Source: Pedobacter sandarakinus
GTDB lineage: Bacteria > Bacteroidota > Bacteroidia > Sphingobacteriales > Sphingobacteriaceae
DNA: 64,000 nt
Assembly: GCF_026240095.1 (NCBI RefSeq)
Contig: NZ_JAPIVG010000001.1
Span: forward strand, 558,001-622,000
Direction: 5' to 3'
The position numbers were made by a program, and so were the translations under genes. Of the stretch, positions 1-64,000 are shown in pieces. The notes under the pieces are model-generated. The model did not search any database and was not told the origin of the DNA. It saw nothing but the letters and a program-made list of their open reading frames with translations. The stretch's first letter is position 1. Each line of letters begins with the position of its first letter.

Positions 1-1511
1 GCTTTTAAATCGTTTAAAATAACTGTTTTGGAATTGTAAAGTTGCGTGCGGTCTATAGTGATATTTTTCCGTTGAATGTAACCGATAAAATCTTTAAAAT
101 CGTTATCGCTAAGGGCGAAATTATTTATATTCTGTTCGATAAAGCTTGCGTTGTAACGGGTGGTTAGCGCATTGAAGACATAATCTGAAAGCACTTTTTT
201 GCTCACAAGATTGGCGTAAAAGCGATTGTATCCAGCTGTATCTAATTTCACAAATACATCTGGCTGTATGCCACCTAAACCTTTTGGTTTCCGGTTGGGC
301 GCTGGAGTTACACCCTCCCCTTTTTCAATAGAATCTTGAAAAGATGTGCGATCGCCTGTGAGTTCGCCATCCATCATACGTTCATCTAATTCATGTTTAT
401 ATGCATCGTAACCTTTTTTGTAAGATTTCTGGATGCTGCGTCCAGATGGCGTGTAGTAACGGGCAATGGTTAAGTTCAGTGCAGATCCATCGCCAAAGGC
501 AAATTGCTCCTGTACCAGGCCTTTGCCAAAAGAGCGTCGCCCAACAATGATGCCCCTACCCAAATCTTGGATGGCGCCAGCAACAATTTCGCTCGCAGAA
601 GCCGTGTTTTCGTTAATAAGAATGGCCAGCTTACCATTTTGAAACGCACCTGTTCCGGTAGAAAAGTAATCGGTACGGGGTTCGTGCTTGCCCTGGGTGT
701 AAACAATTAATTTATTTTCTGGTAAAAACTGGTCGGCTAAACCCGTTGCGGCAGAGAAGTAGCCCCCTCCGTTATCTCGTAGATCTAACACCAGCTTTTT
801 CATTCCTTTAGCCTTTAAACTTGCTGCAGCCGCAGCAAAATCGTTATCGGTATGGGCGCCAAACTTGCTTATTCTAACGTAACCGGTTTCGGCGTTCATC
901 ATATAAGCAGCATCTATACTGCTAATATTTACCTTGCCCCGGGTAACCATTAACCTACTCTGAACATTGGTGCCGTTACGCATTAAAACAACGCTAACCC
1001 CGCTTCCCGCCTTCCCTCTAAACCTACCTGTAAGTTGTTCTTTAGGCAAGTTTCTGCCACTAACCATTGTAGAATCTATTGTGAGAATTTTATCACCAAG
1101 TTTAATGCCCGCCTGAGATGCTGGTCCGTCCTTTACAACGCCAGTAACCATCATGGTATCATTTAGCATATAGTACTCAATACCAACCCCTTCGAAATTA
1201 CCTTCCAGGTTTTCGCTCATGTCTTGCGCATCAGTTGGTGGTAAATAAACACTATGCGGATCCAGCTGATGTAAAACACTGTCTATCGGTAAATTCTGGA
1301 GTGAATCGGTATTAATTTCGTCAACATAATTGCGGTTGATGATATGGAGAATTTCATCAAGCTTTTCGTTACTATTTGTGGCAAGTTGACTACTTTTTTT
1401 CACGCCATAGCCTTGTTCTTTGATAAACTTAATACCCAAAACCATACCGACTATTAAAATTACAGAATAGCTGATGGCAATTAGTAAATTATTACGGGTA
1501 TTCTTTTTCAT
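1..1511 (-). CDS. S41 family C-terminal processing peptidase (3' end outside window)
   Basis: Periplasmic serine protease of the CtpA/tail-specific protease family, which trims or degrades exported proteins. About 503 codons are readable from an ATG at 1511; the reading frame is still open at base 1, so the C-terminus is missing. The N-terminus has one hydrophobic segment (about residues 6-22) that would serve as signal anchor. A PDZ-like segment follows (around GVVKDGPASQAGIKLGDKI), then the S41 core with the Ser-containing NENTASASEIVAG motif and, about 25 residues later, RRSFGKG carrying the general-base Lys of the Ser/Lys dyad. It is transcribed divergently from murQ across a 190-bp AT-rich gap. 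The family call is firm; the substrate is unknown. Confidence 0.93.
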   Translation of the reverse strand, partial: MKKNTRNNLLIAISYSVILIVGMVLGIKFIKEQGYGVKKSSQLATNSNEKLDEILHIINRNYVDEINTDSLQNLPIDSVLHQLDPHSVYLPPTDAQDMSENLEGNFEGVGIEYYMLNDTMMVTGVVKDGPASQAGIKLGDKILTIDSTMVSGRNLPKEQLTGRFRGKAGSGVSVVLMRNGTNVQSRLMVTRGKVNISSIDAAYMMNAETGYVRISKFGAHTDNDFAAAAASLKAKGMKKLVLDLRDNGGGYFSAATGLADQFLPENKLIVYTQGKHEPRTDYFSTGTGAFQNGKLAILINENTASASEIVAGAIQDLGRGIIVGRRSFGKGLVQEQFAFGDGSALNLTIARYYTPSGRSIQKSYKKGYDAYKHELDERMMDGELTGDRTSFQDSIEKGEGVTPAPNRKPKGLGGIQPDVFVKLDTAGYNRFYANLVSKKVLSDYVFNALTTRYNASFIEQNINNFALSDNDFKDFIGYIQRKNITIDRTQLYNSKTVILNDLK

Positions 1512-1701
1512 TAGCGTTGATGCAAATTTATGAAAATTAGCGGGTTGATATATTTTTTAACTTCATTTTCGTGTCTTTTGTTTCTAATATTTGATATAAT
1601 ATCATGAGCCAAAATGATGATAAGGTTTAGTTTGCTACATTTTTTCGATTTTTTGGACAGATTTTAAAAAGAATTTACCGATTTTTATCAAAATTAAATT
1701 T

Positions 1702-2517
1702 ATGAATAGAGTTACCGAGCAGGAATCAAACTACAACGACATCGATAAGATGTCGGTATTGGAAGTTTTGCAGGGGATTAATAACGAAGATAAAACCGTT
1801 GCCTTTGCTGTAGAAAAATGTTTGCCTCAAATAGAAAAATTGACCTCTGCAGTGGCAGAGCGGATGAAAAAAGGTGGTCGCTTATTTTACATTGGTGCAG
1901 GCACCAGTGGCCGCTTAGGTGTGGTAGATGCCTCTGAATGCCCACCTACCTATGGTGTACCATTTGATTGGGTTGTTGGAATTATTGCCGGTGGCGATAC
2001 GGCCATTAGAAAAGCTGTAGAGTTCGCCGAAGATGATGCAGAACAGGCTTGGAAAGATTTGCAGGAATTTAACATTAACGAGAAAGATTGCTTAGTAGGT
2101 TTAGCGGCATCAGGCACCACGCCATATGTTATTGGCGGATTAAATACTGCCAGAAAACTTGGCATTTTAACAGGATGTATTGTTTGTAATACTGGAGGAC
2201 CCATTGCTGCAGAATCTGATTTCCCCGTTGAGGTTGTAGTAGGGCCAGAATTTATCACGGGTTCCACCAGGATGAAATCGGGAACAGCGCAAAAGCTCGT
2301 TTTAAATATGCTAAGTACCACGGTAATGGTGCAACTTGGACGTGTAGTTGGAAATAAAATGGTAGACATGCAGCTTACTAACCATAAACTGGTCGATCGT
2401 GGCACACAAATGGTAGCCGACGAGTTAAATATTGGTTATGATGAAGCTGCAAATTTACTCACCCAGTACGGAAGTGTAAGAAAAGCGGTTGAGGCCGGAC
2501 ACCTAAACCTTGGTTAA
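1702..2517 (+). CDS. murQ: N-acetylmuramic acid 6-phosphate etherase
   Basis: Cleaves the lactyl ether of MurNAc-6-phosphate to give GlcNAc-6-phosphate and D-lactate during cytoplasmic recycling of cell-wall sugars. The 271-residue protein is one SIS domain with the family signature IGAGTSGRLGVVDASECPP at about 64-82 and GSTRMKSGTAQK near 194. Glu79 and Glu110 have the same spacing as the two catalytic glutamates recalled for E. coli MurQ (83 and 114). It is slightly shorter than E. coli MurQ (about 298), mainly at the C-terminus. No murP-type transporter or anhMurNAc kinase lies beside it. Only the ATG at 1702 gives the usual N-terminus. Confidence 0.95.
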   Translation: MNRVTEQESNYNDIDKMSVLEVLQGINNEDKTVAFAVEKCLPQIEKLTSAVAERMKKGGRLFYIGAGTSGRLGVVDASECPPTYGVPFDWVVGIIAGGDTAIRKAVEFAEDDAEQAWKDLQEFNINEKDCLVGLAASGTTPYVIGGLNTARKLGILTGCIVCNTGGPIAAESDFPVEVVVGPEFITGSTRMKSGTAQKLVLNMLSTTVMVQLGRVVGNKMVDMQLTNHKLVDRGTQMVADELNIGYDEAANLLTQYGSVRKAVEAGHLNLG

Positions 2518-2600
2518 TATTAGGTTTACCTTGCTACTTAGCTGGATATAATTTGTTGACGATGAAGATGGAAGCGGCACAAGAAAAATTTTAAGAGAAC

Positions 2601-3167
2601 ATGCACGAGATAGAGCCGTATTACCAGTGGAGAGATGATTATATCTCGGCAGAAGATGAACGTTCGCCGTTTTACAATACCGAATATTCTGAGTTATATT
2701 TTGATAAGCAAATTTATAACTTTCTGCTCCACCCGCAGTGGGATGAATTTGGATCGAATACTTTGTATTTGAAAGTACTATACGCCGATTACGACAGAAG
2801 CTATGCAATTATAGAGTTTATCGGAGAATGGAACGATGCTATCAATAACGACATTATGCTCTTAAAACGCGATATTTTAGAGCTTATGATGGATGAAGGC
2901 ATCAATAAATTTATACTCATTGGCGAGAATGTATTAAACTTCCACGCATCAGACGATAGCTACTATGAAGAGTGGTTTCAGGAAGTTGATGATGGCTGGA
3001 TTGTTGGTGTAAACTTTCAAAATCACGTAGTTACGGAGTTCAGAGATAACAATATAGATTATTACATCAATTTTGGTGGTGCATTTGATGAACTGCCCTG
3101 GCGTACCTTGAAACCTTTGCAGCTCTTTAAAAAAGTTGAAGAATTGCTGACAAAAAGATTGAACTAA
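2601..3167 (+). CDS. conserved hypothetical protein
   Basis: A 188-residue acidic protein, rich in Asp, Glu and Tyr, with no signal peptide or membrane segment, so probably cytoplasmic. I do not recognise a characterised domain. The composition (many YY, DD and aromatic residues, short beta-like segments such as YAIIEFIGEW and FILIGENVLNF) suggests a compact alpha/beta fold. It lies 83 bp after murQ and 37 bp before the Bax-inhibitor-1-like gene on the same strand, so the three may be co-transcribed. Length and codon use support a real gene. The overlapping minus-strand frame at 2503-2808 is a shadow. Confidence 0.75.
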   Translation: MHEIEPYYQWRDDYISAEDERSPFYNTEYSELYFDKQIYNFLLHPQWDEFGSNTLYLKVLYADYDRSYAIIEFIGEWNDAINNDIMLLKRDILELMMDEGINKFILIGENVLNFHASDDSYYEEWFQEVDDGWIVGVNFQNHVVTEFRDNNIDYYINFGGAFDELPWRTLKPLQLFKKVEELLTKRLN

Positions 3168-3204
3168 ATTATTATTTTTAAGATTATTAAATTCACACAT
3201 AACA

Positions 3205-3942
3205 ATGGAACAACAAAATTATCAATATCAGGAAAATAGTGTTTTCGTACAAGAAAACTCGGTTTCCAAAAAATTCTTTGCAAACGTTTTTTTATGGATG
3301 TTTGTTGCATTATTAGTATCAAGCGTTTCTGCGTTTGTATTAGCCAACTCACCAGGAATTTTATCTTATCTGGTAGCCGAAAAAGGATTTACCATTTTTG
3401 GATACATCGCTATTTTTGCACCACTCGGCTTAGTAATGCTTATGGGTGCGGCAATGCAGAGATTATCTTTCTCGGCATTGGTGGGTATTTTTCTTCTTTA
3501 TTCCGTTCTAACAGGAGTTATGTTAGGGTTTATCCTTTTAATTTACACATCTGCATCTATTGCAATCTGTTTTGTTGCTGCAGCAGTTATTTTTGCTGTT
3601 ATGGCAATAATGGGATACACAACAGATGTTGATTTAAGTAAATTCGGGCCAATCCTTATGGCTGGTGTTATTGGGTTGGTTATAGTAAGTTTAATCAACT
3701 TTTTCATCGGCAGCGAAACTTTAAACTATATTTTAGGCTTTGTTGGTGTGGCTATCTTTACTGCACTTACTGCTTACAAGGTCCAAGAAATCAAAAGAAT
3801 TGGCGAAGGTTTGGATGAAAGTGGAAATGAAATTGCATTGGCCGACAGCAAAAAGTTAGCAATAATGGCTGCATTATCACTTTATGTAACATTCATTAAC
3901 TTATTTGTTTCTTTACTTCGCCTATTTGGCAACAGGAGATAA
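3205..3942 (+). CDS. Bax inhibitor-1/YccA family membrane protein
   Basis: Inner-membrane protein of the BI-1/YccA/YetJ family, whose characterised members are pH-sensitive calcium leak channels or interact with FtsH. The 245 residues have a soluble N-terminus of about 25 residues followed by about seven hydrophobic helices, the usual topology. The late segment IALADSKKLAIMAALSLYVTFINLF carries the conserved Asp followed by the last helix; this family has paired Asp residues near the C-terminus that sense pH. A strong rho-independent terminator lies 65 bp downstream, so this gene probably ends the transcript. The family call is firm; the physiological role here is not known. Confidence 0.9.
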   Translation: MEQQNYQYQENSVFVQENSVSKKFFANVFLWMFVALLVSSVSAFVLANSPGILSYLVAEKGFTIFGYIAIFAPLGLVMLMGAAMQRLSFSALVGIFLLYSVLTGVMLGFILLIYTSASIAICFVAAAVIFAVMAIMGYTTDVDLSKFGPILMAGVIGLVIVSLINFFIGSETLNYILGFVGVAIFTALTAYKVQEIKRIGEGLDESGNEIALADSKKLAIMAALSLYVTFINLFVSLLRLFGNRR

Positions 3943-4006
3943 AAATTTGTAAAATCTGAATCAATCACATTTACAATTTTACCCACAAATACAAAACAAT
4001 ATTCTT

Positions 4007-4042
4007 AAGGCCGTGCAGTTTTGCACGGCCTTTGTAATTTTA
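4007..4042 (+). terminator. rho-independent terminator after the Bax-inhibitor-like gene
   Basis: An 11-bp perfect stem (AAGGCCGTGCA / TGCACGGCCTT) closes a four-base loop and is followed by a T-rich stretch (TGTAATTTTATTT). It separates the upstream transcript from the methionine locus. Confidence 0.85.
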
Positions 4043-4063
4043 TTTGGGCACCACGCGATAATT

Positions 4064-4095
4064 TTTGGAAATGATGTTGCTTTGTTGCATTTTTG
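4064..4095 (+). promoter_or_regulatory. Bacteroidota-type promoter of the metH leader
   Basis: TTTG at 4064-4067 and CATTTTTG at 4088-4095 (7 of 8 to TAnnTTTG) are 20 bp apart, as expected for the major sigma factor of Bacteroidota. Transcription would begin about five bases later, at the first base of the SAM riboswitch (about 4100). That agreement is the main support. Confidence 0.6.
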
Positions 4096-4099
4096 TGTG

Positions 4100-4199
4100 C
4101 TTATTAAGAAAGACGGAGGGATTAGACCCAACGATGTCTTAGCAACCTGTGCCAACAAGGTGCTAAATTCTAATCTCAGCAGTGGCGAGAGAAGATAAG
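4100..4199 (+). promoter_or_regulatory. SAM-I (S-box) riboswitch upstream of metH
   Basis: The leader shows the S-box core in order: P1 5' strand CTTAT, AAGAAAGACGGAGGGA, then GACCCAACGATGTCTTAGCAACC, a P3 arm (TGTGCCAACAAGGTGC), a P4 arm, and the closing GAGAGAAGATAAG whose ATAAG pairs with the opening CTTAT. SAM binding would repress the downstream metH-metF unit. No stem with a U-run follows the aptamer before metH, so control may act on translation rather than termination. The short open frame that covers it (4013-4198) is not a gene. Confidence 0.92.
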
Positions 4200-4374
4200 T
4201 TTAGGAAGTACAATCATGTGCCAACTTTTTAAATAAGCTATTTAAGTATCAACATTAAGTATTGGGTTTTAAACACCTGGGTTGCGTATACTCAGTTCCA
4301 TTTTTACATTTCCTATTAAACTAGGGAAGTCTTAATAATGGATTCTTGCTACTTGATACTAACCATCAACGACA

Positions 4375-7300
4375 ATGAGTATTAGAGAAGAACTAGAAAA
4401 ACGTATTTTGGTAATCGATGGTGCAATGGGCACCATGATTCAGCGATATACTTTAACGGAAGAAGATTTTAGGGGCGAACGATTTAAGGATCATCCTTGC
4501 GATGTAAAAGGAAATAATGATTTGCTTAACATCACCCGTCCTGACATTATAAAAGCCATCCATTTAGAATACTTAAAATGCGGTGCTGATATTATAGAAA
4601 CAAATACCTTCAGTACACAGCGGATTTCCATGGCCGATTATCAAATGGAAGATCTTTCTTATGAACTTAGCTTTGAAGGGGCACGTATAGCCAAAGCTGC
4701 TGCTAGCGAGTTTATGGCAGCCAACCCAGATCGCAAATGCTTTGTAGCGGGTGCTGTTGGCCCAACCAATCGTACGCTTTCCATGTCGCCAAACGTAAAC
4801 GATCCAGGTTACCGGGCAGTTTATTTTGATGAATTAGAAGCAGCTTACTACGAACAGGTTAGGGGTTTGGTAGATGGCGGGTCAGACGTGTTGCTTATAG
4901 AAACCATTTTCGATACTTTAAACGCAAAAGTGGCTATTGTTGCCATTAAAAAATACGAAGAAGTTATTGGTCGGAAACTGGAAATTATGATTTCCGGAAC
5001 CATAACTGACGCATCTGGCAGAACCTTATCTGGCCAAACCGCCGAGGCCTTTTTGAACTCGGTAATACATGCCAAACCCCTAAGTATCGGGTTTAATTGC
5101 GCTTTGGGTGCTAAGGAAATGCGCCCACATATTGAAGAACTGGCTGCAAAAGCAGGTTGTTACATTTCAGCTTACCCTAATGCAGGTTTACCTAACGAAT
5201 TTGGCGCATACGATGAGCAACCCCATGAAACTGCACATTTAGTCGATGATTTTATCGCATCAGGTTTCGTTAATATTGTTGGGGGTTGTTGTGGTACTAC
5301 ACCAGAACACATTGGTTGCATTGCTGCAAATGCCCGCAAAGCTGTCCCAAGGAAGATTCCCAGCATTGCACCACATATGCGCTTGAGTGGTCTGGAGCCC
5401 GTTACCATTACACCCGAAAGCATCTTTGTAAATGTTGGTGAAAGAACCAACATTACCGGTTCACCAAAATTTTCGAAACTTATTTTAGGTGGCGATTACG
5501 AGGCTGCCTTAGCCGTTGCGTTGCAACAGGTAGAAGGTGGAGCACAGATAATCGATGTAAATATGGATGAAGGTATGCTTGATTCGGAGGCGGCAATGAC
5601 CAAATTCTTAAACCTTATTGCATCCGAACCTGACATTGCAAAGCTACCTATCATGGTCGATTCTTCGAAATGGTCGGTGATAGAATGTGGCTTGAAATGT
5701 TTGCAAGGAAAGGGAATTGTAAATTCTATTTCCCTTAAAGAAGGTGAAGATAAATTTCGCGAAAGCGCCCGGAAAATTATGCAATATGGTGCTGCAGTTG
5801 TGGTAATGGCTTTTGATGAACAGGGCCAGGCAGATAACTATGAGCGAAGAATAGAAATTTGCAAAAGGAGCTATGATATTCTTGTAAACGAAATCGGCTT
5901 CCCGGCGCAAGACATTATTTTTGACCCAAATATTTTAACCGTGGCAACCGGTTTAGAAGAGCATAACAATTATGCTGTAGATTTTATAAATGCCACAAGG
6001 TGGATTAAACAAAACCTTCCACATGCCAAGGTAAGCGGTGGGGTATCTAACATTTCCTTCTCATTTAGGGGAAACAACGTAGTTCGCGAAGCCATGCACT
6101 CGGCATTTCTCTACCATGCTATCCAGGCAGGTTTAGATATGGGAATCGTAAATGCCGGTATGCTCGAGGTGTACCAGGAAATTCCACCTGAACTTTTAGA
6201 ACGTGTAGAAGATGTATTACTAAACCGTAGAGATGACGCAACCGAGCGATTGGTAGAATATGCCGAAACCGTAAAATCAAAAGGCAAGGAAATTGTGAAA
6301 GATGAGGAATGGAGAAAAGGTACGGTTGAAGAAAGGCTTTCTCATTCTTTAGTTAAAGGAATAGTAGAGTATTTAGATGATGATGTTGAAGAAGCCCGAC
6401 AAAGATACACACGACCTATCCAGGTGATAGAAGGCCCGTTAATGGATGGTATGAACATCGTAGGCGATTTATTTGGAGCCGGAAAAATGTTCCTGCCCCA
6501 GGTAGTTAAATCGGCACGGGTAATGAAAAAAGCGGTAGCTTACCTCCTGCCTTTTATTGAGCAGGAAAAATTAGACAATCCTGATCAGGACCAGAATTCT
6601 TCAGCTGGAAAAGTATTGATGGCTACTGTTAAAGGCGATGTACATGATATTGGGAAGAATATTGTTGGTGTAGTTTTGGCTTGCAATAACTTCGAAGTGG
6701 TAGACATGGGGGTAATGGTTCCTGCACAGGATATCATTAAAAAAGCAAAAGAAATTAATGCTGATATTATTGGATTAAGTGGTCTGATTACTCCTTCGCT
6801 GGATGAAATGGTTCACTTTGCGAAGGAAATGGAGCGTGAGGGTTTTACCATCCCATTAATTTTAGGTGGTGCTACTACTTCCAGAATTCATGCTGCAGTA
6901 AAAGTTGCACCAAATTATTCTGGCCCGGCCATCCATGTTTTAGATGCATCGCGAAGCGTAACCGTTTGCAGCACGCTGATGAATTCGGAAACGAAAGGCG
7001 CATACATTGATGGCATTCGGGAAGAATACGATAAAGCACGGGAAGCGCACCTGAATAAACGTTCAGATAAGCGTTTCAAATCTTTGGAGGAAGCCAGGGC
7101 AAATCAATTTAAAATAGACTTTAAAAGCGACCTTCCGATACCAGCGTTTACTGGCACACGCGTATTCGACAATTACCCGCTTGAAGAACTGGTACCTTAC
7201 ATTGACTGGACACCATTTTTTCATACATGGGAACTTCGAGGCAGCTACCCCAAAATATTCGACGATAAAGTTGTTGGCACCGAAGCAAAAAAACTTTTCG

Positions 7301-8061
7301 ATGATGCACAGACGCTATTGAAAAGAATTTTAGATGAAAAATTGCTTACCGCAAAAGGAGTCATCGGTTTTTGGCCGGCAAATGCTGTGGGAGACGATAT
7401 TGTGTTGAGCTCAACTGACGCTAACACTCCTCTGTTTAAAGAAAACGAAACAGTTACCATTCATACCTTACGCCAACAAGCCGAGAAGGTAGATGGGCAA
7501 CCGTATTATGCATTGTCAGATTTTATCGCACCGAAAGAAACAGGCATTCAGGACTATTTCGGGGGTTTCGCCGTAACCACAGGTATCGGCATCGACGAGC
7601 TAGTGGCTGAATTCGAATCTAACCATGACGACTACAATAGCATTATGGCTAAAGCACTTGCCGATCGTTTGGCAGAGGCTTTTGCAGAACGCATGCACGA
7701 GCGTGTTCGCAAAGAGTACTGGGGATACGCGAAAGATGAAAATTTAAGTAATCAGGAATTAATTAAGGAAGAGTATGCAGGTATTCGTCCGGCACCTGGC
7801 TACCCTGCCTGCCCCGAACATACAGAAAAAGGCACCCTATTTGCACTCTTAGATGCCGAAAAAGAAATTGGATTACGGCTAACCGAGAGCTATGCCATGT
7901 ACCCGACAGCTGCTGTTAGTGGGTTTTACTTTGCTCATCCAGAGTCGAGGTATTTTGGATTGGGAAAAATTACAAAAGATCAAATTGAAGATTATGCGCA
8001 GCGCAAAAACATGTCGATTGATGAGGTGGAACGTTGGCTGAGCCCGAATTTGGCTTACTAA
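4375..8061 (+). CDS. metH: cobalamin-dependent methionine synthase
   Basis: Transfers a methyl group from 5-methyl-THF via methylcobalamin to homocysteine. At 1228 residues it is the full four-module enzyme (E. coli 1227). Residues 1 to about 325 form the homocysteine domain with zinc ligands Cys242, Cys305 and Cys306; the last two lie in [12 protein letters not shown]. About 345-610 is the pterin domain ([12 protein letters not shown]). About 645-890 is the cobalamin cap and B12 domain, with [10 protein letters not shown] placing the cobalt-ligating His at 757. About 900-1228 is the SAM-dependent reactivation domain (ending with [11 protein letters not shown] and YFGLGKI). The gene is led by a SAM-I riboswitch 176 bp upstream and followed by metF, which supplies its methyl donor. 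The ATG at 4375 fits the family N-terminus. Confidence 0.98.
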
Positions 8062-8134
8062 ACCCGCTTGAGAATTCTAGTGGATAAAATTTATTACCAG
8101 ATTAACTTTAAAAGCCCCTTTGAGGGTTTAGAAT

Positions 8135-9088
8135 ATGAAGATTACAGAACACATTAACAATGCCAAGGGCAAAACCTTGTTTTCTTTCGAGTTACTACCA
8201 CCAATTAAAGGACAAAGCATTCAATGGATTTACGATGCGATAGATCCGCTTTTAGAATTTAATCCACCATTTATAGATGTGACATCGCTCCGTGAAGATT
8301 ATATTTACAAAGAGCAGGAAAACGGGCTGTTACAGAAAGTATCTTACCGTAAGCGCCCGGGAACCATTGCCATATGTGCGGCAATCATCCACAAGTATAA
8401 GATTGACGCTGTTCCGCATTTAATTTGTGGTGGTTTTACCAAAGAAGAAACCGAAAATGCACTGATTGACCTGCAATTCTTAGGCATTGATAATGTATTG
8501 GCCCTACGCGGAGACGCCCGTGCAGCTGATAATGCTTTTGTGCCTACCAAAGGTGGCCATGCTTATGCAACTGATCTTATTGAGCATATTAAAAATCATA
8601 ATGAAGGAAAATTTCTCCATGAAGATGTTGAGACCTTCAAAAGCGATTTTTGCATCGGCGTGGCCGGATATCCGGAAAAACATTTTGAAGCACCAAACTT
8701 AAACGCCGACTTCAAGTTCTTAAAGAAAAAGGTAGATATGGGTGCCGAGTTTATCGTAACGCAAATGTTTTTCGATAACCAGAGGTATTTTGATTTTGTA
8801 AACAAATGCAGGGAGAATGATATCAATGTGCCAATAATACCTGGCTTAAAGCCAATTAGCACATTAACGCAATTAAACATTCTCCCTAAAATATTCCATA
8901 TTGATTTGCCCGAAGATTTGACAGACGCGTTATCGCATGCAAAAAATAATGCAGAAGCTAAAGAAATCGGCACCGATGCGATGATTAAACAATGTAAAGA
9001 ACTGATAGATTTTGGCGTACCAGTTTTACATTTTTACACCATGGGCCGGCCGGAACAAACTAAGCAAATTGCAAGGGCTATCTTTTAA
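8135..9088 (+). CDS. metF: 5,10-methylenetetrahydrofolate reductase
   Basis: FAD enzyme that reduces 5,10-methylene-THF to 5-methyl-THF, the co-substrate of MetH. The 317 residues form the single catalytic barrel of bacterial MetF, starting with FSFELLPPIKG (Glu19 at the position of the catalytic Glu of this family). It contains the folate/FAD segment DNVLALRGD and, further on, EFIVTQMFFDNQRYFDFV and PIIPGLKPI. It follows metH by 73 bp on the same strand with no convincing terminator between them, so it is probably under the same SAM riboswitch. Confidence 0.97.
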   Translation: MKITEHINNAKGKTLFSFELLPPIKGQSIQWIYDAIDPLLEFNPPFIDVTSLREDYIYKEQENGLLQKVSYRKRPGTIAICAAIIHKYKIDAVPHLICGGFTKEETENALIDLQFLGIDNVLALRGDARAADNAFVPTKGGHAYATDLIEHIKNHNEGKFLHEDVETFKSDFCIGVAGYPEKHFEAPNLNADFKFLKKKVDMGAEFIVTQMFFDNQRYFDFVNKCRENDINVPIIPGLKPISTLTQLNILPKIFHIDLPEDLTDALSHAKNNAEAKEIGTDAMIKQCKELIDFGVPVLHFYTMGRPEQTKQIARAIF

Positions 9089-9196
9089 TTTCCCTTATTG
9101 ATATTATCCCTTGGAAAAATTCTTCCCATATTTTTTACTAAGATTTAATTTTCTAAGAACATTACGTTTCAATTACCTATTTTAACTGGTACAACT

Positions 9197-9204
9197 TATA
9201 TTTG
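9197..9204 (+). promoter_or_regulatory. perfect -7 promoter element directly before a small gene
   Basis: TATATTTG matches the Bacteroidota -7 consensus TAnnTTTG exactly and ends only five bases before the ATG at 9210. A clean -33 TTTG is not visible (TTTC occurs upstream). If used, the transcript would be leaderless or nearly so. Confidence 0.45.
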
Positions 9205-9209
9205 TACCA

Positions 9210-9512
9210 ATGAAGTTTGAGCCACTTAAATATGTGCTGCTGTTTTTCCTAACTTTTGCAATTTTGTTCAAGGTAGGCCAGGCTATGTCGTATTTAAAAT
9301 CTTCAACCGAAATAGTCGCGAATAACGCTGCTGGAGATGATGCTCCAGAAAAAGAGGAGAAAAAGGCTGAAACAGAATTCCTATTTGCAGCTTATTTACC
9401 CACTACAGTTGCTGGCATTTATAAATCTTTAGCACAGAAGATAATCACACCTGATCAATCTTACCTGATGCGCCATTTCCTTGAGGTTCTAACCCCTCCT
9501 CCATCCGTTTAA
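9210..9512 (+). CDS. small hypothetical membrane-anchored or exported protein
   Basis: A 100-residue protein with a basic start and one hydrophobic helix (about residues 8-24), so either a signal peptide or a single membrane anchor. A charged linker follows (DDAPEKEEKKAE) and then a short C-terminal segment ending in a PPP-containing tail. I recognise no family. A perfect -7 box lies immediately upstream. The next gene, 80 bp downstream, also encodes a small exported protein, but the 80-bp gap does not show whether they are co-transcribed. Reality as a gene is likely from the promoter and sensible signal sequence; function unknown. Confidence 0.6.
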   Translation: MKFEPLKYVLLFFLTFAILFKVGQAMSYLKSSTEIVANNAAGDDAPEKEEKKAETEFLFAAYLPTTVAGIYKSLAQKIITPDQSYLMRHFLEVLTPPPSV

Positions 9513-9592
9513 ATGCTCTAATAAACATTTTATGCTTCGCCAATTCATGGTGATGGCACTTAATTTTCTTAACATTTTAGATCAAAATAACT

Positions 9593-10012
9593 ATGAAACG
9601 AGCAATTTCATTCTCATTTGCGGCAATTTTAATGACCGTATCATCGCAGATTCATGCGCAAGAAGTAGCGCAAAAAAACATTAAACCCGTTAGCAATGCT
9701 TTGCAAATGCTAGCCAAATTAGAACCTGTTACCTTTAGTTACGATGAAGCCTGGGCACAAAAACTTAGACTGCCCTTAACAACCCAATATGGCTTTGTGG
9801 GTGTTGACGCTAAATCAGCCCTACCTGATTTAGTAACTGTCAGGGCTAAAAATTATGGTGTCGGTAAAAACGCCTCTCGCTCGGCTACATTAACAAAAGT
9901 AGATTACGAAAGTCTAATCCCGTTGTTAGTGGGAAGTATCAAAGAGCAGCAACAACAGATTGATGCACTAAAGCGGGAATTGAATATGCTAAAAGGGCAA
10001 AACGCGAAATAA
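9593..10012 (+). CDS. exported protein resembling a tail-fibre/S74 chaperone domain
   Basis: A 139-residue protein with a signal peptide (about 1-22, ending near SQIHA). The rest follows the pattern of the peptidase-S74 intramolecular chaperone found at the end of tail-fibre-like proteins: a helix and strand with ALQMLAKLEPVTFSYD, then QYGFVGVDAKSALPDLV, then the VDYESLIPLLVGSIKEQQQQIDALKREL helix that forms a trimeric coiled coil. The Ser/Lys self-cleavage site usual at the start of S74 is not evident, so this may be a stand-alone, non-cleaving relative. It could assemble as a trimer in the periplasm or on the surface. This is a by-eye assignment. Confidence 0.6.
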   Translation: MKRAISFSFAAILMTVSSQIHAQEVAQKNIKPVSNALQMLAKLEPVTFSYDEAWAQKLRLPLTTQYGFVGVDAKSALPDLVTVRAKNYGVGKNASRSATLTKVDYESLIPLLVGSIKEQQQQIDALKRELNMLKGQNAK

Positions 10013-10018
10013 CACAAT

Positions 10019-10051
10019 AAAGGCTGCTTCTAAAATATAGAAACAGCCTTT
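10019..10051. terminator. bidirectional terminator between convergent genes
   Basis: AAAGGCTG and CAGCCTTT form a stem extended by TTCT/AGAA, with T-rich sequence on both sides (TTTCATTTTATTT on plus; the A-rich arm gives T's on minus). It lies between the plus gene ending at 10012 and thrC ending at 10056. Confidence 0.75.
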
Positions 10052-10055
10052 CATT

Positions 10056-11363
10056 TTATTTACTCAATAGATATTGCTTAAATCCTTCGAAATCGGTACC
10101 TAACACATCTGCGTATTTAACCTTGGTTTCTAGCTGCATAACCTGATATGGGACTTCAATTTTTGCTGCAATTTCTGCGGGAAAAATATCTGGAAACTTG
10201 CAAGCATGTGCGGTTGATAAGAACACAGCAGTGCTGTGATCTGCGGGATTTTCTTTCCTAAACTGTGCAATGGCCAGGTAGGCAATTGCGGTATGCGGAC
10301 AAGCCACATAACCGAATGCACTATATATGTTCTTGATTCCCTCGAGCGTTTCTTCATCGTCAAAACGGTAAGCGGTTACCATTTCCTTTACCATGGTTAC
10401 ATCGTTTTCAAACAAATCCATGATACGTACCCAATTGCTGGGAGCACCTACATCCATGGCGTTGGCGTAAGTTTGTGTAGAGGGTCGGGTTTCGTAAACA
10501 CCGCTGTTTAAAAAACGTGGCACAGTATCGTTGATATTGGTTGCAGCAATGAACTGTTTTACTGGGAGGCCCATCTTATAAGCAAGTAATCCTGCACCTA
10601 TGTTACCAAAATTACCACTTGGCACTGAGAAAATTACCTCGTTATTGCCCTGTCTTTTTAATTGTGCGTAAGTATTGAAGTAGTAGAATGTTTGGGGAAT
10701 TAACCGGGAGATATTGATTGAATTGGCTGAAGTGAGGCGAAACTTACTATTCAGTTCTTCATCGGCAAATGCCTGTTTCACCAAAGCCTGGCAATCGTCG
10801 AAAGTTCCATCTACCTCTATTGCTCTAATGTTCTCGCCATTGGTGGTTAGCTGCAGCTCTTGGATTAAACTAACTTTTCCCTTTGGATAAAGGATAGTTA
10901 CCCGCGTGTTGGGCACCCCTAGGAAACCCAAGGCAACTGCGCCACCGGTATCGCCAGAGGTTGCAACCAACACATCTAACAACTGCTCTCCATCTTGAAG
11001 GAAATAGGCCATTACCCGGCTCATAAAGCGAGCACCAAAATCTTTGAAAGCCAGGGAAGGACCATGAAAAAGCTCTAGAACGAAGGTTGCTTTATCAATT
11101 TTTACCACAGGCGCTTCGAAATTAATCGCATCATCGATAATCGCTTTCAAATCCTTTGCCGGAATTTCATCTTTTAACAAAGTGGCTGCCACTTTGTAAG
11201 CTATTTCCGGCAAGCTGTATTGCTCAATATTTGCTATAAAATCGTTATCTAACTTTGGAATGTCTACGGGCATATACAAGCCTTTATCTTGCGGCATGCT
11301 ATTAAATACGGCATCTTTGAAAGAAACCTGTAAGTTTTTATTGTTAGTAGAATATAGTTTCAT
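10056..11363 (-). CDS. thrC: threonine synthase
   Basis: PLP enzyme that converts O-phosphohomoserine to threonine, the last step of the pathway. The 435 residues include PSLAFKDFGARFM with the PLP-binding Lys107, LVATSGDTGGAVALGFLG for phosphate binding, and FSVPSGNFGNIGAGL. The N-terminal YSTNNKNLQVSFKDAV matches the short N-terminal domain of the family. It is the last gene of a minus-strand thrA-thrB-thrC operon, 94 bp after thrB, and ends at a bidirectional terminator. The gene is ordinary for its family. Confidence 0.97.
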   Translation of the reverse strand: MKLYSTNNKNLQVSFKDAVFNSMPQDKGLYMPVDIPKLDNDFIANIEQYSLPEIAYKVAATLLKDEIPAKDLKAIIDDAINFEAPVVKIDKATFVLELFHGPSLAFKDFGARFMSRVMAYFLQDGEQLLDVLVATSGDTGGAVALGFLGVPNTRVTILYPKGKVSLIQELQLTTNGENIRAIEVDGTFDDCQALVKQAFADEELNSKFRLTSANSINISRLIPQTFYYFNTYAQLKRQGNNEVIFSVPSGNFGNIGAGLLAYKMGLPVKQFIAATNINDTVPRFLNSGVYETRPSTQTYANAMDVGAPSNWVRIMDLFENDVTMVKEMVTAYRFDDEETLEGIKNIYSAFGYVACPHTAIAYLAIAQFRKENPADHSTAVFLSTAHACKFPDIFPAEIAAKIEVPYQVMQLETKVKYADVLGTDFEGFKQYLLSK

Positions 11364-11457
11364 TATGAGGTTCGTGGTTCTGTGCAGTCAAGCGAAATTT
11401 CTTGCATGACTTGCATTTTTAGCTTAAATATTTAGTGATATGTGTTGATCAAAAAAA

Positions 11458-12468
11458 TTAAATCACTCGTGGTCCTTCGGCATTAACAGCAGAAACGTAA
11501 GACTTACTATTGATATTAATCTTGTGCAAATGCTGTTGCTGGGATTTCGTTATTTTCCTGGCGGTTTCCTCGTCTTTAGCCAATGCAAAAACAGAGGGGC
11601 CAGACCCGGAAATACCAAAACCGATGGCACCGTTTTCCATGGCAATGTTTCTCATTTCTTCAAACCCGGGAATTAAAATAGAGCGGGTCGGCTCTACCAA
11701 AACATCTTGCATGCTGCGGCCTATCAAATCAAAATCATTCATAAAAAGCCCACTTACTAAACCGCCTACATTTCCCCATTGGGTTACGGCATCTTTCAAC
11801 AATACCTTACTTCTAATCATTTGCCGGGCATCTTTTGTGGGCACATCTACCTCCGGGTAAACAATTGCTGCATACATACCCGAAGGGGTAGGCAGAGAAA
11901 TTACATCCAACGGATCGTAGCTTCTAACTAAAACAAATCCCCCTAAAATTGCTGGCGCTACATTATCAGCATGGCCATAACCACAGGCCAGTTCTTCGCC
12001 TTTCATGGCAAAAGGCACCAATTCTTTAGGGCTTAATAAATCGCCCATTAATTTATTAATAGCAAATAAGCCGGCAACTGTACTTGCAGCGCTAGAGCCT
12101 AGACCGCTACCAATAGGCATTTTTTTATGTAAGGTAATCTCAACGCCAATATCGGTTCTGTTAATGTGCTGCAAGTAATGCTGCACGCTTGCACTTACTG
12201 TATTTTTTCCTGCGTCTAAAGGTAGTTTGCCACCATCGCCTGTAATGTTCTTTACCACCACGCCCGGCGTTTTAGTGATACGCATCTCTACTTCATCTCC
12301 TGGTTCGTTAACGGCAAAGCCCAAAACATCAAACCCACAAACTACATTGGCAACGGTTGCCGGGGCAAAAACACGAATAAAATCTTTGTCACTAACGGCG
12401 TTCGTGACACTTTTGGCGGGTGCAGCTAGATCATCAAGTTCCGCACCACTATTTGAAATGTTTGACAT
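11458..12468 (-). CDS. thrB: homoserine kinase
   Basis: GHMP-family kinase that phosphorylates homoserine for ThrC. The 336 residues carry the GHMP motif KKMPIGSGLGSSAASTVAG (about 114-132) and the C-terminal GFGISGSGPSVFAL. The conserved fold begins at DFIRVFAPATVANVVCGFD, so about 28 residues precede it. That extension is hydrophilic and may be a genuine tail or an over-long start; no Met lies between residue 1 and the domain. It sits between thrA (127 bp upstream) and thrC. Confidence 0.95.
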   Translation of the reverse strand: MSNISNSGAELDDLAAPAKSVTNAVSDKDFIRVFAPATVANVVCGFDVLGFAVNEPGDEVEMRITKTPGVVVKNITGDGGKLPLDAGKNTVSASVQHYLQHINRTDIGVEITLHKKMPIGSGLGSSAASTVAGLFAINKLMGDLLSPKELVPFAMKGEELACGYGHADNVAPAILGGFVLVRSYDPLDVISLPTPSGMYAAIVYPEVDVPTKDARQMIRSKVLLKDAVTQWGNVGGLVSGLFMNDFDLIGRSMQDVLVEPTRSILIPGFEEMRNIAMENGAIGFGISGSGPSVFALAKDEETARKITKSQQQHLHKININSKSYVSAVNAEGPRVI

Positions 12469-12595
12469 GCTTTATATCTTTTTATTTCCAAGGTTAGCGC
12501 CTTGGGTCTAGGTATTGTTTTTATTCAAAACTGAACTTAAACAGCCCATACAAAGGCTGCATTTTCCAAGTACAGTGTTTAGTAATTTTACTTAG

Positions 12596-15046
12596 TTACG
12601 GATGCTGACCTACATTGATGATATCTGCAAAAACCCCTGCCGCAGTAACTTCGGCGCCGGCACCTGGCCCCTTCACTACCAGTGGCCGCGATTTGTAACG
12701 ATCTGTTGTAAACGAGATAATGTTATCACTACCTGAAAGCATGTAGAACGGATGACTATCATCAACCATCTGCAAGCTAATTTCCACATTGCCGTCTTCG
12801 AGTTTACCGATGTAGCGCAACACCTTACCATCATTTGCGGCCTTGTTTTTCAGGTCTTCGAAGTAAGCTGCATTTTTTTGCAACTCAGCGTAGAAGTCAT
12901 CTACAGAAGTAGCATTTAAACATGCTTCCGGTAAGATATTATCAATTTTCACATCTTCTGCTTCCAGCGGATAACCCGCATCTCTCGCAAGAATCAACAT
13001 CTTACGCATAAAATCTTTTCCATTCAAATCATCGCGTGGGTCTGGCTCTGTATAACCAAGTTCCTGGGCCTCCTTCACTGTTTCATAGAAACCGGCATCT
13101 CCTTTGAAATTGTTAAAAATATAGGAAATGGTTCCAGATAATATCGCTTCGATCCGAGCTACTTTATCTCCGCTCATCATCAATTCCCTAAGCGTACGTA
13201 TAATAGGCAAACCCGCACCCACGTTGGTTTCGTAATAAAAATCTACGCCAAATTTCCGGGCGGTATCCTTGAAAGATTTGTATTGGGCAAAATCGGCAGA
13301 ATTTCCTTTTTTATTACAGGTAACAACCGAAATGCTACTCTCGAAAATTCCCTGGTAAAATGCAATAGGCGTTTCGGCAGCTGTGTTATCTACGAATACA
13401 CAGTTTGGTAAGTTTAGCGATTTCATACGGGCAACAAAACCAGCTAAATTTGCCGTTTCGCCATTGGCATCTAAAGTATGTCCCCAATCTTCAAGCGATA
13501 AGCCATCAACATCGAAAACCATTTTACGGGTATTGCTAATGCCCGCAACCTTCACTTGCAAATCGTTATTGGCTGCCAAAAAAGGCATTTGTTCTTTAAG
13601 CTGGTTAAACAACGTTTTGCCAATATTACCAGTGCCCAGGCAAAAGATATTTAGCGTACGCTTTAGATCCGTGAAAAAAGCATCGTGTACAGCATTTACT
13701 GCCTTCGATAAATCTAGTGCACTAATAATCACCGAGATATTGTACTCTGATGAACCTTGTGCAATAGCCCTTACATTTATGCCATTTCTACCCAAGGCAT
13801 TAAATAACCTTCCGCTCATTCCGGGTGTGCGTTTCATGTTTTCGCCAACAATGGCCAACACTGCCAAATTGTTTTCAACCTCTGGTAGGGCCAATTTGTT
13901 GGCATCAAGTTCAAGCTCGAATTCTTTTTTGATAAGGGCAATGGCCTGACCGGCATCAGTAGGTTTAACCGCAAAGGTAATGCTATGCTCTGACGATGAT
14001 TGGGTAATAAGTACCACATTGATTTGTTCGCGGGAAAGTAATGAGAACAACCTACCACTGAACCCAGCTTTACCCACCATCCCGCTGCCAGTTAGGTTGA
14101 TAATACTAATCTGGTCGATAGAGGAAATCCCCTTAATCGGCAGCGTAGATGTTTTCACATCGCTTTTTATGTATGTGCCTGCAAAGTCTGGCTGGAAAGT
14201 ATTTTTAATTACGATAGGAATTTTCTTCATAAAAGCCGGAATCATTGTTGGCGGGTAAATTACCTTTGCACCAAAATAACTCAATTCCATAGCTTCGGTG
14301 TAGCTTAATTCCGGGAGCGAAAACGCTTTCTTAACTATCCGGGGGTCGGCGGTCATCATTCCGTTTACATCCGTCCAGATTTCTATCTCCTCGGCATGTA
14401 AGGCCGCCCCCCAAACTGCTGCCGTATAATCTGAACCACCTCTACCTAAAGTAGTTACCCTGCCCGCCGCATTGCTTGCAATAAAACCAGTAACAAATAA
14501 CACTTTATCTTTATTGGCACCGTAAAATTCGTTAATCAACATTTCTGTTAATTCGGTATCAACCTTGGCCTGCCCAAAATTACTGTCTGTCTTTATAAAT
14601 TCTGAGCCGTTTACATACATCGCATCAGCAAACTGCTGGGCGGCGATGTGTGCAATCATGAATGTAGAACAGCGTTCGCCATAGCTTAAAATCTGATCTT
14701 TAGTTTGCAGGCTTAGCTCCTTTAGGTTCGAGACTGCTTGTAACAAGTCTTCGAGCTCATTAAAGAAAATTTTCAACCTTGTAAACACTGGGTTTTGCGC
14801 TGCCGCCGGCAATAGCGAACGGATAACTGCAAAGTGCTTGGCCTCAATTTCTTTAAGGCCGGTGTCGAAATCTTGACCCCTTTCGGCCTTCTCGGCCATC
14901 TCAGTAAGCAAGTTGGTTACACCACTCATTGCCGATAATACAACTACCGGCTTATTCTGTTGTTTTTCTTGGGCTACAATGCTCAGTAGCGTTTTAATGT
15001 TCTCGGCCGAACCTACGGATGTGCCGCCGAATTTAAGTACTTTCAT
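12596..15046 (-). CDS. thrA: bifunctional aspartate kinase / homoserine dehydrogenase
   Basis: Catalyses the first and third steps from aspartate to homoserine. The 816 residues follow the E. coli ThrA plan (820). An aspartokinase domain begins KFGGTSVGSAENI, with VTTLGRGGSDYTAA near residue 200. Two ACT segments lie at about 310-460 (INLTGSGMVGKAGFSGRLF and VGENMKRTPGMSGRLFNAL) and probably give threonine feedback. The homoserine dehydrogenase domain starts at about 466 with FCLGTGNIGKTLF and contains VTCNKKGNS and EAILSGTISYIFN. It is the first structural gene of the thr operon and is preceded by a leader peptide and attenuator on the same strand. Confidence 0.97.
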   Translation of the reverse strand: MKVLKFGGTSVGSAENIKTLLSIVAQEKQQNKPVVVLSAMSGVTNLLTEMAEKAERGQDFDTGLKEIEAKHFAVIRSLLPAAAQNPVFTRLKIFFNELEDLLQAVSNLKELSLQTKDQILSYGERCSTFMIAHIAAQQFADAMYVNGSEFIKTDSNFGQAKVDTELTEMLINEFYGANKDKVLFVTGFIASNAAGRVTTLGRGGSDYTAAVWGAALHAEEIEIWTDVNGMMTADPRIVKKAFSLPELSYTEAMELSYFGAKVIYPPTMIPAFMKKIPIVIKNTFQPDFAGTYIKSDVKTSTLPIKGISSIDQISIINLTGSGMVGKAGFSGRLFSLLSREQINVVLITQSSSEHSITFAVKPTDAGQAIALIKKEFELELDANKLALPEVENNLAVLAIVGENMKRTPGMSGRLFNALGRNGINVRAIAQGSSEYNISVIISALDLSKAVNAVHDAFFTDLKRTLNIFCLGTGNIGKTLFNQLKEQMPFLAANNDLQVKVAGISNTRKMVFDVDGLSLEDWGHTLDANGETANLAGFVARMKSLNLPNCVFVDNTAAETPIAFYQGIFESSISVVTCNKKGNSADFAQYKSFKDTARKFGVDFYYETNVGAGLPIIRTLRELMMSGDKVARIEAILSGTISYIFNNFKGDAGFYETVKEAQELGYTEPDPRDDLNGKDFMRKMLILARDAGYPLEAEDVKIDNILPEACLNATSVDDFYAELQKNAAYFEDLKNKAANDGKVLRYIGKLEDGNVEISLQMVDDSHPFYMLSGSDNIISFTTDRYKSRPLVVKGPGAGAEVTAAGVFADIINVGQHP

Positions 15047-15113
15047 CAGTTTATTGGTTTTAACTAAGTTTTCAAGGCTATTTGCACCTTGGTGGTTCCT
15101 TTTAGTTTGGTTT

Positions 15114-15149
15114 AAAAAAAAAGCGCCCCGATTTGTGTCGGGACGCTTT
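15114..15149 (-). terminator. attenuator terminator of the threonine operon leader
   Basis: Read on the minus strand, AAAGCGTCCCGA and TCGGGGCGCTTT form a 12-bp stem (one G-T wobble) with a six-base loop, followed by an unbroken T run. It lies between the Thr/Ile-rich leader peptide and thrA, 73 bp before the thrA start, so it can only act as an attenuator of the operon. Confidence 0.88.
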
Positions 15150-15181
15150 CTATGTTTTTATGTAATTCAATTTACAACAAA

Positions 15182-15295
15182 TTAGCCCCGCTGGTTTATA
15201 CCGGTGGTAATAATAATCGTTGTAATAATTGAGGTATTAAAAATCATTTCTCTTGGTGTATTTTGTACACCGTAAAGTAGCAGATAATTTTTCAT
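15182..15295 (-). CDS. thrL: threonine operon leader peptide
   Basis: A 37-residue frame from ATG at 15295 to TAA at 15182. Its centre reads NTSIITTIIITTG, a run of Thr and Ile codons equivalent in design to the E. coli ThrL peptide. Translation stalling at these codons when charged tRNA-Thr or tRNA-Ile is scarce would alter folding of the downstream leader RNA and prevent the terminator at 15114-15149. The bases at the leader stop (CGGGGC) can pair with GTCCCG in the 5' arm of the terminator, giving an anti-terminator. What is seen is the frame, codon run and competing hairpins; the mechanism is inferred from enteric thr attenuation. Confidence 0.85.
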   Translation of the reverse strand: MKNYLLLYGVQNTPREMIFNTSIITTIIITTGINQRG

Positions 15296-15431
15296 AATTG
15301 CAAACATTATTTATTTTTTCTTATAAATATTTTAATAAAACATTTAAACAGATGAAATGAAGACATTTTCTGAACTGAAAACCCATACGGATAATATTAT
15401 TTTATTGAAGGAAAAAAGATAGATGATACCA

Positions 15432-15572
15432 TCATTCCCATTTATAGAAAAGGTACTTTAGTAATGCTTCGCCTACCGCAGCCCCGCCATCTACTACAAT
15501 CTTTTTGTGTTCTTATGCCAGGTAAACAGTGGCAATGTAGTAGGCAAGCAAATGCTTTTTCTCTTGGTCGTT
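15432..15572 (-). pseudogene. probable remnant of a decayed gene
   Basis: In the otherwise empty region 15296-15682 one minus-strand frame reads like protein on both sides of an in-frame TAA: NDQEKKHLLAYYIATVYLA, stop, then EHKKIVVDGGAAVGEALLKY and a few more residues before a second stop. The segment after the first stop has ordinary coding composition. I do not recognise the family. The surrounding bases give nothing coherent. It may be the tail of a gene lost by deletion. Confidence is low because the stretch is short. Confidence 0.3.
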
Positions 15573-15682
15573 GCAACAAAAAGTATTTTCGTGCCTGTCT
15601 GGTTTAATTTAATTTAGGCAGTTATACTATTGGCGTAGCAAACTCGCTTGGCAACGTAAATGTCTGCGAAGATGTGCAGGTG

Positions 15683-16132
15683 CTATCGCCTCACGCCAAT
15701 ATAAATTTCAACTTCAGCATCTGCGCCCATTTGCGATTGGCGTCCGTATACCTCAAAATCTGCCTGGTAGGTGCGGTAAAGTGCAATATCATTTCTCCAA
15801 ATTTCTTGCCATGTAGCAACCACAGCACCAGGAATTTCGCCCTTAGCAGTAAACCTGATCAACTTTTCGTTTACGATTACTCTACCCACAAACCCTTCAG
15901 GAATTTCGCTTAGTGTACTTACTGAATGCCCGATAATGGCTGTATAGCTACCGTTATAATCGCTTTCGTAATCGGTATAAATGGCATAAATATCGTTGCT
16001 TAACCTGTTCGGTATCTGGCTAGAGATGCCCTCATTCAAAAACCGTTCCCATAACAAGCTTAAATCTGTAGCGGCTTGGTTGTTTTGATTGGTGGTTTCT
16101 ATGGCAATACCAATTACCTTAAAGTGTTCCAT
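15683..16132 (-). CDS. GyrI-like / AraC-type effector-binding domain protein
   Basis: A 149-residue cytoplasmic protein consisting only of the small-molecule-binding domain seen in GyrI (SbmC), Rob and BmrR C-termini. The pattern includes FKVIGIAIETTNQ at the start, LWERFLNEGISSQIPNRLS, YAIYTDYESDYNGSYTAIIGHSV, and the GAVVATWQEIWRNDI...FEVYG segment near the end. There is no DNA-binding domain, so it is not a transcription factor by itself; stand-alone members bind or hydrolyse small hydrophobic compounds. No functional partner is obvious nearby. The family call is fairly sure, the ligand unknown. Confidence 0.8.
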   Translation of the reverse strand: MEHFKVIGIAIETTNQNNQAATDLSLLWERFLNEGISSQIPNRLSNDIYAIYTDYESDYNGSYTAIIGHSVSTLSEIPEGFVGRVIVNEKLIRFTAKGEIPGAVVATWQEIWRNDIALYRTYQADFEVYGRQSQMGADAEVEIYIGVRR

Positions 16133-16320
16133 TGAGATCGTTTTCTCGAAGATATTGTTTTCCCGCCAATTTTGAGGGATATTTCGTTACAGACTTCCTT
16201 TAGTAGCGAATAAGAAAATATATTTAACATTTCTAGATGGACAAGGCAGCAACTAAGCAAAATTTGCATTTTTAATATTAGCAGTTTTGCCACCATGTAG
16301 GCACCAGGCATTTCTAAACA

Positions 16321-16464
16321 ACTGAACGGCAATGGAAGTGAAACGTTACCAGCGCAAGTTTATAAACCTGATTGCCGCAGCATCCTTTTGGTGTGATAGA
16401 GGAAAGAGCCGCGGGAGCCAAAAGATAGCGCAAAAAGCAGGGCTGGTGTTACCAATTGTTCAGT
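16321..16464 (+). ncRNA. structured intergenic element (possible Bacteroidota dispersed RNA/repeat)
   Basis: The 458 bp between the GyrI-like gene and the helicase contain a clearly structured block. ACTGAAC (16321) and GTTCAGT (16458) bound it as inverted ends. CGGCAAT (16327) pairs with ATTGCCG (16371). CCTG (16367) pairs with CAGG (16438), enclosing CTTTTGG (16385) paired with CCAAAAG (16418). The core pattern (CCTGATTG, CATCCTTTT, AAAAGATAGCG, AAGCAGG) resembles, from memory, a dispersed structured element frequent between genes in flavobacteria and sphingobacteria; Rfam families such as Flavo-1 or Pedo-repair are candidates to compare. The strand is uncertain. No coding sequence is evident here. 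Confidence 0.5.
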
Positions 16465-16590
16465 AACTTGGTTTTTCAAATTCAAGGGATAACTAAATCG
16501 CTATTTCTTATAAATGATAGTTACTTTTGTGCTAAAATTGTTAGCTTTAAATTATCCCTCCAAAAGAAAAGCAAAAAAATTTTATTACCA

Positions 16591-18861
16591 ATGCCACAAC
16601 AAGAAGAAACTTCAAGGGCTGCAGAAATTGCGGCTAAGTTTGTTAATTATACCTCGAAACATGTTTTCTTAACGGGAAAAGCCGGAACAGGTAAAACCAC
16701 CTTTTTGCGAAAGCTGATTCATCTTACACATAAAAAAGCTATCATTTGCGCACCTACCGGCATTGCCGCCATTAACGCTGCAGGGGTTACCATTCATTCG
16801 CTTTTTCAGCTTCCTTTTGGTGCCTTTTTTCCGGATATGGCTGCCAGCATGGGTCAACAGAATATTAATTTTAATTTCAATACGCCCAGAACGATTGTAA
16901 AACACCTAAACATGCAAAGCAACAAGCGGCGATTGTTACAGGAGTTGGAACTACTGGTAATTGATGAGGTGAGTATGCTTCGAGCCGACATGCTCGATGC
17001 CATTGACTTTTCGCTGCGTTACATTCGCAGAAATAGAAATGTGCCTTTCGGTGGGGTTCAACTCTTATTTATAGGCGATTTACACCAGTTGCCGCCAGTA
17101 GTTAAAAATGATGAGTGGCGAGTGATGGCTGGATTTTACAAGAGTATTTATTTTTTTGATGCCTTGGCGCTTAGGCTAAACCCACCGATCTATATCGAAC
17201 TTGATAAAATTTACCGCCAGGATGATGCGACTTTTATTAATTTATTAAACAACCTACGTAACAATCAAATTAATGCGGATGATACGACACTTTTAAGATC
17301 GCATTATCAACAGGATTTTAAGCCCACGGCCGACGAAAATTACATTACGCTTACTACGCACAACAACAAGGCTGATACCATAAACCGAGAACGATTAACC
17401 CAGTTAAATGGCAAATCGTACTTTTTCGAGGCTAAAACCACGGGAGAGTTTAATGAATATGCTTACCCAAACGATAAGCGTTTGGAGCTTAAAGTTGGGG
17501 CGCAAATTATGTTTATAAAAAACGATATGAGCGCCGAAAAACGGTATTATAATGGTAAAATAGGAGTAATACATCATATTGAGAAAGATACCATTGAAGT
17601 TGAATTACCAGAAGAAAAGAAGGTAATTGAGCTTTCGCCGTATACGTGGGAAAATGTGAAATACAAGCTTAACGAGGCCACAAACGAAATTGATGAAACC
17701 GTAGCCGGATCTTTTATACAGTATCCGATTAAACTGGCCTGGGCGATTACTGTACATAAAAGTCAGGGTTTAACTTTTGATAAGGCCATTATCGATATCG
17801 GCGATGCTTTTGCCCCAGGGCAGGCTTATGTGGCACTATCGCGACTCCGCTCGCTAAATGGCTTGGTTCTGACTTCGCACTTACGGGAAAGTGGGCTGCA
17901 GCTCGATCAGAATATCCATTATTTTGCTAAAACAAAACAGTCTGCTGAGGTTTTACATGACCAAATTAGTGTGGAGAGCTACGATTTTATAAAGACATAT
18001 TTAATCGCTGCTTTCGATTTGAACCTAACACGATATTATCTTAAAGAGCATGTAGAAACGTTCGACAAAAGCGAGGCGAAATCTACCAAACAACGTTATG
18101 ACGGATGGACAATGCAGCTGTATAAAGACTTTCAGCAAATTGCTGCTACGGCAGATACTTTTGTAAATCAGCTTAAGAACATGTTTGCTGATAGAAACGA
18201 ACACACGCTGTCTAATATTTCTAAGCGGGTTGGCGCAGCGCTGAAATATTTTAATCCATTAATTAAAGAAATTTCTGACAGGCTGCTGGCTCAAATCGAA
18301 GCTATAAAAGAGGAGAAAGGTGTAAAGACTTACCTCACCGAATTGCTCGAGCTGGAGATACTGGTTTATGAGCAGTTAAAGAAAATACACAAAAGCAAAG
18401 CACTTTTGCTGGCCATAATAGATGGCAAGGAGTTTAGTAAAGCAGATACCGAAGCGTTGTTGAATACTGCCGAAAGGAATGAGCAGCTACAAAAAGCGCT
18501 ACAATTGAAAGGTGCTACCTTGAAGGTAAAAAGTGCAACGGAGAAAAAGAAAAAAGAGCCGAAAGTTGATACAAAGCTGGTAAGTTTTGAGCTGTACGAA
18601 CAGGGAAAAACAGTCGCTGAAATAGCGAAAGAACGTGGTTTTTCAGTGGCTACAATTGAAGGTCATTTGGCTTATTATGTTGCAAACCAGCAGTTGGATG
18701 TTAGCAAACTGGTTAAACCAAATAAGATTAGAAACATTAGCGATGCTATTGAAAGCTTAAAGACAAAATCAATGTCGAACATTAGAGATTTTTTGGGTAA
18801 GGATTATTCTTTCGGTGAGATTAAACTGGTGCTGGCATCGTTGTTTCCGTCTGAAGAATAG
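16591..18861 (+). CDS. PIF1/RecD-like superfamily 1 helicase with C-terminal HTH domain
   Basis: ATP-dependent DNA helicase of the PIF1-like group. I chose the ATG at 16591 (756 residues). The frame is open to 16456, but those codons overlap the structured element and add no conserved sequence. Walker A is GKAGTGKTT at about 29-37, Walker B is LVIDEVSM near 117, and GDLHQLPPV is motif III. The UvrD-C-like motif AWAITVHKSQGLTFDKAIID and YVALSRLRSLNGLVL (motif VI) follow. After a charged middle region the last 100 residues contain a helix-turn-helix of the HTH_40 type (EQGKTVAEIAKERGFSVATI), as seen at the end of RecQ-like proteins. Likely roles are replication-fork or repair functions. The gene is isolated from its neighbours. 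Confidence 0.9.
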   Translation: MPQQEETSRAAEIAAKFVNYTSKHVFLTGKAGTGKTTFLRKLIHLTHKKAIICAPTGIAAINAAGVTIHSLFQLPFGAFFPDMAASMGQQNINFNFNTPRTIVKHLNMQSNKRRLLQELELLVIDEVSMLRADMLDAIDFSLRYIRRNRNVPFGGVQLLFIGDLHQLPPVVKNDEWRVMAGFYKSIYFFDALALRLNPPIYIELDKIYRQDDATFINLLNNLRNNQINADDTTLLRSHYQQDFKPTADENYITLTTHNNKADTINRERLTQLNGKSYFFEAKTTGEFNEYAYPNDKRLELKVGAQIMFIKNDMSAEKRYYNGKIGVIHHIEKDTIEVELPEEKKVIELSPYTWENVKYKLNEATNEIDETVAGSFIQYPIKLAWAITVHKSQGLTFDKAIIDIGDAFAPGQAYVALSRLRSLNGLVLTSHLRESGLQLDQNIHYFAKTKQSAEVLHDQISVESYDFIKTYLIAAFDLNLTRYYLKEHVETFDKSEAKSTKQRYDGWTMQLYKDFQQIAATADTFVNQLKNMFADRNEHTLSNISKRVGAALKYFNPLIKEISDRLLAQIEAIKEEKGVKTYLTELLELEILVYEQLKKIHKSKALLLAIIDGKEFSKADTEALLNTAERNEQLQKALQLKGATLKVKSATEKKKKEPKVDTKLVSFELYEQGKTVAEIAKERGFSVATIEGHLAYYVANQQLDVSKLVKPNKIRNISDAIESLKTKSMSNIRDFLGKDYSFGEIKLVLASLFPSEE

Positions 18862-18897
18862 GGCTTTAGATTAATTTCATTAACTTTTAGGAAGTGA

Positions 18898-19896
18898 GAG
18901 CTTGGTGTCGATGAAGACTCTTTCGATCTAATTATGTTGCGTTAATTAGGTTTTGTGGCTATTGTTATATACAATATTTTTCAACCATATACGACATGTA
19001 AGAACATATGAGCTTAGTGTCGATGAAAGCTCTGTCGATGTCATTATGTTGCGTTGATTGGGATTTGTATATTGTTATGTGCAATATTTTTGAATCATAT
19101 AAGACATGCAAGAACATATATGAGCTTAGTGTCGATGAATGCTCTGTCGATATCATTATGTTGCGTTGATTGGGATTTGTGGATTGTTATGCGCAATATT
19201 TTTGAACCATATAAGACATATAAGAACATATGAGCTTGGTGTCGATGAAAGCTCTGTCGATCTAATTATGTTGCGTTGATTGGGATTTGTGTATTGTTAT
19301 GTGCAATATTTTTGAACCATATACGACATGTAAGAACATATGAGCTTAGTGTCGATGAAAGCTCTTTCGATCTAATCATGTTGCGTTAATAAGGATTTGT
19401 GGCTATTGTTATGTACAATATTTTTGAACCATATAAGACATATAAGGACATATGAGCTTAGTGTCGATGAATGGCGTTGATTGGGATTTGTGGATTGTTA
19501 TGCGCAATATTTTTGAACCATATACGACATGTAAGAACATATGAGCTTGGTGTCGATGAAAGCTCTGTCGATATAATTATGTTGCGTTGATTGGGATTTG
19601 TGGATTGTTATGTGCAATATTTTTGAACCATATACGACATGTAAGAACATATGAGCTTAGTGTCGATGAAAGCTCTGTCGATCTAATCATGTTGCGTTGA
19701 TTGGGATTTGTGGATTGTTATGCGCAATATTTTTGAACCATATAAGACATATAAGAACATATGAGCTTGGTGTCGATGAAAGCTCTGTCGATACAATTAT
19801 GTTGCGTTGATTGGGATTTGTGGATTGTTATGTGCAATATTTTTGAACCATATACGACATGTAAGAACATATGAGCTTAGTGTCGATGAAGACTTT
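18898..19896 (+). repeat. tandem array of about nine 110-bp repeats upstream of the GxxExxY gene
   Basis: Units begin with GAGCTTRGTGTCGATGA at 18898, 19010, 19122, 19232, 19342, 19454, 19543, 19653 and 19763, with a partial unit at 19873. Lengths are 112, 112, 110, 110, 112, 89, 110, 110 and 110 bp; the sixth lacks about 22 bp. Each holds GAGCTT...AAGCTC as a small inverted repeat, TGCAATATTTTTGAACC, and a core of three phased CATAT motifs (ACCATATAAGACATATAAG plus AACATAT). The first and last units share a GAAGACT variant. No gene is supported in this stretch; the frame at 18965-19156 is repeat translation. Confidence 0.97.
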
Positions 19897-19963
19897 GATG
19901 GCCTATTGTGTCAATAAAGTATGCTTTTAAAAATAGATCTTTTAATTATAAATATAATATTGT

Positions 19964-20377
19964 ATGAGCTTGATGAATAAGGAGGCACTGAAAAATCTAG
20001 TGTATAAAATCAATGGGGCCGCAATTGAAGTTCATAAAGCCCTCGGTCCTGGGCTTTTGGAAAGCGTTTATCAGAAATGCTTGAATCATGAATTAACATT
20101 AATAGGATTGAACTATAAATCTGAAATGTTATTAACTATTGAGTACAAAGGCATGGAGGTCCACACGGAATTGCGTTGCGATCTATTTGTAGAGGACAGC
20201 ATCGTTGTCGAACTAAAATCGGTGGAAAAAGTATTGCCGATACATGAGGCCCAAATTCTTACTTATATGAAAATGCTTGAGGTACCTATGGGACTGATTA
20301 TTAACTTTAATTGTATAAATATATTTTCGGGAGGACAAAAAACTTATGTCAATGACTTATATAGATTGCTTCCATAA
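19964..20377 (+). CDS. GxxExxY protein (PD-(D/E)XK nuclease fold)
   Basis: A 137-residue protein of the GxxExxY family. The naming motif is GPGLLESVYQKCLNHEL (about 27-43). It is followed by LLTIEYKGMEVHTELRCDLFVED and IVVELKSVEKVLPIHEAQ, where the Asp and the Glu-Leu-Lys form the D-(E)XK arrangement typical of this fold; LTYMKMLEVPMGLIINFN ends the domain. Family members are of unknown function, though the fold predicts nucleic-acid cleavage. The gene stands alone between two different tandem-repeat arrays. The ATG lies in ATGAGCTTGATGAA, which resembles the repeat sequence ATGAGCTTRGTGTCGATGAA upstream. The family call is firm; the role is open. Confidence 0.9.
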   Translation: MSLMNKEALKNLVYKINGAAIEVHKALGPGLLESVYQKCLNHELTLIGLNYKSEMLLTIEYKGMEVHTELRCDLFVEDSIVVELKSVEKVLPIHEAQILTYMKMLEVPMGLIINFNCINIFSGGQKTYVNDLYRLLP

Positions 20378-20390
20378 AATATTTCGATTT

Positions 20391-20910
20391 AGACTTATAT
20401 GTTCTTATATGTCTTACATGGTGAAAATAGAAAACATATCCATGAGCCATAGCCTTATATGTACTATACTGTAAAAAAATAAACTTATCCACCAGCGATA
20501 GACTTATATGTTCTTATATGTCTTACATGGTGAAAATAGAAAACTTATCCGTGAGCCCTAGACTGATAAGTCTTACACGATAAAATAAAAAACTTATCCA
20601 TGAGCCCTAGACTGATAAGTCTTACACGGTAAAATGAAAAACTTATCAATGAGCCATAGACTGATAAGTCTTACACGATAAAATAAAAAACTTATCAAAG
20701 AGCCATAGACTTATATTTACTATACTGTAAAAAAATAAACTTATCCATGAGCGATAGACTTATATGTTCTTATATGTCTTACATGGTGAAAGTAAAAAAC
20801 TTGTCAATGAGCCCTAGACTTATATGTACTATACAGTTAAAAAAAATAAACTTATCCACGAGCGATAGATTTATATGTTCTTACATGGTGAAAGAAGAAG
20901 CTTATTAACT
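20391..20910 (+). repeat. array of ten 49-60-bp repeats downstream of the GxxExxY gene
   Basis: Units start with AGAC (or AGCC/AGAT) at 20391, 20451, 20500, 20560, 20609, 20658, 20707, 20756, 20816 and 20867. Three types are mixed. The 60-bp type (20391, 20500, 20756) contains CTTATATGTTCTTATATG followed by TCTTACATGGT. A 49-51-bp type (20451, 20707, 20816) contains TATATKTACTATAC. A 49-bp type (20560, 20609, 20658) contains ACTGATAAGTCTTACACG. All share an end near AAACTTATCCATGAGCCCT. The 60-bp type carries the reverse complement of the core of the upstream 110-bp array. From 20911 to the promoter at 21032 I see nothing. Confidence 0.95.
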
Positions 20911-21031
20911 ATGTAACTAGGCAAATCTGATTTTTAGAGTCTGAACTAAATACATTCCAAAGGGGATAGAAACTTCGACTTGAGGAAGTCATATACAAAA
21001 ACCATATGATCGAGTGAGTGAGACTTATCTG

Positions 21032-21059
21032 TTTGATATCTTCAAAATACTTACCTTTG
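21032..21059 (+). promoter_or_regulatory. promoter of the SprT-like gene
   Basis: TTTG at 21032-21035 and a perfect TACCTTTG at 21052-21059 match the Bacteroidota promoter form, although the 16-bp spacing is short. The ATG at 21067 lies seven bases after the -7 box, so the 5' UTR would be absent or only a few bases. Confidence 0.5.
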
Positions 21060-21066
21060 AGGTTGA

Positions 21067-21675
21067 ATGGAAAAAGTTGATGTTTTAGCGCAATACCTGC
21101 CCACGAAAGCCGCTCCATTGATTGCAAGGTGGATAGACTATTTTCAGTGCGAATTTAAAATTTCCAAAACACGCACGACCAAATTGGGCGATTACCGCCA
21201 TCCCTATGGTGGTAAAGGACATCGCATCTCGGTAAATTTCAATCTGAATCAATTTGCATTCTTAGTTACAACCGTGCACGAATTTGCACACTTACTGACT
21301 TGGAACGACTTTAAAAACAAAGTTAAACCGCATGGTGCAGAGTGGAAAAAGAACTTCCAACGGATGATGATACCTTTTTTTGAAATGAATATCTTCCCAG
21401 ATGATATCCATCGGGCGATAGACAACTATATGGCCAACCCGGCAGCTTCCAGTTGCGCTGATTTAGGTTTATCAAGAGCATTAAAAAAATACGACAGCAA
21501 CCGGGCAGAAACGCTACACCTGGAGCAGTTGCCACTAAATACCAAGTTTAAAATACCAGATGGACGCCAGTTTACCAAAGGCGAACGTATAAGAAAACGC
21601 TACCGTTGTGTATGTTTAAACGATAAGCGAATCTATCTGTTCAACCCGCTTGCTACTGTTTTCCCTGTCGACTGA
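21067..21675 (+). CDS. SprT-like zinc metalloprotein
   Basis: A 202-residue cytoplasmic protein with the SprT-type zinc site TVHEFAHLLTW (His71, Glu72, His75) and a third likely ligand in KPHGAEWKKNF. SprT/Spartan relatives cleave proteins cross-linked to DNA; bacterial SprT members are mostly uncharacterised. The segment before the site (RTTKLGDYRHPYGGKGHRIS) is the conserved beta-hairpin region. A beta-rich C-terminus (IRKRYRCVCLNDKRIYLFNP) lacks a full Cys4 zinc ribbon. It is an independent unit with its own promoter. Confidence 0.88.
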   Translation: MEKVDVLAQYLPTKAAPLIARWIDYFQCEFKISKTRTTKLGDYRHPYGGKGHRISVNFNLNQFAFLVTTVHEFAHLLTWNDFKNKVKPHGAEWKKNFQRMMIPFFEMNIFPDDIHRAIDNYMANPAASSCADLGLSRALKKYDSNRAETLHLEQLPLNTKFKIPDGRQFTKGERIRKRYRCVCLNDKRIYLFNPLATVFPVD

Positions 21676-21739
21676 TTAACCCCAAACTGAGCTCTTTAAC
21701 CACCCTGACTCCTGCAAAAACTAGACACAAAAATTTTTG

Positions 21740-23380
21740 CTAAATAAACGCAAACTCTTCCCCATCAAACAAACCTTTATCGCTCAGCTTTAATTTTGGG
21801 ATAACCAGTAAAGCCATGAAAGAGAGGGTCATAAAAGGGGCAACAAGCGTTGAGCCTAAGGTTTTGGCAAAACGATCTATCGAAGTATAGCTTTCGGCCA
21901 CTTTATATCCATCTTTATTGCTCATAAGGCCTGCAACGGGCAAAGGCAAAACTTCAGTGTACCCCTTACCAACTCCAGCAACACCACCACGTTCTATAAT
22001 AACCGCATTTACTGCCGCACAGATGTTTTCATCATCAACACCGACAGCAATGATATTATGGCTATCGTGTGCAACACTCGATGCTATTGCACCAGCTTTT
22101 AGTCCGAAGTTTTTAACAAAAGAAGTGGCAATAGGCGCATCATGGTAACGGTTAACGACCACTATCTTCAGGATATCATTCTCGACATCACTTATTACGT
22201 TACCTTCCACGACCTTTGGATGTGCACTTATCTTATTAGTAATTAATTGTCCGTCCAAAGCTTCTATAACGGGTATTTGCTGCTGGTTTTGAAATGGAAA
22301 AATAAAATCCTCAACCTGTTTTAAACTGCAATTAAATTGGTTGACCAGATCGTCATCATCTGTAGTTGGGTTAGTCCATTCACCGACTGCTTTCCCTTCA
22401 TTAGCTACCAATAAGCCATTTATGTAAGTTTGCCGAACCTTAAAATCCTTTAAATTATCAATGATGATAAAATCGGCAAAATCGCCCACGGTTAATCGAC
22501 CTACATCTAATTTGTAATGGTTAATGGGATTGAGACATGCTGCTTGTAATACTTTAAAAATATCAATCCCTTTAGCTACTGCCCTAGCGCAAATGTGGTT
22601 TATATGGTTTTCTACCAAGCTATCGGGATGCTTATCATCGCTACAAAACATCATCATATGAGGCCAGTCATGTAAAAGATCAATCAGCGCTTCAAAGTTT
22701 TTAGCAGCACTGCCCTCGCGAATAAGGATTTTCATTCCCTTTTGGAGCTTATCAAGTGCTTCATCAGCAGTAAAACATTCATGATCGGTTGAAATTCCGG
22801 CGTCGATATATTGTTGGGCAATATCTCCACGCAAACCTGGCGCATGCCCATCTACTGGCTTACCTAAACGGTGTGCAGCAGCAATCTTTTTCATTACTTC
22901 CTCATCCTGTTGCAATACACCGGGGAAGTTCATCATCTCGCTAAGGTATTTTATTTCAGGACGTTCCAATAGGAAGGTTACCTCTTGGTGGTTGAGTTCG
23001 GCGCCTGCAGTTTCAAAAGTTGTGGCAGGAACACAACTTGGCGCCCCAAAATTAAATTTGAAGGGAACTGAATTGCCATTGTTAATCATGAACAATACTC
23101 CCTCCATACCACATACATTGGCAATCTCATGTGGGTCGCTAACGGTAGCAACCGTTCCATGAACCACCGCTAGTTTCGCAAACTCGCTCGGAATGAGCAT
23201 GCTACTCTCGATATGCACATGGCTATCAATAAATCCTGGAAGGATAAAACCGAGCGTTCCTTTAGCGTCTGAGATCCTATTAATGGACTTTATCCGCTTT
23301 GCTTCAACCTCCAGTTCTCCGTAAAAAATTTGCTTATTAATGATATCAACAATGTTTCCTTCGATCTTAAAACTACTCAT
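21740..23380 (-). CDS. ade: adenine deaminase
   Basis: Amidohydrolase that converts adenine to hypoxanthine and ammonia in purine salvage. The 546 residues open with a short beta-sandwich segment, then [17 protein letters not shown] with metal ligands His54 and His56. Further family signatures are [22 protein letters not shown] and [13 protein letters not shown]. The C-terminal domain includes [18 protein letters not shown] and [22 protein letters not shown], typical of the Ade group and absent from other amidohydrolases. It is somewhat shorter than E. coli Ade (about 588). It is monocistronic, or distally joined to the gene upstream at 23487. Confidence 0.96.
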
Positions 23381-23486
23381 GCCTGGTCGTATTTTGGTTG
23401 GACGCTTATTTCTTTTGAATTGATACCCTTAACTAACACAATACTTTAATAATTTCACCTAATTACGGCGATGTTGGGCTAATTAA

Positions 23487-25463
23487 TTAATATTCTAATA
23501 ACTTATTAATGGAGGTGGCCAATCTTGATTTAGCCAGGAAATCATCTTCCAGTGCCTTATTCATGGGGATGGCGGTATCTAAACTGGCGCAACGCATTAT
23601 CGGCGCATCCAGGTATTGGAAACAGTGCTCGGCAATCCAGGCGGCTATTTCAGCGCCAAAACCGCTAGTCAAAGTATCCTCATGCAAGATCAATACACGC
23701 CCTGTCTTTTTAACTATCGTGGCCACAGTTTCTTTATCCCAGGGCTGTAGTGTTCTTAAATCTATCAATGTAGCTCCGCATTCGGGATGGGTATTAATAT
23801 AATCCAATGCCCAATGTACCCCTAAGCCATAAGTAACGATAGCAAAAGTGCCCCCCTTGGCCAATACTCCCGCCTTTCCTATATCTGTAGTATAACAGCC
23901 CTCTGGAACCGGAGCCGTTAAACTTCGATATAGATATTTGTGTTCGAAATAAAGGACGGGGTTTGGATCTTCTATAGCAGCAAGCAATAAACCCTTAGCA
24001 TCTTGGGGAAAAGCAGGGTAAACTATTTTCAATCCTGGCGTTTTGGTGAACCAGGCTTCGTTACTCTGAGAATGAAAGGGTCCTGCACCCGTACCTGCCC
24101 CAGTAGGCATGCGCACAACAACATCTGCTTTTTCGCCCCAGCGATAATATGTTTTAGCTAGATTATTTACAATTTGATTGAAACCAACCGTTACAAAATC
24201 TGCAAATTGCATTTCTACAACTGCTTTATAGCCATTGATGGATAAACCCAAACCAGCACCAACTATAGCCGATTCGCAAATAGGTGTGTTCCTTACCCTA
24301 CCTTTACCATATTTTGCTGTAAAGCCATCAGTAATTTTAAAAGCACCCCCATAATCTGCAATGTCTTGCCCCATTAATACGAGGTTAGGGTATTTTTGCA
24401 TGGCTACATCAAGTCCATCACTGATAGCGTCTATGAATCTTTTTTCGGTATTCGATGATTGAGGATGGATAACCTCTTGCTGGTAAGGAAAATACATATC
24501 TGCCTCTTCCTGGATTGCATTTGGTATGGGTTCTGCCTCATTAAAGGCTTCTTCAATTTCCAAACCAATATCTTTTTTGGTTTGCGTTTTAATGTCGACA
24601 ATCAGTTCCGGTGTTAAAACATTCTCTTCAATCAGGTATCTTTCAAAGTTATCTAACGGATCTTTTTGCGCCCATTCATCCAATAATTCTTGTGAAACGT
24701 ATTTTGTACCCGAAGCTTCTTCATGTCCACGCATTCTAAAGGTGATGCATTCTACTAGCACCGGACGAGGGTTTTGTCGAATATCTTTAGCGATTCTATT
24801 GATGGTATCGTAAACTTCCAGCACATTATTACCATCAACTTGTACCCCTTCTATGCCATATCCAATCGCCTTATCTACCAGGTTACGGCATTTAAATTGT
24901 TCGGAAATAGGTGTAGAAAGGCCATAACCATTGTTTTCGATGAGAAAAATAACAGGAAGATTCCAAACAGCGGCTACGTTAATGGCTTCATGGAAATCGC
25001 CTTCACTTGTAGCTCCTTCTCCGGTATATACCAGCGTGGCATGCCGACGTTGAGCTAGTGTATCGGCCAATGCTATCCCATCGGCCAGCGCCATTTGCGG
25101 ACCAAGATGGGAAATCATGCCAATAATTTTAAACTCTTGAGTACCGAAGTGAAAAGAGCGGTCTCTCCCCTTCGTAAACCCAGAAAGCTTACCCTGCCAT
25201 TGCGCCATGAGTTTTTTCAAAGGAATATCTCGCGTGGTAAACACACCTAAATTGCGGTGCATTGGTAAGATATATTCTTCTTGTAGCATGGCTAGCGTAG
25301 AACCAACAGCAATGGCTTCTTGCCCTATTCCAGAAAACCATTTGCCAATTCTACCCTGACGTAAAAGTTTGAGCATTTTCTCTTCAACCAAGCGTGGGTA
25401 AAGCAAGCGCTTGTAGAGCTTAAGCAGAAAATTGTCGTCTTTGTTACCGCGATTAAATTGCAT
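23487..25463 (-). CDS. 2-oxoacid dehydrogenase E1, fused alpha and beta subunits
   Basis: Thiamine-diphosphate E1 component of a 2-oxoacid (branched-chain or pyruvate-type) dehydrogenase complex. In most bacteria the alpha and beta chains are separate; here both are in one 658-residue chain. Residues 1 to about 320 are alpha, with the ThDP motif GEGATSEGDFHEAINVAAVW and ENNGYGLSTP (about 148-184). About 335-658 is beta (MGQDIADYGGAFKITDGFTAKYG, VEMQFADFVTVGFNQIVNNLAK, PTGAGTGAGPFHSQSNEAWF). No E2 or E3 gene is adjacent, so the complex is encoded in pieces. The substrate cannot be fixed from sequence alone. Fusion of this kind is common in Bacteroidota. Confidence 0.93.
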   Translation of the reverse strand: MQFNRGNKDDNFLLKLYKRLLYPRLVEEKMLKLLRQGRIGKWFSGIGQEAIAVGSTLAMLQEEYILPMHRNLGVFTTRDIPLKKLMAQWQGKLSGFTKGRDRSFHFGTQEFKIIGMISHLGPQMALADGIALADTLAQRRHATLVYTGEGATSEGDFHEAINVAAVWNLPVIFLIENNGYGLSTPISEQFKCRNLVDKAIGYGIEGVQVDGNNVLEVYDTINRIAKDIRQNPRPVLVECITFRMRGHEEASGTKYVSQELLDEWAQKDPLDNFERYLIEENVLTPELIVDIKTQTKKDIGLEIEEAFNEAEPIPNAIQEEADMYFPYQQEVIHPQSSNTEKRFIDAISDGLDVAMQKYPNLVLMGQDIADYGGAFKITDGFTAKYGKGRVRNTPICESAIVGAGLGLSINGYKAVVEMQFADFVTVGFNQIVNNLAKTYYRWGEKADVVVRMPTGAGTGAGPFHSQSNEAWFTKTPGLKIVYPAFPQDAKGLLLAAIEDPNPVLYFEHKYLYRSLTAPVPEGCYTTDIGKAGVLAKGGTFAIVTYGLGVHWALDYINTHPECGATLIDLRTLQPWDKETVATIVKKTGRVLILHEDTLTSGFGAEIAAWIAEHCFQYLDAPIMRCASLDTAIPMNKALEDDFLAKSRLATSINKLLEY

Positions 25464-25600
25464 AAAATTGGCTCAAAATTGATTTATTTTCTTTTGGATA
25501 AAACCTGAAAAGGTATGACTTTGTAAACCCTTAATTACCTAACAGCACGTTTAAAGAAATGAATTACCAAAAGAAAATTGAGAGTGATGAAGATACTGCG

Positions 25601-26989
25601 TTATTCAATTTTTTTCTTCTGCAGCTCTTCCCATTGTTTGGCGAAAGATTTATCCGCAACCTTTGGCATTTCGCGGTACTTTCCCCAACTTTTCTTGAAG
25701 AATGTTTTGAGCATGAAATTCTTAAATTTCCCGCCGAAAAAGTCCATCCATTTCCGCCTTTGCATCATGCTGTTAAACATACCCCAGCCTATTTCCTCTA
25801 CCTTGCCATTTTCATGTGCTGCAGCCGCATCTCGGCGGTTAAGCAATAACATTTTATGAATATCAATCTTCACCGGACAAACTTCAGAACACTTTCCACA
25901 AAGACTCGATGCATAGCTTAAGTGCTTAAATTCTTCCATTCCTTTCAAGTGCGGTGTAATTACTGAGCCAATTGGTCCGCTGTAAGTGGTATTATAAGTA
26001 TGTCCTCCAATATTTTTATAAACAGGACAGGCATTTAAACAAGCACCACAACGAATGCAATAAAGGCCCTGGCGCTGTTCTTTTTGCGCCAAGAGATTAG
26101 TGCGACCGTTATCTAGAAGGATTACGTACATTTCTTCTGGTCCGTCAGTTTCATTTGCCTGGCGTGGCCCGCTTAAAATACTGTTGTAAACGGTTAGGTT
26201 TTGGCCGGTTCCATGAGAGGCCAGCAAGGGCCAGAACAAATCTAAATCTGCCATAGATGGAATAACTTTCTCGATTCCAACAATGGCGATATGTATTTTT
26301 GGAAATGTAGTACTTAACCGAGCATTTCCTTCATTTTCTGTTAGTGCAATGCTCCCTGTATCAGCAATTAGAAAATTTCCTCCGCTAATGCCTACATCGG
26401 CTTTAAGGTATTTATCGCGAAGAAGTTCTCTTGCTTTTTGAACCAACTGCGGAGGAGTTGCATCCACTGGTGTTCCAAATTTTTCGTGGAAGAGTTTAGC
26501 AATATCCGTTGCACTTAAATGCATGGCCGGGGTAACAATGTGGTAAGGCGCCTGACCAAGCAACTGAACTATGTATTCGCCCAAGTCGCTTTCCAAAGAC
26601 TCAATTTGATTTTGTTCAAGAAACTCATTCAAATGAATTTCTTCGGTCGTCATTGATTTAGATTTGATGACCGTTTTGGCATTGTTACGTTTGATGATGT
26701 TGAGGATTTCTTGCTGTGCCTCCTCGGCGTCGTTTGCCCAAATTACTTTTCCGCCCCTGCGTTGAAAATTTGCCTCAAATTCAGGAAGAAATTTATCTAA
26801 ATTTTCCATCACACGCCACTTAACAACATGTGCCTTTTTTTTAGATGCCTCGAGGTTTTCGAACTTAGATAATCCTCTTGCTACAGCAACATCATATTTA
26901 CCAATATTGTAATTTATGGTTTTACGATGCGGTAAATCGAAAGCTCTTTCATCAGATTTTTCTAAAAATTCCTCGGCAGTCTTCATCAT
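25601..26989 (-). CDS. lutB: LutB-like iron-sulfur protein
   Basis: A 462-residue cytoplasmic protein: a LUD domain (about 60-290; TVIKSKSMTTEEIHLNEFLE, ISGGNFLIADTGSIALTENEGN) followed by two 4Fe-4S motifs, CIRCGACLNACP (Cys311/314/317/321) and LCGKCSEVCP (Cys364/367/371), then a helical C-terminus. This is the layout of LutB (YvfW) of the LutABC L-lactate oxidation complex. LutA and LutC are not next to it, which is unusual for the classical operon, so partners must lie elsewhere or it acts in another oxidation. The gene symbol is by homology only. A terminator-like hairpin at 27039-27066 belongs to the upstream M28 gene. Confidence 0.85.
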   Translation of the reverse strand: MMKTAEEFLEKSDERAFDLPHRKTINYNIGKYDVAVARGLSKFENLEASKKKAHVVKWRVMENLDKFLPEFEANFQRRGGKVIWANDAEEAQQEILNIIKRNNAKTVIKSKSMTTEEIHLNEFLEQNQIESLESDLGEYIVQLLGQAPYHIVTPAMHLSATDIAKLFHEKFGTPVDATPPQLVQKARELLRDKYLKADVGISGGNFLIADTGSIALTENEGNARLSTTFPKIHIAIVGIEKVIPSMADLDLFWPLLASHGTGQNLTVYNSILSGPRQANETDGPEEMYVILLDNGRTNLLAQKEQRQGLYCIRCGACLNACPVYKNIGGHTYNTTYSGPIGSVITPHLKGMEEFKHLSYASSLCGKCSEVCPVKIDIHKMLLLNRRDAAAAHENGKVEEIGWGMFNSMMQRRKWMDFFGGKFKNFMLKTFFKKSWGKYREMPKVADKSFAKQWEELQKKKIE

Positions 26990-27032
26990 ATTTCAAAGAT
27001 ATGAATTTCTATTGCCGACAAAAGTAATGTGC

Positions 27033-27066
27033 ATAAAAAAGCCTCCCATATTAATTTGGGAGGCTT
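27033..27066 (-). terminator. rho-independent terminator after the M28 peptidase gene
   Basis: On the minus strand AAGCCTCCCA and TGGGAGGCTT form a 10-bp stem around an eight-base AT loop, followed by TTTT. It lies 15 bp after the stop of the peptidase gene and separates it from lutB. Confidence 0.88.
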
Positions 27067-27081
27067 GAAATTTTTACTTTG

Positions 27082-28719
27082 TTATTTCTTTGGATTGCCT
27101 TTACCATCACGATCTATAGCCGGACGTTTTGCCCGATTGGCTAATTCCCATGCGGTGAAGTAGGTTAGCTTTGCTCTTTTGGTTAGCAGTGGGAAGTTGA
27201 TTTTGCTTACTTCGTCTCCTGGCCTGTGGTAATCTTGCTCTAACATTCCATCATAATAGAAAATAATTGGAATGCCTAATTTTGCAAAATTATAATGATC
27301 TGAACGGTAATAAATGCGATTTGTATCGTTCGGATCATCGTATTTATAATCTAGTTTCATTTTAGTATAAGTAGCGTTCACCTGTTCGCTTAGCATCCCT
27401 AGGTCACCACTTAGCATATTAGAACCTATCGAATAAATATAATTAGCCGAATCTGGTGTATTCAGGTACTCTTCTCCTGTACGGCCGATCATATCAGTAT
27501 TTAAATCTGCTATTGTATTTTCCACAGGAAAAACCGGATGTTGTGAGTACCAATCAGAACCCCATAAACCTTTTTCTTCCCCAACAACTGTCATGAAAAG
27601 AATGCTGCGTTTAGGGCCTTTACCCGCCTTTTTAGCATCAGTAAATGCTTTAGCCATTAGCAATACACCTGTTGTACCCGAGCCATCATCATCAGCACCA
27701 TTGTTAATCTTGTCCGGTCCTTCAACGTCTGGAGTAATACCAATATGGTCGTAGTGTCCTGTAAGGATCAATACTTCTTTTTTCAAAACAGGGTCGCTAC
27801 CTTCTAAATAACCTAAAACATTCTCACCACGTACAGCCGTACCTTTTTTCATGGCACTTGCCGAGATGGCAACGTTAAGCATTTGCGAAGCTGGTTTCAT
27901 GGTTTGCGTAACTTTCTGCTGGAAAGCTTCAACGGAAGTATTTGCACTTTTCAAAATTTCGTTTGCTGTAGCAGTCGAAATACTGATCAGCGTAAACGGC
28001 GTTTGTTTCTCCATACGCTCTACAACCTCCGCAGTTCTCATCACTACCTGTCCAGCTTCATAGCTAGCCTTACGCTCAGGAGATATATTATCAACTGTAG
28101 GATCTATTAAGATGACAGCCTTGGCTTTATTTTGTGTTAAATAACCGATCTTCTTTGCTCGGGCCATCATAGCAGCACGCCTGTCGGTTTTGTCTGTTGC
28201 TTTTGCAGTAGGATCCCCTAAAGCAAAAATCATCACTACTTTTCCTTCAACATTTAACCCATCATACTCATTGAAGCCATCTTTATTCATGCCATAACCA
28301 GCAAATACGATATCATCAGCGCTGAATGTAAAACCTTGCAACCCTACTGCACTACTGGTAACTAAATAGTCTTTATAAGCCTGTTTCGGCTGACCATTAA
28401 TTGTTAACATGCTCTCACTAATAGCGTAATTTGCCAAATCAATTTTCTGGAAGTATCCGCCATCTACAGGGCCTTTCAATCCTAAAGATTTAAAATAATC
28501 TCTGATATAATCTGCTGCCATCCATGCGCCCTTTTTTCCTGTTTCTCGACCTTCGTATGCATCAGATGCAAGTATCGAAAGGTGTTTGTAAGCATTATCT
28601 GGGTTAATGGCTTTACTAAATTTAACCGCATCTGGATTAGATTTAAGCGGTTTAACTTGAGCCCAGCAACTTGCGGTGAGCAGGGATGCTAAACTAATGG
28701 ATAAAAATTTTCTGTTCAT
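27082..28719 (-). CDS. secreted M28 family zinc peptidase with PA domain
   Basis: Exported aminopeptidase-like enzyme. I start it at 28719 (545 residues, MNRKFLSISLASLLTASCWA), which gives a clean signal peptide. The frame extends to 28797, but that part overlaps the end of rpiB and is not signal-like. An inserted PA-type region precedes the M28 core. Metal-ligand motifs follow in order: TGHYDHIG, NNGADDDGSGTTGVLLMA, VVGEEKGLWGSDWY, NTDMIGRTG, and YRSDHYNFAKLGIP. The Cys in LTASCWAQ could be a lipobox but fits poorly. It ends at a strong terminator and lies 31 bp after rpiB, so the two may share a transcript. Confidence 0.93.
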   Translation of the reverse strand: MNRKFLSISLASLLTASCWAQVKPLKSNPDAVKFSKAINPDNAYKHLSILASDAYEGRETGKKGAWMAADYIRDYFKSLGLKGPVDGGYFQKIDLANYAISESMLTINGQPKQAYKDYLVTSSAVGLQGFTFSADDIVFAGYGMNKDGFNEYDGLNVEGKVVMIFALGDPTAKATDKTDRRAAMMARAKKIGYLTQNKAKAVILIDPTVDNISPERKASYEAGQVVMRTAEVVERMEKQTPFTLISISTATANEILKSANTSVEAFQQKVTQTMKPASQMLNVAISASAMKKGTAVRGENVLGYLEGSDPVLKKEVLILTGHYDHIGITPDVEGPDKINNGADDDGSGTTGVLLMAKAFTDAKKAGKGPKRSILFMTVVGEEKGLWGSDWYSQHPVFPVENTIADLNTDMIGRTGEEYLNTPDSANYIYSIGSNMLSGDLGMLSEQVNATYTKMKLDYKYDDPNDTNRIYYRSDHYNFAKLGIPIIFYYDGMLEQDYHRPGDEVSKINFPLLTKRAKLTYFTAWELANRAKRPAIDRDGKGNPKK

Positions 28720-28750
28720 TGTATGGATAATAGTTAGTTTAAGTCTGCTT

Positions 28751-29194
28751 TTAACACGAAATTTTATCCACCCGGCTTTGGTGGCGACCGCCTTCAAACT
28801 CGGTATTTAAAAAGGTGGTTACGATTTCTTTAGCTTGCTCTTCTGAAACAAATCTGGCCGGGATACATAAAACATTAGCATTGTTATGTTTTCTTACCAA
28901 CGATGCAACTTCATTCTCCCAACATAAACCTGCCCTGATACCAGCATGCTTGTTAGCAGTTATGGCTACACCATTTGCAGACCCACAAAGGAGGATTCCA
29001 AATGTGCAGGTGCCATTTTCTACAGCGGCAGCCAATGGATGCGCAAAATCGGGATAGTCGACAGAGTCTAGCGAATGTGTACCGAAGTCTTTCACCGTGT
29101 ATTCAGATAAAAAATCTTTTAGTAATTCTTTATATGCATATCCAGCATGGTCGGCGCCAATAGCGATGGTGATCGTGTTCTCAGACATGTTCAA
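28751..29194 (-). CDS. rpiB: ribose-5-phosphate isomerase B
   Basis: Interconverts ribose-5-phosphate and ribulose-5-phosphate in the pentose phosphate pathway. The 147 residues are the complete RpiB/LacAB fold: IGADHAGYAYKE near the start, VDYPDFAHPLA, then ILLCGSANGVAITANKHAGIRAGLCW with the active-site Cys and anion-hole Gly/Ser, and HNNANVLCIPARF. Translation may begin at Met1 or at Met3 (29188). It lies 39 bp after tatC on the same strand, so tatC-rpiB-M28 may form one transcript. Confidence 0.96.
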   Translation of the reverse strand: MNMSENTITIAIGADHAGYAYKELLKDFLSEYTVKDFGTHSLDSVDYPDFAHPLAAAVENGTCTFGILLCGSANGVAITANKHAGIRAGLCWENEVASLVRKHNNANVLCIPARFVSEEQAKEIVTTFLNTEFEGGRHQSRVDKISC

Positions 29195-29233
29195 ATTTAT
29201 ATAGAATTCTAAACTCTGTGCGTAATGTTTTTG

Positions 29234-30115
29234 TTAGTTAGCATAGAAAGCCTTTTCTGCTTTCTTTTTCTTTTTCTCAATATATGCAGAAACGAAAATA
29301 CTTAACTCATATAGTAAGAAAAGTGGTGTAGCCACAATTAGCATGGTCATGATATCTGGCGTTGGAGTAACTATGGCAGCAATAATTAAGATAATAACTG
29401 CCGCATACCTTCTACTCGATCGCATCAATTTAGGTGTCATTAAGCCTAATTTAGATAAGATAAAAATGATGATAGGTAATTCGAAAATGATACCTGTTCC
29501 AAGTGTTAATGTTGCTACAGAAGATAAGTAAGAATCTACCGTGAAAGTATTTTTTATCTCTTCACTCACCGTATAACCTGTTAAAAAGTTAACAGATAGC
29601 GGACAAACTACAAAATAACCAAAAAGGATTCCGATGATAAAAAGTACTGATGCAAAAAATACGAAGCCACTTGCAGATTTGCGTTCATTTTCATGTAAGG
29701 CTGGCTTAATAAAGCGCCAAATCTCCCATAATAAATATGGAAAGCCTACCACAATACCACACATCACACAAACATTTAACTGTAGGTTAAACTGTCCGGC
29801 CATCTCGGTATTAATAATTTCACCATTAATCTTGGTGATACACATATCTTTTCCTAGAGATGGAAACTGTTCTACCAATTTACACATCATCCTGTAGGTC
29901 CAGAAATCAGGCTTTTTTGGTCCGAATATTATTTTATCTAAAATTTCTTCATTGAAATAAAAGGCAATGCCCGTAAAAACGGCAATGGCAATTACAGCTC
30001 TGATTAAATGTTTACGCAGTACATCAAGGTGATCAAAGAAAGACATTTCTGCCTCTAAGGTTGTACTTTTTTGTCCGATTGCTGTGGTAAGGGAAGTCTT
30101 TTTAGTGTCGCTCAT
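29234..30115 (-). CDS. tatC: Sec-independent protein translocase subunit TatC
   Basis: Polytopic core of the twin-arginine translocase that binds the RR signal peptide. The 293 residues have the amphipathic N-terminus EMSFFDHLDVLRKHLIRAVIA, whose FxxHLxxLRxxL pattern is the family signature. Six transmembrane helices follow, including WRFIKPALHENERKSASGF and IIFELPIIIFILSKLGLM with the conserved Glu and Pro. A lysine-rich tail ends it. TatA/B is not encoded in the window. A perfect 10-bp hairpin with a T tract sits only 13 bp upstream of the ATG, so expression may depend on terminator read-through. Confidence 0.96.
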   Translation of the reverse strand: MSDTKKTSLTTAIGQKSTTLEAEMSFFDHLDVLRKHLIRAVIAIAVFTGIAFYFNEEILDKIIFGPKKPDFWTYRMMCKLVEQFPSLGKDMCITKINGEIINTEMAGQFNLQLNVCVMCGIVVGFPYLLWEIWRFIKPALHENERKSASGFVFFASVLFIIGILFGYFVVCPLSVNFLTGYTVSEEIKNTFTVDSYLSSVATLTLGTGIIFELPIIIFILSKLGLMTPKLMRSSRRYAAVIILIIAAIVTPTPDIMTMLIVATPLFLLYELSIFVSAYIEKKKKKAEKAFYAN

Positions 30116-30118
30116 GTT

Positions 30119-30156
30119 GAAAACAAAAATACCATTCTAAATGAATAGAATGGTAT
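30119..30156 (-). terminator. intrinsic terminator abutting the tatC start codon
   Basis: On the minus strand ATACCATTCT and AGAATGGTAT form a perfect 10-bp stem around an eight-base loop, followed by TTTTTGTTTTC and then the tatC ATG. It could end the upstream lipoprotein transcript or attenuate tatC. The stem is AT-rich, so its efficiency is uncertain. Confidence 0.6.
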
Positions 30157-30219
30157 CTACGTGTTAAATATAGAAATAGTTTATGTTATTATCAGAAAAC
30201 AGACAAAAATCAATGTTGC

Positions 30220-31431
30220 CTATTTTGCAACTTTAATGAAACTTAACTGTGTTAAGCTTGCAGCATTATTGTAGCTATATTGATAAACGCCATCTTCCCC
30301 AGTGACAATGAGCGATTTAGGACCAGCGATAACATCAAAACTTTTTACATTGCTGATATGCTGAAGCATGTTATTGCCAATTTTATTTTTATCTGCGATG
30401 GAAAAACTTTTCAAACCGAAACTGCCCTCACATAAGAAAAGGTGATCGCCGCTAATACTTAAACCATGTGGATTTTGCATGGCAAACACAGCTACTTGCT
30501 TTGGTTTGGCAGGATCTTCAATATCCAAGACTTCCAATTGGTTAACCGCCTGTCTGCAAAAGTTACCTGTTCGCAGGGTTACATAAGCATAGCGCCCTTC
30601 TACTACCACCGGGTCGCAAGCGAAAACATGGCTATAGGTGGATAGCTTTACCGGATTAGCAGGATCTGCAGCATTAAAAATGTGCATTCCGTTATTGGTT
30701 CCAATAAACAACTTATTCTCATAAGGAAAAATGGTTTCCACACCCCAACCTAAATTAATGGTTTTAATAAATGATGGATTGGCAGCTGACTTTACATCAA
30801 ACAAGCTTAAATCTGACATGCCAACGGTATAGAGATAGTCGTTAAGCAATGTAAACCGGGCCATCGAACCACCTTGACCAGAAGAACCGCCTTGAGATGA
30901 AGAACTGTAACTACTTACTGATGCATCCTCATACATGACTCCTTTTCTATATTGTTGCTTTTTAACGATTGTATCTTTCTTTATGTACAGATACTTTTCC
31001 ATACTGGGCAGGTACATTTGCCTGAAAACATCCTTTACTCGTTTAACCTGTACAATATTCTGCATGTTTGATAAATCGAAGGCTAAAAGATCTACAAAGC
31101 TATCGGCATATAAGATATTGTTTCTGATAGCCAAATCTACATTGCCCGGAACTTGCAGGAATGCAGCATTTACCGGCGCACTCGGGTTACCATTATTGTA
31201 GATATGGATTCCTTCTCCAGGCTCATTGATAAATAGGTAATTATTATAAATGTAGATTTTCCCCGATGCTTTTGCTGCAATAGGCTTTGTTACACCAACT
31301 GGCAAAGCACGCATCTGTTCAAGCGTGATCGGTTTGTAAATGGTTATTTTCTCATAGTCATCTTTCTCACAGCTGGTAAAAAAGGTAATTGACAACAAAA
31401 GTAAAAGTACGTTAAATAGATTTTTATTCAT
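30220..31431 (-). CDS. LVIVD-repeat surface lipoprotein
   Basis: A 403-residue lipoprotein. I take the ATG at 31431, which gives the lipoprotein signal MNKNLFNVLLLLLSITFFTSC with Cys21 as the lipidated residue; the frame extends 13 codons further upstream without a signal. The body contains beta-propeller-like LVIVD repeats (GIHIYNNGNPSAPVNAAF, LSLFDVKSAANPSFIKTINL, GMHIFNAADPANPVKLSTY, LEVLDIEDPAKPKQVAVF, LKSFSIADKNKIG). A Ser/Gly-rich loop (SSYSSSSQGGSSGQGGS) interrupts the propeller at about 180-195. Probably outer-membrane or surface located; function unknown. Confidence 0.87.
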   Translation of the reverse strand: MNKNLFNVLLLLLSITFFTSCEKDDYEKITIYKPITLEQMRALPVGVTKPIAAKASGKIYIYNNYLFINEPGEGIHIYNNGNPSAPVNAAFLQVPGNVDLAIRNNILYADSFVDLLAFDLSNMQNIVQVKRVKDVFRQMYLPSMEKYLYIKKDTIVKKQQYRKGVMYEDASVSSYSSSSQGGSSGQGGSMARFTLLNDYLYTVGMSDLSLFDVKSAANPSFIKTINLGWGVETIFPYENKLFIGTNNGMHIFNAADPANPVKLSTYSHVFACDPVVVEGRYAYVTLRTGNFCRQAVNQLEVLDIEDPAKPKQVAVFAMQNPHGLSISGDHLFLCEGSFGLKSFSIADKNKIGNNMLQHISNVKSFDVIAGPKSLIVTGEDGVYQYSYNNAASLTQLSFIKVAK

Positions 31432-31553
31432 GGTTAGGTTTTTTGCTTTCAAAACGATCGTTACAAGCAAAACGCTACAAGATAGTGAATTATATTTTCC
31501 AGGGGGAAAACATCGATGAATGATCGCTGCGGAATTTTAAATCAAAATTTGCC

Positions 31554-31587
31554 AAAAAAAAAGCTACCCAAAATGTGGATAGCTTTT
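31554..31587 (-). terminator. terminator of the fatty-acid operon after accC
   Basis: On the minus strand AAAAGCTA and TAGCTTTT (extended by CC/GG) form a stem followed by a run of T's, 19 bp after the accC stop. Confidence 0.8.
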
Positions 31588-31605
31588 AATTATGAGCATA
31601 AGAGA

Positions 31606-32949
31606 TTACCCTTCGGCAAACTCGAATGTTTCCATAAATTTCGTGGTGAAGTTCCCAGCCCTAAAGTTCGGATCTTTCATCAACTGTAAATGGAAAGGAA
31701 TAGTTGTTTTCACGCCTTCTATTACAAATTCTCCCAAAGCACGCTCCATGGTGCAAATGGCCTCTTCGCGGGTTTGCGCAACACAAATTAGCTTTGCAAT
31801 CATCGAATCGTAGTTTGAAGGAATCGAATATCCTGCGTAAACATGCGTATCTACACGTACACCATGACCACCCGGAGAATGGAAATTGGTAATTTTACCT
31901 GGCGATGGACGGAAATTATTTGCTGGATCTTCTGCATTGATACGGCACTCAATCGCGTGCATGTCTGGGAAATAATTTTTTCCTGATATCGGAATTCCTG
32001 CAGCAACTTTAATTTGTTCTTTGATTAAATCGAAATTAATTACCTCTTCCGTTACCGGGTGCTCTACCTGAATTCTGGTGTTCATTTCCATGAAATAAAA
32101 GTTGCGGTGTTTATCAACCAAGAATTCGATAGTACCAGCACCTTCATAATTTACAGCTTGCGCACCTTTAATTGCGGCCTCGCCCATTCTAACACGAAGT
32201 TCCTCAGTCATAAATGGCGACGGAGATTCCTCTACCAATTTCTGGTGGCGACGTTGAATAGAACAATCACGCTCTGATAGATGGCAAGCTTTGCCAAACT
32301 GATCGCCAATAATTTGAATTTCAATGTGGCGAGGATCTTCGATATATTTTTCTAAATATAAACCATCGTTACCGAAAGCGGCACCAGATTCCTGGCGGGC
32401 ACTGTCCCATGCGTTTTCAAAATCTTCATCTTTCCAAACTACACGCATACCACGGCCACCACCGCCAGCAGTAGCTTTCAAGATTACCGGATACCCCATT
32501 TCATTGGCAATACCAATACCTTCCTTAACGCTGGTAAGTAAGCCCTCTGAACCCGGAATAGTAGGTACACCTGCTATTTTCATGGTTTCTTTTGCTGAGG
32601 CTTTATCGCCCATTCCATTGATTTGCTCTGGTGTAGCGCCGATAAACTTGATGTTATATTCGCGGCAAATATTAGAAAACTTGGCATTTTCAGACAAGAA
32701 ACCATATCCCGGGTGTATCGCATCGGCATTCGTTAATTCTGCAGCCGATATAATATTAGGGATATTTAAATAAGAGTCTTTACTTGGAGGAGGGCCAATA
32801 CAAACAGCCTCATCAGCAAAACGTACGTGCAAACTTTCGCGATCTGCGGTAGAATAAACTGCAACAGTTTTGATGCCCATTTCCTTACAGGTACGTATAA
32901 TTCGCAAAGCGATTTCGCCCCTGTTGGCAATTAGTATTTTTTTAAACAT
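31606..32949 (-). CDS. accC: acetyl-CoA carboxylase biotin carboxylase subunit
   Basis: ATP-grasp enzyme that carboxylates biotin on AccB in the first step of fatty-acid synthesis. The 447 residues start [20 protein letters not shown]. They include the Gly-rich ATP loop [31 protein letters not shown], and the active-site [16 protein letters not shown]. Length and motifs match AccC of other bacteria. It is the last gene of the DUF177-rpmF-plsX-fabH-accB-accC series and ends at a terminator. The carboxyltransferase genes accA and accD are not in the window. Confidence 0.97.
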
Positions 32950-33011
32950 AATTTTTCCTTTTCGTCTCTATTTCAAAATAGTATTATGCAACCTTTGCTG
33001 CATTATTTAAA

Positions 33012-33038
33012 AAAGAAGACCCTGAGGCTAATTCAGGG
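33012..33038 (-). terminator. hairpin with T tract between accB and accC
   Basis: On the minus strand CCCTGA and TCAGGG form a six-bp stem with a seven-base loop followed by TCTTCTTTTTT. It lies just after accB and 62 bp before accC, inside the operon, so it may reduce accC expression relative to accB. The stem is short. Confidence 0.45.
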
Positions 33039-33057
33039 CGACGGACATGTTTTATAA

Positions 33058-33534
33058 TTAAATTGGTTCTACTAAAAATAACGGTTGATCGTACTCTACC
33101 GGAGATGCATTATCTACCAAAATTTTAACGATGCGACCAGATACTTCACTTTCGATTTCGTTAAAAAGTTTCATCGCTTCGATGATACATACCACTTTAC
33201 CTGTGCTAATTTCATCGCCAACGTTTACAAATACTGGCTTATCAGGACTTGATGAACGGTAGAAAGTACCAATCATTGGAGACTTAACAGTAATGTATTT
33301 AGAAGTATCTTCTGCGGCAGGTACAGCTGGTGTAGCGGCAACTGGTGCAGTAGGAGCCGTGGCCACTGGTGCTGCTGCCTGCACAAGAGGTGCTTGTGGT
33401 ACGGTGGCATGCACAACGGTTGGTGCCTGGTTTGTTTTAATCGTAATCTTGAAGTTTTCTTGCTCTATAGCAACTTCGTTTACTCCAGAACGAGAAACAA
33501 ATTTAATCAGTTCCTGTATTTGTTTGATATCCAT
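33058..33534 (-). CDS. accB: acetyl-CoA carboxylase biotin carboxyl carrier protein
   Basis: Carries biotin between AccC and the carboxyltransferase. The 158 residues have the N-terminal helix [17 protein letters not shown], a flexible Ala/Pro/Val/Thr-rich linker (about 38-74), and the biotinyl domain [20 protein letters not shown]...[12 protein letters not shown], with the biotinylated Lys at 122. It lies between fabH and accC on the same strand, in the usual acc order. Confidence 0.97.
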
Positions 33535-33676
33535 TTTTTAATCCTTGTTATGTAAAAAATAGTGTATAATGAATTAACTAAGTTATACTTTTTTTGTTTT
33601 AAATGATAAAGTAAATAGTGGCGTTGAAACGGGTGTATCCAAATCGTTAAGTGCGGATTTTCACTCGACTACCATA

Positions 33677-34678
33677 TTACTCTTGAGTATCGTAAGCCCA
33701 TTTCAGGTATATCGAACCCCAGGTAAAGCCTCCACCAAAAGCAGCAAGCACAATATTGTCTCCTTTTTTCAATTTGCCTTCCCATTCCCATAAACACAGT
33801 GGAATAGTTCCGTTGGTTGTATTTCCGTAGCGCTCAATGTTGATCATTACCTTATCGGTTGTAACACCCATCCGGTTCGCCGTAGCATCAATGATACGCT
33901 TATTGGCCTGGTGTGGCACTAACCATGCAACATCATCGGCAGTTAAGCCATTACGTTCCATAATTTCTGCAGCTACATCTGCCATATTAGTAACTGCAAA
34001 TTTAAACACCGTGGGCCCTTCTTGATGAGCAAAATGTTCCCTGGCGTCGATGGTTTCATGCGTTGCAGGCTTAACAGAACCACCTGCCTTCATACCCAAG
34101 AAATCTCTTCCAGAGCCATCAGTTCTTAAAATAGAATCTTGAATTCCAAAACCTTCTTCATTTGGCTCTAACAATGCGCATCCGCAACCATCGCCAAAAA
34201 TAATACAAGTTGTACGGTCTTCATAATTGATAATAGATGACATTTTATCGCCACCAACTACCAACACTTTTTTATGTCTGCCAGATTCGATGAAAGATGC
34301 ACCGGTAGAAAGGCCAAAAATAAAACCTGAACATGCCGCCTGCAAATCCCAACCCCAGGCATTTGTTGCGCCAATTTTATCAGCTAAAACATTAGCTGTG
34401 GCCGGAAAGGTAAAATCTGGTGTGGTGGTACAAAAAATGATAAGTTCGATTTCTTTAGCATCGATACCTCTTTTTTTAAGGAGACCATTTACAGCATGCA
34501 CCGCCATATCTGATGTACCTAAACCCTCGCCTTTTAAAACTCTACGCTCTTTAATTCCTGTTCTGCTTGTAATCCACTCATCAGAAGTATCTACAATGGT
34601 TTCTAACTCTGCATTAGTTAGCACATAGTCGGGAACGTAACCATTTACTGCTGTAATAGCAGCGTGAATTTTACTCAT
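33677..34678 (-). CDS. fabH: beta-ketoacyl-ACP synthase III
   Basis: Initiates fatty-acid elongation by condensing an acyl-CoA starter with malonyl-ACP. The 333 residues contain the thiolase-fold catalytic triad in its motifs: [13 protein letters not shown] (Cys116), VPHQANKRI (His) and [15 protein letters not shown] (Asn). The typical N-terminus [15 protein letters not shown] and TRTGIKERR are present. It lies 7 bp after plsX, probably translationally linked. Bacteroidota often use branched starters; starter specificity cannot be read here. Confidence 0.97.
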
Positions 34679-34685
34679 TTTAAAA

Positions 34686-35624
34686 TTATTTAAATGCCAT
34701 TCTAATTTTCTCTACTAACCCAGTGGTGATCATCTCTCTTGATTGAAGAACCATATTTTTAACGGCTAAAGGACTGGAAATTCCATGTCCGATAACCACA
34801 GGAGCATTCACGCCAAGCACCGGGCTACCGCCATACTGCTCGTAATTGAAACGGTCGAAAAATTCATCCTTAAATCCCTTTTTAATTGTTAATACGTAAA
34901 ACGACTCTGCCAGTTTAAGCATTACGTTTCCAGTAAAACCATCACAAACAATTACATCGGCCTTGTCGTTAAATAAATCTCTACCTTCTACATTTCCAAC
35001 GAAGTTAAAGAGCGCTGTTTCTTTCATTAAAGGGAACGTAGCCATACTAAGCATATTGCCTTTTTCATCTTCTTCACCAATATTCATTAAAGCCACTTTA
35101 GGGCTATTTACATGCAGTAAATTTTCTGCATACAAACTGCCCAGTACGCCAAATTGCAATAAAATATCGGGTTTGCAGTCGGCATTGGCGCCAACATCTA
35201 AGAGAAGGCCAGTACCGCCTTTAATTTTTGGAAGAATTGTACACAAACAAGGGCGGATAATGCCCGGAATGGTTTTAACGCTAAAAACAGCGCCAACCAA
35301 CATAGCGCCAGAATTACCTGCACTCGCAAAGGCATCAATTTTACCTTCTTTTAAAAGGTTAAATCCAACGGCTATGCTCGAATTTGGTTTCTGAACTATT
35401 GCTTTTGTGGGATGTTCGCCCATACCAATAACTTCATCAGTATGAACGTATTCAAAATGATCCGGATTAAAGCCTTCTTCTGCAAGAATGGGTTTAATCT
35501 GTTCGGTATCGCCGATAAGCACCAAGTGCTCTCCGGGGTTTAGCGATTGATGAGCAGCTATTGCTCCCAAAACAATTGCTTTGGGAGCATAGTCTCCGCC
35601 CATTATGTCGAGGCCTATTTTCAT
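34686..35624 (-). CDS. plsX: phosphate acyltransferase PlsX
   Basis: Converts acyl-ACP to acyl-phosphate for phosphatidic acid synthesis. The 312 residues begin [19 protein letters not shown] and contain [40 protein letters not shown] and [17 protein letters not shown], the standard signatures. It is slightly short relative to the usual 330-345 residues, mostly at the C-terminus (ending [11 protein letters not shown]). It lies between rpmF and fabH, the classical arrangement. Confidence 0.97.
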
Positions 35625-35726
35625 AGAAAAAATCTGTTTGTGTTAAGATTAGGTTCAATCCTAAAATTTTCAGTTGACTAAGGTATGACTAAAGCCGCTG
35701 AAAACACAAACAATTTTTTAAGAAAA

Positions 35727-35918
35727 TTACCCAATCTGAGTATTTTCGATAACCAGTTTGCCGTTGTAGTATAAGTTACCATCAACGTTGTAAGCACGGT
35801 GAGGTACGTGGATAGCACCTGTTGCCGAGCATGTTGCTAAAGAAGGCGTCACTGCTTTATAGTGTGTTCTTCTTTTATTTTTTCTCTGTTTCGAGATTTT
35901 CCGTTTTGGATGTGCCAT
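35727..35918 (-). CDS. rpmF: 50S ribosomal protein L32
   Basis: A 63-residue basic ribosomal protein beginning MAHPKRKISKQRKNKRRTHY, the universal L32 start. Only one Cys (in LATCSATG) remains of the four-Cys zinc site, so this is the zinc-independent form. It is preceded by the DUF177 gene (15 bp gap) and followed by plsX, the order conserved in many bacteria. Confidence 0.97.
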   Translation of the reverse strand: MAHPKRKISKQRKNKRRTHYKAVTPSLATCSATGAIHVPHRAYNVDGNLYYNGKLVIENTQIG

Positions 35919-35933
35919 TGGTGTATAATCTAA

Positions 35934-36464
35934 TTATTTTTTTAACTTATTTAGTGCTTCCCAACGCGGGTCGCTTGTTTGTTCGTTTTCTTCTGCCTGC
36001 TTGTTGATAGAGAGTTGCGCTAACCTTTCAATCATTTCCTGATTGCAATCTTTATCTGCCTGCTCGCAGTTTTTGATATAGGGTACCGCTACATTAATCA
36101 TTTCGTACAAAGGTGCAGAGATATCAATCTCGCTATCTTTGCGACTTAACGTAATGATTTCATCATCATCGCTCTCCAGTTCATCTTCCGCAAATTTTAC
36201 AATTTGTCTTTCGTAGAGGTTTACCGGGTATGCAAATTCCGACAAGCATTTATCACAATCTAAATTTACAGTGCCTATTACCTTGAATTTTAAAAGTAAC
36301 ATGGTCTCTTGTTTATCAAGCTCCAGGCCTACCTTTAAATTTCCGCTTTTTATTAATGAGTACTCAAACGCATTAAAAAACCGGTCATCAAGCTCATAAT
36401 CAAAGTGATGAACTCCCAATTTTAATCCGGTAAACGGTATAGAAAATTGTTTTAATGGCTTCAA
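35934..36464 (-). CDS. DUF177 (YceD-like) protein
   Basis: A 176-residue acidic cytoplasmic protein with the YceD/DUF177 hallmark VIGTVNLDCDKCLSEFAYPVNL (single CxxC), followed by acidic stretches (AEDELESDDDEIITLS) and IDISAPLYEMINVAVPYIKNC. The family is nearly always encoded directly before rpmF. Plant and bacterial relatives have been linked to 23S rRNA accumulation; the exact role here is not established. The gene begins the rpmF-plsX-fabH-accBC series. Confidence 0.9.
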   Translation of the reverse strand: MKPLKQFSIPFTGLKLGVHHFDYELDDRFFNAFEYSLIKSGNLKVGLELDKQETMLLLKFKVIGTVNLDCDKCLSEFAYPVNLYERQIVKFAEDELESDDDEIITLSRKDSEIDISAPLYEMINVAVPYIKNCEQADKDCNQEMIERLAQLSINKQAEENEQTSDPRWEALNKLKK

Positions 36465-36576
36465 AGTACTGTAAAATTTTAGCCTGCAAATGTAGGGATA
36501 ATTAATTAGATAAAAAATGTTTTTTAAAATTTGTTAAGTGTCAAAAAAGAAATGGCAACTTGAAATGAGGTATGTT

Positions 36577-37419
36577 TTAGCTTTTTAAAATCATTTCTTT
36601 GTTGTTGCGGCTCCACTCGCTCCAAGAACCAACATAAAGTTTAGGAATGGGCAAGCCAGCGTAATCCATCGCTAATAGTGTGTGGCAGGCCGTAATGCCA
36701 GAACCGCAATGTACAATCACATTTTGGGGCGCAACGTTATCTAAGATTGCTTGATATTTTTCTTTAAGTACCTCAGGTGATAAAAACCGGCCCTTAGCAT
36801 CAAGATTATCGGTAAATGGAACATTAATAGCACCAGGAATATGCCCTGCAATGGTGTCTATCGGCTCTGTTAACCCAGCAAAACGATTAGCATCACGCAC
36901 ATCGATAACCAGATAATTTTCAGTTTTAGCTACCTGTTCTACTTCTTCAATACTTGATAAGGGCAAGTTCCAAGCTGTCACTTCATACCGATTAACCGTT
37001 TTGGGAATTTCCACTTTGTTGGTTGTTGGAAAGCCAGCTTCAATAGCTGCTTGGAAACCGCCATCGATCACCTGAACCTTCTGATGACCGATAGATTTAA
37101 GCATCCACCATAAACGGGCGGCTGCATTTCCCCCGTTCTTATCATCGTAAACAATTACATGACTTTCTTTGGTAATGCCAAGCATTTGTAATACAGATGA
37201 AAATTGTTCGAAACTAGGGAGTGGATGGCGCCCACCCTTTGCAAAATCGCCAACATTGGCCAAGTCTTGGTTTACATCGGCAAACAAGGCTCCTGCAAGG
37301 TGTTGCTCATCGTAGCGGGCTTTAGCACCTGCGCTGGCATCAATAATTACGATTTCCTCATCTTGATTTAACCAGGTTAATTCTTCAGGTTTTATAATGG
37401 ATGATAATTTGTTTTTCAT
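36577..37419 (-). CDS. 3-mercaptopyruvate/thiosulfate sulfurtransferase
   Basis: Two-domain rhodanese-family enzyme of 280 residues. The first (inactive) domain spans about 1-130 with GGRHPLPSFEQFSSVL and VIVYDDKNGGNAAARLWWML. The second carries the catalytic loop VHCGSGITACHTLL with Cys238. The CGSGxTA loop resembles mercaptopyruvate sulfurtransferases (SseA) more than thiosulfate-specific rhodaneses, which have CRKGVT. The ATG overlaps the stop of the small membrane frame upstream (ATGA), suggesting co-translation with the MFS transporter cluster. Confidence 0.92.
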   Translation of the reverse strand: MKNKLSSIIKPEELTWLNQDEEIVIIDASAGAKARYDEQHLAGALFADVNQDLANVGDFAKGGRHPLPSFEQFSSVLQMLGITKESHVIVYDDKNGGNAAARLWWMLKSIGHQKVQVIDGGFQAAIEAGFPTTNKVEIPKTVNRYEVTAWNLPLSSIEEVEQVAKTENYLVIDVRDANRFAGLTEPIDTIAGHIPGAINVPFTDNLDAKGRFLSPEVLKEKYQAILDNVAPQNVIVHCGSGITACHTLLAMDYAGLPIPKLYVGSWSEWSRNNKEMILKS

Positions 37420-37606
37420 AACTGTTTCTTTGGTGCTAAAAGTGTTAATATTATGCCTGCAACCAATGTCGGAAAATAAGGCGTAAAAGCATATTCTCCA
37501 AGTTTGATTGTTGTAGGATTAAGTTTGCCCTGGTACGAAAATAGTGAAGCACCGTAAAAAGCCATTACTATGCTTAAATAAGCAATACATTTTTGATATG
37601 GCGCAT
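37416..37606 (-). pseudogene. small membrane protein gene with probable frameshift
   Basis: Directly after the MFS stop, an ATG at 37606 reads MRHIKNVLLI and stops. In the next frame, protein-like sequence resumes without its own start: LSIVMAFYGASLFSYQGKL, then NPTTIKLGEYAFTPYFP and TLVAGIILTLLAPKKQL, ending in a TGA that overlaps the sulfurtransferase ATG. Adding one T in the run near 37577 would fuse them into a 63-residue protein with two membrane helices and a basic N-terminus. Either the gene is broken, the read has an error, or only the 49-residue part from ATG at 37565 is made. Confidence 0.5.
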
Positions 37607-37607
37607 T

Positions 37608-38804
37608 TCAATTGGACTTCCTGGTTAAGTTGTAAATACCAAGCACAGGCCCAACGGCCAAAACTAAATAAAGATACTGGGAATTTATCTCTTTTGATAA
37701 TATGTTTACAACCTGGATACTTACAATTGTTACGGCAAAGCCGATGCAGTTGACGAGTGTAAGTGAAGTTCCCCGTAATGCTTCGGGTGCATTTTTAGCA
37801 ATTAAAGATGAAAATAAAGGCGAATCTGCCGTGCTGGATAAACCCCAGGTAAAAAGAAAAATAACTAAGGCATACACCGAATTGCTAAACAAAAAAACAG
37901 GTGAGAACAGACAGCATAACCCCGATATAGCAAGGGCAACCATAGCAATTGGCTTGGCGCCGATTTTTTGAGATAACAAGCCACCCAACATGCAAGATAT
38001 CCCGCCCGAACCTATCACTAGGAAAGAGAATAATGGAATATTTAATGATGCTGATGGATGCATCTGGTTATAATGTAAGAGCATAGCCGGCAAGAAAGCC
38101 CAAAAGGTATACAATTCCCACATGTGACCGAAATAGCCAATTGCGGCCGACCTAAAACCTATATTTTCGAAGCCACTTAAACAAGATTTGAAATTAAATT
38201 TTTGCCCTGGCTTCCTAAATGGTCCATCTGGCACAAAAAGAAAAATGCTACACGCACCTATTACCGACAAAGCGGAAGTACTGAAAATAACAAATCTCCA
38301 TGGTATGTTGGTGGTAAAGGTTTTTAGAAGGTGCGGAAATGCGGTACCCAACACCAAAGCACCCACCAAAAATCCAAGTGATTTACCTAACCCATCTTTA
38401 AAATAATCGGATGCGATTTTCATCCCGACAGGATAAATCCCGGCAAGCATTAGGCCGGTTAAGAACCGAAAAAGTAATACTAACCGCACATCTTGTAATG
38501 CATAGCAAAGGGCCAGGTTGAATAGCGCCGCAGCCAAACCACAAACGAAAAAAACTTTCGATGGCGAAAAAAAATCGGAAATGGTAAAGATGGCGAACAC
38601 AAGTGTGCCGGTGATAAAACCAAATTGAACCATACTGGTTAAATTGGCCAAAAGATTGATTTCGGAGGGAAAATTTTTTAAGATATCGGGTAAAACTGCG
38701 TTGCCTGCAAACCATAATGAGGTGCATAAAAATTGCGACAGTACGATTACTGGGAGGATTTTGCTGTTACCGTTCATTTTTTCTTGATGCACAAGTTTAA
38801 CCAA
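37608..38804 (-). CDS. major facilitator superfamily transporter
   Basis: Inner-membrane secondary transporter with about twelve hydrophobic helices in 398 residues. The first segment MNGNSKILPVIVLSQFLCTSLWFAGNA suggests the start may be Met10 (38777) rather than 38804. A loop with SDFFSPSKVFFVCG and the FRFLTGLMLAGIYPVGMKIASDYF segment fit the drug/anion-type MFS pattern (GxxxGxxxPxxxK after helix 4). The substrate is unknown. It precedes a frameshifted small membrane gene and a sulfurtransferase, perhaps one transcript. Confidence 0.88.
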   Translation of the reverse strand: MVKLVHQEKMNGNSKILPVIVLSQFLCTSLWFAGNAVLPDILKNFPSEINLLANLTSMVQFGFITGTLVFAIFTISDFFSPSKVFFVCGLAAALFNLALCYALQDVRLVLLFRFLTGLMLAGIYPVGMKIASDYFKDGLGKSLGFLVGALVLGTAFPHLLKTFTTNIPWRFVIFSTSALSVIGACSIFLFVPDGPFRKPGQKFNFKSCLSGFENIGFRSAAIGYFGHMWELYTFWAFLPAMLLHYNQMHPSASLNIPLFSFLVIGSGGISCMLGGLLSQKIGAKPIAMVALAISGLCCLFSPVFLFSNSVYALVIFLFTWGLSSTADSPLFSSLIAKNAPEALRGTSLTLVNCIGFAVTIVSIQVVNILSKEINSQYLYLVLAVGPVLGIYNLTRKSN

Positions 38805-38847
38805 AATAAACCTGATAGCAGTAGAAATATTTTTGATGTTTCTAGCG

Positions 38848-38994
38848 CTAAAAAACGAACTGCCATTTCCTGGTGGCCATTACGAAAATGGTAAGGATGG
38901 CCAAGCTAAAAATATTGGAACGCATAGCAGGACTTTCGGAACCGATGGAATGCAGGCCTTGCTTTTCAAATAATTTAATTAAAAAAACATTCAC
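38848..38994 (-). CDS. possible 48-residue membrane peptide with GTG start
   Basis: The 298-bp gap between the MFS gene and the NHL-repeat gene holds a minus-strand frame from GTG at 38994 to TAG at 38848. It reads MNVFLIKLFEKQGLHSIGS, ESPAMRSNIFSLAILTIFV and MATRKWQFVF: one hydrophobic helix flanked by basic residues. The first ATG nearby is out of frame. It could be a genuine small protein or the end of a decayed membrane gene. I do not recognise it. Confidence 0.25.
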   Translation of the reverse strand: MNVFLIKLFEKQGLHSIGSESPAMRSNIFSLAILTIFVMATRKWQFVF

Positions 38995-39102
38995 AATGGA
39001 GTTTAGTGTTTTGGCCGCTCTGCAAAACTCGTGTTAGCCGCGACTATTATTCGAAAAAAAATTCATGCAGGGTAACCTATTGGTTGGAATTTTAGATTGT
39101 GA

Positions 39103-41409
39103 TTACTTGATTATGGTAATGCTTCCAGAAATTATTTGAGCCTGATCTAGCCTTATTGTATAGTAATAAACACCTGGTGGACAATGAACGCCATTATACG
39201 CTCCACCCCATGCTACTTGATAGCCTACAGATTGAAAAACTTTTAAGCCATATCGATTAAAAACCGACACATTGCAACCTGGAAAAGATTTAAGATCGTC
39301 GATTTCCCAGAAATCATTTATTCCATCTCCATTTGGAGTAAAGCTGCTGGGTGGTTTAACGGTTATTACCACTATGACATCTGCTATAATAACGTTTGAA
39401 GTTACCATATTGGTTGTAAGGCATGCTTGGGTGGATGTAAGTTGGCAATAAATTTCGTCGCCTTGTTTTAAATTTGATGTTTTAAAGACATTGCTATTTT
39501 CTCCAGATCTAACTCCATTAATGTACCACTGATATGATGGTGTTGTACCTCCGTTAACTGCTGAGGCAATAAATTCGACTGTGGAAGTACTGTATATTTT
39601 GGTTTGGCCAGTGGAAATTACAACTGCTGGAGTTAAAATGGGATTAATTTCGACCTTAATTTCATTACTGGATGCAGTTGTTGAGGCTTGGCAATACTGT
39701 GCATTGCTTATTACTGTACAACTTATTAAATCGCCGTTTTGTAGCCTTTCTGTCTCGTAAAAAGCATCAGATCCTGGTTGAACAACGTTGTTTACTTTCC
39801 ACGAAAATGTAGGGCTATCTCCGGCATTGCTAACCATTGCATCGAACCTTACTTTTGAACCAGAACAGGTACTACCCTCAGCAGTTTTGATAACTATCGT
39901 TGGAACTTCAGTTACCGGCATGTTTAATATAATTCTGTTGCTGAAAACCTCCCTATTGGTTGCGCATAACTCGGAACTGGTTAGTGTGCAGCTTACCACA
40001 TCCTGTGCAGTGAGTGCTTTTGGCATATAGGTGCTTGCATGCTCGCCGATAACATCGATATTGTTAACTTTCCATTGTAAACCAGGCATCGAACCGCCAT
40101 TTTCTATTGTGGCAGTAAAAGTTGGCTGATAGGCAGCACAAACTACCGACTTGTTAGCTGCGATGGATATTTTCGGAATAACATTATCTTTTATTTCGAT
40201 GGCGTTCGATATGGCTACACAGCCATCTGTGGTGGTAACTTTTGCTGTGTAAGTACCGGCTTTTAAAGTGGTGTAGGTACCGGTATAAATATTTGAAAAT
40301 TTTATCACTCTTCCGTTAAGAAAATCTGTTACGTATAGGTTGTTATAGCCATCCATGTAAATTCCCGCAGGCTGAATCTGGTTTGGACTGTTTCCGGGAC
40401 CGTTTCCGCCGGCTATTGTTACTCCTGAAGTTGAGCCGTTGGTAAATTTTTGTACAGCATAGCCTGTGTAGTCTGAGACATAGATGTTTTTACTGCCATC
40501 TACGTACACGCCAAGGGGGTTACCGCTTGTTCTGGCGACGGTGATGCCTGTAGATGCGCCTGGGGCCCATTTCTGAACACGATAGTTATCGGTATCGCAG
40601 ATGTATAGATTATTATCTTCATCAACAAAGAGACCAGTGGGCGCAGCCAACTGATTGGCACTGCCACCGTATCCATTCCCTCCAGCAACCACGATTCCTG
40701 GAGCTAAAGCGTTAACAAACTTTACCACTCTTTGGCCATTTTGCTCTGAAACGTATAGGTTCCCTTGTTTATCGAAACATATTCCCGTAGGTGTAGATAA
40801 TGAAGTAGCGATAGTGATGCCCGCCGTTGCACCGGGGGCCCATTTCTGTACACGAGCGTTATTCTGATCTACTACATACAGATTTCCGGCACCATCAACA
40901 GTAACTGCTGTAGGTCTATTAAATTGGTTTTGCCCACTTCCTGTGCCATTTCCCCCTGCAATGGTAATCCCACTCGTGGCACCAGGCGCCCATTTCTGCA
41001 CCCTATTATTTGCCATATCAGGAATATAGAGATTACCCTCCCGATCTACAAACAGCCTATTCGGGTTATACAATTGGTTTGCCGCATTTCCAGTACCATT
41101 GCCCCCGGCAACGATTTGCCCGTTATTTTGTTTGGCATTTGTTTGATCGAAAACAGAAACTCCATTTAGAAGCCATGAAATAGAGGCAACAGGACTGCTA
41201 CTTACTATGGAAAGCTCACTGCCTACGCAGGTACCCCCAGTCATGGTCACATCGCAACTTCTTTTTCCGAAATCGGAGCCATAAAGCCCGGCAACATGCA
41301 CCTTAGGATGAGCAGGCAAAACCGCTGCGGTTTTTGCCGTAACTACATTTAGCAAGGATACAACTAATGCAAAAAATAAAAAGTAGCTGTTGCGTAAGTT
41401 ATTTTTCAA
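39103..41409 (-). CDS. secreted NHL-repeat protein with gliding-type C-terminal domain
   Basis: A 768-residue exported protein: signal peptide (1 to about 25), a Cys-containing Ig-like segment, and six to seven NHL beta-propeller repeats at about 90-375 (repeated patterns such as LFVDREGNLYIPDMANNRVQ and VTVDGAGNLYVVDQNNARVQ, joined by VAGGNGTG loops). About four Ig/PKD-like modules follow, with the recurring pattern of paired Cys and WKVNN or WYING. The C-terminus SSFTPNGDGINDFWEIDDL...GVYYYTIRL is the CHU_C-type domain usually taken as a type IX secretion signal. It is probably surface-displayed or released; NHL domains usually bind proteins or glycans. Confidence 0.9.
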   Translation of the reverse strand: MKNNLRNSYFLFFALVVSLLNVVTAKTAAVLPAHPKVHVAGLYGSDFGKRSCDVTMTGGTCVGSELSIVSSSPVASISWLLNGVSVFDQTNAKQNNGQIVAGGNGTGNAANQLYNPNRLFVDREGNLYIPDMANNRVQKWAPGATSGITIAGGNGTGSGQNQFNRPTAVTVDGAGNLYVVDQNNARVQKWAPGATAGITIATSLSTPTGICFDKQGNLYVSEQNGQRVVKFVNALAPGIVVAGGNGYGGSANQLAAPTGLFVDEDNNLYICDTDNYRVQKWAPGASTGITVARTSGNPLGVYVDGSKNIYVSDYTGYAVQKFTNGSTSGVTIAGGNGPGNSPNQIQPAGIYMDGYNNLYVTDFLNGRVIKFSNIYTGTYTTLKAGTYTAKVTTTDGCVAISNAIEIKDNVIPKISIAANKSVVCAAYQPTFTATIENGGSMPGLQWKVNNIDVIGEHASTYMPKALTAQDVVSCTLTSSELCATNREVFSNRIILNMPVTEVPTIVIKTAEGSTCSGSKVRFDAMVSNAGDSPTFSWKVNNVVQPGSDAFYETERLQNGDLISCTVISNAQYCQASTTASSNEIKVEINPILTPAVVISTGQTKIYSTSTVEFIASAVNGGTTPSYQWYINGVRSGENSNVFKTSNLKQGDEIYCQLTSTQACLTTNMVTSNVIIADVIVVITVKPPSSFTPNGDGINDFWEIDDLKSFPGCNVSVFNRYGLKVFQSVGYQVAWGGAYNGVHCPPGVYYYTIRLDQAQIISGSITIIK

Positions 41410-41543
41410 TGGAGAGCGATGTTTAACTGCAAAATTAAACTGGATGTAAATGGATTTAATTCAGATATCTAATATAAATTTTTATTTTTTTAAAATAGCA
41501 GGGATCTTTTGTTTCGCAGCGTTGAAGTGTTTAATTCACCCCC

Positions 41544-42623
41544 TTAAGAAGCATCGTCTTTAATATCAAATTGCGTTTCTACAACCTTGCCGCCACTGCG
41601 AAGTTGGTTGCTAAGCATTTCTTCCTGCTCACGACGATTTTTTACAATATGAATGGCAGAAAATAACGCTTCGGTAAAGGATGTAGAATCGGCTAGATCT
41701 TTACCGGCAATGTCGTAACCAGTGCCATGGTCTGGAGAGGTACGTACAAAGTTTAAGCCTGCAGTGTAATTTACACCATTATGGAAAGCTAAGGTTTTGA
41801 AAGGGATTAAACCCTGGTCGTGGTACATTGCCAACACGGCATCAAACTGTTTGTAGCTACCATTTCCAAAAAAACCATCTGCCGGATAAGGACCGAAAAC
41901 CATCAAACCTTTATCATAAGCTTCTTTAATGGCAGGTATAATAATTTCTGCTTCTTCATTGCCTAATAAACCATTGTCACTGGCATGGGGATTTAATCCT
42001 AAAACGGCAATTTTTGGTTTTTCGATCCAGAAATCTTTCTTAAGGCTTTCATTTATTAGCTTCAATTTACCAAGGATTTTATCTTTGGTGATTGAGGCAG
42101 GAACATCTTTAACAGGAATATGGCCGGTAACTACACCTACCCGTAAATTCTCGCTAATCAAAAACATCAATACATCTTTGCTGCCACTTTGTTCTTGCAG
42201 ATACTCGGTATGTCCAGGAAAGGCAAACGTTTCTGACTGGATGTTGTGCTTATTAATTGGAGCAGTAACCAGTGCATCAATATCGCCTGCAACTAAATCA
42301 GCAGTTGCTTTCTCTAATGATAGAAGGGCATATTTACCACCGGTGGCGGTAACTTGACCCAATTCAATTTTCACATCCTCCTCCCAGCAATTAATCATAT
42401 TTGCCCGTTTCAGCTGCGCTTGGTTTGCGTGGGTAATTACATTGAAACTAAAATCGCCCAAATTATTGGCTTTTCGATGAAAGGAAGAAACTTTTGTATG
42501 ACCATAAACAATTGGCGTACAGTAATTTAAGATAGCTGGATTGGATAATGTTTTGATGATTACTTCTAAACCTATGCCGTTTACGTCGCCTATACTGATG
42601 CCAATTTTAAGTTTATTGCTCAT
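41544..42623 (-). CDS. pdxA: 4-hydroxythreonine-4-phosphate dehydrogenase
   Basis: NAD-dependent enzyme of the DXP-dependent pyridoxal phosphate pathway. The 359 residues begin KIGISIGDVNGIGLEVI. They contain the metal-binding APINKHNI, FPGHTEYL, the GxxPHAxxxG motif as LNPHASDNGLLG, and MYHDQGLIPFKTLAF with a metal-ligand His. The end FVRTSPDHGTGYDIAGK is characteristic. It is divergent from rsmA, an association seen widely (pdxA-rsmA). Confidence 0.96.
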   Translation of the reverse strand: MSNKLKIGISIGDVNGIGLEVIIKTLSNPAILNYCTPIVYGHTKVSSFHRKANNLGDFSFNVITHANQAQLKRANMINCWEEDVKIELGQVTATGGKYALLSLEKATADLVAGDIDALVTAPINKHNIQSETFAFPGHTEYLQEQSGSKDVLMFLISENLRVGVVTGHIPVKDVPASITKDKILGKLKLINESLKKDFWIEKPKIAVLGLNPHASDNGLLGNEEAEIIIPAIKEAYDKGLMVFGPYPADGFFGNGSYKQFDAVLAMYHDQGLIPFKTLAFHNGVNYTAGLNFVRTSPDHGTGYDIAGKDLADSTSFTEALFSAIHIVKNRREQEEMLSNQLRSGGKVVETQFDIKDDAS

Positions 42624-42707
42624 AATTACTGAAAAATTTTAGCGCAAATTACTGATTTTAGCTTAAACCCCTTTAAAAAAAATGAAACCACAGGGAAGGC
42701 TAAGTTA

Positions 42708-42736
42708 TTTGCAAAGAAATATTAAGCCTATCTTTG
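42708..42736 (+). promoter_or_regulatory. putative promoter of rsmA
   Basis: TATCTTTG at 42729-42736 is a perfect -7 element and TTTG at 42708-42711 lies 17 bp upstream, slightly short spacing. Transcription would start near 42742, giving a 55-base leader before rsmA. Confidence 0.5.
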
Positions 42737-42796
42737 CGATCAAATCGCCAAAATGTTAACACGGTTTGCAGTTAACGTTTGGTAAAATTTTAAGGT

Positions 42797-43582
42797 ATGA
42801 GTTTAGTAAAAGCGAAGAAACATTTAGGCCAGCATTTTTTAACCGATAAAGGCATTGCTAACCGGATTGTAGAAAGTTTGGTTAATACCGACAAATACAA
42901 TCAGGTTTTGGAAGTGGGCCCCGGCATGGGAATACTTTCTGATTTTTTGCTACAACGCGAAGATTTACAAACTTACCTGATTGATATTGATACTGAATCT
43001 TTCCATTTTCTACATGAGAAATACCCGCAACTTGGCGAAAGGTTGATTAATGGCGATTTTTTGAAACTGGATTTTGATGCGATTTTCCCCAATCAGTTCG
43101 CCATTATTGGCAATTTCCCTTACAACATTTCCTCACAGATCTTATTTAAGATTTTAGATAACAGACAAAAAGTAGTAGAAATGGTGGGCATGTTCCAGAA
43201 AGAAGTTGCGCAACGCTGTGCTGCGCCTGCGGGAAACAAAGAGTATGGAATTTTAAGCGTCTTTTTGCAGGCCTATTACAAGATAGAATACCTGTTTACC
43301 GTAAAACCGGGAACATTTAATCCACCACCAAAAGTAAATTCGGCTGTTATTCGTTTAACCAGGAATGATACCGATACACTTAATTGCGACGAAAAATTGT
43401 TCTGGCGGGTGGTTAAGGCAGGTTTTAATCAAAGGAGAAAAACACTACGTAATGCAGTTTCTGCCGTAATGCCTAAAGATAAAATGGACAACCATATCTT
43501 TTTTGAAAACCGAGCTGAACAACTTACGGTTGAAGATTTTGTAGCCTTAACCCAACATGTTACTAAATTGATGGCTGGTTAG
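42797..43582 (+). CDS. rsmA: 16S rRNA (adenine1518-N6/adenine1519-N6)-dimethyltransferase
   Basis: SAM-dependent methyltransferase (KsgA) that dimethylates two adjacent adenosines near the 3' end of 16S rRNA in late 30S assembly. The 261 residues begin KAKKHLGQHFLTDKGI; the SAM-binding motif is VLEVGPGMGILSDF (about 37-50) and the catalytic NFPY is at 106-109 (IIGNFPYNISSQ). The C-terminal helical domain includes AGFNQRRKTLRNAVS. It has its own promoter and diverges from pdxA. Confidence 0.97.
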   Translation: MSLVKAKKHLGQHFLTDKGIANRIVESLVNTDKYNQVLEVGPGMGILSDFLLQREDLQTYLIDIDTESFHFLHEKYPQLGERLINGDFLKLDFDAIFPNQFAIIGNFPYNISSQILFKILDNRQKVVEMVGMFQKEVAQRCAAPAGNKEYGILSVFLQAYYKIEYLFTVKPGTFNPPPKVNSAVIRLTRNDTDTLNCDEKLFWRVVKAGFNQRRKTLRNAVSAVMPKDKMDNHIFFENRAEQLTVEDFVALTQHVTKLMAG

Positions 43583-43657
43583 CTTTCTACGAACTGCGCT
43601 TAACTTTTATGAACCTTTAACGACCATAATTGTTGTTACTTCGAAAAGCAAGAAATT

Positions 43658-43867
43658 ATGGCAAAAGGAAAAAAAGAAAAACAGAAAAAGAGCGGCAAAA
43701 AGAAATCAGGCAAAAAGAAAGGCGGCAAAAAAAATAAACTTGGGGTTAAAAACTCGCTGGTAAATAATATCAATGCCCGAAAAAAGAAGGGGAAATCCCG
43801 TTCCAAGAAAAAGTCTAAAATCAGTAAAAAGGCTTACAAGAAAATGAAAAAAGGGTGGAAGAAATAA
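43658..43867 (+). CDS. very lysine-rich small protein
   Basis: A 69-residue protein with 32 lysines and a single acidic residue. Blocks of KKKSGKKKGGKK surround a short less-charged centre (LGVKNSLVNNINARKKKGK), followed by a second basic block ending MKKGWKK. It is likely to bind nucleic acid, perhaps as a nucleoid or ribosome-associated protein; no known domain is visible. Composition-biased frames can be spurious in A-rich DNA, but this one follows rsmA by 75 bp, has a clean ATG, and its downstream neighbour is also basic. Function is inferred only from charge. Confidence 0.65.
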   Translation: MAKGKKEKQKKSGKKKSGKKKGGKKNKLGVKNSLVNNINARKKKGKSRSKKKSKISKKAYKKMKKGWKK

Positions 43868-43942
43868 TCCTCCAAGCTAAGTTAAATTTTCTGTTTGGCT
43901 ATATGTCTAGAATTAGGGCTATCTTTACAGAAATTATAATCC

Positions 43943-44458
43943 ATGGCAGTTTTACATAAAAAGGAAGAAAAAATTCAGGCAGTACTTGGAAGGCTGTCTA
44001 CAAAATATACTGATGAGCAGTTTGTAGAAATGTTTATCAAGCTGTATTCCAAAGATTGGGGTAAAATTAAATCAGCATACATTAAACAATCTCAAGATAA
44101 AGAGCCAGGCACCTTAATTAATATGCCAAAACCAGAAATTTATTTGAAACAGGTTTTAGCAAATTACTTAAATAGTGCTGCATCTACGCCATCGACAGCG
44201 GTATCGGCCGAAAAACAACCAGCGCAGCCTGAAATTGAGGTGAAAGCCGCCAAGGCGCCAAAAAAAGAAAAAGCAACTGTTGTCGCGGCACCCAAGAAAA
44301 CTAAAACCACCATCACGGAAACTGCTACCGAAGCACCAGCCAAGACGCCTACTAGAGCAAAGGCACCAGCAAAAAAGAAAGTTGCTGATTTTACCGCAGC
44401 GGTAGACGAACCTACAAAGGTCAAAGCTGTTGCAAAGAAAACCACAGAAAAAAAATAA
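43943..44458 (+). CDS. protein with histone H1-like lysine/alanine-rich tail
   Basis: A 171-residue protein. Residues 1 to about 80 form a compact helical domain (KIQAVLGRLSTKYTDEQFVEMFIKLYSKDWGKI, MPKPEIYLKQVLANYL). From about 85 on, a low-complexity tail of Lys, Ala, Pro and Thr (KAAKAPKKEK, KAPAKKKVADFTAAV, KKTTEKK) resembles the tails of bacterial histone H1-like proteins. A possible promoter lies upstream (TTTG 43894, TATCTTTA 43920, 22 bp apart). It is followed by a terminator at 44528. Probably a DNA- or RNA-associated protein; the N-terminal domain is not recognised. Confidence 0.75.
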   Translation: MAVLHKKEEKIQAVLGRLSTKYTDEQFVEMFIKLYSKDWGKIKSAYIKQSQDKEPGTLINMPKPEIYLKQVLANYLNSAASTPSTAVSAEKQPAQPEIEVKAAKAPKKEKATVVAAPKKTKTTITETATEAPAKTPTRAKAPAKKKVADFTAAVDEPTKVKAVAKKTTEKK

Positions 44459-44527
44459 TTATTTTTAGTGCTACATAATAAAACACCTTTTTGGTTGTTT
44501 ATATATATGAGAGCGTTAATTTAGATG

Positions 44528-44566
44528 ACGGGGATAGGTCGGTATGATTTATCCCCGTTCTTTTTT
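44528..44566 (+). terminator. rho-independent terminator after the basic-protein genes
   Basis: ACGGGGATA and TATCCCCGT form a perfect nine-bp stem followed by TCTTTTTT. Confidence 0.88.
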
Positions 44567-44602
44567 AAAGCATACCCGACTTTAATTTCCAGGAGTAATC
44601 AA

Positions 44603-44634
44603 ACAAAAAAAGTCGCCAATTAGTTAGCGACTTT
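44603..44634 (-). terminator. terminator at the end of the polysaccharide utilisation locus
   Basis: On the minus strand AAAGTCGC and GCGACTTT form an eight-bp stem with a ten-base loop followed by TTTT, 20 bp after the GH16 stop. Confidence 0.8.
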
Positions 44635-44654
44635 AACAATTAAACTTAAATATT

Positions 44655-45539
44655 TTATTTATCGATCATTTTGTAATAGCGAACATAATCTATGTCCATT
44701 GTTTGCGGCCAAATGCTATCGTCTACACCTTGAGCCCCTCCCCAGTCGCCTCCAACGGCTATATTAAGTAGTAAGTGAAAGCGTTTATCAAATGGCCAAA
44801 CTTTATAACCCGTACCTTCGTTTGCAAATTCGAAAACCTTTACGTCGTCAAAATACCCTCTAATGGCATATGGCGTCCAGTCTACACGATATAAGTGAAA
44901 TGCCGTACTTACACCATCAATTTTCTTTGTGCTTGATTTCTGTGTGTTAATTTTAAAATAGTATGCCTCACTATGTGTAGTGAAATGCACCATGTCCTGA
45001 TCGTAACCAACATGCTCCATAATATCGATCTCTCCTGATTTAGGCCAGTCTCCATAAACCCGGTCTGTTGGCAACATCCAAATCGCTGGCCAGGTTCCTC
45101 TACCAGAAGGTAACTTAGCTTTAATCTCAAAACGGCCATACAAAGCATCGAGTTTATTTCGTGTAACCATTCTTGCTGATGTATAATTCCTTCCACCCAT
45201 CGCCTCTTTCTTAGCCGTGATGGTTAAGATTCCGTTTGCTACATTAGCATTGCCAGTGGTGTTGGTATAGAACTGAAGTTCGTTATTGCCCCAACCGCTT
45301 CCTCCGGTATCGTAATCCCAATTGGCAGCACTCGGCGCACCAGCGGTAGAAAATTCATCTGCCCAGGTTGGCGTAGTCTCAAACGCCCATCCCTTATCAA
45401 CCGGCGGCCCAGCTGGGGTTGGCGGAACATAAACCGGACCATCTTCAGTTGCTTTTTTCGAGCACGCACTCAAAGCAATTAAGGCTATTGATAGTGCAAC
45501 AAAACCCTTGTTCTTTAAATAATTAATTGATGTTTTCAT
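44655..45539 (-). CDS. GH16 family endo-beta-glucanase lipoprotein (laminarinase-like)
   Basis: Secreted lipoprotein (lipobox LIALSAC, Cys26) with one glycoside hydrolase family 16 domain over most of 294 residues. The catalytic motif is GEIDIMEHVG, with Glu170 as nucleophile, Asp172 as helper and Glu175 as acid/base. The inserted Met (EIDIME) is the form found in laminarinases and lichenases; agarases and carrageenases differ. Substrate-cleft segments GRFEIKAKLPSGRGTWPAIWMLP and HLLLNIAVGGDWGG support this. It is the last gene of the SusC/SusD locus, so it probably cuts beta-1,3-glucan at the cell surface. A strong terminator hairpin lies 16 bp before its ATG. Confidence 0.93.
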   Translation of the reverse strand: MKTSINYLKNKGFVALSIALIALSACSKKATEDGPVYVPPTPAGPPVDKGWAFETTPTWADEFSTAGAPSAANWDYDTGGSGWGNNELQFYTNTTGNANVANGILTITAKKEAMGGRNYTSARMVTRNKLDALYGRFEIKAKLPSGRGTWPAIWMLPTDRVYGDWPKSGEIDIMEHVGYDQDMVHFTTHSEAYYFKINTQKSSTKKIDGVSTAFHLYRVDWTPYAIRGYFDDVKVFEFANEGTGYKVWPFDKRFHLLLNIAVGGDWGGAQGVDDSIWPQTMDIDYVRYYKMIDK

Positions 45540-45551
45540 TGTGTAAATGTT

Positions 45552-45586
45552 AAAAAAGTCAGTCTGCCCTATGGGCAGACTGACTT
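45552..45586 (-). terminator. strong intrinsic terminator directly before the GH16 gene
   Basis: On the minus strand AAGTCAGTCTGCCC and GGGCAGACTGACTT form a perfect 14-bp stem with a three-base loop, followed by TTTT. It lies 13 bp after the PKD lipoprotein stop and 16 bp before the GH16 ATG. Within the locus it should uncouple or attenuate GH16 expression. Confidence 0.85.
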
Positions 45587-45599
45587 AAAATTAGGCATT

Positions 45600-47003
45600 C
45601 TATTTAAATTCGAAATCGTCTAGATAAAATATACCTGGGTTCGGATGTCCTTCGCCACCTAATTGAACCACAATTTTATCGTATAATGTTTGGCCACTTA
45701 TACCAGAAAAATCAAATTCTAACTGCGTCCATGTATTGTACTGCACAGCTGTAATGGTTTTTACAATTTCTGTTTGGGTCTGCCAAGCGTTGCCACCTAA
45801 TAACGAGTTTTGTAATTTTACGGAAACCGTTGCAGGTATTTTTGTAAAGTCGTTACCACTTGGGAAAAACACTTTTAAACGAATTTTATTTTTCGTTGAC
45901 AGATCAAAACGATATGGCAAGGTTACATTTAAGTTACCGTATTGACCATCGTTACCAGTAAGTTTCTCGTAATAACCCACTTTTGCAGAAGTATTAACGG
46001 GGAATTTAGCAGGGTTATCATACGGTCTGGTGAAGCCGATGTTTTCATTTGTCCAGCTAAAGTTAGCTGTTGTTTGAAAATCATCACTCAGGTTAGCGGC
46101 TTGTAATGGCTTTTGCACTACAGGCCTTACATATCCTTTTTTAACCAATTTCAAATACCAAGCATTACCTGCGTTAGATTTATCTAAACAACGTAACCAC
46201 ATTTCATTTTCGTTTAATGAAAGTATTTGGTATTGAGAAACGCCCAGATAGTAGCCGATGAAACCGCCTCCGGAAATAGTAAGGTATTTAACGCCATTGG
46301 TTACCGTAATTAACCACGTTAAGTTAGTAGGTGGCGTGTAGTTTACTGTTGGGTCGTTCGATCCTGTTGGGCCACCAATGCCAGGTGCATTTGACGCGTT
46401 TGCGAAAGTAGTCCCCTTATTATCATATGTATATTTTAAACCGTTCATGTTAAAGGTCATCTCATCATCATAGAAACCTGTTCCGGTTTTTTCGTCTGGA
46501 GCAGCCTGATACCAGTCTGGACCTTGTGAAGTGATTGGCCCCACGCCTAGGTGTCCTGCAGATTTTTGATCGATTACCCAGGTAAACCCTGTAGCATTTG
46601 ATAAACCGCCTGATAGTGTAGTAAAAGCAGGATCGGTAAGCATTGCCGGGTTTGTATTGGATATTACAACTGTTTTTGTACTTGAAACCGAGCCTCCCGC
46701 TGTTGCGATGGTTAATTTAACCGTATAAGTTCCGGCCAAGGGATATGCGGCTGTAACTGTGTTTCCATCACCAGTTGCACCATTTCCAAAATCCCATAGG
46801 GCCTTAAAGCCTGGAGACTGATTAACCAAAGTTACCACATTGGCATTGGTTGCGCTTGGGGTAACCGTAAACTTAACCTGATCTGCAGTTGGTGCAGTTG
46901 CAAGCTCTCCATCTTTTTTATCTTTTTTACAAGCACTAAAGCTTAGTAAAACCAGCATGGCTAAAAACCCCACCGATTGTTTTATGATATAATTTAATTT
47001 CAT
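45600..47003 (-). CDS. PKD-domain glycan-binding lipoprotein
   Basis: A 467-residue lipoprotein starting at 47003 (MKLNYIIKQSVGFLAML...SFSAC, lipidated Cys25); Met codons further upstream would run into the susD stop. A PKD domain follows (FKALWDFGNGATGDGNTVTAAYPLAGTY, about 65-105). A central domain begins FTWVIDQKSAGHLGVGP, and a C-terminal carbohydrate-binding-like module (DDFQTTANFSWTNENIGF, ending NPGIFYLDDFEFK) completes it. Its place after susD and before GH16 marks it as the surface glycan-binding protein of the locus, presenting beta-glucan to SusCD. No catalytic motif is visible. Confidence 0.83.
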   Translation of the reverse strand: MKLNYIIKQSVGFLAMLVLLSFSACKKDKKDGELATAPTADQVKFTVTPSATNANVVTLVNQSPGFKALWDFGNGATGDGNTVTAAYPLAGTYTVKLTIATAGGSVSSTKTVVISNTNPAMLTDPAFTTLSGGLSNATGFTWVIDQKSAGHLGVGPITSQGPDWYQAAPDEKTGTGFYDDEMTFNMNGLKYTYDNKGTTFANASNAPGIGGPTGSNDPTVNYTPPTNLTWLITVTNGVKYLTISGGGFIGYYLGVSQYQILSLNENEMWLRCLDKSNAGNAWYLKLVKKGYVRPVVQKPLQAANLSDDFQTTANFSWTNENIGFTRPYDNPAKFPVNTSAKVGYYEKLTGNDGQYGNLNVTLPYRFDLSTKNKIRLKVFFPSGNDFTKIPATVSVKLQNSLLGGNAWQTQTEIVKTITAVQYNTWTQLEFDFSGISGQTLYDKIVVQLGGEGHPNPGIFYLDDFEFK

Positions 47004-47016
47004 GATCATATATGGA

Positions 47017-48525
47017 TTAATTATAACCTGGATTTTGTTTGATAACACCTTTCGTTAGGTCAATTTCTTGTTGTGGTACTGGTAACAATTCACTTTTACC
47101 AGCTTTATAACCCACCGGTCCTAAAACTGAAACTGCTCTGCCTGTACGTACTAAATCAAAGAAACGATGACCTTCGAAAGCTAGTTCTAACCGGCGTTCG
47201 TTATAGATGTTATCTAAGGTTGCCGGAACAGGTGCTAAACCTACCCTGGTTCTAACAGCCGTTAACAATTCTAAAGCACGGGTTGCATTACCGCCAGATC
47301 TTAACAAAGCTTCCGCTTCCATCAAATAGGTGTCTGCTAAGCGCATTTCGATTTCATCAATTGGCCAGTTAAGCTCTGCAGTTCCGCTATTTGATCTGTA
47401 AGCTTTTAATGGTGCATATTTTTTGATGAAATAATCGGTGTTTTGATAGCGGGCGTTGTAGGTAGCCCCTGCAGCCTTCAATGCAGCACCATCAATTATT
47501 GAAGAAGCAAATCTTGGATCCGTTTTCATCGCGTTAACCAAATCTAGCGTTACCGGGCAAAAGCCCCAGCCTGCAGAATAAGTATCGCCGTTGTAGCTAT
47601 CCATGCCAACAAACTGTGTACCTACGTTACCTTCGCCACCATTTACCCAGCCCCAATCGCCCCATGCAGCTAGAGTAGAGTGTGGAATCTCCAAAATAAC
47701 TTCAGTGTTGAACTTATTGTCTGGCCTAAAGATATCAGCATAGTTGGCAAGTAAAGCATAACCATACTCATTACCTACTTTATTTACATCATTAAACAAC
47801 GTTGCCGCCTCTGCAAGTTTGGTATTGTCATTCTGGAAAAGTAATACTTTACCTAGCAAGGCTTTAGCTGTACCTCTGGAAATACGACCTTTTTCGTTTG
47901 AAGCAACTGTTGCTGGCAAATTTGGAAACGCTTCTCGCAAATCTTTCTCAATTTGTGCATATATTGCTGCAGGCGCAGATTGCGTTTGCGTGTATAAATC
48001 TGCAGTTGGAAGAACTTTAGTAATTAACGGCACGTTTCCGAAAAATCTTACCAAATCGAAATAGAAGTAAGCACGTAAAAATTTTGCCTCGGCTGTTACC
48101 CGAGTTTTAAAAGCAGCGCTAAGCGTGGTTGCCTTATCAATTTTTTCTAAAATAATATTGGCCCGGTTAACGCCTGTAAAGTTTTTAGACCATAACCCTA
48201 CCTGAGGACCTAATCTAGAATCCATATTAAAGTTATCGTATGCCACCCAGCTTGGTTGATCGGACGCATTACCGCCACCAGCCCAACAATCATCTGATGC
48301 AGCACTTAGTAAAGGTTGCTTCATGGTGTAACCACCACTTGTGCCCCATTGCATTACATCGTAAACTGCAATTAGGCCTTGGTAAACTTCTGTTTCGTTA
48401 CGATAGAAATTTTCTTCTGTAGCCGTTCCTTTTGGGGTAAGGTCTAAGAAATCTCTCTTACATGAAACTGTTAACTGTGCTATCGCCAGGATGGCAATAG
48501 TATATTTAATGTGTTTAATTTTCAT
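47017..48525 (-). CDS. susD: SusD-family nutrient-binding outer-membrane lipoprotein
   Basis: Lid of the SusCD glycan importer. I start it at 48525 (502 residues), giving MKIKHIKYTIAILAIAQLTVSC with Cys22; the frame reaches 48591 but that part overlaps the end of susC. After the signal, KRDFLDLTPKG is the SusD N-terminal signature. TPR-like helices follow (TAEAKFLRAYFYFDLVRFFGNVPL), and the end ERRLELAFEGHRFFDLVRTG is the hallmark C-terminal motif. It lies 10 bp after susC. The glycan specificity is inferred from the GH16 neighbour. Confidence 0.95.
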   Translation of the reverse strand: MKIKHIKYTIAILAIAQLTVSCKRDFLDLTPKGTATEENFYRNETEVYQGLIAVYDVMQWGTSGGYTMKQPLLSAASDDCWAGGGNASDQPSWVAYDNFNMDSRLGPQVGLWSKNFTGVNRANIILEKIDKATTLSAAFKTRVTAEAKFLRAYFYFDLVRFFGNVPLITKVLPTADLYTQTQSAPAAIYAQIEKDLREAFPNLPATVASNEKGRISRGTAKALLGKVLLFQNDNTKLAEAATLFNDVNKVGNEYGYALLANYADIFRPDNKFNTEVILEIPHSTLAAWGDWGWVNGGEGNVGTQFVGMDSYNGDTYSAGWGFCPVTLDLVNAMKTDPRFASSIIDGAALKAAGATYNARYQNTDYFIKKYAPLKAYRSNSGTAELNWPIDEIEMRLADTYLMEAEALLRSGGNATRALELLTAVRTRVGLAPVPATLDNIYNERRLELAFEGHRFFDLVRTGRAVSVLGPVGYKAGKSELLPVPQQEIDLTKGVIKQNPGYN

Positions 48526-48535
48526 CTCTATATTA

Positions 48536-51500
48536 TTAAAATCCAACATTAACACCTGCAAAAAATGTTCTTGCTTGTGGGTAAAAACCACGATCTACGC
48601 CCAAACTACCGCCACCGATTTCTGGATCGTAACCCGAGTATTTAGTAAGGGTAAATAAGTTATTTGCCATTACATAAAACTTCAGTTTATCTAAACCAAT
48701 TTTATTGATTAAGGCTTTTGGCAATGTGTAGCCTAGCTGAACATTTTTCATTCTGAAATAAGCACCGTTTTCTAAGAAAAGGCTCGATACCCGACTATAA
48801 TTTTTGTTATCGTCTTGTAAGGTTACGCGTGGTACCGAATTACTTGTACCTTCTCCCGTCCATCTGTTTAAGATGTTGGTGGTATAATTTGAAGTGGTTA
48901 AATCAAATCTTCTCAATCCGTTGAAGATCATATTACCCGAAACACCTTGCCCGAAAAGCGAGATATCGAAACCTTTGTATTTTGCAGAAAAGGTTAAACC
49001 GTAAGTAAAGTTAGGATTCGATCTTCCTAAGAATGTTCTATCAGCATCGCTAATCACGCCATCGTTATTTAAGTCGATAAACTTAATATCGCCTGGTTTT
49101 GCGTTTGGTTGAATCAATGCGCCAGAACCACTTTTATAGTTGTTAATTTCTGTCTGATTTTGGAACAAACCTGCAGTTTGATAGCCGAAGAAAGAATCTA
49201 CAGGCTGACCTACAGCAACACGTGTAACCTCCAAACCTTGTGGCGTAATGGTTTGTCTGTTAGGGATATAATCTTTATCAGCACCTAGCAACGTAACCTG
49301 ATTTTTGATAAATGATGCATTACCCGCTACGTGGAAGCTTACTTCGCCTATTGTTTTATTCCATCCCAATTCGATTTCGAAACCTTTGTTATATAAATCG
49401 GCAGTATTTGCGAATGGTCCGCTATTCCCTACGTAAGATGGAACTACTTGTTGTAGCAACATGCCATAGGTTTTTTTATTGAAATAGCTGGTTGCCAAAG
49501 TAATACCTTCAAACAATGTTGCATCGAAGCCTAAATCAAATGATGATGTTTCTTCCCATTTCAAATCTGGATTTGAAAGCGCATTCGGACTAACACCATT
49601 TGTAAGTGCCTGGCCAGATGCGGTACCTAAAGAGTAATTTCTTCCTCCACTAACTGTTGCCAAATAGCTAAAATCAGGAATTCCATCATTACCATTAATC
49701 CCGTAAGAACCTCTAAATTTTAAGAATTTAACAACATTGTTTTGTGGCCAGAAATCTTCGCGAGAAGCAACCCATCCTGCTGAAGCAGACGGGAAATAAC
49801 CATATTTATTATTCGGACCGAAACGTGATGAACCATCTCTACGTACAATACCTGTAAATAGATATTTTTCGTCATAGTTATAAATTACCCTTCCGAATAT
49901 AGAGTTTAAGGTATTTTGATATTCTCCGCCATAAAAATCAGAGTTTGTTCTGGCCACAGGAAATTGTAAAGATGCATCTCTGATGTTATCTACCGGAATA
50001 CCTTCCTTAATTCCCCCTTGCGTTTCGCCCTTATTTTTTTGTGCTGAGTAACCTACTAAGGCAGTTAATACATGTTTGCCAATGGTTTTATCATAGCTTA
50101 AGGTATTTTCCAACGACCAAAATAATCCCCTGTTGCTATCTCTGGTGTAAGCCGTTAACGTAGACTGGTTAATCGAGTTCAGATAGTAAATCGGCCGGAA
50201 TGATTGTCCGCCCCAGAATGCTAAATCGACACCGCCCGTACTTCTTAATTTCAACCCTTTGATAAATTCTACTTCTGCAAACACATTACCCACCACCTTA
50301 TCACTCCATGCATTGCCTTGTGCTACTTTTAACGCAGCAAGAGGGTTTAGTACTTCAGATTGTGCGTAATCAGAAATCCCATAAGGAAATCCTGCTTCGT
50401 TTCTCACTACAGGATTATTTAAGTATTTAGGAAGACCATATTTTGCCGGATCTGTTTCTACAACTGGCGTAAGTGGGTCCATGTTAATAGCTCTACTTAG
50501 CGGCGACCCGTACTCTGAGTTCGTGCTTACACCAATTGAATTAATTCGTGTATAACCTACCGAATTTCCAAATTTGATGTGATCGGTAATTTTATGTTCG
50601 AAATTAAATCTTGCTGTAAACCTTTTAAAATTTGAATTGTCGGTTGCAACAATACCGTCTTGATCTAAATAACTGAAGGAACCATAATAAATCGATTTGT
50701 CGCTTCCTCCACTAATACTTAAATCGTGGTTCTGAATGATGGCTTTGTTGTTAAAAACAGCATCTTGCCAGTTCGTGCCAACCCCATACTGCGCTGGGTT
50801 TGGAAATCTAACCGAGGTAATACCATCTGCAAGCTGAGCTTCGTTGTAAATGGTGGCATACTGCGTTGCATTTAATAAATTTAACCGTGTAGACGGTGCT
50901 TGTGTTCCCAGGTAGTTATTGTATTCTACTCTTACACGACCAGTATTAGCGCCTTTCTTTGTTGTTACGATAATAACCCCATTGGCAGCACGTGTACCGT
51001 AAATTGCCGCAGAAGCTGCATCTTTTAACACCTCGATAGATTCGATATCAGACTGATTCAAATATTCGATACCACCATAAATAACTACACCATCTACTAC
51101 GTATAATGGGTTAGCGTTATTAATGTTCGCTGTACCACGAATTCTAATTGTTCCACCATCGCCCGGCTGACCAGAACTGGTAGTAACGGTAACACCAGAA
51201 GCCCTGCCTTGTAACGATTGTTCAATTCGTGTAACGGGCGCATTTTCTAAATCAGATGCTTTAACAGAAGCAATAGCTCCCGTTACCACACTTTTCTTTT
51301 GTGTACCATAACCAATAACCACGGCATCAGCCAGTAAACCGGCCTGTGGTGATAAGGTAATGGTAATTCCATTTGCTGCTGTAACTTCCTTGTTTTCGTA
51401 ACCGATATAAGAAACCACTAGCGTAGCACCTTCGCTTACATCTTTTAGGCTAAATGTACCTGTTGCATCGGTAACTGCGCCTAGTGTGCTGCCTTTTACC

Positions 51501-51955
51501 TTTACACTTGCACCAGCCATGGGCATACCATTCTCATCAACTACTTTTCCCCTGATATCTACAAAGGATTTCATTATGATAGGTAAACCATCAATTTCTT
51601 TACGATGAATAATAATGGTATTATTTTTAATAGTGTAGCCTAATGGCTGAGCACTAAAAATACGTTTCAGTGCTTCTTTAATATCAGTATTTTTCAGCTC
51701 AATTGTTACCGGTTTAGATTCTTTCAATAAATCTAAATCATATAGAAAATTATAACCTGCACTTTTATTTAACTTGCGAAAAACATTTAGAAGCGTAGTA
51801 TTTTTTTCGGATAATGTTACGTTTTGAGCGCTCACAGCTCCGTAACTGAGCTGAAGAAAAGTAGTGATTAGCAAGACAAAAGTCAATTTCATAATCAACA
51901 GAAATTTAAACAGGCGCCCCTTTGGTTTGGGCAACCATTCAGTATAAAAATTCAT
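48536..51955 (-). CDS. susC: SusC-family TonB-dependent transporter with STN domain
   Basis: Outer-membrane TonB-dependent importer for oligosaccharides. I start it at 51955 (1139 residues); an ATG at 51994 is also possible. After the signal anchor (about 20-45) comes an STN domain (NVTLSEKNTTLLNVFRKLN...YTIKNNTIIIHRKE), which contacts a FecR-type anti-sigma factor. Next are a carboxypeptidase-regulatory-like domain (VDIRGKVVDENGMPMAGASV), the plug (GRASGVTVTTSSGQPGDGG, NPLYVVDGVVIYGG) and a 22-strand-type barrel ending PQARTFFAGVNVGF. The STN domain ties the transporter to the sigma/FecR genes directly upstream, giving trans-envelope induction by substrate. Confidence 0.95.
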   Translation of the reverse strand: MNFYTEWLPKPKGRLFKFLLIMKLTFVLLITTFLQLSYGAVSAQNVTLSEKNTTLLNVFRKLNKSAGYNFLYDLDLLKESKPVTIELKNTDIKEALKRIFSAQPLGYTIKNNTIIIHRKEIDGLPIIMKSFVDIRGKVVDENGMPMAGASVKVKGSTLGAVTDATGTFSLKDVSEGATLVVSYIGYENKEVTAANGITITLSPQAGLLADAVVIGYGTQKKSVVTGAIASVKASDLENAPVTRIEQSLQGRASGVTVTTSSGQPGDGGTIRIRGTANINNANPLYVVDGVVIYGGIEYLNQSDIESIEVLKDAASAAIYGTRAANGVIIVTTKKGANTGRVRVEYNNYLGTQAPSTRLNLLNATQYATIYNEAQLADGITSVRFPNPAQYGVGTNWQDAVFNNKAIIQNHDLSISGGSDKSIYYGSFSYLDQDGIVATDNSNFKRFTARFNFEHKITDHIKFGNSVGYTRINSIGVSTNSEYGSPLSRAINMDPLTPVVETDPAKYGLPKYLNNPVVRNEAGFPYGISDYAQSEVLNPLAALKVAQGNAWSDKVVGNVFAEVEFIKGLKLRSTGGVDLAFWGGQSFRPIYYLNSINQSTLTAYTRDSNRGLFWSLENTLSYDKTIGKHVLTALVGYSAQKNKGETQGGIKEGIPVDNIRDASLQFPVARTNSDFYGGEYQNTLNSIFGRVIYNYDEKYLFTGIVRRDGSSRFGPNNKYGYFPSASAGWVASREDFWPQNNVVKFLKFRGSYGINGNDGIPDFSYLATVSGGRNYSLGTASGQALTNGVSPNALSNPDLKWEETSSFDLGFDATLFEGITLATSYFNKKTYGMLLQQVVPSYVGNSGPFANTADLYNKGFEIELGWNKTIGEVSFHVAGNASFIKNQVTLLGADKDYIPNRQTITPQGLEVTRVAVGQPVDSFFGYQTAGLFQNQTEINNYKSGSGALIQPNAKPGDIKFIDLNNDGVISDADRTFLGRSNPNFTYGLTFSAKYKGFDISLFGQGVSGNMIFNGLRRFDLTTSNYTTNILNRWTGEGTSNSVPRVTLQDDNKNYSRVSSLFLENGAYFRMKNVQLGYTLPKALINKIGLDKLKFYVMANNLFTLTKYSGYDPEIGGGSLGVDRGFYPQARTFFAGVNVGF

Positions 51956-52024
51956 ATATTTGGTTATTAGGTTTAAAATAATTGTATCTCTCAAGTTTAC
52001 GATGAATAAGAGCCTTAAATATCT

Positions 52025-52048
52025 CCGGGAGCGTTGCCGCGCTCTCGG
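52025..52048. other. hairpin between fecR and susC
   Basis: CCGGGAGCG and CGCTCTCGG form a nine-bp stem (one G-T) with a six-base loop in the 144-bp gap between fecR and susC. On the plus strand it is followed by a run of T's, so it would terminate antisense transcripts. On the minus strand no U run follows; there it may be an mRNA processing or stability element at the start of the susC transcript. Confidence 0.5.
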
Positions 52049-52099
52049 TTCTTTTTTTTAGGCATTATCCACGTATTCGCATTGCAAAAAAGGTATAGG

Positions 52100-53275
52100 T
52101 TACGGCATAACTAAAATCCTCCTTTCATCTATCTTGAAATGTACGGCACCTGTAGTTTGCAACATATCTAACACCTCGTTTACACTATTAAATCTGGAAA
52201 TTCTTCCTCCAAAGGTTTTATTTACTTTTTTACCTCTGTAATCTACATCTACATTGTACCAGCGGGCGATTTTATTCATAATCGCTTCTAAATTCTCATC
52301 GTTGAAACTAAAGTAACCATCTTTCCAAGCTATCGTTTCGGCAGCATCTACCTCATGCACCAGCGCGGTTGATGTGTTATTATCAATAATTGATTGTTGC
52401 CCAGGTTTTAGTAAACTGGCGTAACTGGATTTCAAATTTTTAATTTTCACGCTGCCTTCCAGCAAGGTGGTTTTATTTGTTTGTTCGTTTTGGTATGCAT
52501 TGATGTTAAAATGCGTACCTAATACTTCTACTTCCTGGGTGCGGCTATTTAATACCGATTTAACTTTGAAAGGGATCCGATTGCCAAGTTTGTTATAAGC
52601 CTTAGCCACCTCGAAATAGGCTTCACCCTGGAGTTCTACGTTTCGTTCTTTCAAACTAAATACTGCAGGATATTTAAGTTTAGATGCTGCATTAAGCCAA
52701 ACCCTTGTTCCATCTGGAAGATTAATCTGGTATTGACCACCCCTAGGTGTTTCTATTGTATTATAAATATCTTGGGCAGAGCTATTAGCAGCGATCTTAT
52801 TTATAGCGTAAATAATTTCTCCATTTTTAGTTTTAGTAATACTGATTCCAGCTTGCTTGGCAATAATGCCGTTGCTTGCATCAGTTAAAGAAATTTTTCT
52901 ACCGTCATTTAGTGTGAGTGTAGCCCTGTTTCCACCTGGTAAAATAGGCGCCTGCGATCTTTTGGCAAGTACATAAATATCCTTTGTAGCTTTATTTAGC
53001 TGATTTTTAACTACAATACCTAAGACAATTACCACAACAGCAGCTGCAGCTATTTTAATCCAATTACCAAGAATGCGCTTTGGTTTAATCTCTGTTTCTT
53101 CTTCGATGGCATTCCAAATCTGCGTTTTTGCTTCATTTAGTTCGTCATGATTAATGTTTGATTTTGTTTTGGATAACTCAGCCAAATGCCAAGACTCGAG
53201 CATTGACTTTTCTTGCTCTGTACAAAGACCATCCCGGTATTTTTCTAAAAGTTTTTCAACTTCTTCTTTTCTCAT
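52100..53275 (-). CDS. FecR-family anti-sigma factor
   Basis: Inner-membrane anti-sigma factor that relays a signal from the SusC STN domain to the ECF sigma factor. The 391 residues have a cytoplasmic N-terminal helical domain of about 70 residues (EVEKLLEKYRDGLCTEQEKSMLESW), one membrane helix at about 72-90, and a periplasmic FecR domain (YNTIETPRGGQYQINLPDG, AASKLKYPAVFSLKERNVELQGEAYFEV). The C-terminal domain (EAIMNKIARWYNVDVDYRGK to the end) is the one that meets STN. It lies between the sigma and susC genes on the same strand. Confidence 0.95.
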   Translation of the reverse strand: MRKEEVEKLLEKYRDGLCTEQEKSMLESWHLAELSKTKSNINHDELNEAKTQIWNAIEEETEIKPKRILGNWIKIAAAAVVVIVLGIVVKNQLNKATKDIYVLAKRSQAPILPGGNRATLTLNDGRKISLTDASNGIIAKQAGISITKTKNGEIIYAINKIAANSSAQDIYNTIETPRGGQYQINLPDGTRVWLNAASKLKYPAVFSLKERNVELQGEAYFEVAKAYNKLGNRIPFKVKSVLNSRTQEVEVLGTHFNINAYQNEQTNKTTLLEGSVKIKNLKSSYASLLKPGQQSIIDNNTSTALVHEVDAAETIAWKDGYFSFNDENLEAIMNKIARWYNVDVDYRGKKVNKTFGGRISRFNSVNEVLDMLQTTGAVHFKIDERRILVMP

Positions 53276-53448
53276 TACTTCAGAATATTTGGCTAATTAT
53301 AAACATGTAGGTTAACTATGCCCTAGGTAGTAGATTTTTTTAAAAAAAAATAAAAATTAACAGTATGTTCGAGAGAAATTACACCTAGAAAGACACTATT
53401 TAATTGATTTAGAGCAGATTATTATTTACCCTTGAAACGTAGTATTGT

Positions 53449-54033
53449 TTAAAAAAGATTTAGGAAAACGATTCCAGCGAGCAAAAGAAAGGATGTTAGT
53501 TTTAATCTAAGAACTTTCAGCGCATTACTCATCTGTTTTTTCACCGTCTTATCAGATAAATGGAGAATCTCTCCGATTTGCTTTTGAGTGAGATGTTGGG
53601 TACGACTCATTTCGAAAATAACCCGCATTTTAGGAGGCAATAATGCCACTTCTTTTTCAATCAATGATGAAAACTCACGCTCGCGGATGTAGTTATCAGT
53701 AACGAATTCTCCCATATCGGCAAAATCTGCCAGAGACTGTAAATAATTTGTCCTTGATTTATTTTTATCCAACCAATCAAAAATTTTATAACGAACGGCA
53801 GTGTATAAATACGCAGATAATTGCGTTTTAATTTTAATGTTTGGATTGCCCCATAAATAGACAAAAATCTCTTGAACTATATCTTTGGCCTCTTCCTTAT
53901 CTGCCACCATTTTACACGCGTAAATGTAAAGCAGCCCATTGAAACGATCATAAATTTCCTCAAAGGCAAATTTATCCCCTTCCTGCATGAATTCAAAAAG
54001 TTGCTGATCAGTTAGCGCTTTATAAGTAGACAT
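53449..54033 (-). CDS. ECF sigma-70 factor with C-terminal hydrophobic tail
   Basis: RNA polymerase sigma factor of the Bacteroidota FecI-like group, expected to transcribe susC and the genes after it. The 194 residues contain region 2 (EEIYDRFNGLLYIYACKMVADKEEAKDIVQEIFVYLW) and region 4 (LPPKMRVIFEMSRTQHLTQKQIGEILHLSDKTVKKQMSNAL). The last 16 residues (SFLLLAGIVFLNLF) form a membrane-like helix, which would tether the sigma factor to the inner membrane near FecR. It is the first gene of the sigma-FecR-SusCD locus and is divergent from the ArsR gene. Confidence 0.94.
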   Translation of the reverse strand: MSTYKALTDQQLFEFMQEGDKFAFEEIYDRFNGLLYIYACKMVADKEEAKDIVQEIFVYLWGNPNIKIKTQLSAYLYTAVRYKIFDWLDKNKSRTNYLQSLADFADMGEFVTDNYIREREFSSLIEKEVALLPPKMRVIFEMSRTQHLTQKQIGEILHLSDKTVKKQMSNALKVLRLKLTSFLLLAGIVFLNLF

Positions 54034-54170
54034 TTGGTTAGAATGAGTGAACGAATGTAAGCATTAGTTTAATTTAAATCACAAGAAATATTAATAATTA
54101 CATTGCATCAATAAGGCCGCTTATATATTACTTTACAGTTTTCCATAGAATTGTAAACTTAAGTTTAAAA

Positions 54171-54202
54171 TTGGTATATCGGGAAAAGTCGATATATATT
54201 TG
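54171..54202 (+). promoter_or_regulatory. promoter with embedded operator for the ArsR-ene reductase operon
   Basis: TTGG at 54171 and a perfect TATATTTG at 54195-54202 are 21 bp apart. Between and overlapping them TATATCG (54175-54181) and CGATATA (54190-54196) form a seven-bp inverted repeat with an eight-base spacer, a likely site for the ArsR-family product. The -7 box ends four bases before the ATG at 54207, so the mRNA would be nearly leaderless. Confidence 0.6.
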
Positions 54203-54206
54203 CTGC

Positions 54207-54509
54207 ATGGATCACGTCGAAGTTTTCAAAGCATTATCAAATAAATCGCGGTTACAAATTCTAGATTGGTTAAAAGATCCCGCAACCAATTTCCCAGATC
54301 AGCTTAACCCCGATTTCGAAAACGTTGGCGTATGCGTTGGTCAGATTCAAATAAAGGCGGGCTTATCGCAAAGTACCATATCCGAATACCTATCCATATT
54401 ACAGCGTGCCAACCTGGTATGTGCCACCCGTGTAGGGCAATGGACCTATTACAAACGGAATGCCGCGGGATTACAAATGCTAAGTGAAATCATCAATACA
54501 GAAATATAA
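54207..54509 (+). CDS. ArsR-family winged-helix transcriptional regulator
   Basis: A 100-residue dimeric repressor-type regulator. I start it at 54207 (MDHVEVFKALSNKSRLQIL); the frame runs 12 codons further upstream, but that overlaps the promoter. The winged helix is typical: KALSNKSRLQILDWL, then VGQIQIKAGLSQSTISEYLSIL as recognition helices and LVCATRVGQWTYYKRN as the wing. Two Cys residues (VGVCVG and LVCATR) could sense electrophiles, but no classical metal site is seen. It lies 12 bp before the ene reductase and probably controls it. Confidence 0.9.
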   Translation: MDHVEVFKALSNKSRLQILDWLKDPATNFPDQLNPDFENVGVCVGQIQIKAGLSQSTISEYLSILQRANLVCATRVGQWTYYKRNAAGLQMLSEIINTEI

Positions 54510-54521
54510 AAATTAAAAATC

Positions 54522-55622
54522 ATGAATACAGATAGTTTATACAAGCCTTTCAGCTTAAAAACACTTCATACAAAAAACCGGATTGTAATGGCTCCGATGA
54601 CGAGGTCTTTTTCTCCCAACGGGGTGCCAACAGATGAGGTAGCAGCTTACTACACTAAGCGGGCCATAGGAGAAGTTGGCCTAATCTTATCAGAGGGTAC
54701 AGTTATTAATCGTCCATCTTCATCTGCAGACCCTAATATTCCCCATTTTTATGGCGAACAAGCATTAGCGGGTTGGCAGAAAGTAATTAATGATGTTCAC
54801 AAAGCTGGCGGCCAAATGGGCCCTCAAATTTGGCATCAAGGGGTAATGGAGAACCACGCATCTGGTTGGTTACCTAGCGCTCCGTTCGAAGGACCTTCAT
54901 CTTTGAATAAACCGGGCTTTGAAAATGGAGTACCTATGACAGATGCAGCCATTGCCGATACCATTGCGGCCTTTGGGCAAGCTGCAGCAGACGCCAAAGC
55001 CCTTGGTTTCGATACCGTAGAAATCCACGGTGCGCATCAGTATTTAATAGATCAGTTTTTTTGGGATGCAACCAATAATCGTAAAGATATTTATGGCGGA
55101 AAAACCCTTGCCGAACGTACACGTTTTGCTGTTGAAGTAATTAAAGAAGTCCGCCACCGTGTTGGAGAAGATTTCGCTTTGATTATCCGTCTCTCTCAAT
55201 TTAAACCAGCAGCATACGATTTTAAACTTGCGAAAAATGAGCAGGAAATGGAGCATTGGTTAACACCTTTGGCAGATGCAGGAATAGACATCTTCCATTG
55301 CTCACAACGGAGGTTCTGGGAGCCAGAATTTGATGGATCTGACTTAAATTTTGCTGGTTGGGCAAAAAAACTTACTGGCAAAGCAACCATTAGCGTTGGT
55401 TCTGTTGGTTTAGATGGCGATTTCTTTGGCGCATTTGCCGGACAAAGTTCGCAGCCTAGTTCGCTCGATGAGTTGGTACGCAGGATGGATCGTGGAGATT
55501 TTGACCTGGTTGCTGTTGGCAGACCACTTCTTGCCGACCCAAATTGGGTAGAAAAAATTAAGAACAACCGAAATGACGAACTGAAAGGCTTCACAAAAGA
55601 CGCTTTGATGGAACTGGTATAA
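54522..55622 (+). CDS. Old Yellow Enzyme-family ene reductase
   Basis: FMN-dependent NAD(P)H oxidoreductase that reduces activated C=C bonds (NemA/OYE type). The 366 residues form a TIM barrel: LHTKNRIVMAPMTRSFSPNGVPTDEV near the start, PQIWHQGV, and the substrate-binding pair His169/His172 in VEIHGAHQYLIDQFFWD (the second residue is often Asn in other OYEs). NNRKDIYGGKTLAERTRFAVEVI and FDLVAVGRPLLADPNWVEKI (phosphate-binding end) complete it. Co-transcribed with the ArsR gene; probable role is detoxification of reactive enones or nitro compounds. Confidence 0.94.
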   Translation: MNTDSLYKPFSLKTLHTKNRIVMAPMTRSFSPNGVPTDEVAAYYTKRAIGEVGLILSEGTVINRPSSSADPNIPHFYGEQALAGWQKVINDVHKAGGQMGPQIWHQGVMENHASGWLPSAPFEGPSSLNKPGFENGVPMTDAAIADTIAAFGQAAADAKALGFDTVEIHGAHQYLIDQFFWDATNNRKDIYGGKTLAERTRFAVEVIKEVRHRVGEDFALIIRLSQFKPAAYDFKLAKNEQEMEHWLTPLADAGIDIFHCSQRRFWEPEFDGSDLNFAGWAKKLTGKATISVGSVGLDGDFFGAFAGQSSQPSSLDELVRRMDRGDFDLVAVGRPLLADPNWVEKIKNNRNDELKGFTKDALMELV

Positions 55623-55642
55623 TTCCATACTTCAAAAGCTCC

Positions 55643-55775
55643 AAGAGGTTATATCCTGTTAGAAAATCATCTAAAAAAACTAACCATGATTGGTAAATTT
55701 AAAAGCTGATAAAACATGTTTTAAATTTACCTGGCTTAGTTGGCTGTTGATTAAACTAGTGTGATATAACCTCTT
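55643..55775. repeat. nested inverted-repeat element (MITE-like or structured RNA)
   Basis: The gap between the ene reductase and pirin genes contains nested perfect inverted repeats. The outer arms are AAGAGGTTATATC (55643) and GATATAACCTCTT (55763), 13 bp. The next are AACTAA and TTAGTT. The inner arms are GGTAAATTTAAAA (55692) and TTTTAAATTTACC (55719), 13 bp with a 14-base loop. Further T's follow the outer right arm. No reading frame or matching direct repeat at its edges is visible. It may be a short mobile-element remnant, a long terminator or a small RNA. Confidence 0.6.
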
Positions 55776-55857
55776 TTTTCTTGTTAGCGAAGTAAACCCC
55801 AGCCCGTGAATGTTGGGATTGCAAAAAAATCGTTAATTTCACATTAAAAGCGAATAT

Positions 55858-56748
55858 ATGTCGAACATTTCACTAATAATAGAAGAGAGGCCAGCCAATA
55901 TTGGCAACTTCATGGTTGGAAGATTATTGCCTTTTAGAGAGAAAAGGATGGTTGGCCCCTTTGCATTTATTGACCATATGGGACCTTCGGCAATGAGCAA
56001 TCATGAGAACCTGGATGTTCCACCCCATCCACATATTGGCCTATCAACATTAACTTTTTTATTTGAAGGAGAAGTAGCGCATAAGGATAGTTTGGGTACA
56101 TCAATTATTATTAAACCCGGGCAAGTAAATTGGATGACTGCAGGAAAAGGAATTGTGCACTCGGAAAGGACCCCTAACTATCTTCGCGATACGGATAAAA
56201 TGCTGCACGGGTTACAAATTTGGGTTGCGCTACCCAAGGCCTTGGAATTAATGTCTCCAGAATTTTGCCACATCGAAGCGCAAGACATACCCACTTGGAG
56301 CGAGAACAATGTACAATTCAAGCTAATAGCAGGCGAAGCACTGGAAAGAAAATCTCCCGTACCTGTTTTCTCCCCATTATATTTTATAGAAATTAAAAGT
56401 ACTTCACGGCAAACGCTAAATTTAGGCGATAAACTTTTTGGTGAAAGTGCATTATATATATTAGAGGGAGGGGTAGAAAGCGATGGACACTTATTCGAAT
56501 CTAAACTGATATTGATTGCTAACGATGCCAAGTTATGTTCATTTACAATTTTGGAAAACACAACCATATATATCTTCGGTGGCGAACCGTTCCCTGAAGA
56601 AAGGTTTATATACTGGAACTTTGTTGCATCAGATAAGGCACTTATAGACAAGGCTAAACAAGACTGGCTAGATCAAACATTCGATCCTGTTCCAGGGGAA
56701 ATTGAATTTGTTCCCCTACCGAACCAAAATCCTTATCTTAAAAAATAA
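55858..56748 (+). CDS. pirin family protein
   Basis: Bicupin metalloprotein of 296 residues. The N-terminal cupin carries the metal ligands His57, His59, His101 and Glu103 (DVPPHPHIGLSTLTFLFEGE and TAGKGIVHSERTP), with the same numbering as recalled for human pirin (56, 58, 101, 103). The C-terminal cupin (FIEIKSTSRQTLNLGDKLF, ALYILEGGVESDGHLF) is the regulatory-like half. Bacterial pirins include quercetin-oxidising and transcription- or enzyme-modulating members; which applies here is unknown. An AT-rich gap precedes it with no clear promoter. Confidence 0.92.
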   Translation: MSNISLIIEERPANIGNFMVGRLLPFREKRMVGPFAFIDHMGPSAMSNHENLDVPPHPHIGLSTLTFLFEGEVAHKDSLGTSIIIKPGQVNWMTAGKGIVHSERTPNYLRDTDKMLHGLQIWVALPKALELMSPEFCHIEAQDIPTWSENNVQFKLIAGEALERKSPVPVFSPLYFIEIKSTSRQTLNLGDKLFGESALYILEGGVESDGHLFESKLILIANDAKLCSFTILENTTIYIFGGEPFPEERFIYWNFVASDKALIDKAKQDWLDQTFDPVPGEIEFVPLPNQNPYLKK

Positions 56749-56779
56749 GTGGATACTGCCCATTTTTTTTGAGAACAAC

Positions 56780-57940
56780 TTATTTTTTGAAGAGATTCAT
56801 GTTTAAGGAGATGGCTACGCCTGTTGATGATAGTTTAGCGTTACCATAACCAATGCCAGTTAGCGGAATCTTCATAAATGGTGTTGCACTAATGCTGAAA
56901 TCATTATTTATTTTATGCTGAAATTCTAGGCCAACGTTAGCAACTCCAAGATAATGTTGATTGCGGTTTTTGACATCGTAATATTGCGGACCCGTGGCGT
57001 TGTTATCATAAGTGTAATTGTAGTCTTCCTCTAACATGAGATAGCTCGATAAACCACCACTCAACATAATCGCATTTTGTTTACGTTGCCATACCTTAAA
57101 ATTGAGGTTAAGGGGAATATCAATTACATCACAATTGGCGTGTATGTTTGATGGTTTATTTTTGAAAACATAGTTTGTATTGGGGCGATACAGACTGAAG
57201 TCAGAATCGTAAACTTTTTTAGCATACAAAACTCCTGTGCTTATGCTCAGTTTTTGATTTAAAACTACAGTTGCTGTTAAACCAAAACCCCCACTTAAAC
57301 TATTTTTCCCAGATTTTTGTACTGTTGTTAAATCTGGCGCTGCCAAAATACTCATTACCAATCGGGGTTTAGATTTAACGACAGTACTTGGCACATCCTT
57401 TTCCATTACGCCATCAGGTATTGTTGCATGTTCAGCCTGCAAACCAATGTGGCTGTAAGGTGTACTCGAAATATTTGTAGTAAGACTTAAAGGTGATAAT
57501 TGTTTAAGGTACAAGGCACTATCCGAATATTGAAACGAGACATTGGTCTCATTGGAGGCATAACCAATTTTGCGCTCTGGCTTGGTGAGCTCAACATTAC
57601 GATCAACATTTACACTTTTTGGTATGTTTTCTTCTATTAATTTTTCTGAGGATGAATAAGGATTTTCTGGCTTATTCGAGATAGTTTGCTTAGCCGGAGT
57701 GCGGCGGGCATTCTTTTGTGTTCTTACCTGTTGTGAAGAATAATCTCCAACAAAGAAAATAACAATCAAAGTAGCAGCAATGCCAACAAGTGCACTTATC
57801 CAAATTGCAGGAATAAGATTATTCTTCCGCCTCGGATGTAATCTGTTTTCCAGTTTTTCCCAGTCTAAATCATTAAATGGCGTATCTGGTTGTAATAATT
57901 TATCTTTGAATAATTTATCTATATCTCTGCTCTCTCTCAT
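56780..57940 (-). CDS. membrane-anchored protein with outer-membrane beta-barrel-like C-terminus
   Basis: A 386-residue protein with an unusual layout. The N-terminal 40 residues are cytoplasmic-like and charged (DIDKLFKDKLLQPDTPFNDLDWEKLENRL), then comes one membrane helix at about 42-64. A disordered periplasmic linker follows (about 70-185). The C-terminal 190 residues have alternating amphipathic strands typical of porin-like barrels (SGGFGLTATVVLNQKLSISTGVLYAKKV, NAIMLSGGLSSYLMLEEDYNY), ending FKK. Its ATG overlaps the stop of the sigma gene upstream (ATGA), so it is very probably the anti-sigma partner. How one chain spans both membranes is not clear. Confidence 0.8.
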   Translation of the reverse strand: MRESRDIDKLFKDKLLQPDTPFNDLDWEKLENRLHPRRKNNLIPAIWISALVGIAATLIVIFFVGDYSSQQVRTQKNARRTPAKQTISNKPENPYSSSEKLIEENIPKSVNVDRNVELTKPERKIGYASNETNVSFQYSDSALYLKQLSPLSLTTNISSTPYSHIGLQAEHATIPDGVMEKDVPSTVVKSKPRLVMSILAAPDLTTVQKSGKNSLSGGFGLTATVVLNQKLSISTGVLYAKKVYDSDFSLYRPNTNYVFKNKPSNIHANCDVIDIPLNLNFKVWQRKQNAIMLSGGLSSYLMLEEDYNYTYDNNATGPQYYDVKNRNQHYLGVANVGLEFQHKINNDFSISATPFMKIPLTGIGYGNAKLSSTGVAISLNMNLFKK

Positions 57941-58572
57941 TGCAAATTTGTATTTAATTTAACCTGTAAAAGGCCTGTGTCTAAATTCGATGCATTTACT
58001 TCATAAGTTTTAGAATCGATATTTTTTAGCATTTCCTGCAGTTTTTGTCTGGCTTTGAATAGGTTTGATTTTGATGTGCCCACCGATATATTAAGTTGCG
58101 TTGCTATTTCTTCGTGGCTAAAGCCATCAATAGCAAAAAGGTTAAAAACAGTTCTGTAAGCAGGAGTTAGGTTCTGGATCATCCGTACTAAATCATCGTA
58201 GGCGAGTTTATCGTAGATGGAACTAAGCTCAAAGAATTGCTCCTGCTCGGTTATTTCCAAATGATTGGCAAATTTTAAATTCACTCTATAGAAATCAATG
58301 GCTGTATTAGTTACTATTCTCCCAAGCCATGGCATAAATGACTTGCCAGATTCGTACTTATCAATATTTTTAAATGCTTTAAAGAAAGCATCATTCAGAA
58401 TACCCGCAGCATCTAAACGGTTACTTGCGTAGCGGAGACAAATGCCCATAGCAAAGCCATAGAAATGCTTATAGAGTGCTTTTTGGCAATTTCTATCATT
58501 TCTAGCACAGCCCTCTACCAGCTTCGATATGTTGCTACCTTCACTATGGTTGGTCACTCGATCTCCTTTCAA
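57937..58572 (-). CDS. ECF sigma-70 factor
   Basis: A 211-residue sigma factor: region 2 near KALYKHFYGFAMGICLRYASNRLDAAGILNDAFFKAF and FMPWLGRIVTNTAIDFYR, and region 4 at LTPAYRTVFNLFAIDGFSHEEIATQLNISVGTSKSNLFKARQKL. It lacks the hydrophobic tail of the other sigma factor in this window, and its C-terminal 25 residues are polar. It is translationally coupled (4-bp overlap) to the membrane-anchored barrel-like gene, a common sigma/anti-sigma arrangement in Bacteroidota. Its targets are unknown. Confidence 0.93.
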   Translation of the reverse strand: MKGDRVTNHSEGSNISKLVEGCARNDRNCQKALYKHFYGFAMGICLRYASNRLDAAGILNDAFFKAFKNIDKYESGKSFMPWLGRIVTNTAIDFYRVNLKFANHLEITEQEQFFELSSIYDKLAYDDLVRMIQNLTPAYRTVFNLFAIDGFSHEEIATQLNISVGTSKSNLFKARQKLQEMLKNIDSKTYEVNASNLDTGLLQVKLNTNLQ

Positions 58573-58718
58573 ACTACATTACGGCTAAGAGTTTATAATA
58601 GTTGCTTGGTAAATCATTTATTTATGAATTTTATTTCGGAGCATTCGTAAACCATTCAGGCAACCTTTAGACAGCTTGAACCGTACCGATTCATATAAAA
58701 ACCTAAACACTAAACCTT

Positions 58719-59564
58719 ATGCTAATTTACTTAAAAAAAGGCTTAATAGCCACACTGAGTTTAGCTGCTATGCTTGGCTCAGGATGCAAAAAAAAAGGAG
58801 TTGATCCGATAATTGAGAAACAAGGTATACAAACAGCTACAGATGCTAAGTTTGGCGCAATTTTAACTGATAAGGGAGGCAAAACGCTATATATGTTCGC
58901 CACAGATGTTACCGGAACAGCGAATTGTAGCGGAACATGCGAAACCCTTTGGCCGCCATTTTATGCTGGCGAGGAAAGTAACGACCAGAATTTAGACAAG
59001 GCGCAAGTTGGTGAAATAACGAGGGCCGATGGTAGGAAACAGAGTACTTACAAGGGATACCCACTATATTACTATGCAAGTGATGTTGTGGCAGGGGATA
59101 TAAAGGGAGATGCGTTTGGTGGAAATTGGTTTGTAGCCAAGCCTGATTATTCATTGATGATAGCCAATACACAGCTTGTGGGATTAAACGGAAAGTCTTA
59201 CACCAGCACATACACGGAAGGCACTGGCATAACAAAATATTTTACTGATGCTACGGGTAGAACAATCTATTCTTTTTCTCCGGATAAGAATGGAAAGAAT
59301 AATTTCACCAAAGCCGATTTAACAAACAACACTGTTTGGCCGGTAGTTGAAAATGAGATTAAGAGCTTACCTTCTGTAATTACAAGGGACTTAATTGGTG
59401 TAATTGATGTTTTTGGAAAAAAACAGATGACATATAAAGGATGGCCATTATATTACTTCGGCCAGGATGCAAAACGGGGAGAAACCAAAGGTGTAAGTGT
59501 TGGCGCTGCGCCAGGTTTTTGGCCGCTATTAAATACTGGTACTGCGTTAGCGCCAGCTCCATAA
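58719..59564 (+). CDS. lipoprotein with two COG4315-type repeats
   Basis: A 281-residue lipoprotein (signal LSLAAMLGSGC, Cys23) composed of two related halves. Each has the pattern of a strand pair ending in LY-F or IYSF, then C-GxC-xxWP or NNTVWP, and later KQxTYKGxPLYYxxxD...GDxxGxxFGxxWxxxxP. Examples are GAILTDKGGKTLYMFATDV with CSGTCETLWPP, and KKQMTYKGWPLYYFGQDAKR. These match the secreted repeat of unknown function (Lipoprotein_15). The first half keeps a CxxxC pair (possible metal or disulfide), which the second half has lost. Likely periplasmic or surface located; function unknown. Confidence 0.87.
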   Translation: MLIYLKKGLIATLSLAAMLGSGCKKKGVDPIIEKQGIQTATDAKFGAILTDKGGKTLYMFATDVTGTANCSGTCETLWPPFYAGEESNDQNLDKAQVGEITRADGRKQSTYKGYPLYYYASDVVAGDIKGDAFGGNWFVAKPDYSLMIANTQLVGLNGKSYTSTYTEGTGITKYFTDATGRTIYSFSPDKNGKNNFTKADLTNNTVWPVVENEIKSLPSVITRDLIGVIDVFGKKQMTYKGWPLYYFGQDAKRGETKGVSVGAAPGFWPLLNTGTALAPAP

Positions 59565-59588
59565 AAATATTGGTTAGGAGGAGAGGGA

Positions 59589-59621
59589 GGCTAGCCGGAG
59601 GATTCTGGCTGGCCATTTTTA
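59589..59621 (+). terminator. terminator after the COG4315-type lipoprotein gene
   Basis: GGCTAGCCGG and CTGGCTGGCC form a ten-bp stem (with G-T wobbles) around AGGATT, followed by ATTTTT. Confidence 0.75.
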
Positions 59622-60017
59622 AGCTTCCAGCAATGCATTCTTAATTCTTTCCGCAGCATCTGCAAGTTCTTCTTGCGTTGGATTTAGTTTAGGTTTGCTG
59701 AAGTTCATATCACTTACATTATTCATCGGTATCAAATGAATGTGGGCATGCGGAACTTCGAGACCAATAACAGAAACACCGACCTTTTTGCAGGGATATG
59801 CCGCCTTTACCCCTTTGGCAACGATTTTGGCAAACATCCAAAGACCAACAAACAAATCTTCTTCCATATCGAAAATATAATCTACTTCGATTTTAGGAAT
59901 CACAAGCACATGCCCTGCAGTAAGTGGTTGCACATCCAAAAAGGCAAGGTATTCTACCGTTTCTGCAACAACATGGGCATTAATTTCTCCGGCAACAATT
60001 TTAGAAAAGATAGTCAT
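59619..60017 (-). CDS. HIT family nucleotide-binding protein
   Basis: A 132-residue histidine-triad protein. The triad is VPHAHIHLIPM (His90, His92, His94), preceded by the phosphate-contact strands YLAFLDVQPLTAGHVLVIPK. HIT proteins of this bacterial HinT-like type hydrolyse AMP-linked compounds such as phosphoramidates. It lies 66 bp downstream of greA on the same strand and the two are probably co-transcribed. Confidence 0.93.
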   Translation of the reverse strand: MTIFSKIVAGEINAHVVAETVEYLAFLDVQPLTAGHVLVIPKIEVDYIFDMEEDLFVGLWMFAKIVAKGVKAAYPCKKVGVSVIGLEVPHAHIHLIPMNNVSDMNFSKPKLNPTQEELADAAERIKNALLEA

Positions 60018-60083
60018 AATTAAGTTGTAAGTTAAGGGCTATCAGTTGTAAGTGTTGACTCGAAACCGCTAACCCGTAAAACA

Positions 60084-60557
60084 TTATCTAGAAATTTCTA
60101 GCACCTCAAACTGCATTTTACCTGCAGGCACTTCAATTTCTGCAAACTCGCCCACAGATTTACCTAGTAACCCTTGTGCAATTGGCGATTTAACAGAGAT
60201 TTTACCTGTTTTCAAGTCTGCCTCGCTTTCTGCTACAAGCTGATAGGTCATTGTAGCACCGTTTTTAACATTTTTAATTTTCACAATGGATAAAGCCAAA
60301 ACTTTTGATAAGTCTAATTTCGATTCATCAATTAAACGGGCATTAGCCAATGTATTTTTTAGTTTAGCAATCTTTGCTTCGTGCAAACCCTGCGCTTCTT
60401 TAGCAGCATCATACTCTGCGTTTTCTGATAAATCTCCTTTATCCCGTGCTTCAGCAATTGCCTTAGATATTAGCTGACGCCCTGTGGTTGTTAGATAATG
60501 AACTTCCTCTTTTAATTTATCTAACCCCTCTTGTGTGTAGTACGTTACCTCTGTCAT
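60084..60557 (-). CDS. greA: transcription elongation factor GreA
   Basis: Stimulates RNA polymerase to cleave backtracked RNA. The 157 residues are a complete Gre factor: an N-terminal coiled coil (YYTQEGLDKLKEEVHYLTT and AIAEARDKGDLSENAEYDAAKE, carrying the acidic tip Asp/Glu residues) and a C-terminal FKBP-like globular domain (YQLVAESEADLKTGKISVKSPIAQGLLGKSVGE). Typical length is 155-160. It is followed by the HIT gene. Confidence 0.97.
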   Translation of the reverse strand: MTEVTYYTQEGLDKLKEEVHYLTTTGRQLISKAIAEARDKGDLSENAEYDAAKEAQGLHEAKIAKLKNTLANARLIDESKLDLSKVLALSIVKIKNVKNGATMTYQLVAESEADLKTGKISVKSPIAQGLLGKSVGEFAEIEVPAGKMQFEVLEISR

Positions 60558-60836
60558 TGCGCTATTAATTTTATTCGAATACTATAAAAAACAAACAAGA
60601 CTATATAGTTGGTTTGCTACATAGTCTTGCTTCAATTATAACGAAGATAAAATGTGGAAATTACAAAAGCAAATTATTGTCCACGATTTTTGTGATGGTT
60701 ATTGGAATTACAACTATTTCATCGCTAATTTGCCCCACATTTAATTATACAATTAAATTGCTGTCGGTAACATTACCTGATACATTTTCTCAAATTCATT
60801 CAATAACTTTATTTTAGCTGAAATAATTAAGAGAAA

Positions 60837-62717
60837 ATGAAAAAGATCCTTTCCCTAGCCCTACTTATTGGCTTAGGTACATCCTATTTATCAGCACAAG
60901 AGCTTTACATGCCCCGAAACATTAAAGCGGCTTATGCCAATGGTACCCGATCCATTACGGGGAAACCAGGGCCAAACTACTGGCAAAATCATGGTCGATA
61001 TAATATGGAGATAAAAGTCGATGCTGAGACTAAAATAGTGAGTGGCCAGGAAGAAGTTCTATACAGCAATAATAGCAACGACACTTTAAAAACATTGGCC
61101 ATTCGATTTGTGAATAACCTCCACAAACCAACATCTCCGCGTGGGGGTGCCGTTAGCGAAGATTTTTTAAGCACAGGTTTAAATATTTCTGCCTTTTCTG
61201 TTGATGGAACAAGTTACAAGGTAGATAGCAAAAACTGGGGAACGGTTGGAAATGTACGTTTGCAGAAACCACTGCCACCAAAATCAAAAATTACGGTGAA
61301 AATAGAATGGGATTATCCGCTATCAAAAGAAAGCGGCCGTGAAGGCCAAATAGACCCGAATTCTTTCTTTGTGGCCTATAGCTATCCAAGAATTTCTGTT
61401 TACGATGATTACAATGGCTGGGATAGAATTCCACATACTGATAGAGCAGAATTTTACAATGACTTTAACGATTACGTTTTCTCGGTAAAGGCACCCAAAG
61501 ATTATGTGGTTTATGCCACAGGTGATTTCTTAAATCCAGATGAGGTTCTTCAACCTGCCATTGCCGATCGTTTGAAGAAATCATACCAAACGGATGAAGT
61601 TATTCACATTGCCACAGCAGAAGAATTAAAAGAAGGCAAGGTTACCAAACAAAAAGACTGGAACACCTGGAAGTTTCAGGTAAACCACATTACAGACGTT
61701 ACCTTCGCCTTAAGTAACCATTACGTTTGGGATGGCGGAAGTGTGATTGTAGACCCAAAAACCAGTCGTAGAGCAAGTGCGCAAGCTGCCTATAACCCAA
61801 ATACAGGCAAAGATTTTATCAACTCTGTTAAATACAATATTAATGCTTTGGCTTGGTTCTCTAACAATTGGCCGGGCATTCCCTATCCATTTATAAAAAC
61901 CATCGCTTTCCAGGGCTTTGCAGATATGGAATACCCGATGATGGTAAATGACTCGAATTTTGGCGATCCGGTATTTGCACAGTTGGTTCAAGACCATGAA
62001 GTGGCTCATACCTATTTTCCTTTTTACATGGGAATAAACGAAACGCGTTATGCATATATGGATGAGGGATGGGCAACCACTTTTGAATATTTAATTGGAA
62101 TAGCCGAGCATGGTAAGCAGGCCGCAGATGATTTCTACAAGAAATTTAGGGTAAACAGTTACATCAACGATAAATCTACAGAAGAGGATCAACCTATCAT
62201 TACCATGTCTGATCAAGTTTCGGGCGCCGGTTATGGTAATAATTCTTACGGTAAAGCATCACTCTCTTACCTGGCCTTAAAAGATATGCTGGGCGATGAT
62301 TTGTTTAAAAAAGCTTTGCACTTTTATATGAATAACTGGAATGGAAAGCATCCTATTCCGTGGGATTACTTTAATGCCATGAATGCCGGATCTGGCCAAA
62401 ACCTAAACTGGTTTTTTCAAAACTGGTTTTTTACAAATAACTACATCGATTTAGCCCTTACCAAACCACAGATTACCAGTGGAAAAGCAACTTTTGTGGT
62501 AAAAAATGAGGGAGGTTTTGCTATTCCCTTTGATATTGTAGTAACTGACACCGAAGGGAAAGCAGAGCTAATTCACAAAACGCCTGCGGTATGGAAAGTG
62601 AACCAAAAGGAAATGACGATGACAATTAACACCAACCGAAAAATTAAATCGATTAAATTAGACGGTGGCATTTTTATGGATGCAACACCGGCAAACAACA
62701 TCTACGAAGTAAAATAG
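60837..62717 (+). CDS. secreted M1 family zinc aminopeptidase
   Basis: A 626-residue exported peptidase with signal peptide MKKILSLALLIGLGTSYLSA. The gluzincin site is DHEVAHTYFPF with His387, Glu388 and His391, and the third zinc ligand Glu410 lies 18 residues later in YMDEGWATTFEY. The substrate-recognition exopeptidase motif is not the classical GAMEN; the equivalent region reads GFADMEYPMM. A C-terminal immunoglobulin-like domain ends it. It probably acts on peptides in the periplasm. A weak -7-like TAACTTTA lies about 30 bp upstream. It ends at a terminator. Confidence 0.92.
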   Translation: MKKILSLALLIGLGTSYLSAQELYMPRNIKAAYANGTRSITGKPGPNYWQNHGRYNMEIKVDAETKIVSGQEEVLYSNNSNDTLKTLAIRFVNNLHKPTSPRGGAVSEDFLSTGLNISAFSVDGTSYKVDSKNWGTVGNVRLQKPLPPKSKITVKIEWDYPLSKESGREGQIDPNSFFVAYSYPRISVYDDYNGWDRIPHTDRAEFYNDFNDYVFSVKAPKDYVVYATGDFLNPDEVLQPAIADRLKKSYQTDEVIHIATAEELKEGKVTKQKDWNTWKFQVNHITDVTFALSNHYVWDGGSVIVDPKTSRRASAQAAYNPNTGKDFINSVKYNINALAWFSNNWPGIPYPFIKTIAFQGFADMEYPMMVNDSNFGDPVFAQLVQDHEVAHTYFPFYMGINETRYAYMDEGWATTFEYLIGIAEHGKQAADDFYKKFRVNSYINDKSTEEDQPIITMSDQVSGAGYGNNSYGKASLSYLALKDMLGDDLFKKALHFYMNNWNGKHPIPWDYFNAMNAGSGQNLNWFFQNWFFTNNYIDLALTKPQITSGKATFVVKNEGGFAIPFDIVVTDTEGKAELIHKTPAVWKVNQKEMTMTINTNRKIKSIKLDGGIFMDATPANNIYEVK

Positions 62718-62723
62718 TATAAG

Positions 62724-62759
62724 GTACAGTTGGTGATTTCTAAGAATCGCCAACTGTAC
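62724..62759. terminator. bidirectional terminator between the M1 peptidase and OsmC genes
   Basis: GTACAGTTGG and CCAACTGTAC, extended by GATT and AATC around one mismatch, form a long stem with a six-base loop. It lies seven bp after the M1 stop and nine bp from the end of the convergent OsmC gene. The plus side is followed by ATTTTAAG. Confidence 0.78.
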
Positions 62760-62767
62760 ATTTTAAG

Positions 62768-63244
62768 TTAGCTGTTCTCTGCCTTGCAGCTTGCGTCATG
62801 CTTAACCGGAAAGTTGAGGGAATTTGCAATGAAACACATCTTATTAGCTTCTAAATGTAACGATTCTGCCAGGTCGAAATGCGCCTTATCGGCTATTAAT
62901 ACCTGCGGGTGTAAGGTTACTTCTCTAAACTTGCCACTTCCATCTGCCGACTCTTCCATAGTACCCACCGCCTCGTCTTTATAATCTATAACAACGATTT
63001 CGTGTTTCGAGCATAGGTGCAAATACCAGAGCATGTGGCAGCTCGAAATGGAAGCTAATAATAGGTCTTCAGGATTGTACTTGGATTTATCGCCAAGAAA
63101 AGCAGAATCCGAAGATCCGGAAATATCGGCTTTGCCATTTACAGAAATTAAATAATCGCGATCATAAGAGCGGTAATCCATTGTACCAGAACCCTTATTG
63201 CCAGTCCAGGTTACCGTGGTTTTGTATAGGTGATCTTTCGGCAT
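62768..63244 (-). CDS. OsmC-family peroxiredoxin-like protein
   Basis: A 158-residue thiol-dependent peroxidase-type protein. The peroxidatic Cys69 lies in LLLASISSCHMLWYLHLC and the second Cys137 in ANKMCFIANSLNFP, the spacing used by OsmC/Ohr enzymes to reduce organic hydroperoxides. The YhfA-like N-terminus (VTWTGNKGSGTMDYRSYDRDY) includes a three-strand beta sheet that swaps in the dimer. It is convergent with the M1 gene and monocistronic as far as can be seen. Confidence 0.93.
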   Translation of the reverse strand: MPKDHLYKTTVTWTGNKGSGTMDYRSYDRDYLISVNGKADISGSSDSAFLGDKSKYNPEDLLLASISSCHMLWYLHLCSKHEIVVIDYKDEAVGTMEESADGSGKFREVTLHPQVLIADKAHFDLAESLHLEANKMCFIANSLNFPVKHDASCKAENS

Positions 63245-63456
63245 GATATACTTGAGTTAGAATTTATATCCTAATTTAAGGAAATAAGATTGATTTGATA
63301 TAGTTTTATAGGTAAAGATTGGTAAAACAGGCAAACCGCAATCGAATGTGGCAGGTTGGCTTACATACATTGGAAAGTACAAATTTCCGCTACGAAAATG
63401 TTGCCAGTTGAAGCTTATCTAATTAACTGAAAGCATCTTTTATAAAAACCATAATC

Positions 63457-63918
63457 ATGCGCTCGCAAAAGAACCCTTTAAGCACAAGCCAAAAAGCACA
63501 AATTGTAAAAATATGGAATCTAGAATATCCAGAATCGCTAAACTTTTCTAACGCAGAAGGTTTCGATCAATATCTGATGGATCTATCAGACCCAACCCAT
63601 TATATTTATGAAAGTGAAAGTGGAGAACCAATGGCATGGGCCTGCAAGTTTATAAGAGACAATGATAGATGGTTTGCCATTATACTAGATAAAAAAATAC
63701 AAGGCAAAGGTATAGGAACCCGTTTATTAAATAAACTTAAGGAAAATGAATGTATACTAAATGCTTGGGTTATCGATAAGAAAGGGCTCAAAAAGCTAGA
63801 TGGTAAACATTACAAATCGCCACTAAAGTTTTATTTAAAAAATGGCTTTGTAGTTGATCATGATACAAGATTAGAAAACGAAAAACTTTCGGCAGTTAAG
63901 ATTACCTGGAAACCATAG
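63457..63918 (+). CDS. GNAT family N-acetyltransferase
   Basis: A 153-residue acetyl-CoA-dependent acetyltransferase. The acetyl-CoA-binding motif is DKKIQGKGIGTRLLNKLKE (the Gln/Arg-x-x-Gly-x-Gly signature), preceded by the strand PMAWACKFIRDNDRWFAIIL and followed by NAWVIDKKGLKKL and FYLKNGFVV at the end of the fold. The acceptor substrate cannot be predicted. It is a single gene with no partner in the window. Confidence 0.88.
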   Translation: MRSQKNPLSTSQKAQIVKIWNLEYPESLNFSNAEGFDQYLMDLSDPTHYIYESESGEPMAWACKFIRDNDRWFAIILDKKIQGKGIGTRLLNKLKENECILNAWVIDKKGLKKLDGKHYKSPLKFYLKNGFVVDHDTRLENEKLSAVKITWKP

Positions 63919-63921
63919 CTT

Positions 63922-64000
63922 TTACAACATACTTAGCTTAGCAGCCAAAACTTCAGATATTTTCCGATAAGAATCGAACGTCCATCCGGCCACATGCGGA
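63922..64000 (-). CDS. C-terminal end of a D-2-hydroxyacid dehydrogenase (partial)
   Basis: The last 79 bases on the minus strand read PHVAGWTFDSYRKISEVLAA KLSML followed by TAA at 63922-63924. TPHVAGWTxDS is the catalytic-His region of the NAD-dependent D-isomer-specific 2-hydroxyacid dehydrogenase family (the His of the Arg-Glu-His triad), and these proteins end about 20-25 residues later. The N-terminus lies outside the window, so the substrate (phosphoglycerate, glyoxylate, lactate) cannot be told. Confidence 0.8.
   Translation of the reverse strand, partial: PHVAGWTFDSYRKISEVLAAKLSML

What the first reader, a model, noticed from the sequence alone, without database searches (positions are those of the whole stretch)
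18898..20910. GxxExxY nuclease-fold gene framed by two repeat arrays that share an inverted core
Seen directly: about nine 110-bp tandem repeats lie upstream of the GxxExxY gene and ten 49-60-bp repeats lie downstream, with no other gene in about 2 kb. The upstream unit contains ACCATATAAGACATATAAG followed by AACATAT. The 60-bp downstream units contain the reverse complement of nearly the same stretch, so the gene sits between inverted copies of one core. The family has a PD-(D/E)XK nuclease fold and no known function. A lone nuclease-fold gene inside matching repeats suggests that the protein acts on or copies the repeats, or that the whole is a mobile or selfish element.
Basis: partly seen in the sequence, partly recalled or inferred. 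Interest (0 to 1): 0.85.

Follow-up and report, generated by a model that had tools for sequence, protein, structure and literature searches.

The report
Selfish nuclease gene with word-coded ends
A small gene for a predicted Cas4-like DNA-cutting protein, found across many bacterial phyla, is often bracketed by inverted copies of a short repeated DNA word that differs with the protein, and the unit is likely a selfish element whose enzyme would recognise and spread its own ends, also as gene-less repeats.

Summary
In detail: nine forward copies of CCATATAAG-ACATATAAG-AACATAT precede the GxxExxY gene and three clear inverse copies follow; shuffles give none. But the arrays are a local growth of a simpler anatomy. 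In two relatives at the same site the gene sits between single inverted "arms", each 2-3 direct copies of an 8-10-bp word. Of 111 GxxExxY loci from many phyla, 74 have matching inverted arms, against 1 of 45 ordinary window genes. The word differs between loci, agrees between the arms of a locus, and follows the protein rather than the site. Gene-less arms (solo, hairpin, array) are scattered: the window's arm occurs in 41 of 119 same-genus genomes, all with a PF13366 match, and in none of the 42 without. The protein is predicted to be a minimal Cas4/RecB-like nuclease with its catalytic set intact. I read it as a selfish, REP/RAYT-like element with an unrelated enzyme. Four-helix-bundle (PF05635) genes show the same design. 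Against: 37 of 111 loci lack detected arms, no clean empty site was found, and movement and cutting are untested.

The parts
18898..19890 (+). 5' array: about nine ~110-bp units, each a forward arm (CATATAAG word x3) plus ~80 bp of spacer found in the own genome only at this locus
18985..19009 (+). first forward arm of the 5' array
19207..19231 (+). forward arm, exact consensus
19738..19762 (+). forward arm, exact consensus
19848..19872 (+). forward arm nearest the gene
19964..20377 (+). GxxExxY gene (PF13366/TIGR04256), 137 aa; predicted PD-(D/E)XK nuclease with E33, D73, E83, K85, Q97, Y101
20390..20887 (-). 3' array of inverse arms, complete and degenerate, units of 49-60 bp
20397..20421 (-). 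inverse arm nearest the gene
20506..20530 (-). inverse arm
20762..20786 (-). inverse arm
16558..18861 (+). left neighbour, PIF1-like helicase with HTH_40 (not part of the element; marks the site)
21067..21675 (+). right neighbour, SprT-like gene (not part of the element; marks the site)

Best explanation
The locus is a cassette in which one small gene for a predicted Cas4/RecB-like nuclease lies between inverted arms built from 2-3 direct copies of a short word, and it is likely a selfish, transposon-like element whose protein would recognise that word in its own ends and in gene-less copies elsewhere in the genome and would cut or nick there. Shown: the anatomy; its recurrence across phyla; the match of word between the two arms and between arm and protein; gene-less arms, hairpins and arrays in genomes that carry the family; different arm+gene types at one site. 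Inferred: the protein binds the word; cutting starts copying or repair that inserts arms and cassettes into intergenic DNA; re-copying from adjacent arms makes the ~110-bp tandem arrays (arm plus the ~80 bp next to it). In the window both single arms would have grown into arrays in this way.
Against: No clean empty site or target-site duplication was found; no helicase match lies in the ~1.2 kb fetched upstream of SprT in any of 20 GxxExxY-less genomes. 37 of 111 loci show no matched arms by this alignment. The matrix also hits the unexpected orientation (58 hits) and the gene body (28). 10 of 30 loci at the ligA-dapA site and 20 of 30 at the window site hold the gene across the genus, so it also persists in place. 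A relative (L200 protein) is rare on plasmids (6 of 72,556 records) and the window protein has no match in 50,697 phage records. 16 of 48 genomes with the window subfamily lack the core, and 9 of 41 with the core lack that subfamily. Co-occurrence counts ignore phylogeny; the GxxExxY-less genomes look like one part of the genus. No Foldseek match reaches E 0.001. No assay links protein and arms.
Confidence: 0.62

Rival explanations
1. Homing-like drive: the nuclease cuts arms already present at other loci, and host repair copies the cassette (or its arms) into the break, so existing arms, not random DNA, are the targets.
For: Repeated use of the same sites, nested arms of two or three words (L222, L219, L254) and different cassettes at the window site; gene-less arms are abundant in many genomes that carry the gene.
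Against: The nested arms carry different words, so the incoming cassette did not simply match the resident arm; the cassette does not interrupt its own recognition arm, as homing genes usually do (recalled).
Confidence: 0.18
2. RNA-level element: the two arms pair in the transcript, giving a stem around the gene that stabilises or processes its mRNA (as RNase III does for a 23S rRNA intervening sequence); repeats are passive slippage products.
For: Inverted arms could pair over ~25 bp; the Coxiella 23S rRNA intervening sequence, which encodes S23p, is excised by RNase III (PMC4990558, abstract read).
Against: Differences between arms do not favour G-U-compatible changes in the sense transcript: 91 compatible against 125 incompatible (broad set), 14 against 28 loci. 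Arms without a gene, in one orientation only, are common, and no Rfam family above threshold covers the array. The excess would fit an antisense RNA or strand bias, not tested further.
Confidence: 0.1
3. Passive repeats with a host-useful nuclease: the arms are regulatory or slippage-prone repeats that tolerate the gene, and the protein has some other job such as defence or repair.
For: Long persistence at two sites in the genus; rarity on plasmids and no phage match.
Against: Word follows protein subfamily between sites and differs with it at one site; decayed copies occur; copy number in the genus varies from 0 to 12.
Confidence: 0.08
4. Chance adjacency of a nuclease gene and two unrelated repeat arrays.
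For: Most GxxExxY loci have no array and most sampled arm loci have no gene.
Against: All.
Confidence: 0.02

Closest known systems
REP sequences / REPINs with RAYT (TnpA-REP)
   Same: Short repeat ends tied to one gene family, with gene-less copies of the same ends dispersed in extragenic DNA of genomes that carry the gene (PMC8266576 and PMC2817692, seen in search listings only; details recalled).
   Different: The RAYT enzyme is a Y1 HUH transposase (recalled); here the only protein is a PD-(D/E)XK fold, and the ends are 2-3 direct words facing each other rather than one palindrome.
23S rRNA intervening sequences encoding S23p / four-helix-bundle proteins (PF05635)
   Same: One small orphan gene in a unit called selfish in print (PMC4990558, abstract read). 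Here 23 of 33 PF05635 loci show matched inverted word arms.
   Different: Unrelated protein; the published unit lies in 23S rRNA, this one between protein genes.
Insertion sequences and MITEs
   Same: Inverted ends around one gene, internally deleted and hairpin derivatives.
   Different: No known transposase family matches; no target duplication found; ends are iterated words.
Cas4 / RecB-family nucleases
   Different: The window protein has 137 aa, its neighbours are not CRISPR genes, and its arrays hold no unique spacers.
Rpn / transposase_31 (PF04754)
   Same: Protein family linked to DNA mobilisation (PMC5350276, listing with start of abstract); PD-(D/E)XK fold recalled.
   Different: The window protein matches only PF13366; I know of no word arms for Rpn (recalled).

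Membership tests
GxxExxY / PDDEXK_3 (TIGR04256, PF13366) | score above curated cut-off | tested here: met
   135.8 bits (cut-off 35) and 132.9 bits (cut-off 22)
GxxExxY / PDDEXK_3 (TIGR04256, PF13366) | intact catalytic residues of a PD-(D/E)XK nuclease | tested here: met
   E33, D73, E83, K85, Q97, Y101 present in the window protein and invariant or 90% and more conserved in 85 sequences; assignment of roles recalled
REP/RAYT | Y1 HUH transposase (IS200/IS605-like; recalled) | tested here: not met
   only PF13366 matches; the best fold matches are PD-(D/E)XK nucleases
REP/RAYT | gene-less copies of the gene's ends elsewhere in the same genome | tested here: met
   three gene-less arrays in the own genome; 27 of 30 arm loci gene-less
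IS / MITE | inverted repeats at both ends of one gene | tested here: met
IS / MITE | target-site duplication or precise empty site | tested here: inconclusive
   sites compared are polymorphic or not comparable; none gave a clean filled/empty pair
IS / MITE | known transposase family | tested here: not met
   Pfam gives PF13366 only
CRISPR-Cas (Cas4) | array of identical repeats with unique spacers, cas1/cas2 nearby | tested here: not met
   the whole 110-bp unit repeats, spacer included; the two neighbours are a helicase and an SprT-like gene
23S rRNA intervening sequence (PF05635) | PF05635 protein | tested here: not met
23S rRNA intervening sequence (PF05635) | orphan gene between inverted word arms (a feature seen here, not taken from the literature) | tested here: met
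   23 of 33 PF05635 loci and 74 of 111 GxxExxY loci
Rpn / transposase_31 | PF04754 match | tested here: not met
   not among the matches

The most novel reading that the evidence does not exclude
GxxExxY cassettes are a phylum-spanning class of minimal selfish DNA elements whose only protein is a Cas4-like nuclease and whose ends are addressed by an iterated 8-10-bp word that each nuclease subfamily has changed for itself; four-helix-bundle (S23-type) genes are a second, unrelated protein that occupies the same element design, so 'word-arm' elements are a general kind of bacterial parasite that also seeds much of the gene-less repeat DNA of these genomes.
Probability: 0.42. Interest if true: 0.93.

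Novelty: new variant of a known kind. Interest (0 to 1): 0.82.

Why it matters
GxxExxY is a widespread orphan nuclease family; the two papers found that name it give it no function in the passages I saw, and the one paper that names PF13366 I did not open. Tying it to matching word-coded ends and to dispersed gene-less repeats gives it a testable job, would explain where many intergenic repeats of Bacteroidota come from, and offers a naturally varied set of small nucleases with readable DNA addresses. If the same design serves four-helix-bundle genes, two large families of unknown function fall under one principle.

Full report
What is there. The window lies in a 4.09-Mb genome. The reported arrays and gene are real. 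The 5' array has nine forward copies of CCATATAAGACATATAAGAACATAT; its units are 110-112 bp long except one of 89 bp. The 3' array has three clear and several degenerate inverse copies. I call each copy an arm: three near-copies of one 9-10-bp word, CATATAAG.

Own genome. There are four GxxExxY loci. The one at C1:135277 has word CACGGAA, forward on its 5' side and inverse on its 3' side, with its own 5' end duplicated together with an arm. The one at C1:755621 has a 5' array whose units hold an inverted pair of another word. The one at C1:89686 is broken by a stop and lies between GCCACAGATT and an imperfect inverse of it. CATATAAG arms also form three arrays without any GxxExxY gene, at C23:28.7-29.5 kb, C23:188.6-189.3 kb and C29:212.5-213.2 kb. 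Only the arm (about 26-37 bp) is shared with the window's unit; the ~80-bp spacer is different at each locus, while the spacing is about 105-131 bp.

The genus. 77 of 119 genomes (own included) have PF13366, with up to 12 copies; nine of these rest on weak hits only. Reading the flanks of the loci (its output was cut, so not all 30 were seen) showed the same anatomy at most of those shown. In gene orientation a forward arm stands before the gene and an inverse arm after it, usually beginning AACCAC or AACCAT, with words such as CACAAAG, CACAGAT, CGCAAAG and CATATAAG.

Statistics. For 113 loci (80 from the named scan, 30, 3 own) I aligned 350 nt of 5' flank with the reverse complement of the 3' flank; 111 had enough flank. 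74 of 111 exceed the 99% shuffle threshold, 53 of 78 in the broad set; direct orientation 32 of 111 (tandem copies among them); mismatched pairs 9.8%. Control genes: 1 of 45 in the window, 1 of 13 in the broad loci. The broad set spans Bacteroidota, Planctomycetota, Chloroflexota, Proteobacteria, Acidobacteria, Cyanobacteria, Armatimonadota and others; it is the 80 best of 579 confirmed stretches of a capped scan, not a census. The archaeal locus L161 shows no arms. A matrix from 15 genus arms applied to the 80 broad loci gave 50 5'-forward and 58 3'-inverse hits, against 30 5'-inverse, 28 3'-forward and 28 in gene bodies; 27 loci had both arms in the expected orientation and 5 in the opposite one.

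Same site, different cassette. At the window's site, helicase to SprT, 20 of the 30 loci fetched hold GxxExxY; two of the other ten lack the helicase neighbour. I read 14 of the 30 in full. The two with the window's subfamily (L223, L224; 74% and 73% identity) have single CATATAAG arms and no array. Nine others have another subfamily with CGCAAAG or CACAGAG arms. L222 keeps a CGCAAAG arm outside a CACAGAG cassette on the left, L219 one on the right. L210, L228 and L231 hold decayed genes between arms, and L207, L208, L225 and L235 show arm-like sequence without a gene (by eye). At ligA-dapA, 10 of 30 loci hold the gene, 5 hold solo arms or deleted cassettes (L093, L101, L103, L105, L114), and 15 hold a hairpin-like stretch of an unrelated word family (by eye). 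In L095 the 3' arm with the last ~80 bp of the gene is repeated, period 113 in the same locus as fetched earlier (L078), the same ruler as in the window.

Word and protein. Among loci with arms, protein identity correlates with arm similarity at different sites: genus n=54, rho 0.335; broad n=51, rho 0.429; 0 of 999 permutations each. Of 30 window-subfamily loci in the genus 17 show CATATAAG-like arms by eye; L273, L281 and L283 (59-61% identity) have CACAAAAG, L293 and L294 CACATAG, L288 CACCAAAG, and the rest no clear arm.

Copies in trans. The 28-nt core, up to 3 mismatches, occurs in 41 of 119 genomes; the same pattern read backwards occurs in none. All 41 have a PF13366 match (41 of 77 with, 0 of 42 without, p=1.1e-10); with the window subfamily the table is 32 both, 9 core only, 16 gene only, 62 neither (p=1.3e-9); these tests ignore phylogeny. 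None of the nine weak-hit genomes has the core. Of 30 arm loci, the best of each of 30 genomes, 27 have no gene within 1.5 kb. They are solo arms, same-orientation arrays or hairpins, some of them with two different words. At the dnaK terminator I read 13 of 30 loci: arms are present in L316, L317, L319, L323, L326 and L327, absent in L318, L320, L324 and L328, and partial or decayed in L321, L322 and L325. In L242 an arm lies 6-8 bases from where the homology to a gene with an open frame of 166-189 aa in four relatives stops.

A parallel. The own genome has four PF05635 genes; 73 of 119 genomes have them. Of 33 loci tested (30 and 3 own, the fourth with a stop left out), 23 have matched inverted arms (mismatched pairs 9.5%, direct orientation 4), with words such as GAGATTTGAGATTTGAG or GTTTTAAGTAATAAG. 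PF13366 and PF05635 co-occur in 68 genomes, neither in 37, PF13366 alone in 9 (the weak-hit genomes), PF05635 alone in 5. This may reflect one clade of the genus or a shared host factor.

Mechanism and limits. I commit to a selfish element in which the nuclease acts on its own word. The association, the word matching and the trans copies are shown; recognition, cutting and movement are inferred. Against it stand the 37 of 111 loci without detected arms, persistence at two sites, rarity on plasmids (L200 protein as query, 6 of 72,556 records) and no match for the window protein in 50,697 phage records, no clean empty site, and no biochemical test. Arm differences do not favour pairing in the sense RNA.

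Novelty. In the open library GxxExxY appears in 2 papers, one naming it next to a reverse transcriptase and one listing it in an algal virus (passages); PF13366/PDDEXK_3 appears in 1, not opened; six arm strings in none. Subscription papers are not covered. It works like REP/RAYT but is not a member, since the defining HUH enzyme is absent; hence 'new variant of a known kind', with the categorical reading kept as the novel case.

Noticed in passing
L236, L241, L244, L248, L253, L259, L055, L057: Flavo-1 RNA (RF01705; some hits below its gathering score) at E<=0.01 in 8 of 32 arm loci scanned, each within about 90 nt of an arm and on the arm's strand, against 0 of 18 ligA-dapA and SprT-site loci. 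It may mark shared intergenic hot spots or a composite element.
   Followed up: partly
window 38804-38938, 16360-16448 (and 15476-15609, weak): Flavo-1 RNA copies in the window, the first above the gathering score.
   Followed up: no
window 4098-4201: SAM riboswitch, 63.9 bits.
   Followed up: no
L246, L249, L254, L258: Chimeric structures: a forward CATATAAG arm paired with an inverse arm of another word; L254 has three forward arms of three words in a row (by eye).
   Followed up: no
L098, L102, L104, L107, L109-L113, L115, L117-L121: The ligA-dapA gap of 15 of 30 genomes holds one or more ~80-90-bp hairpin-like stretches of TGAATGATTGAATG-type words, perhaps a gene-less PF05635-type element.
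   Followed up: no
L210, L228, L231: A similar inserted stretch (TCTGATCGTCATGCTGAACTTGTTTCAGCATC...) interrupts or replaces decayed GxxExxY genes in three genomes.
   Followed up: no
L242 (G091:C1:778760-779410): Homology to a gene with an intact-looking frame in four relatives stops a few bases from a CATATAAG arm, as if the arm marked a rearrangement breakpoint.
   Followed up: partly
GxxExxY arm pairs: Differences between the two arms lean towards changes that would be G-U compatible in an antisense transcript (125 against 91, broad set); strand-composition bias is an untested alternative.
   Followed up: no
G000 C30:144424 and C30:145979 (L122, L124): Two PF05635 genes 1.6 kb apart in what looks like an arginine-biosynthesis cluster (by eye), one interrupted by a stop.
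   Followed up: no
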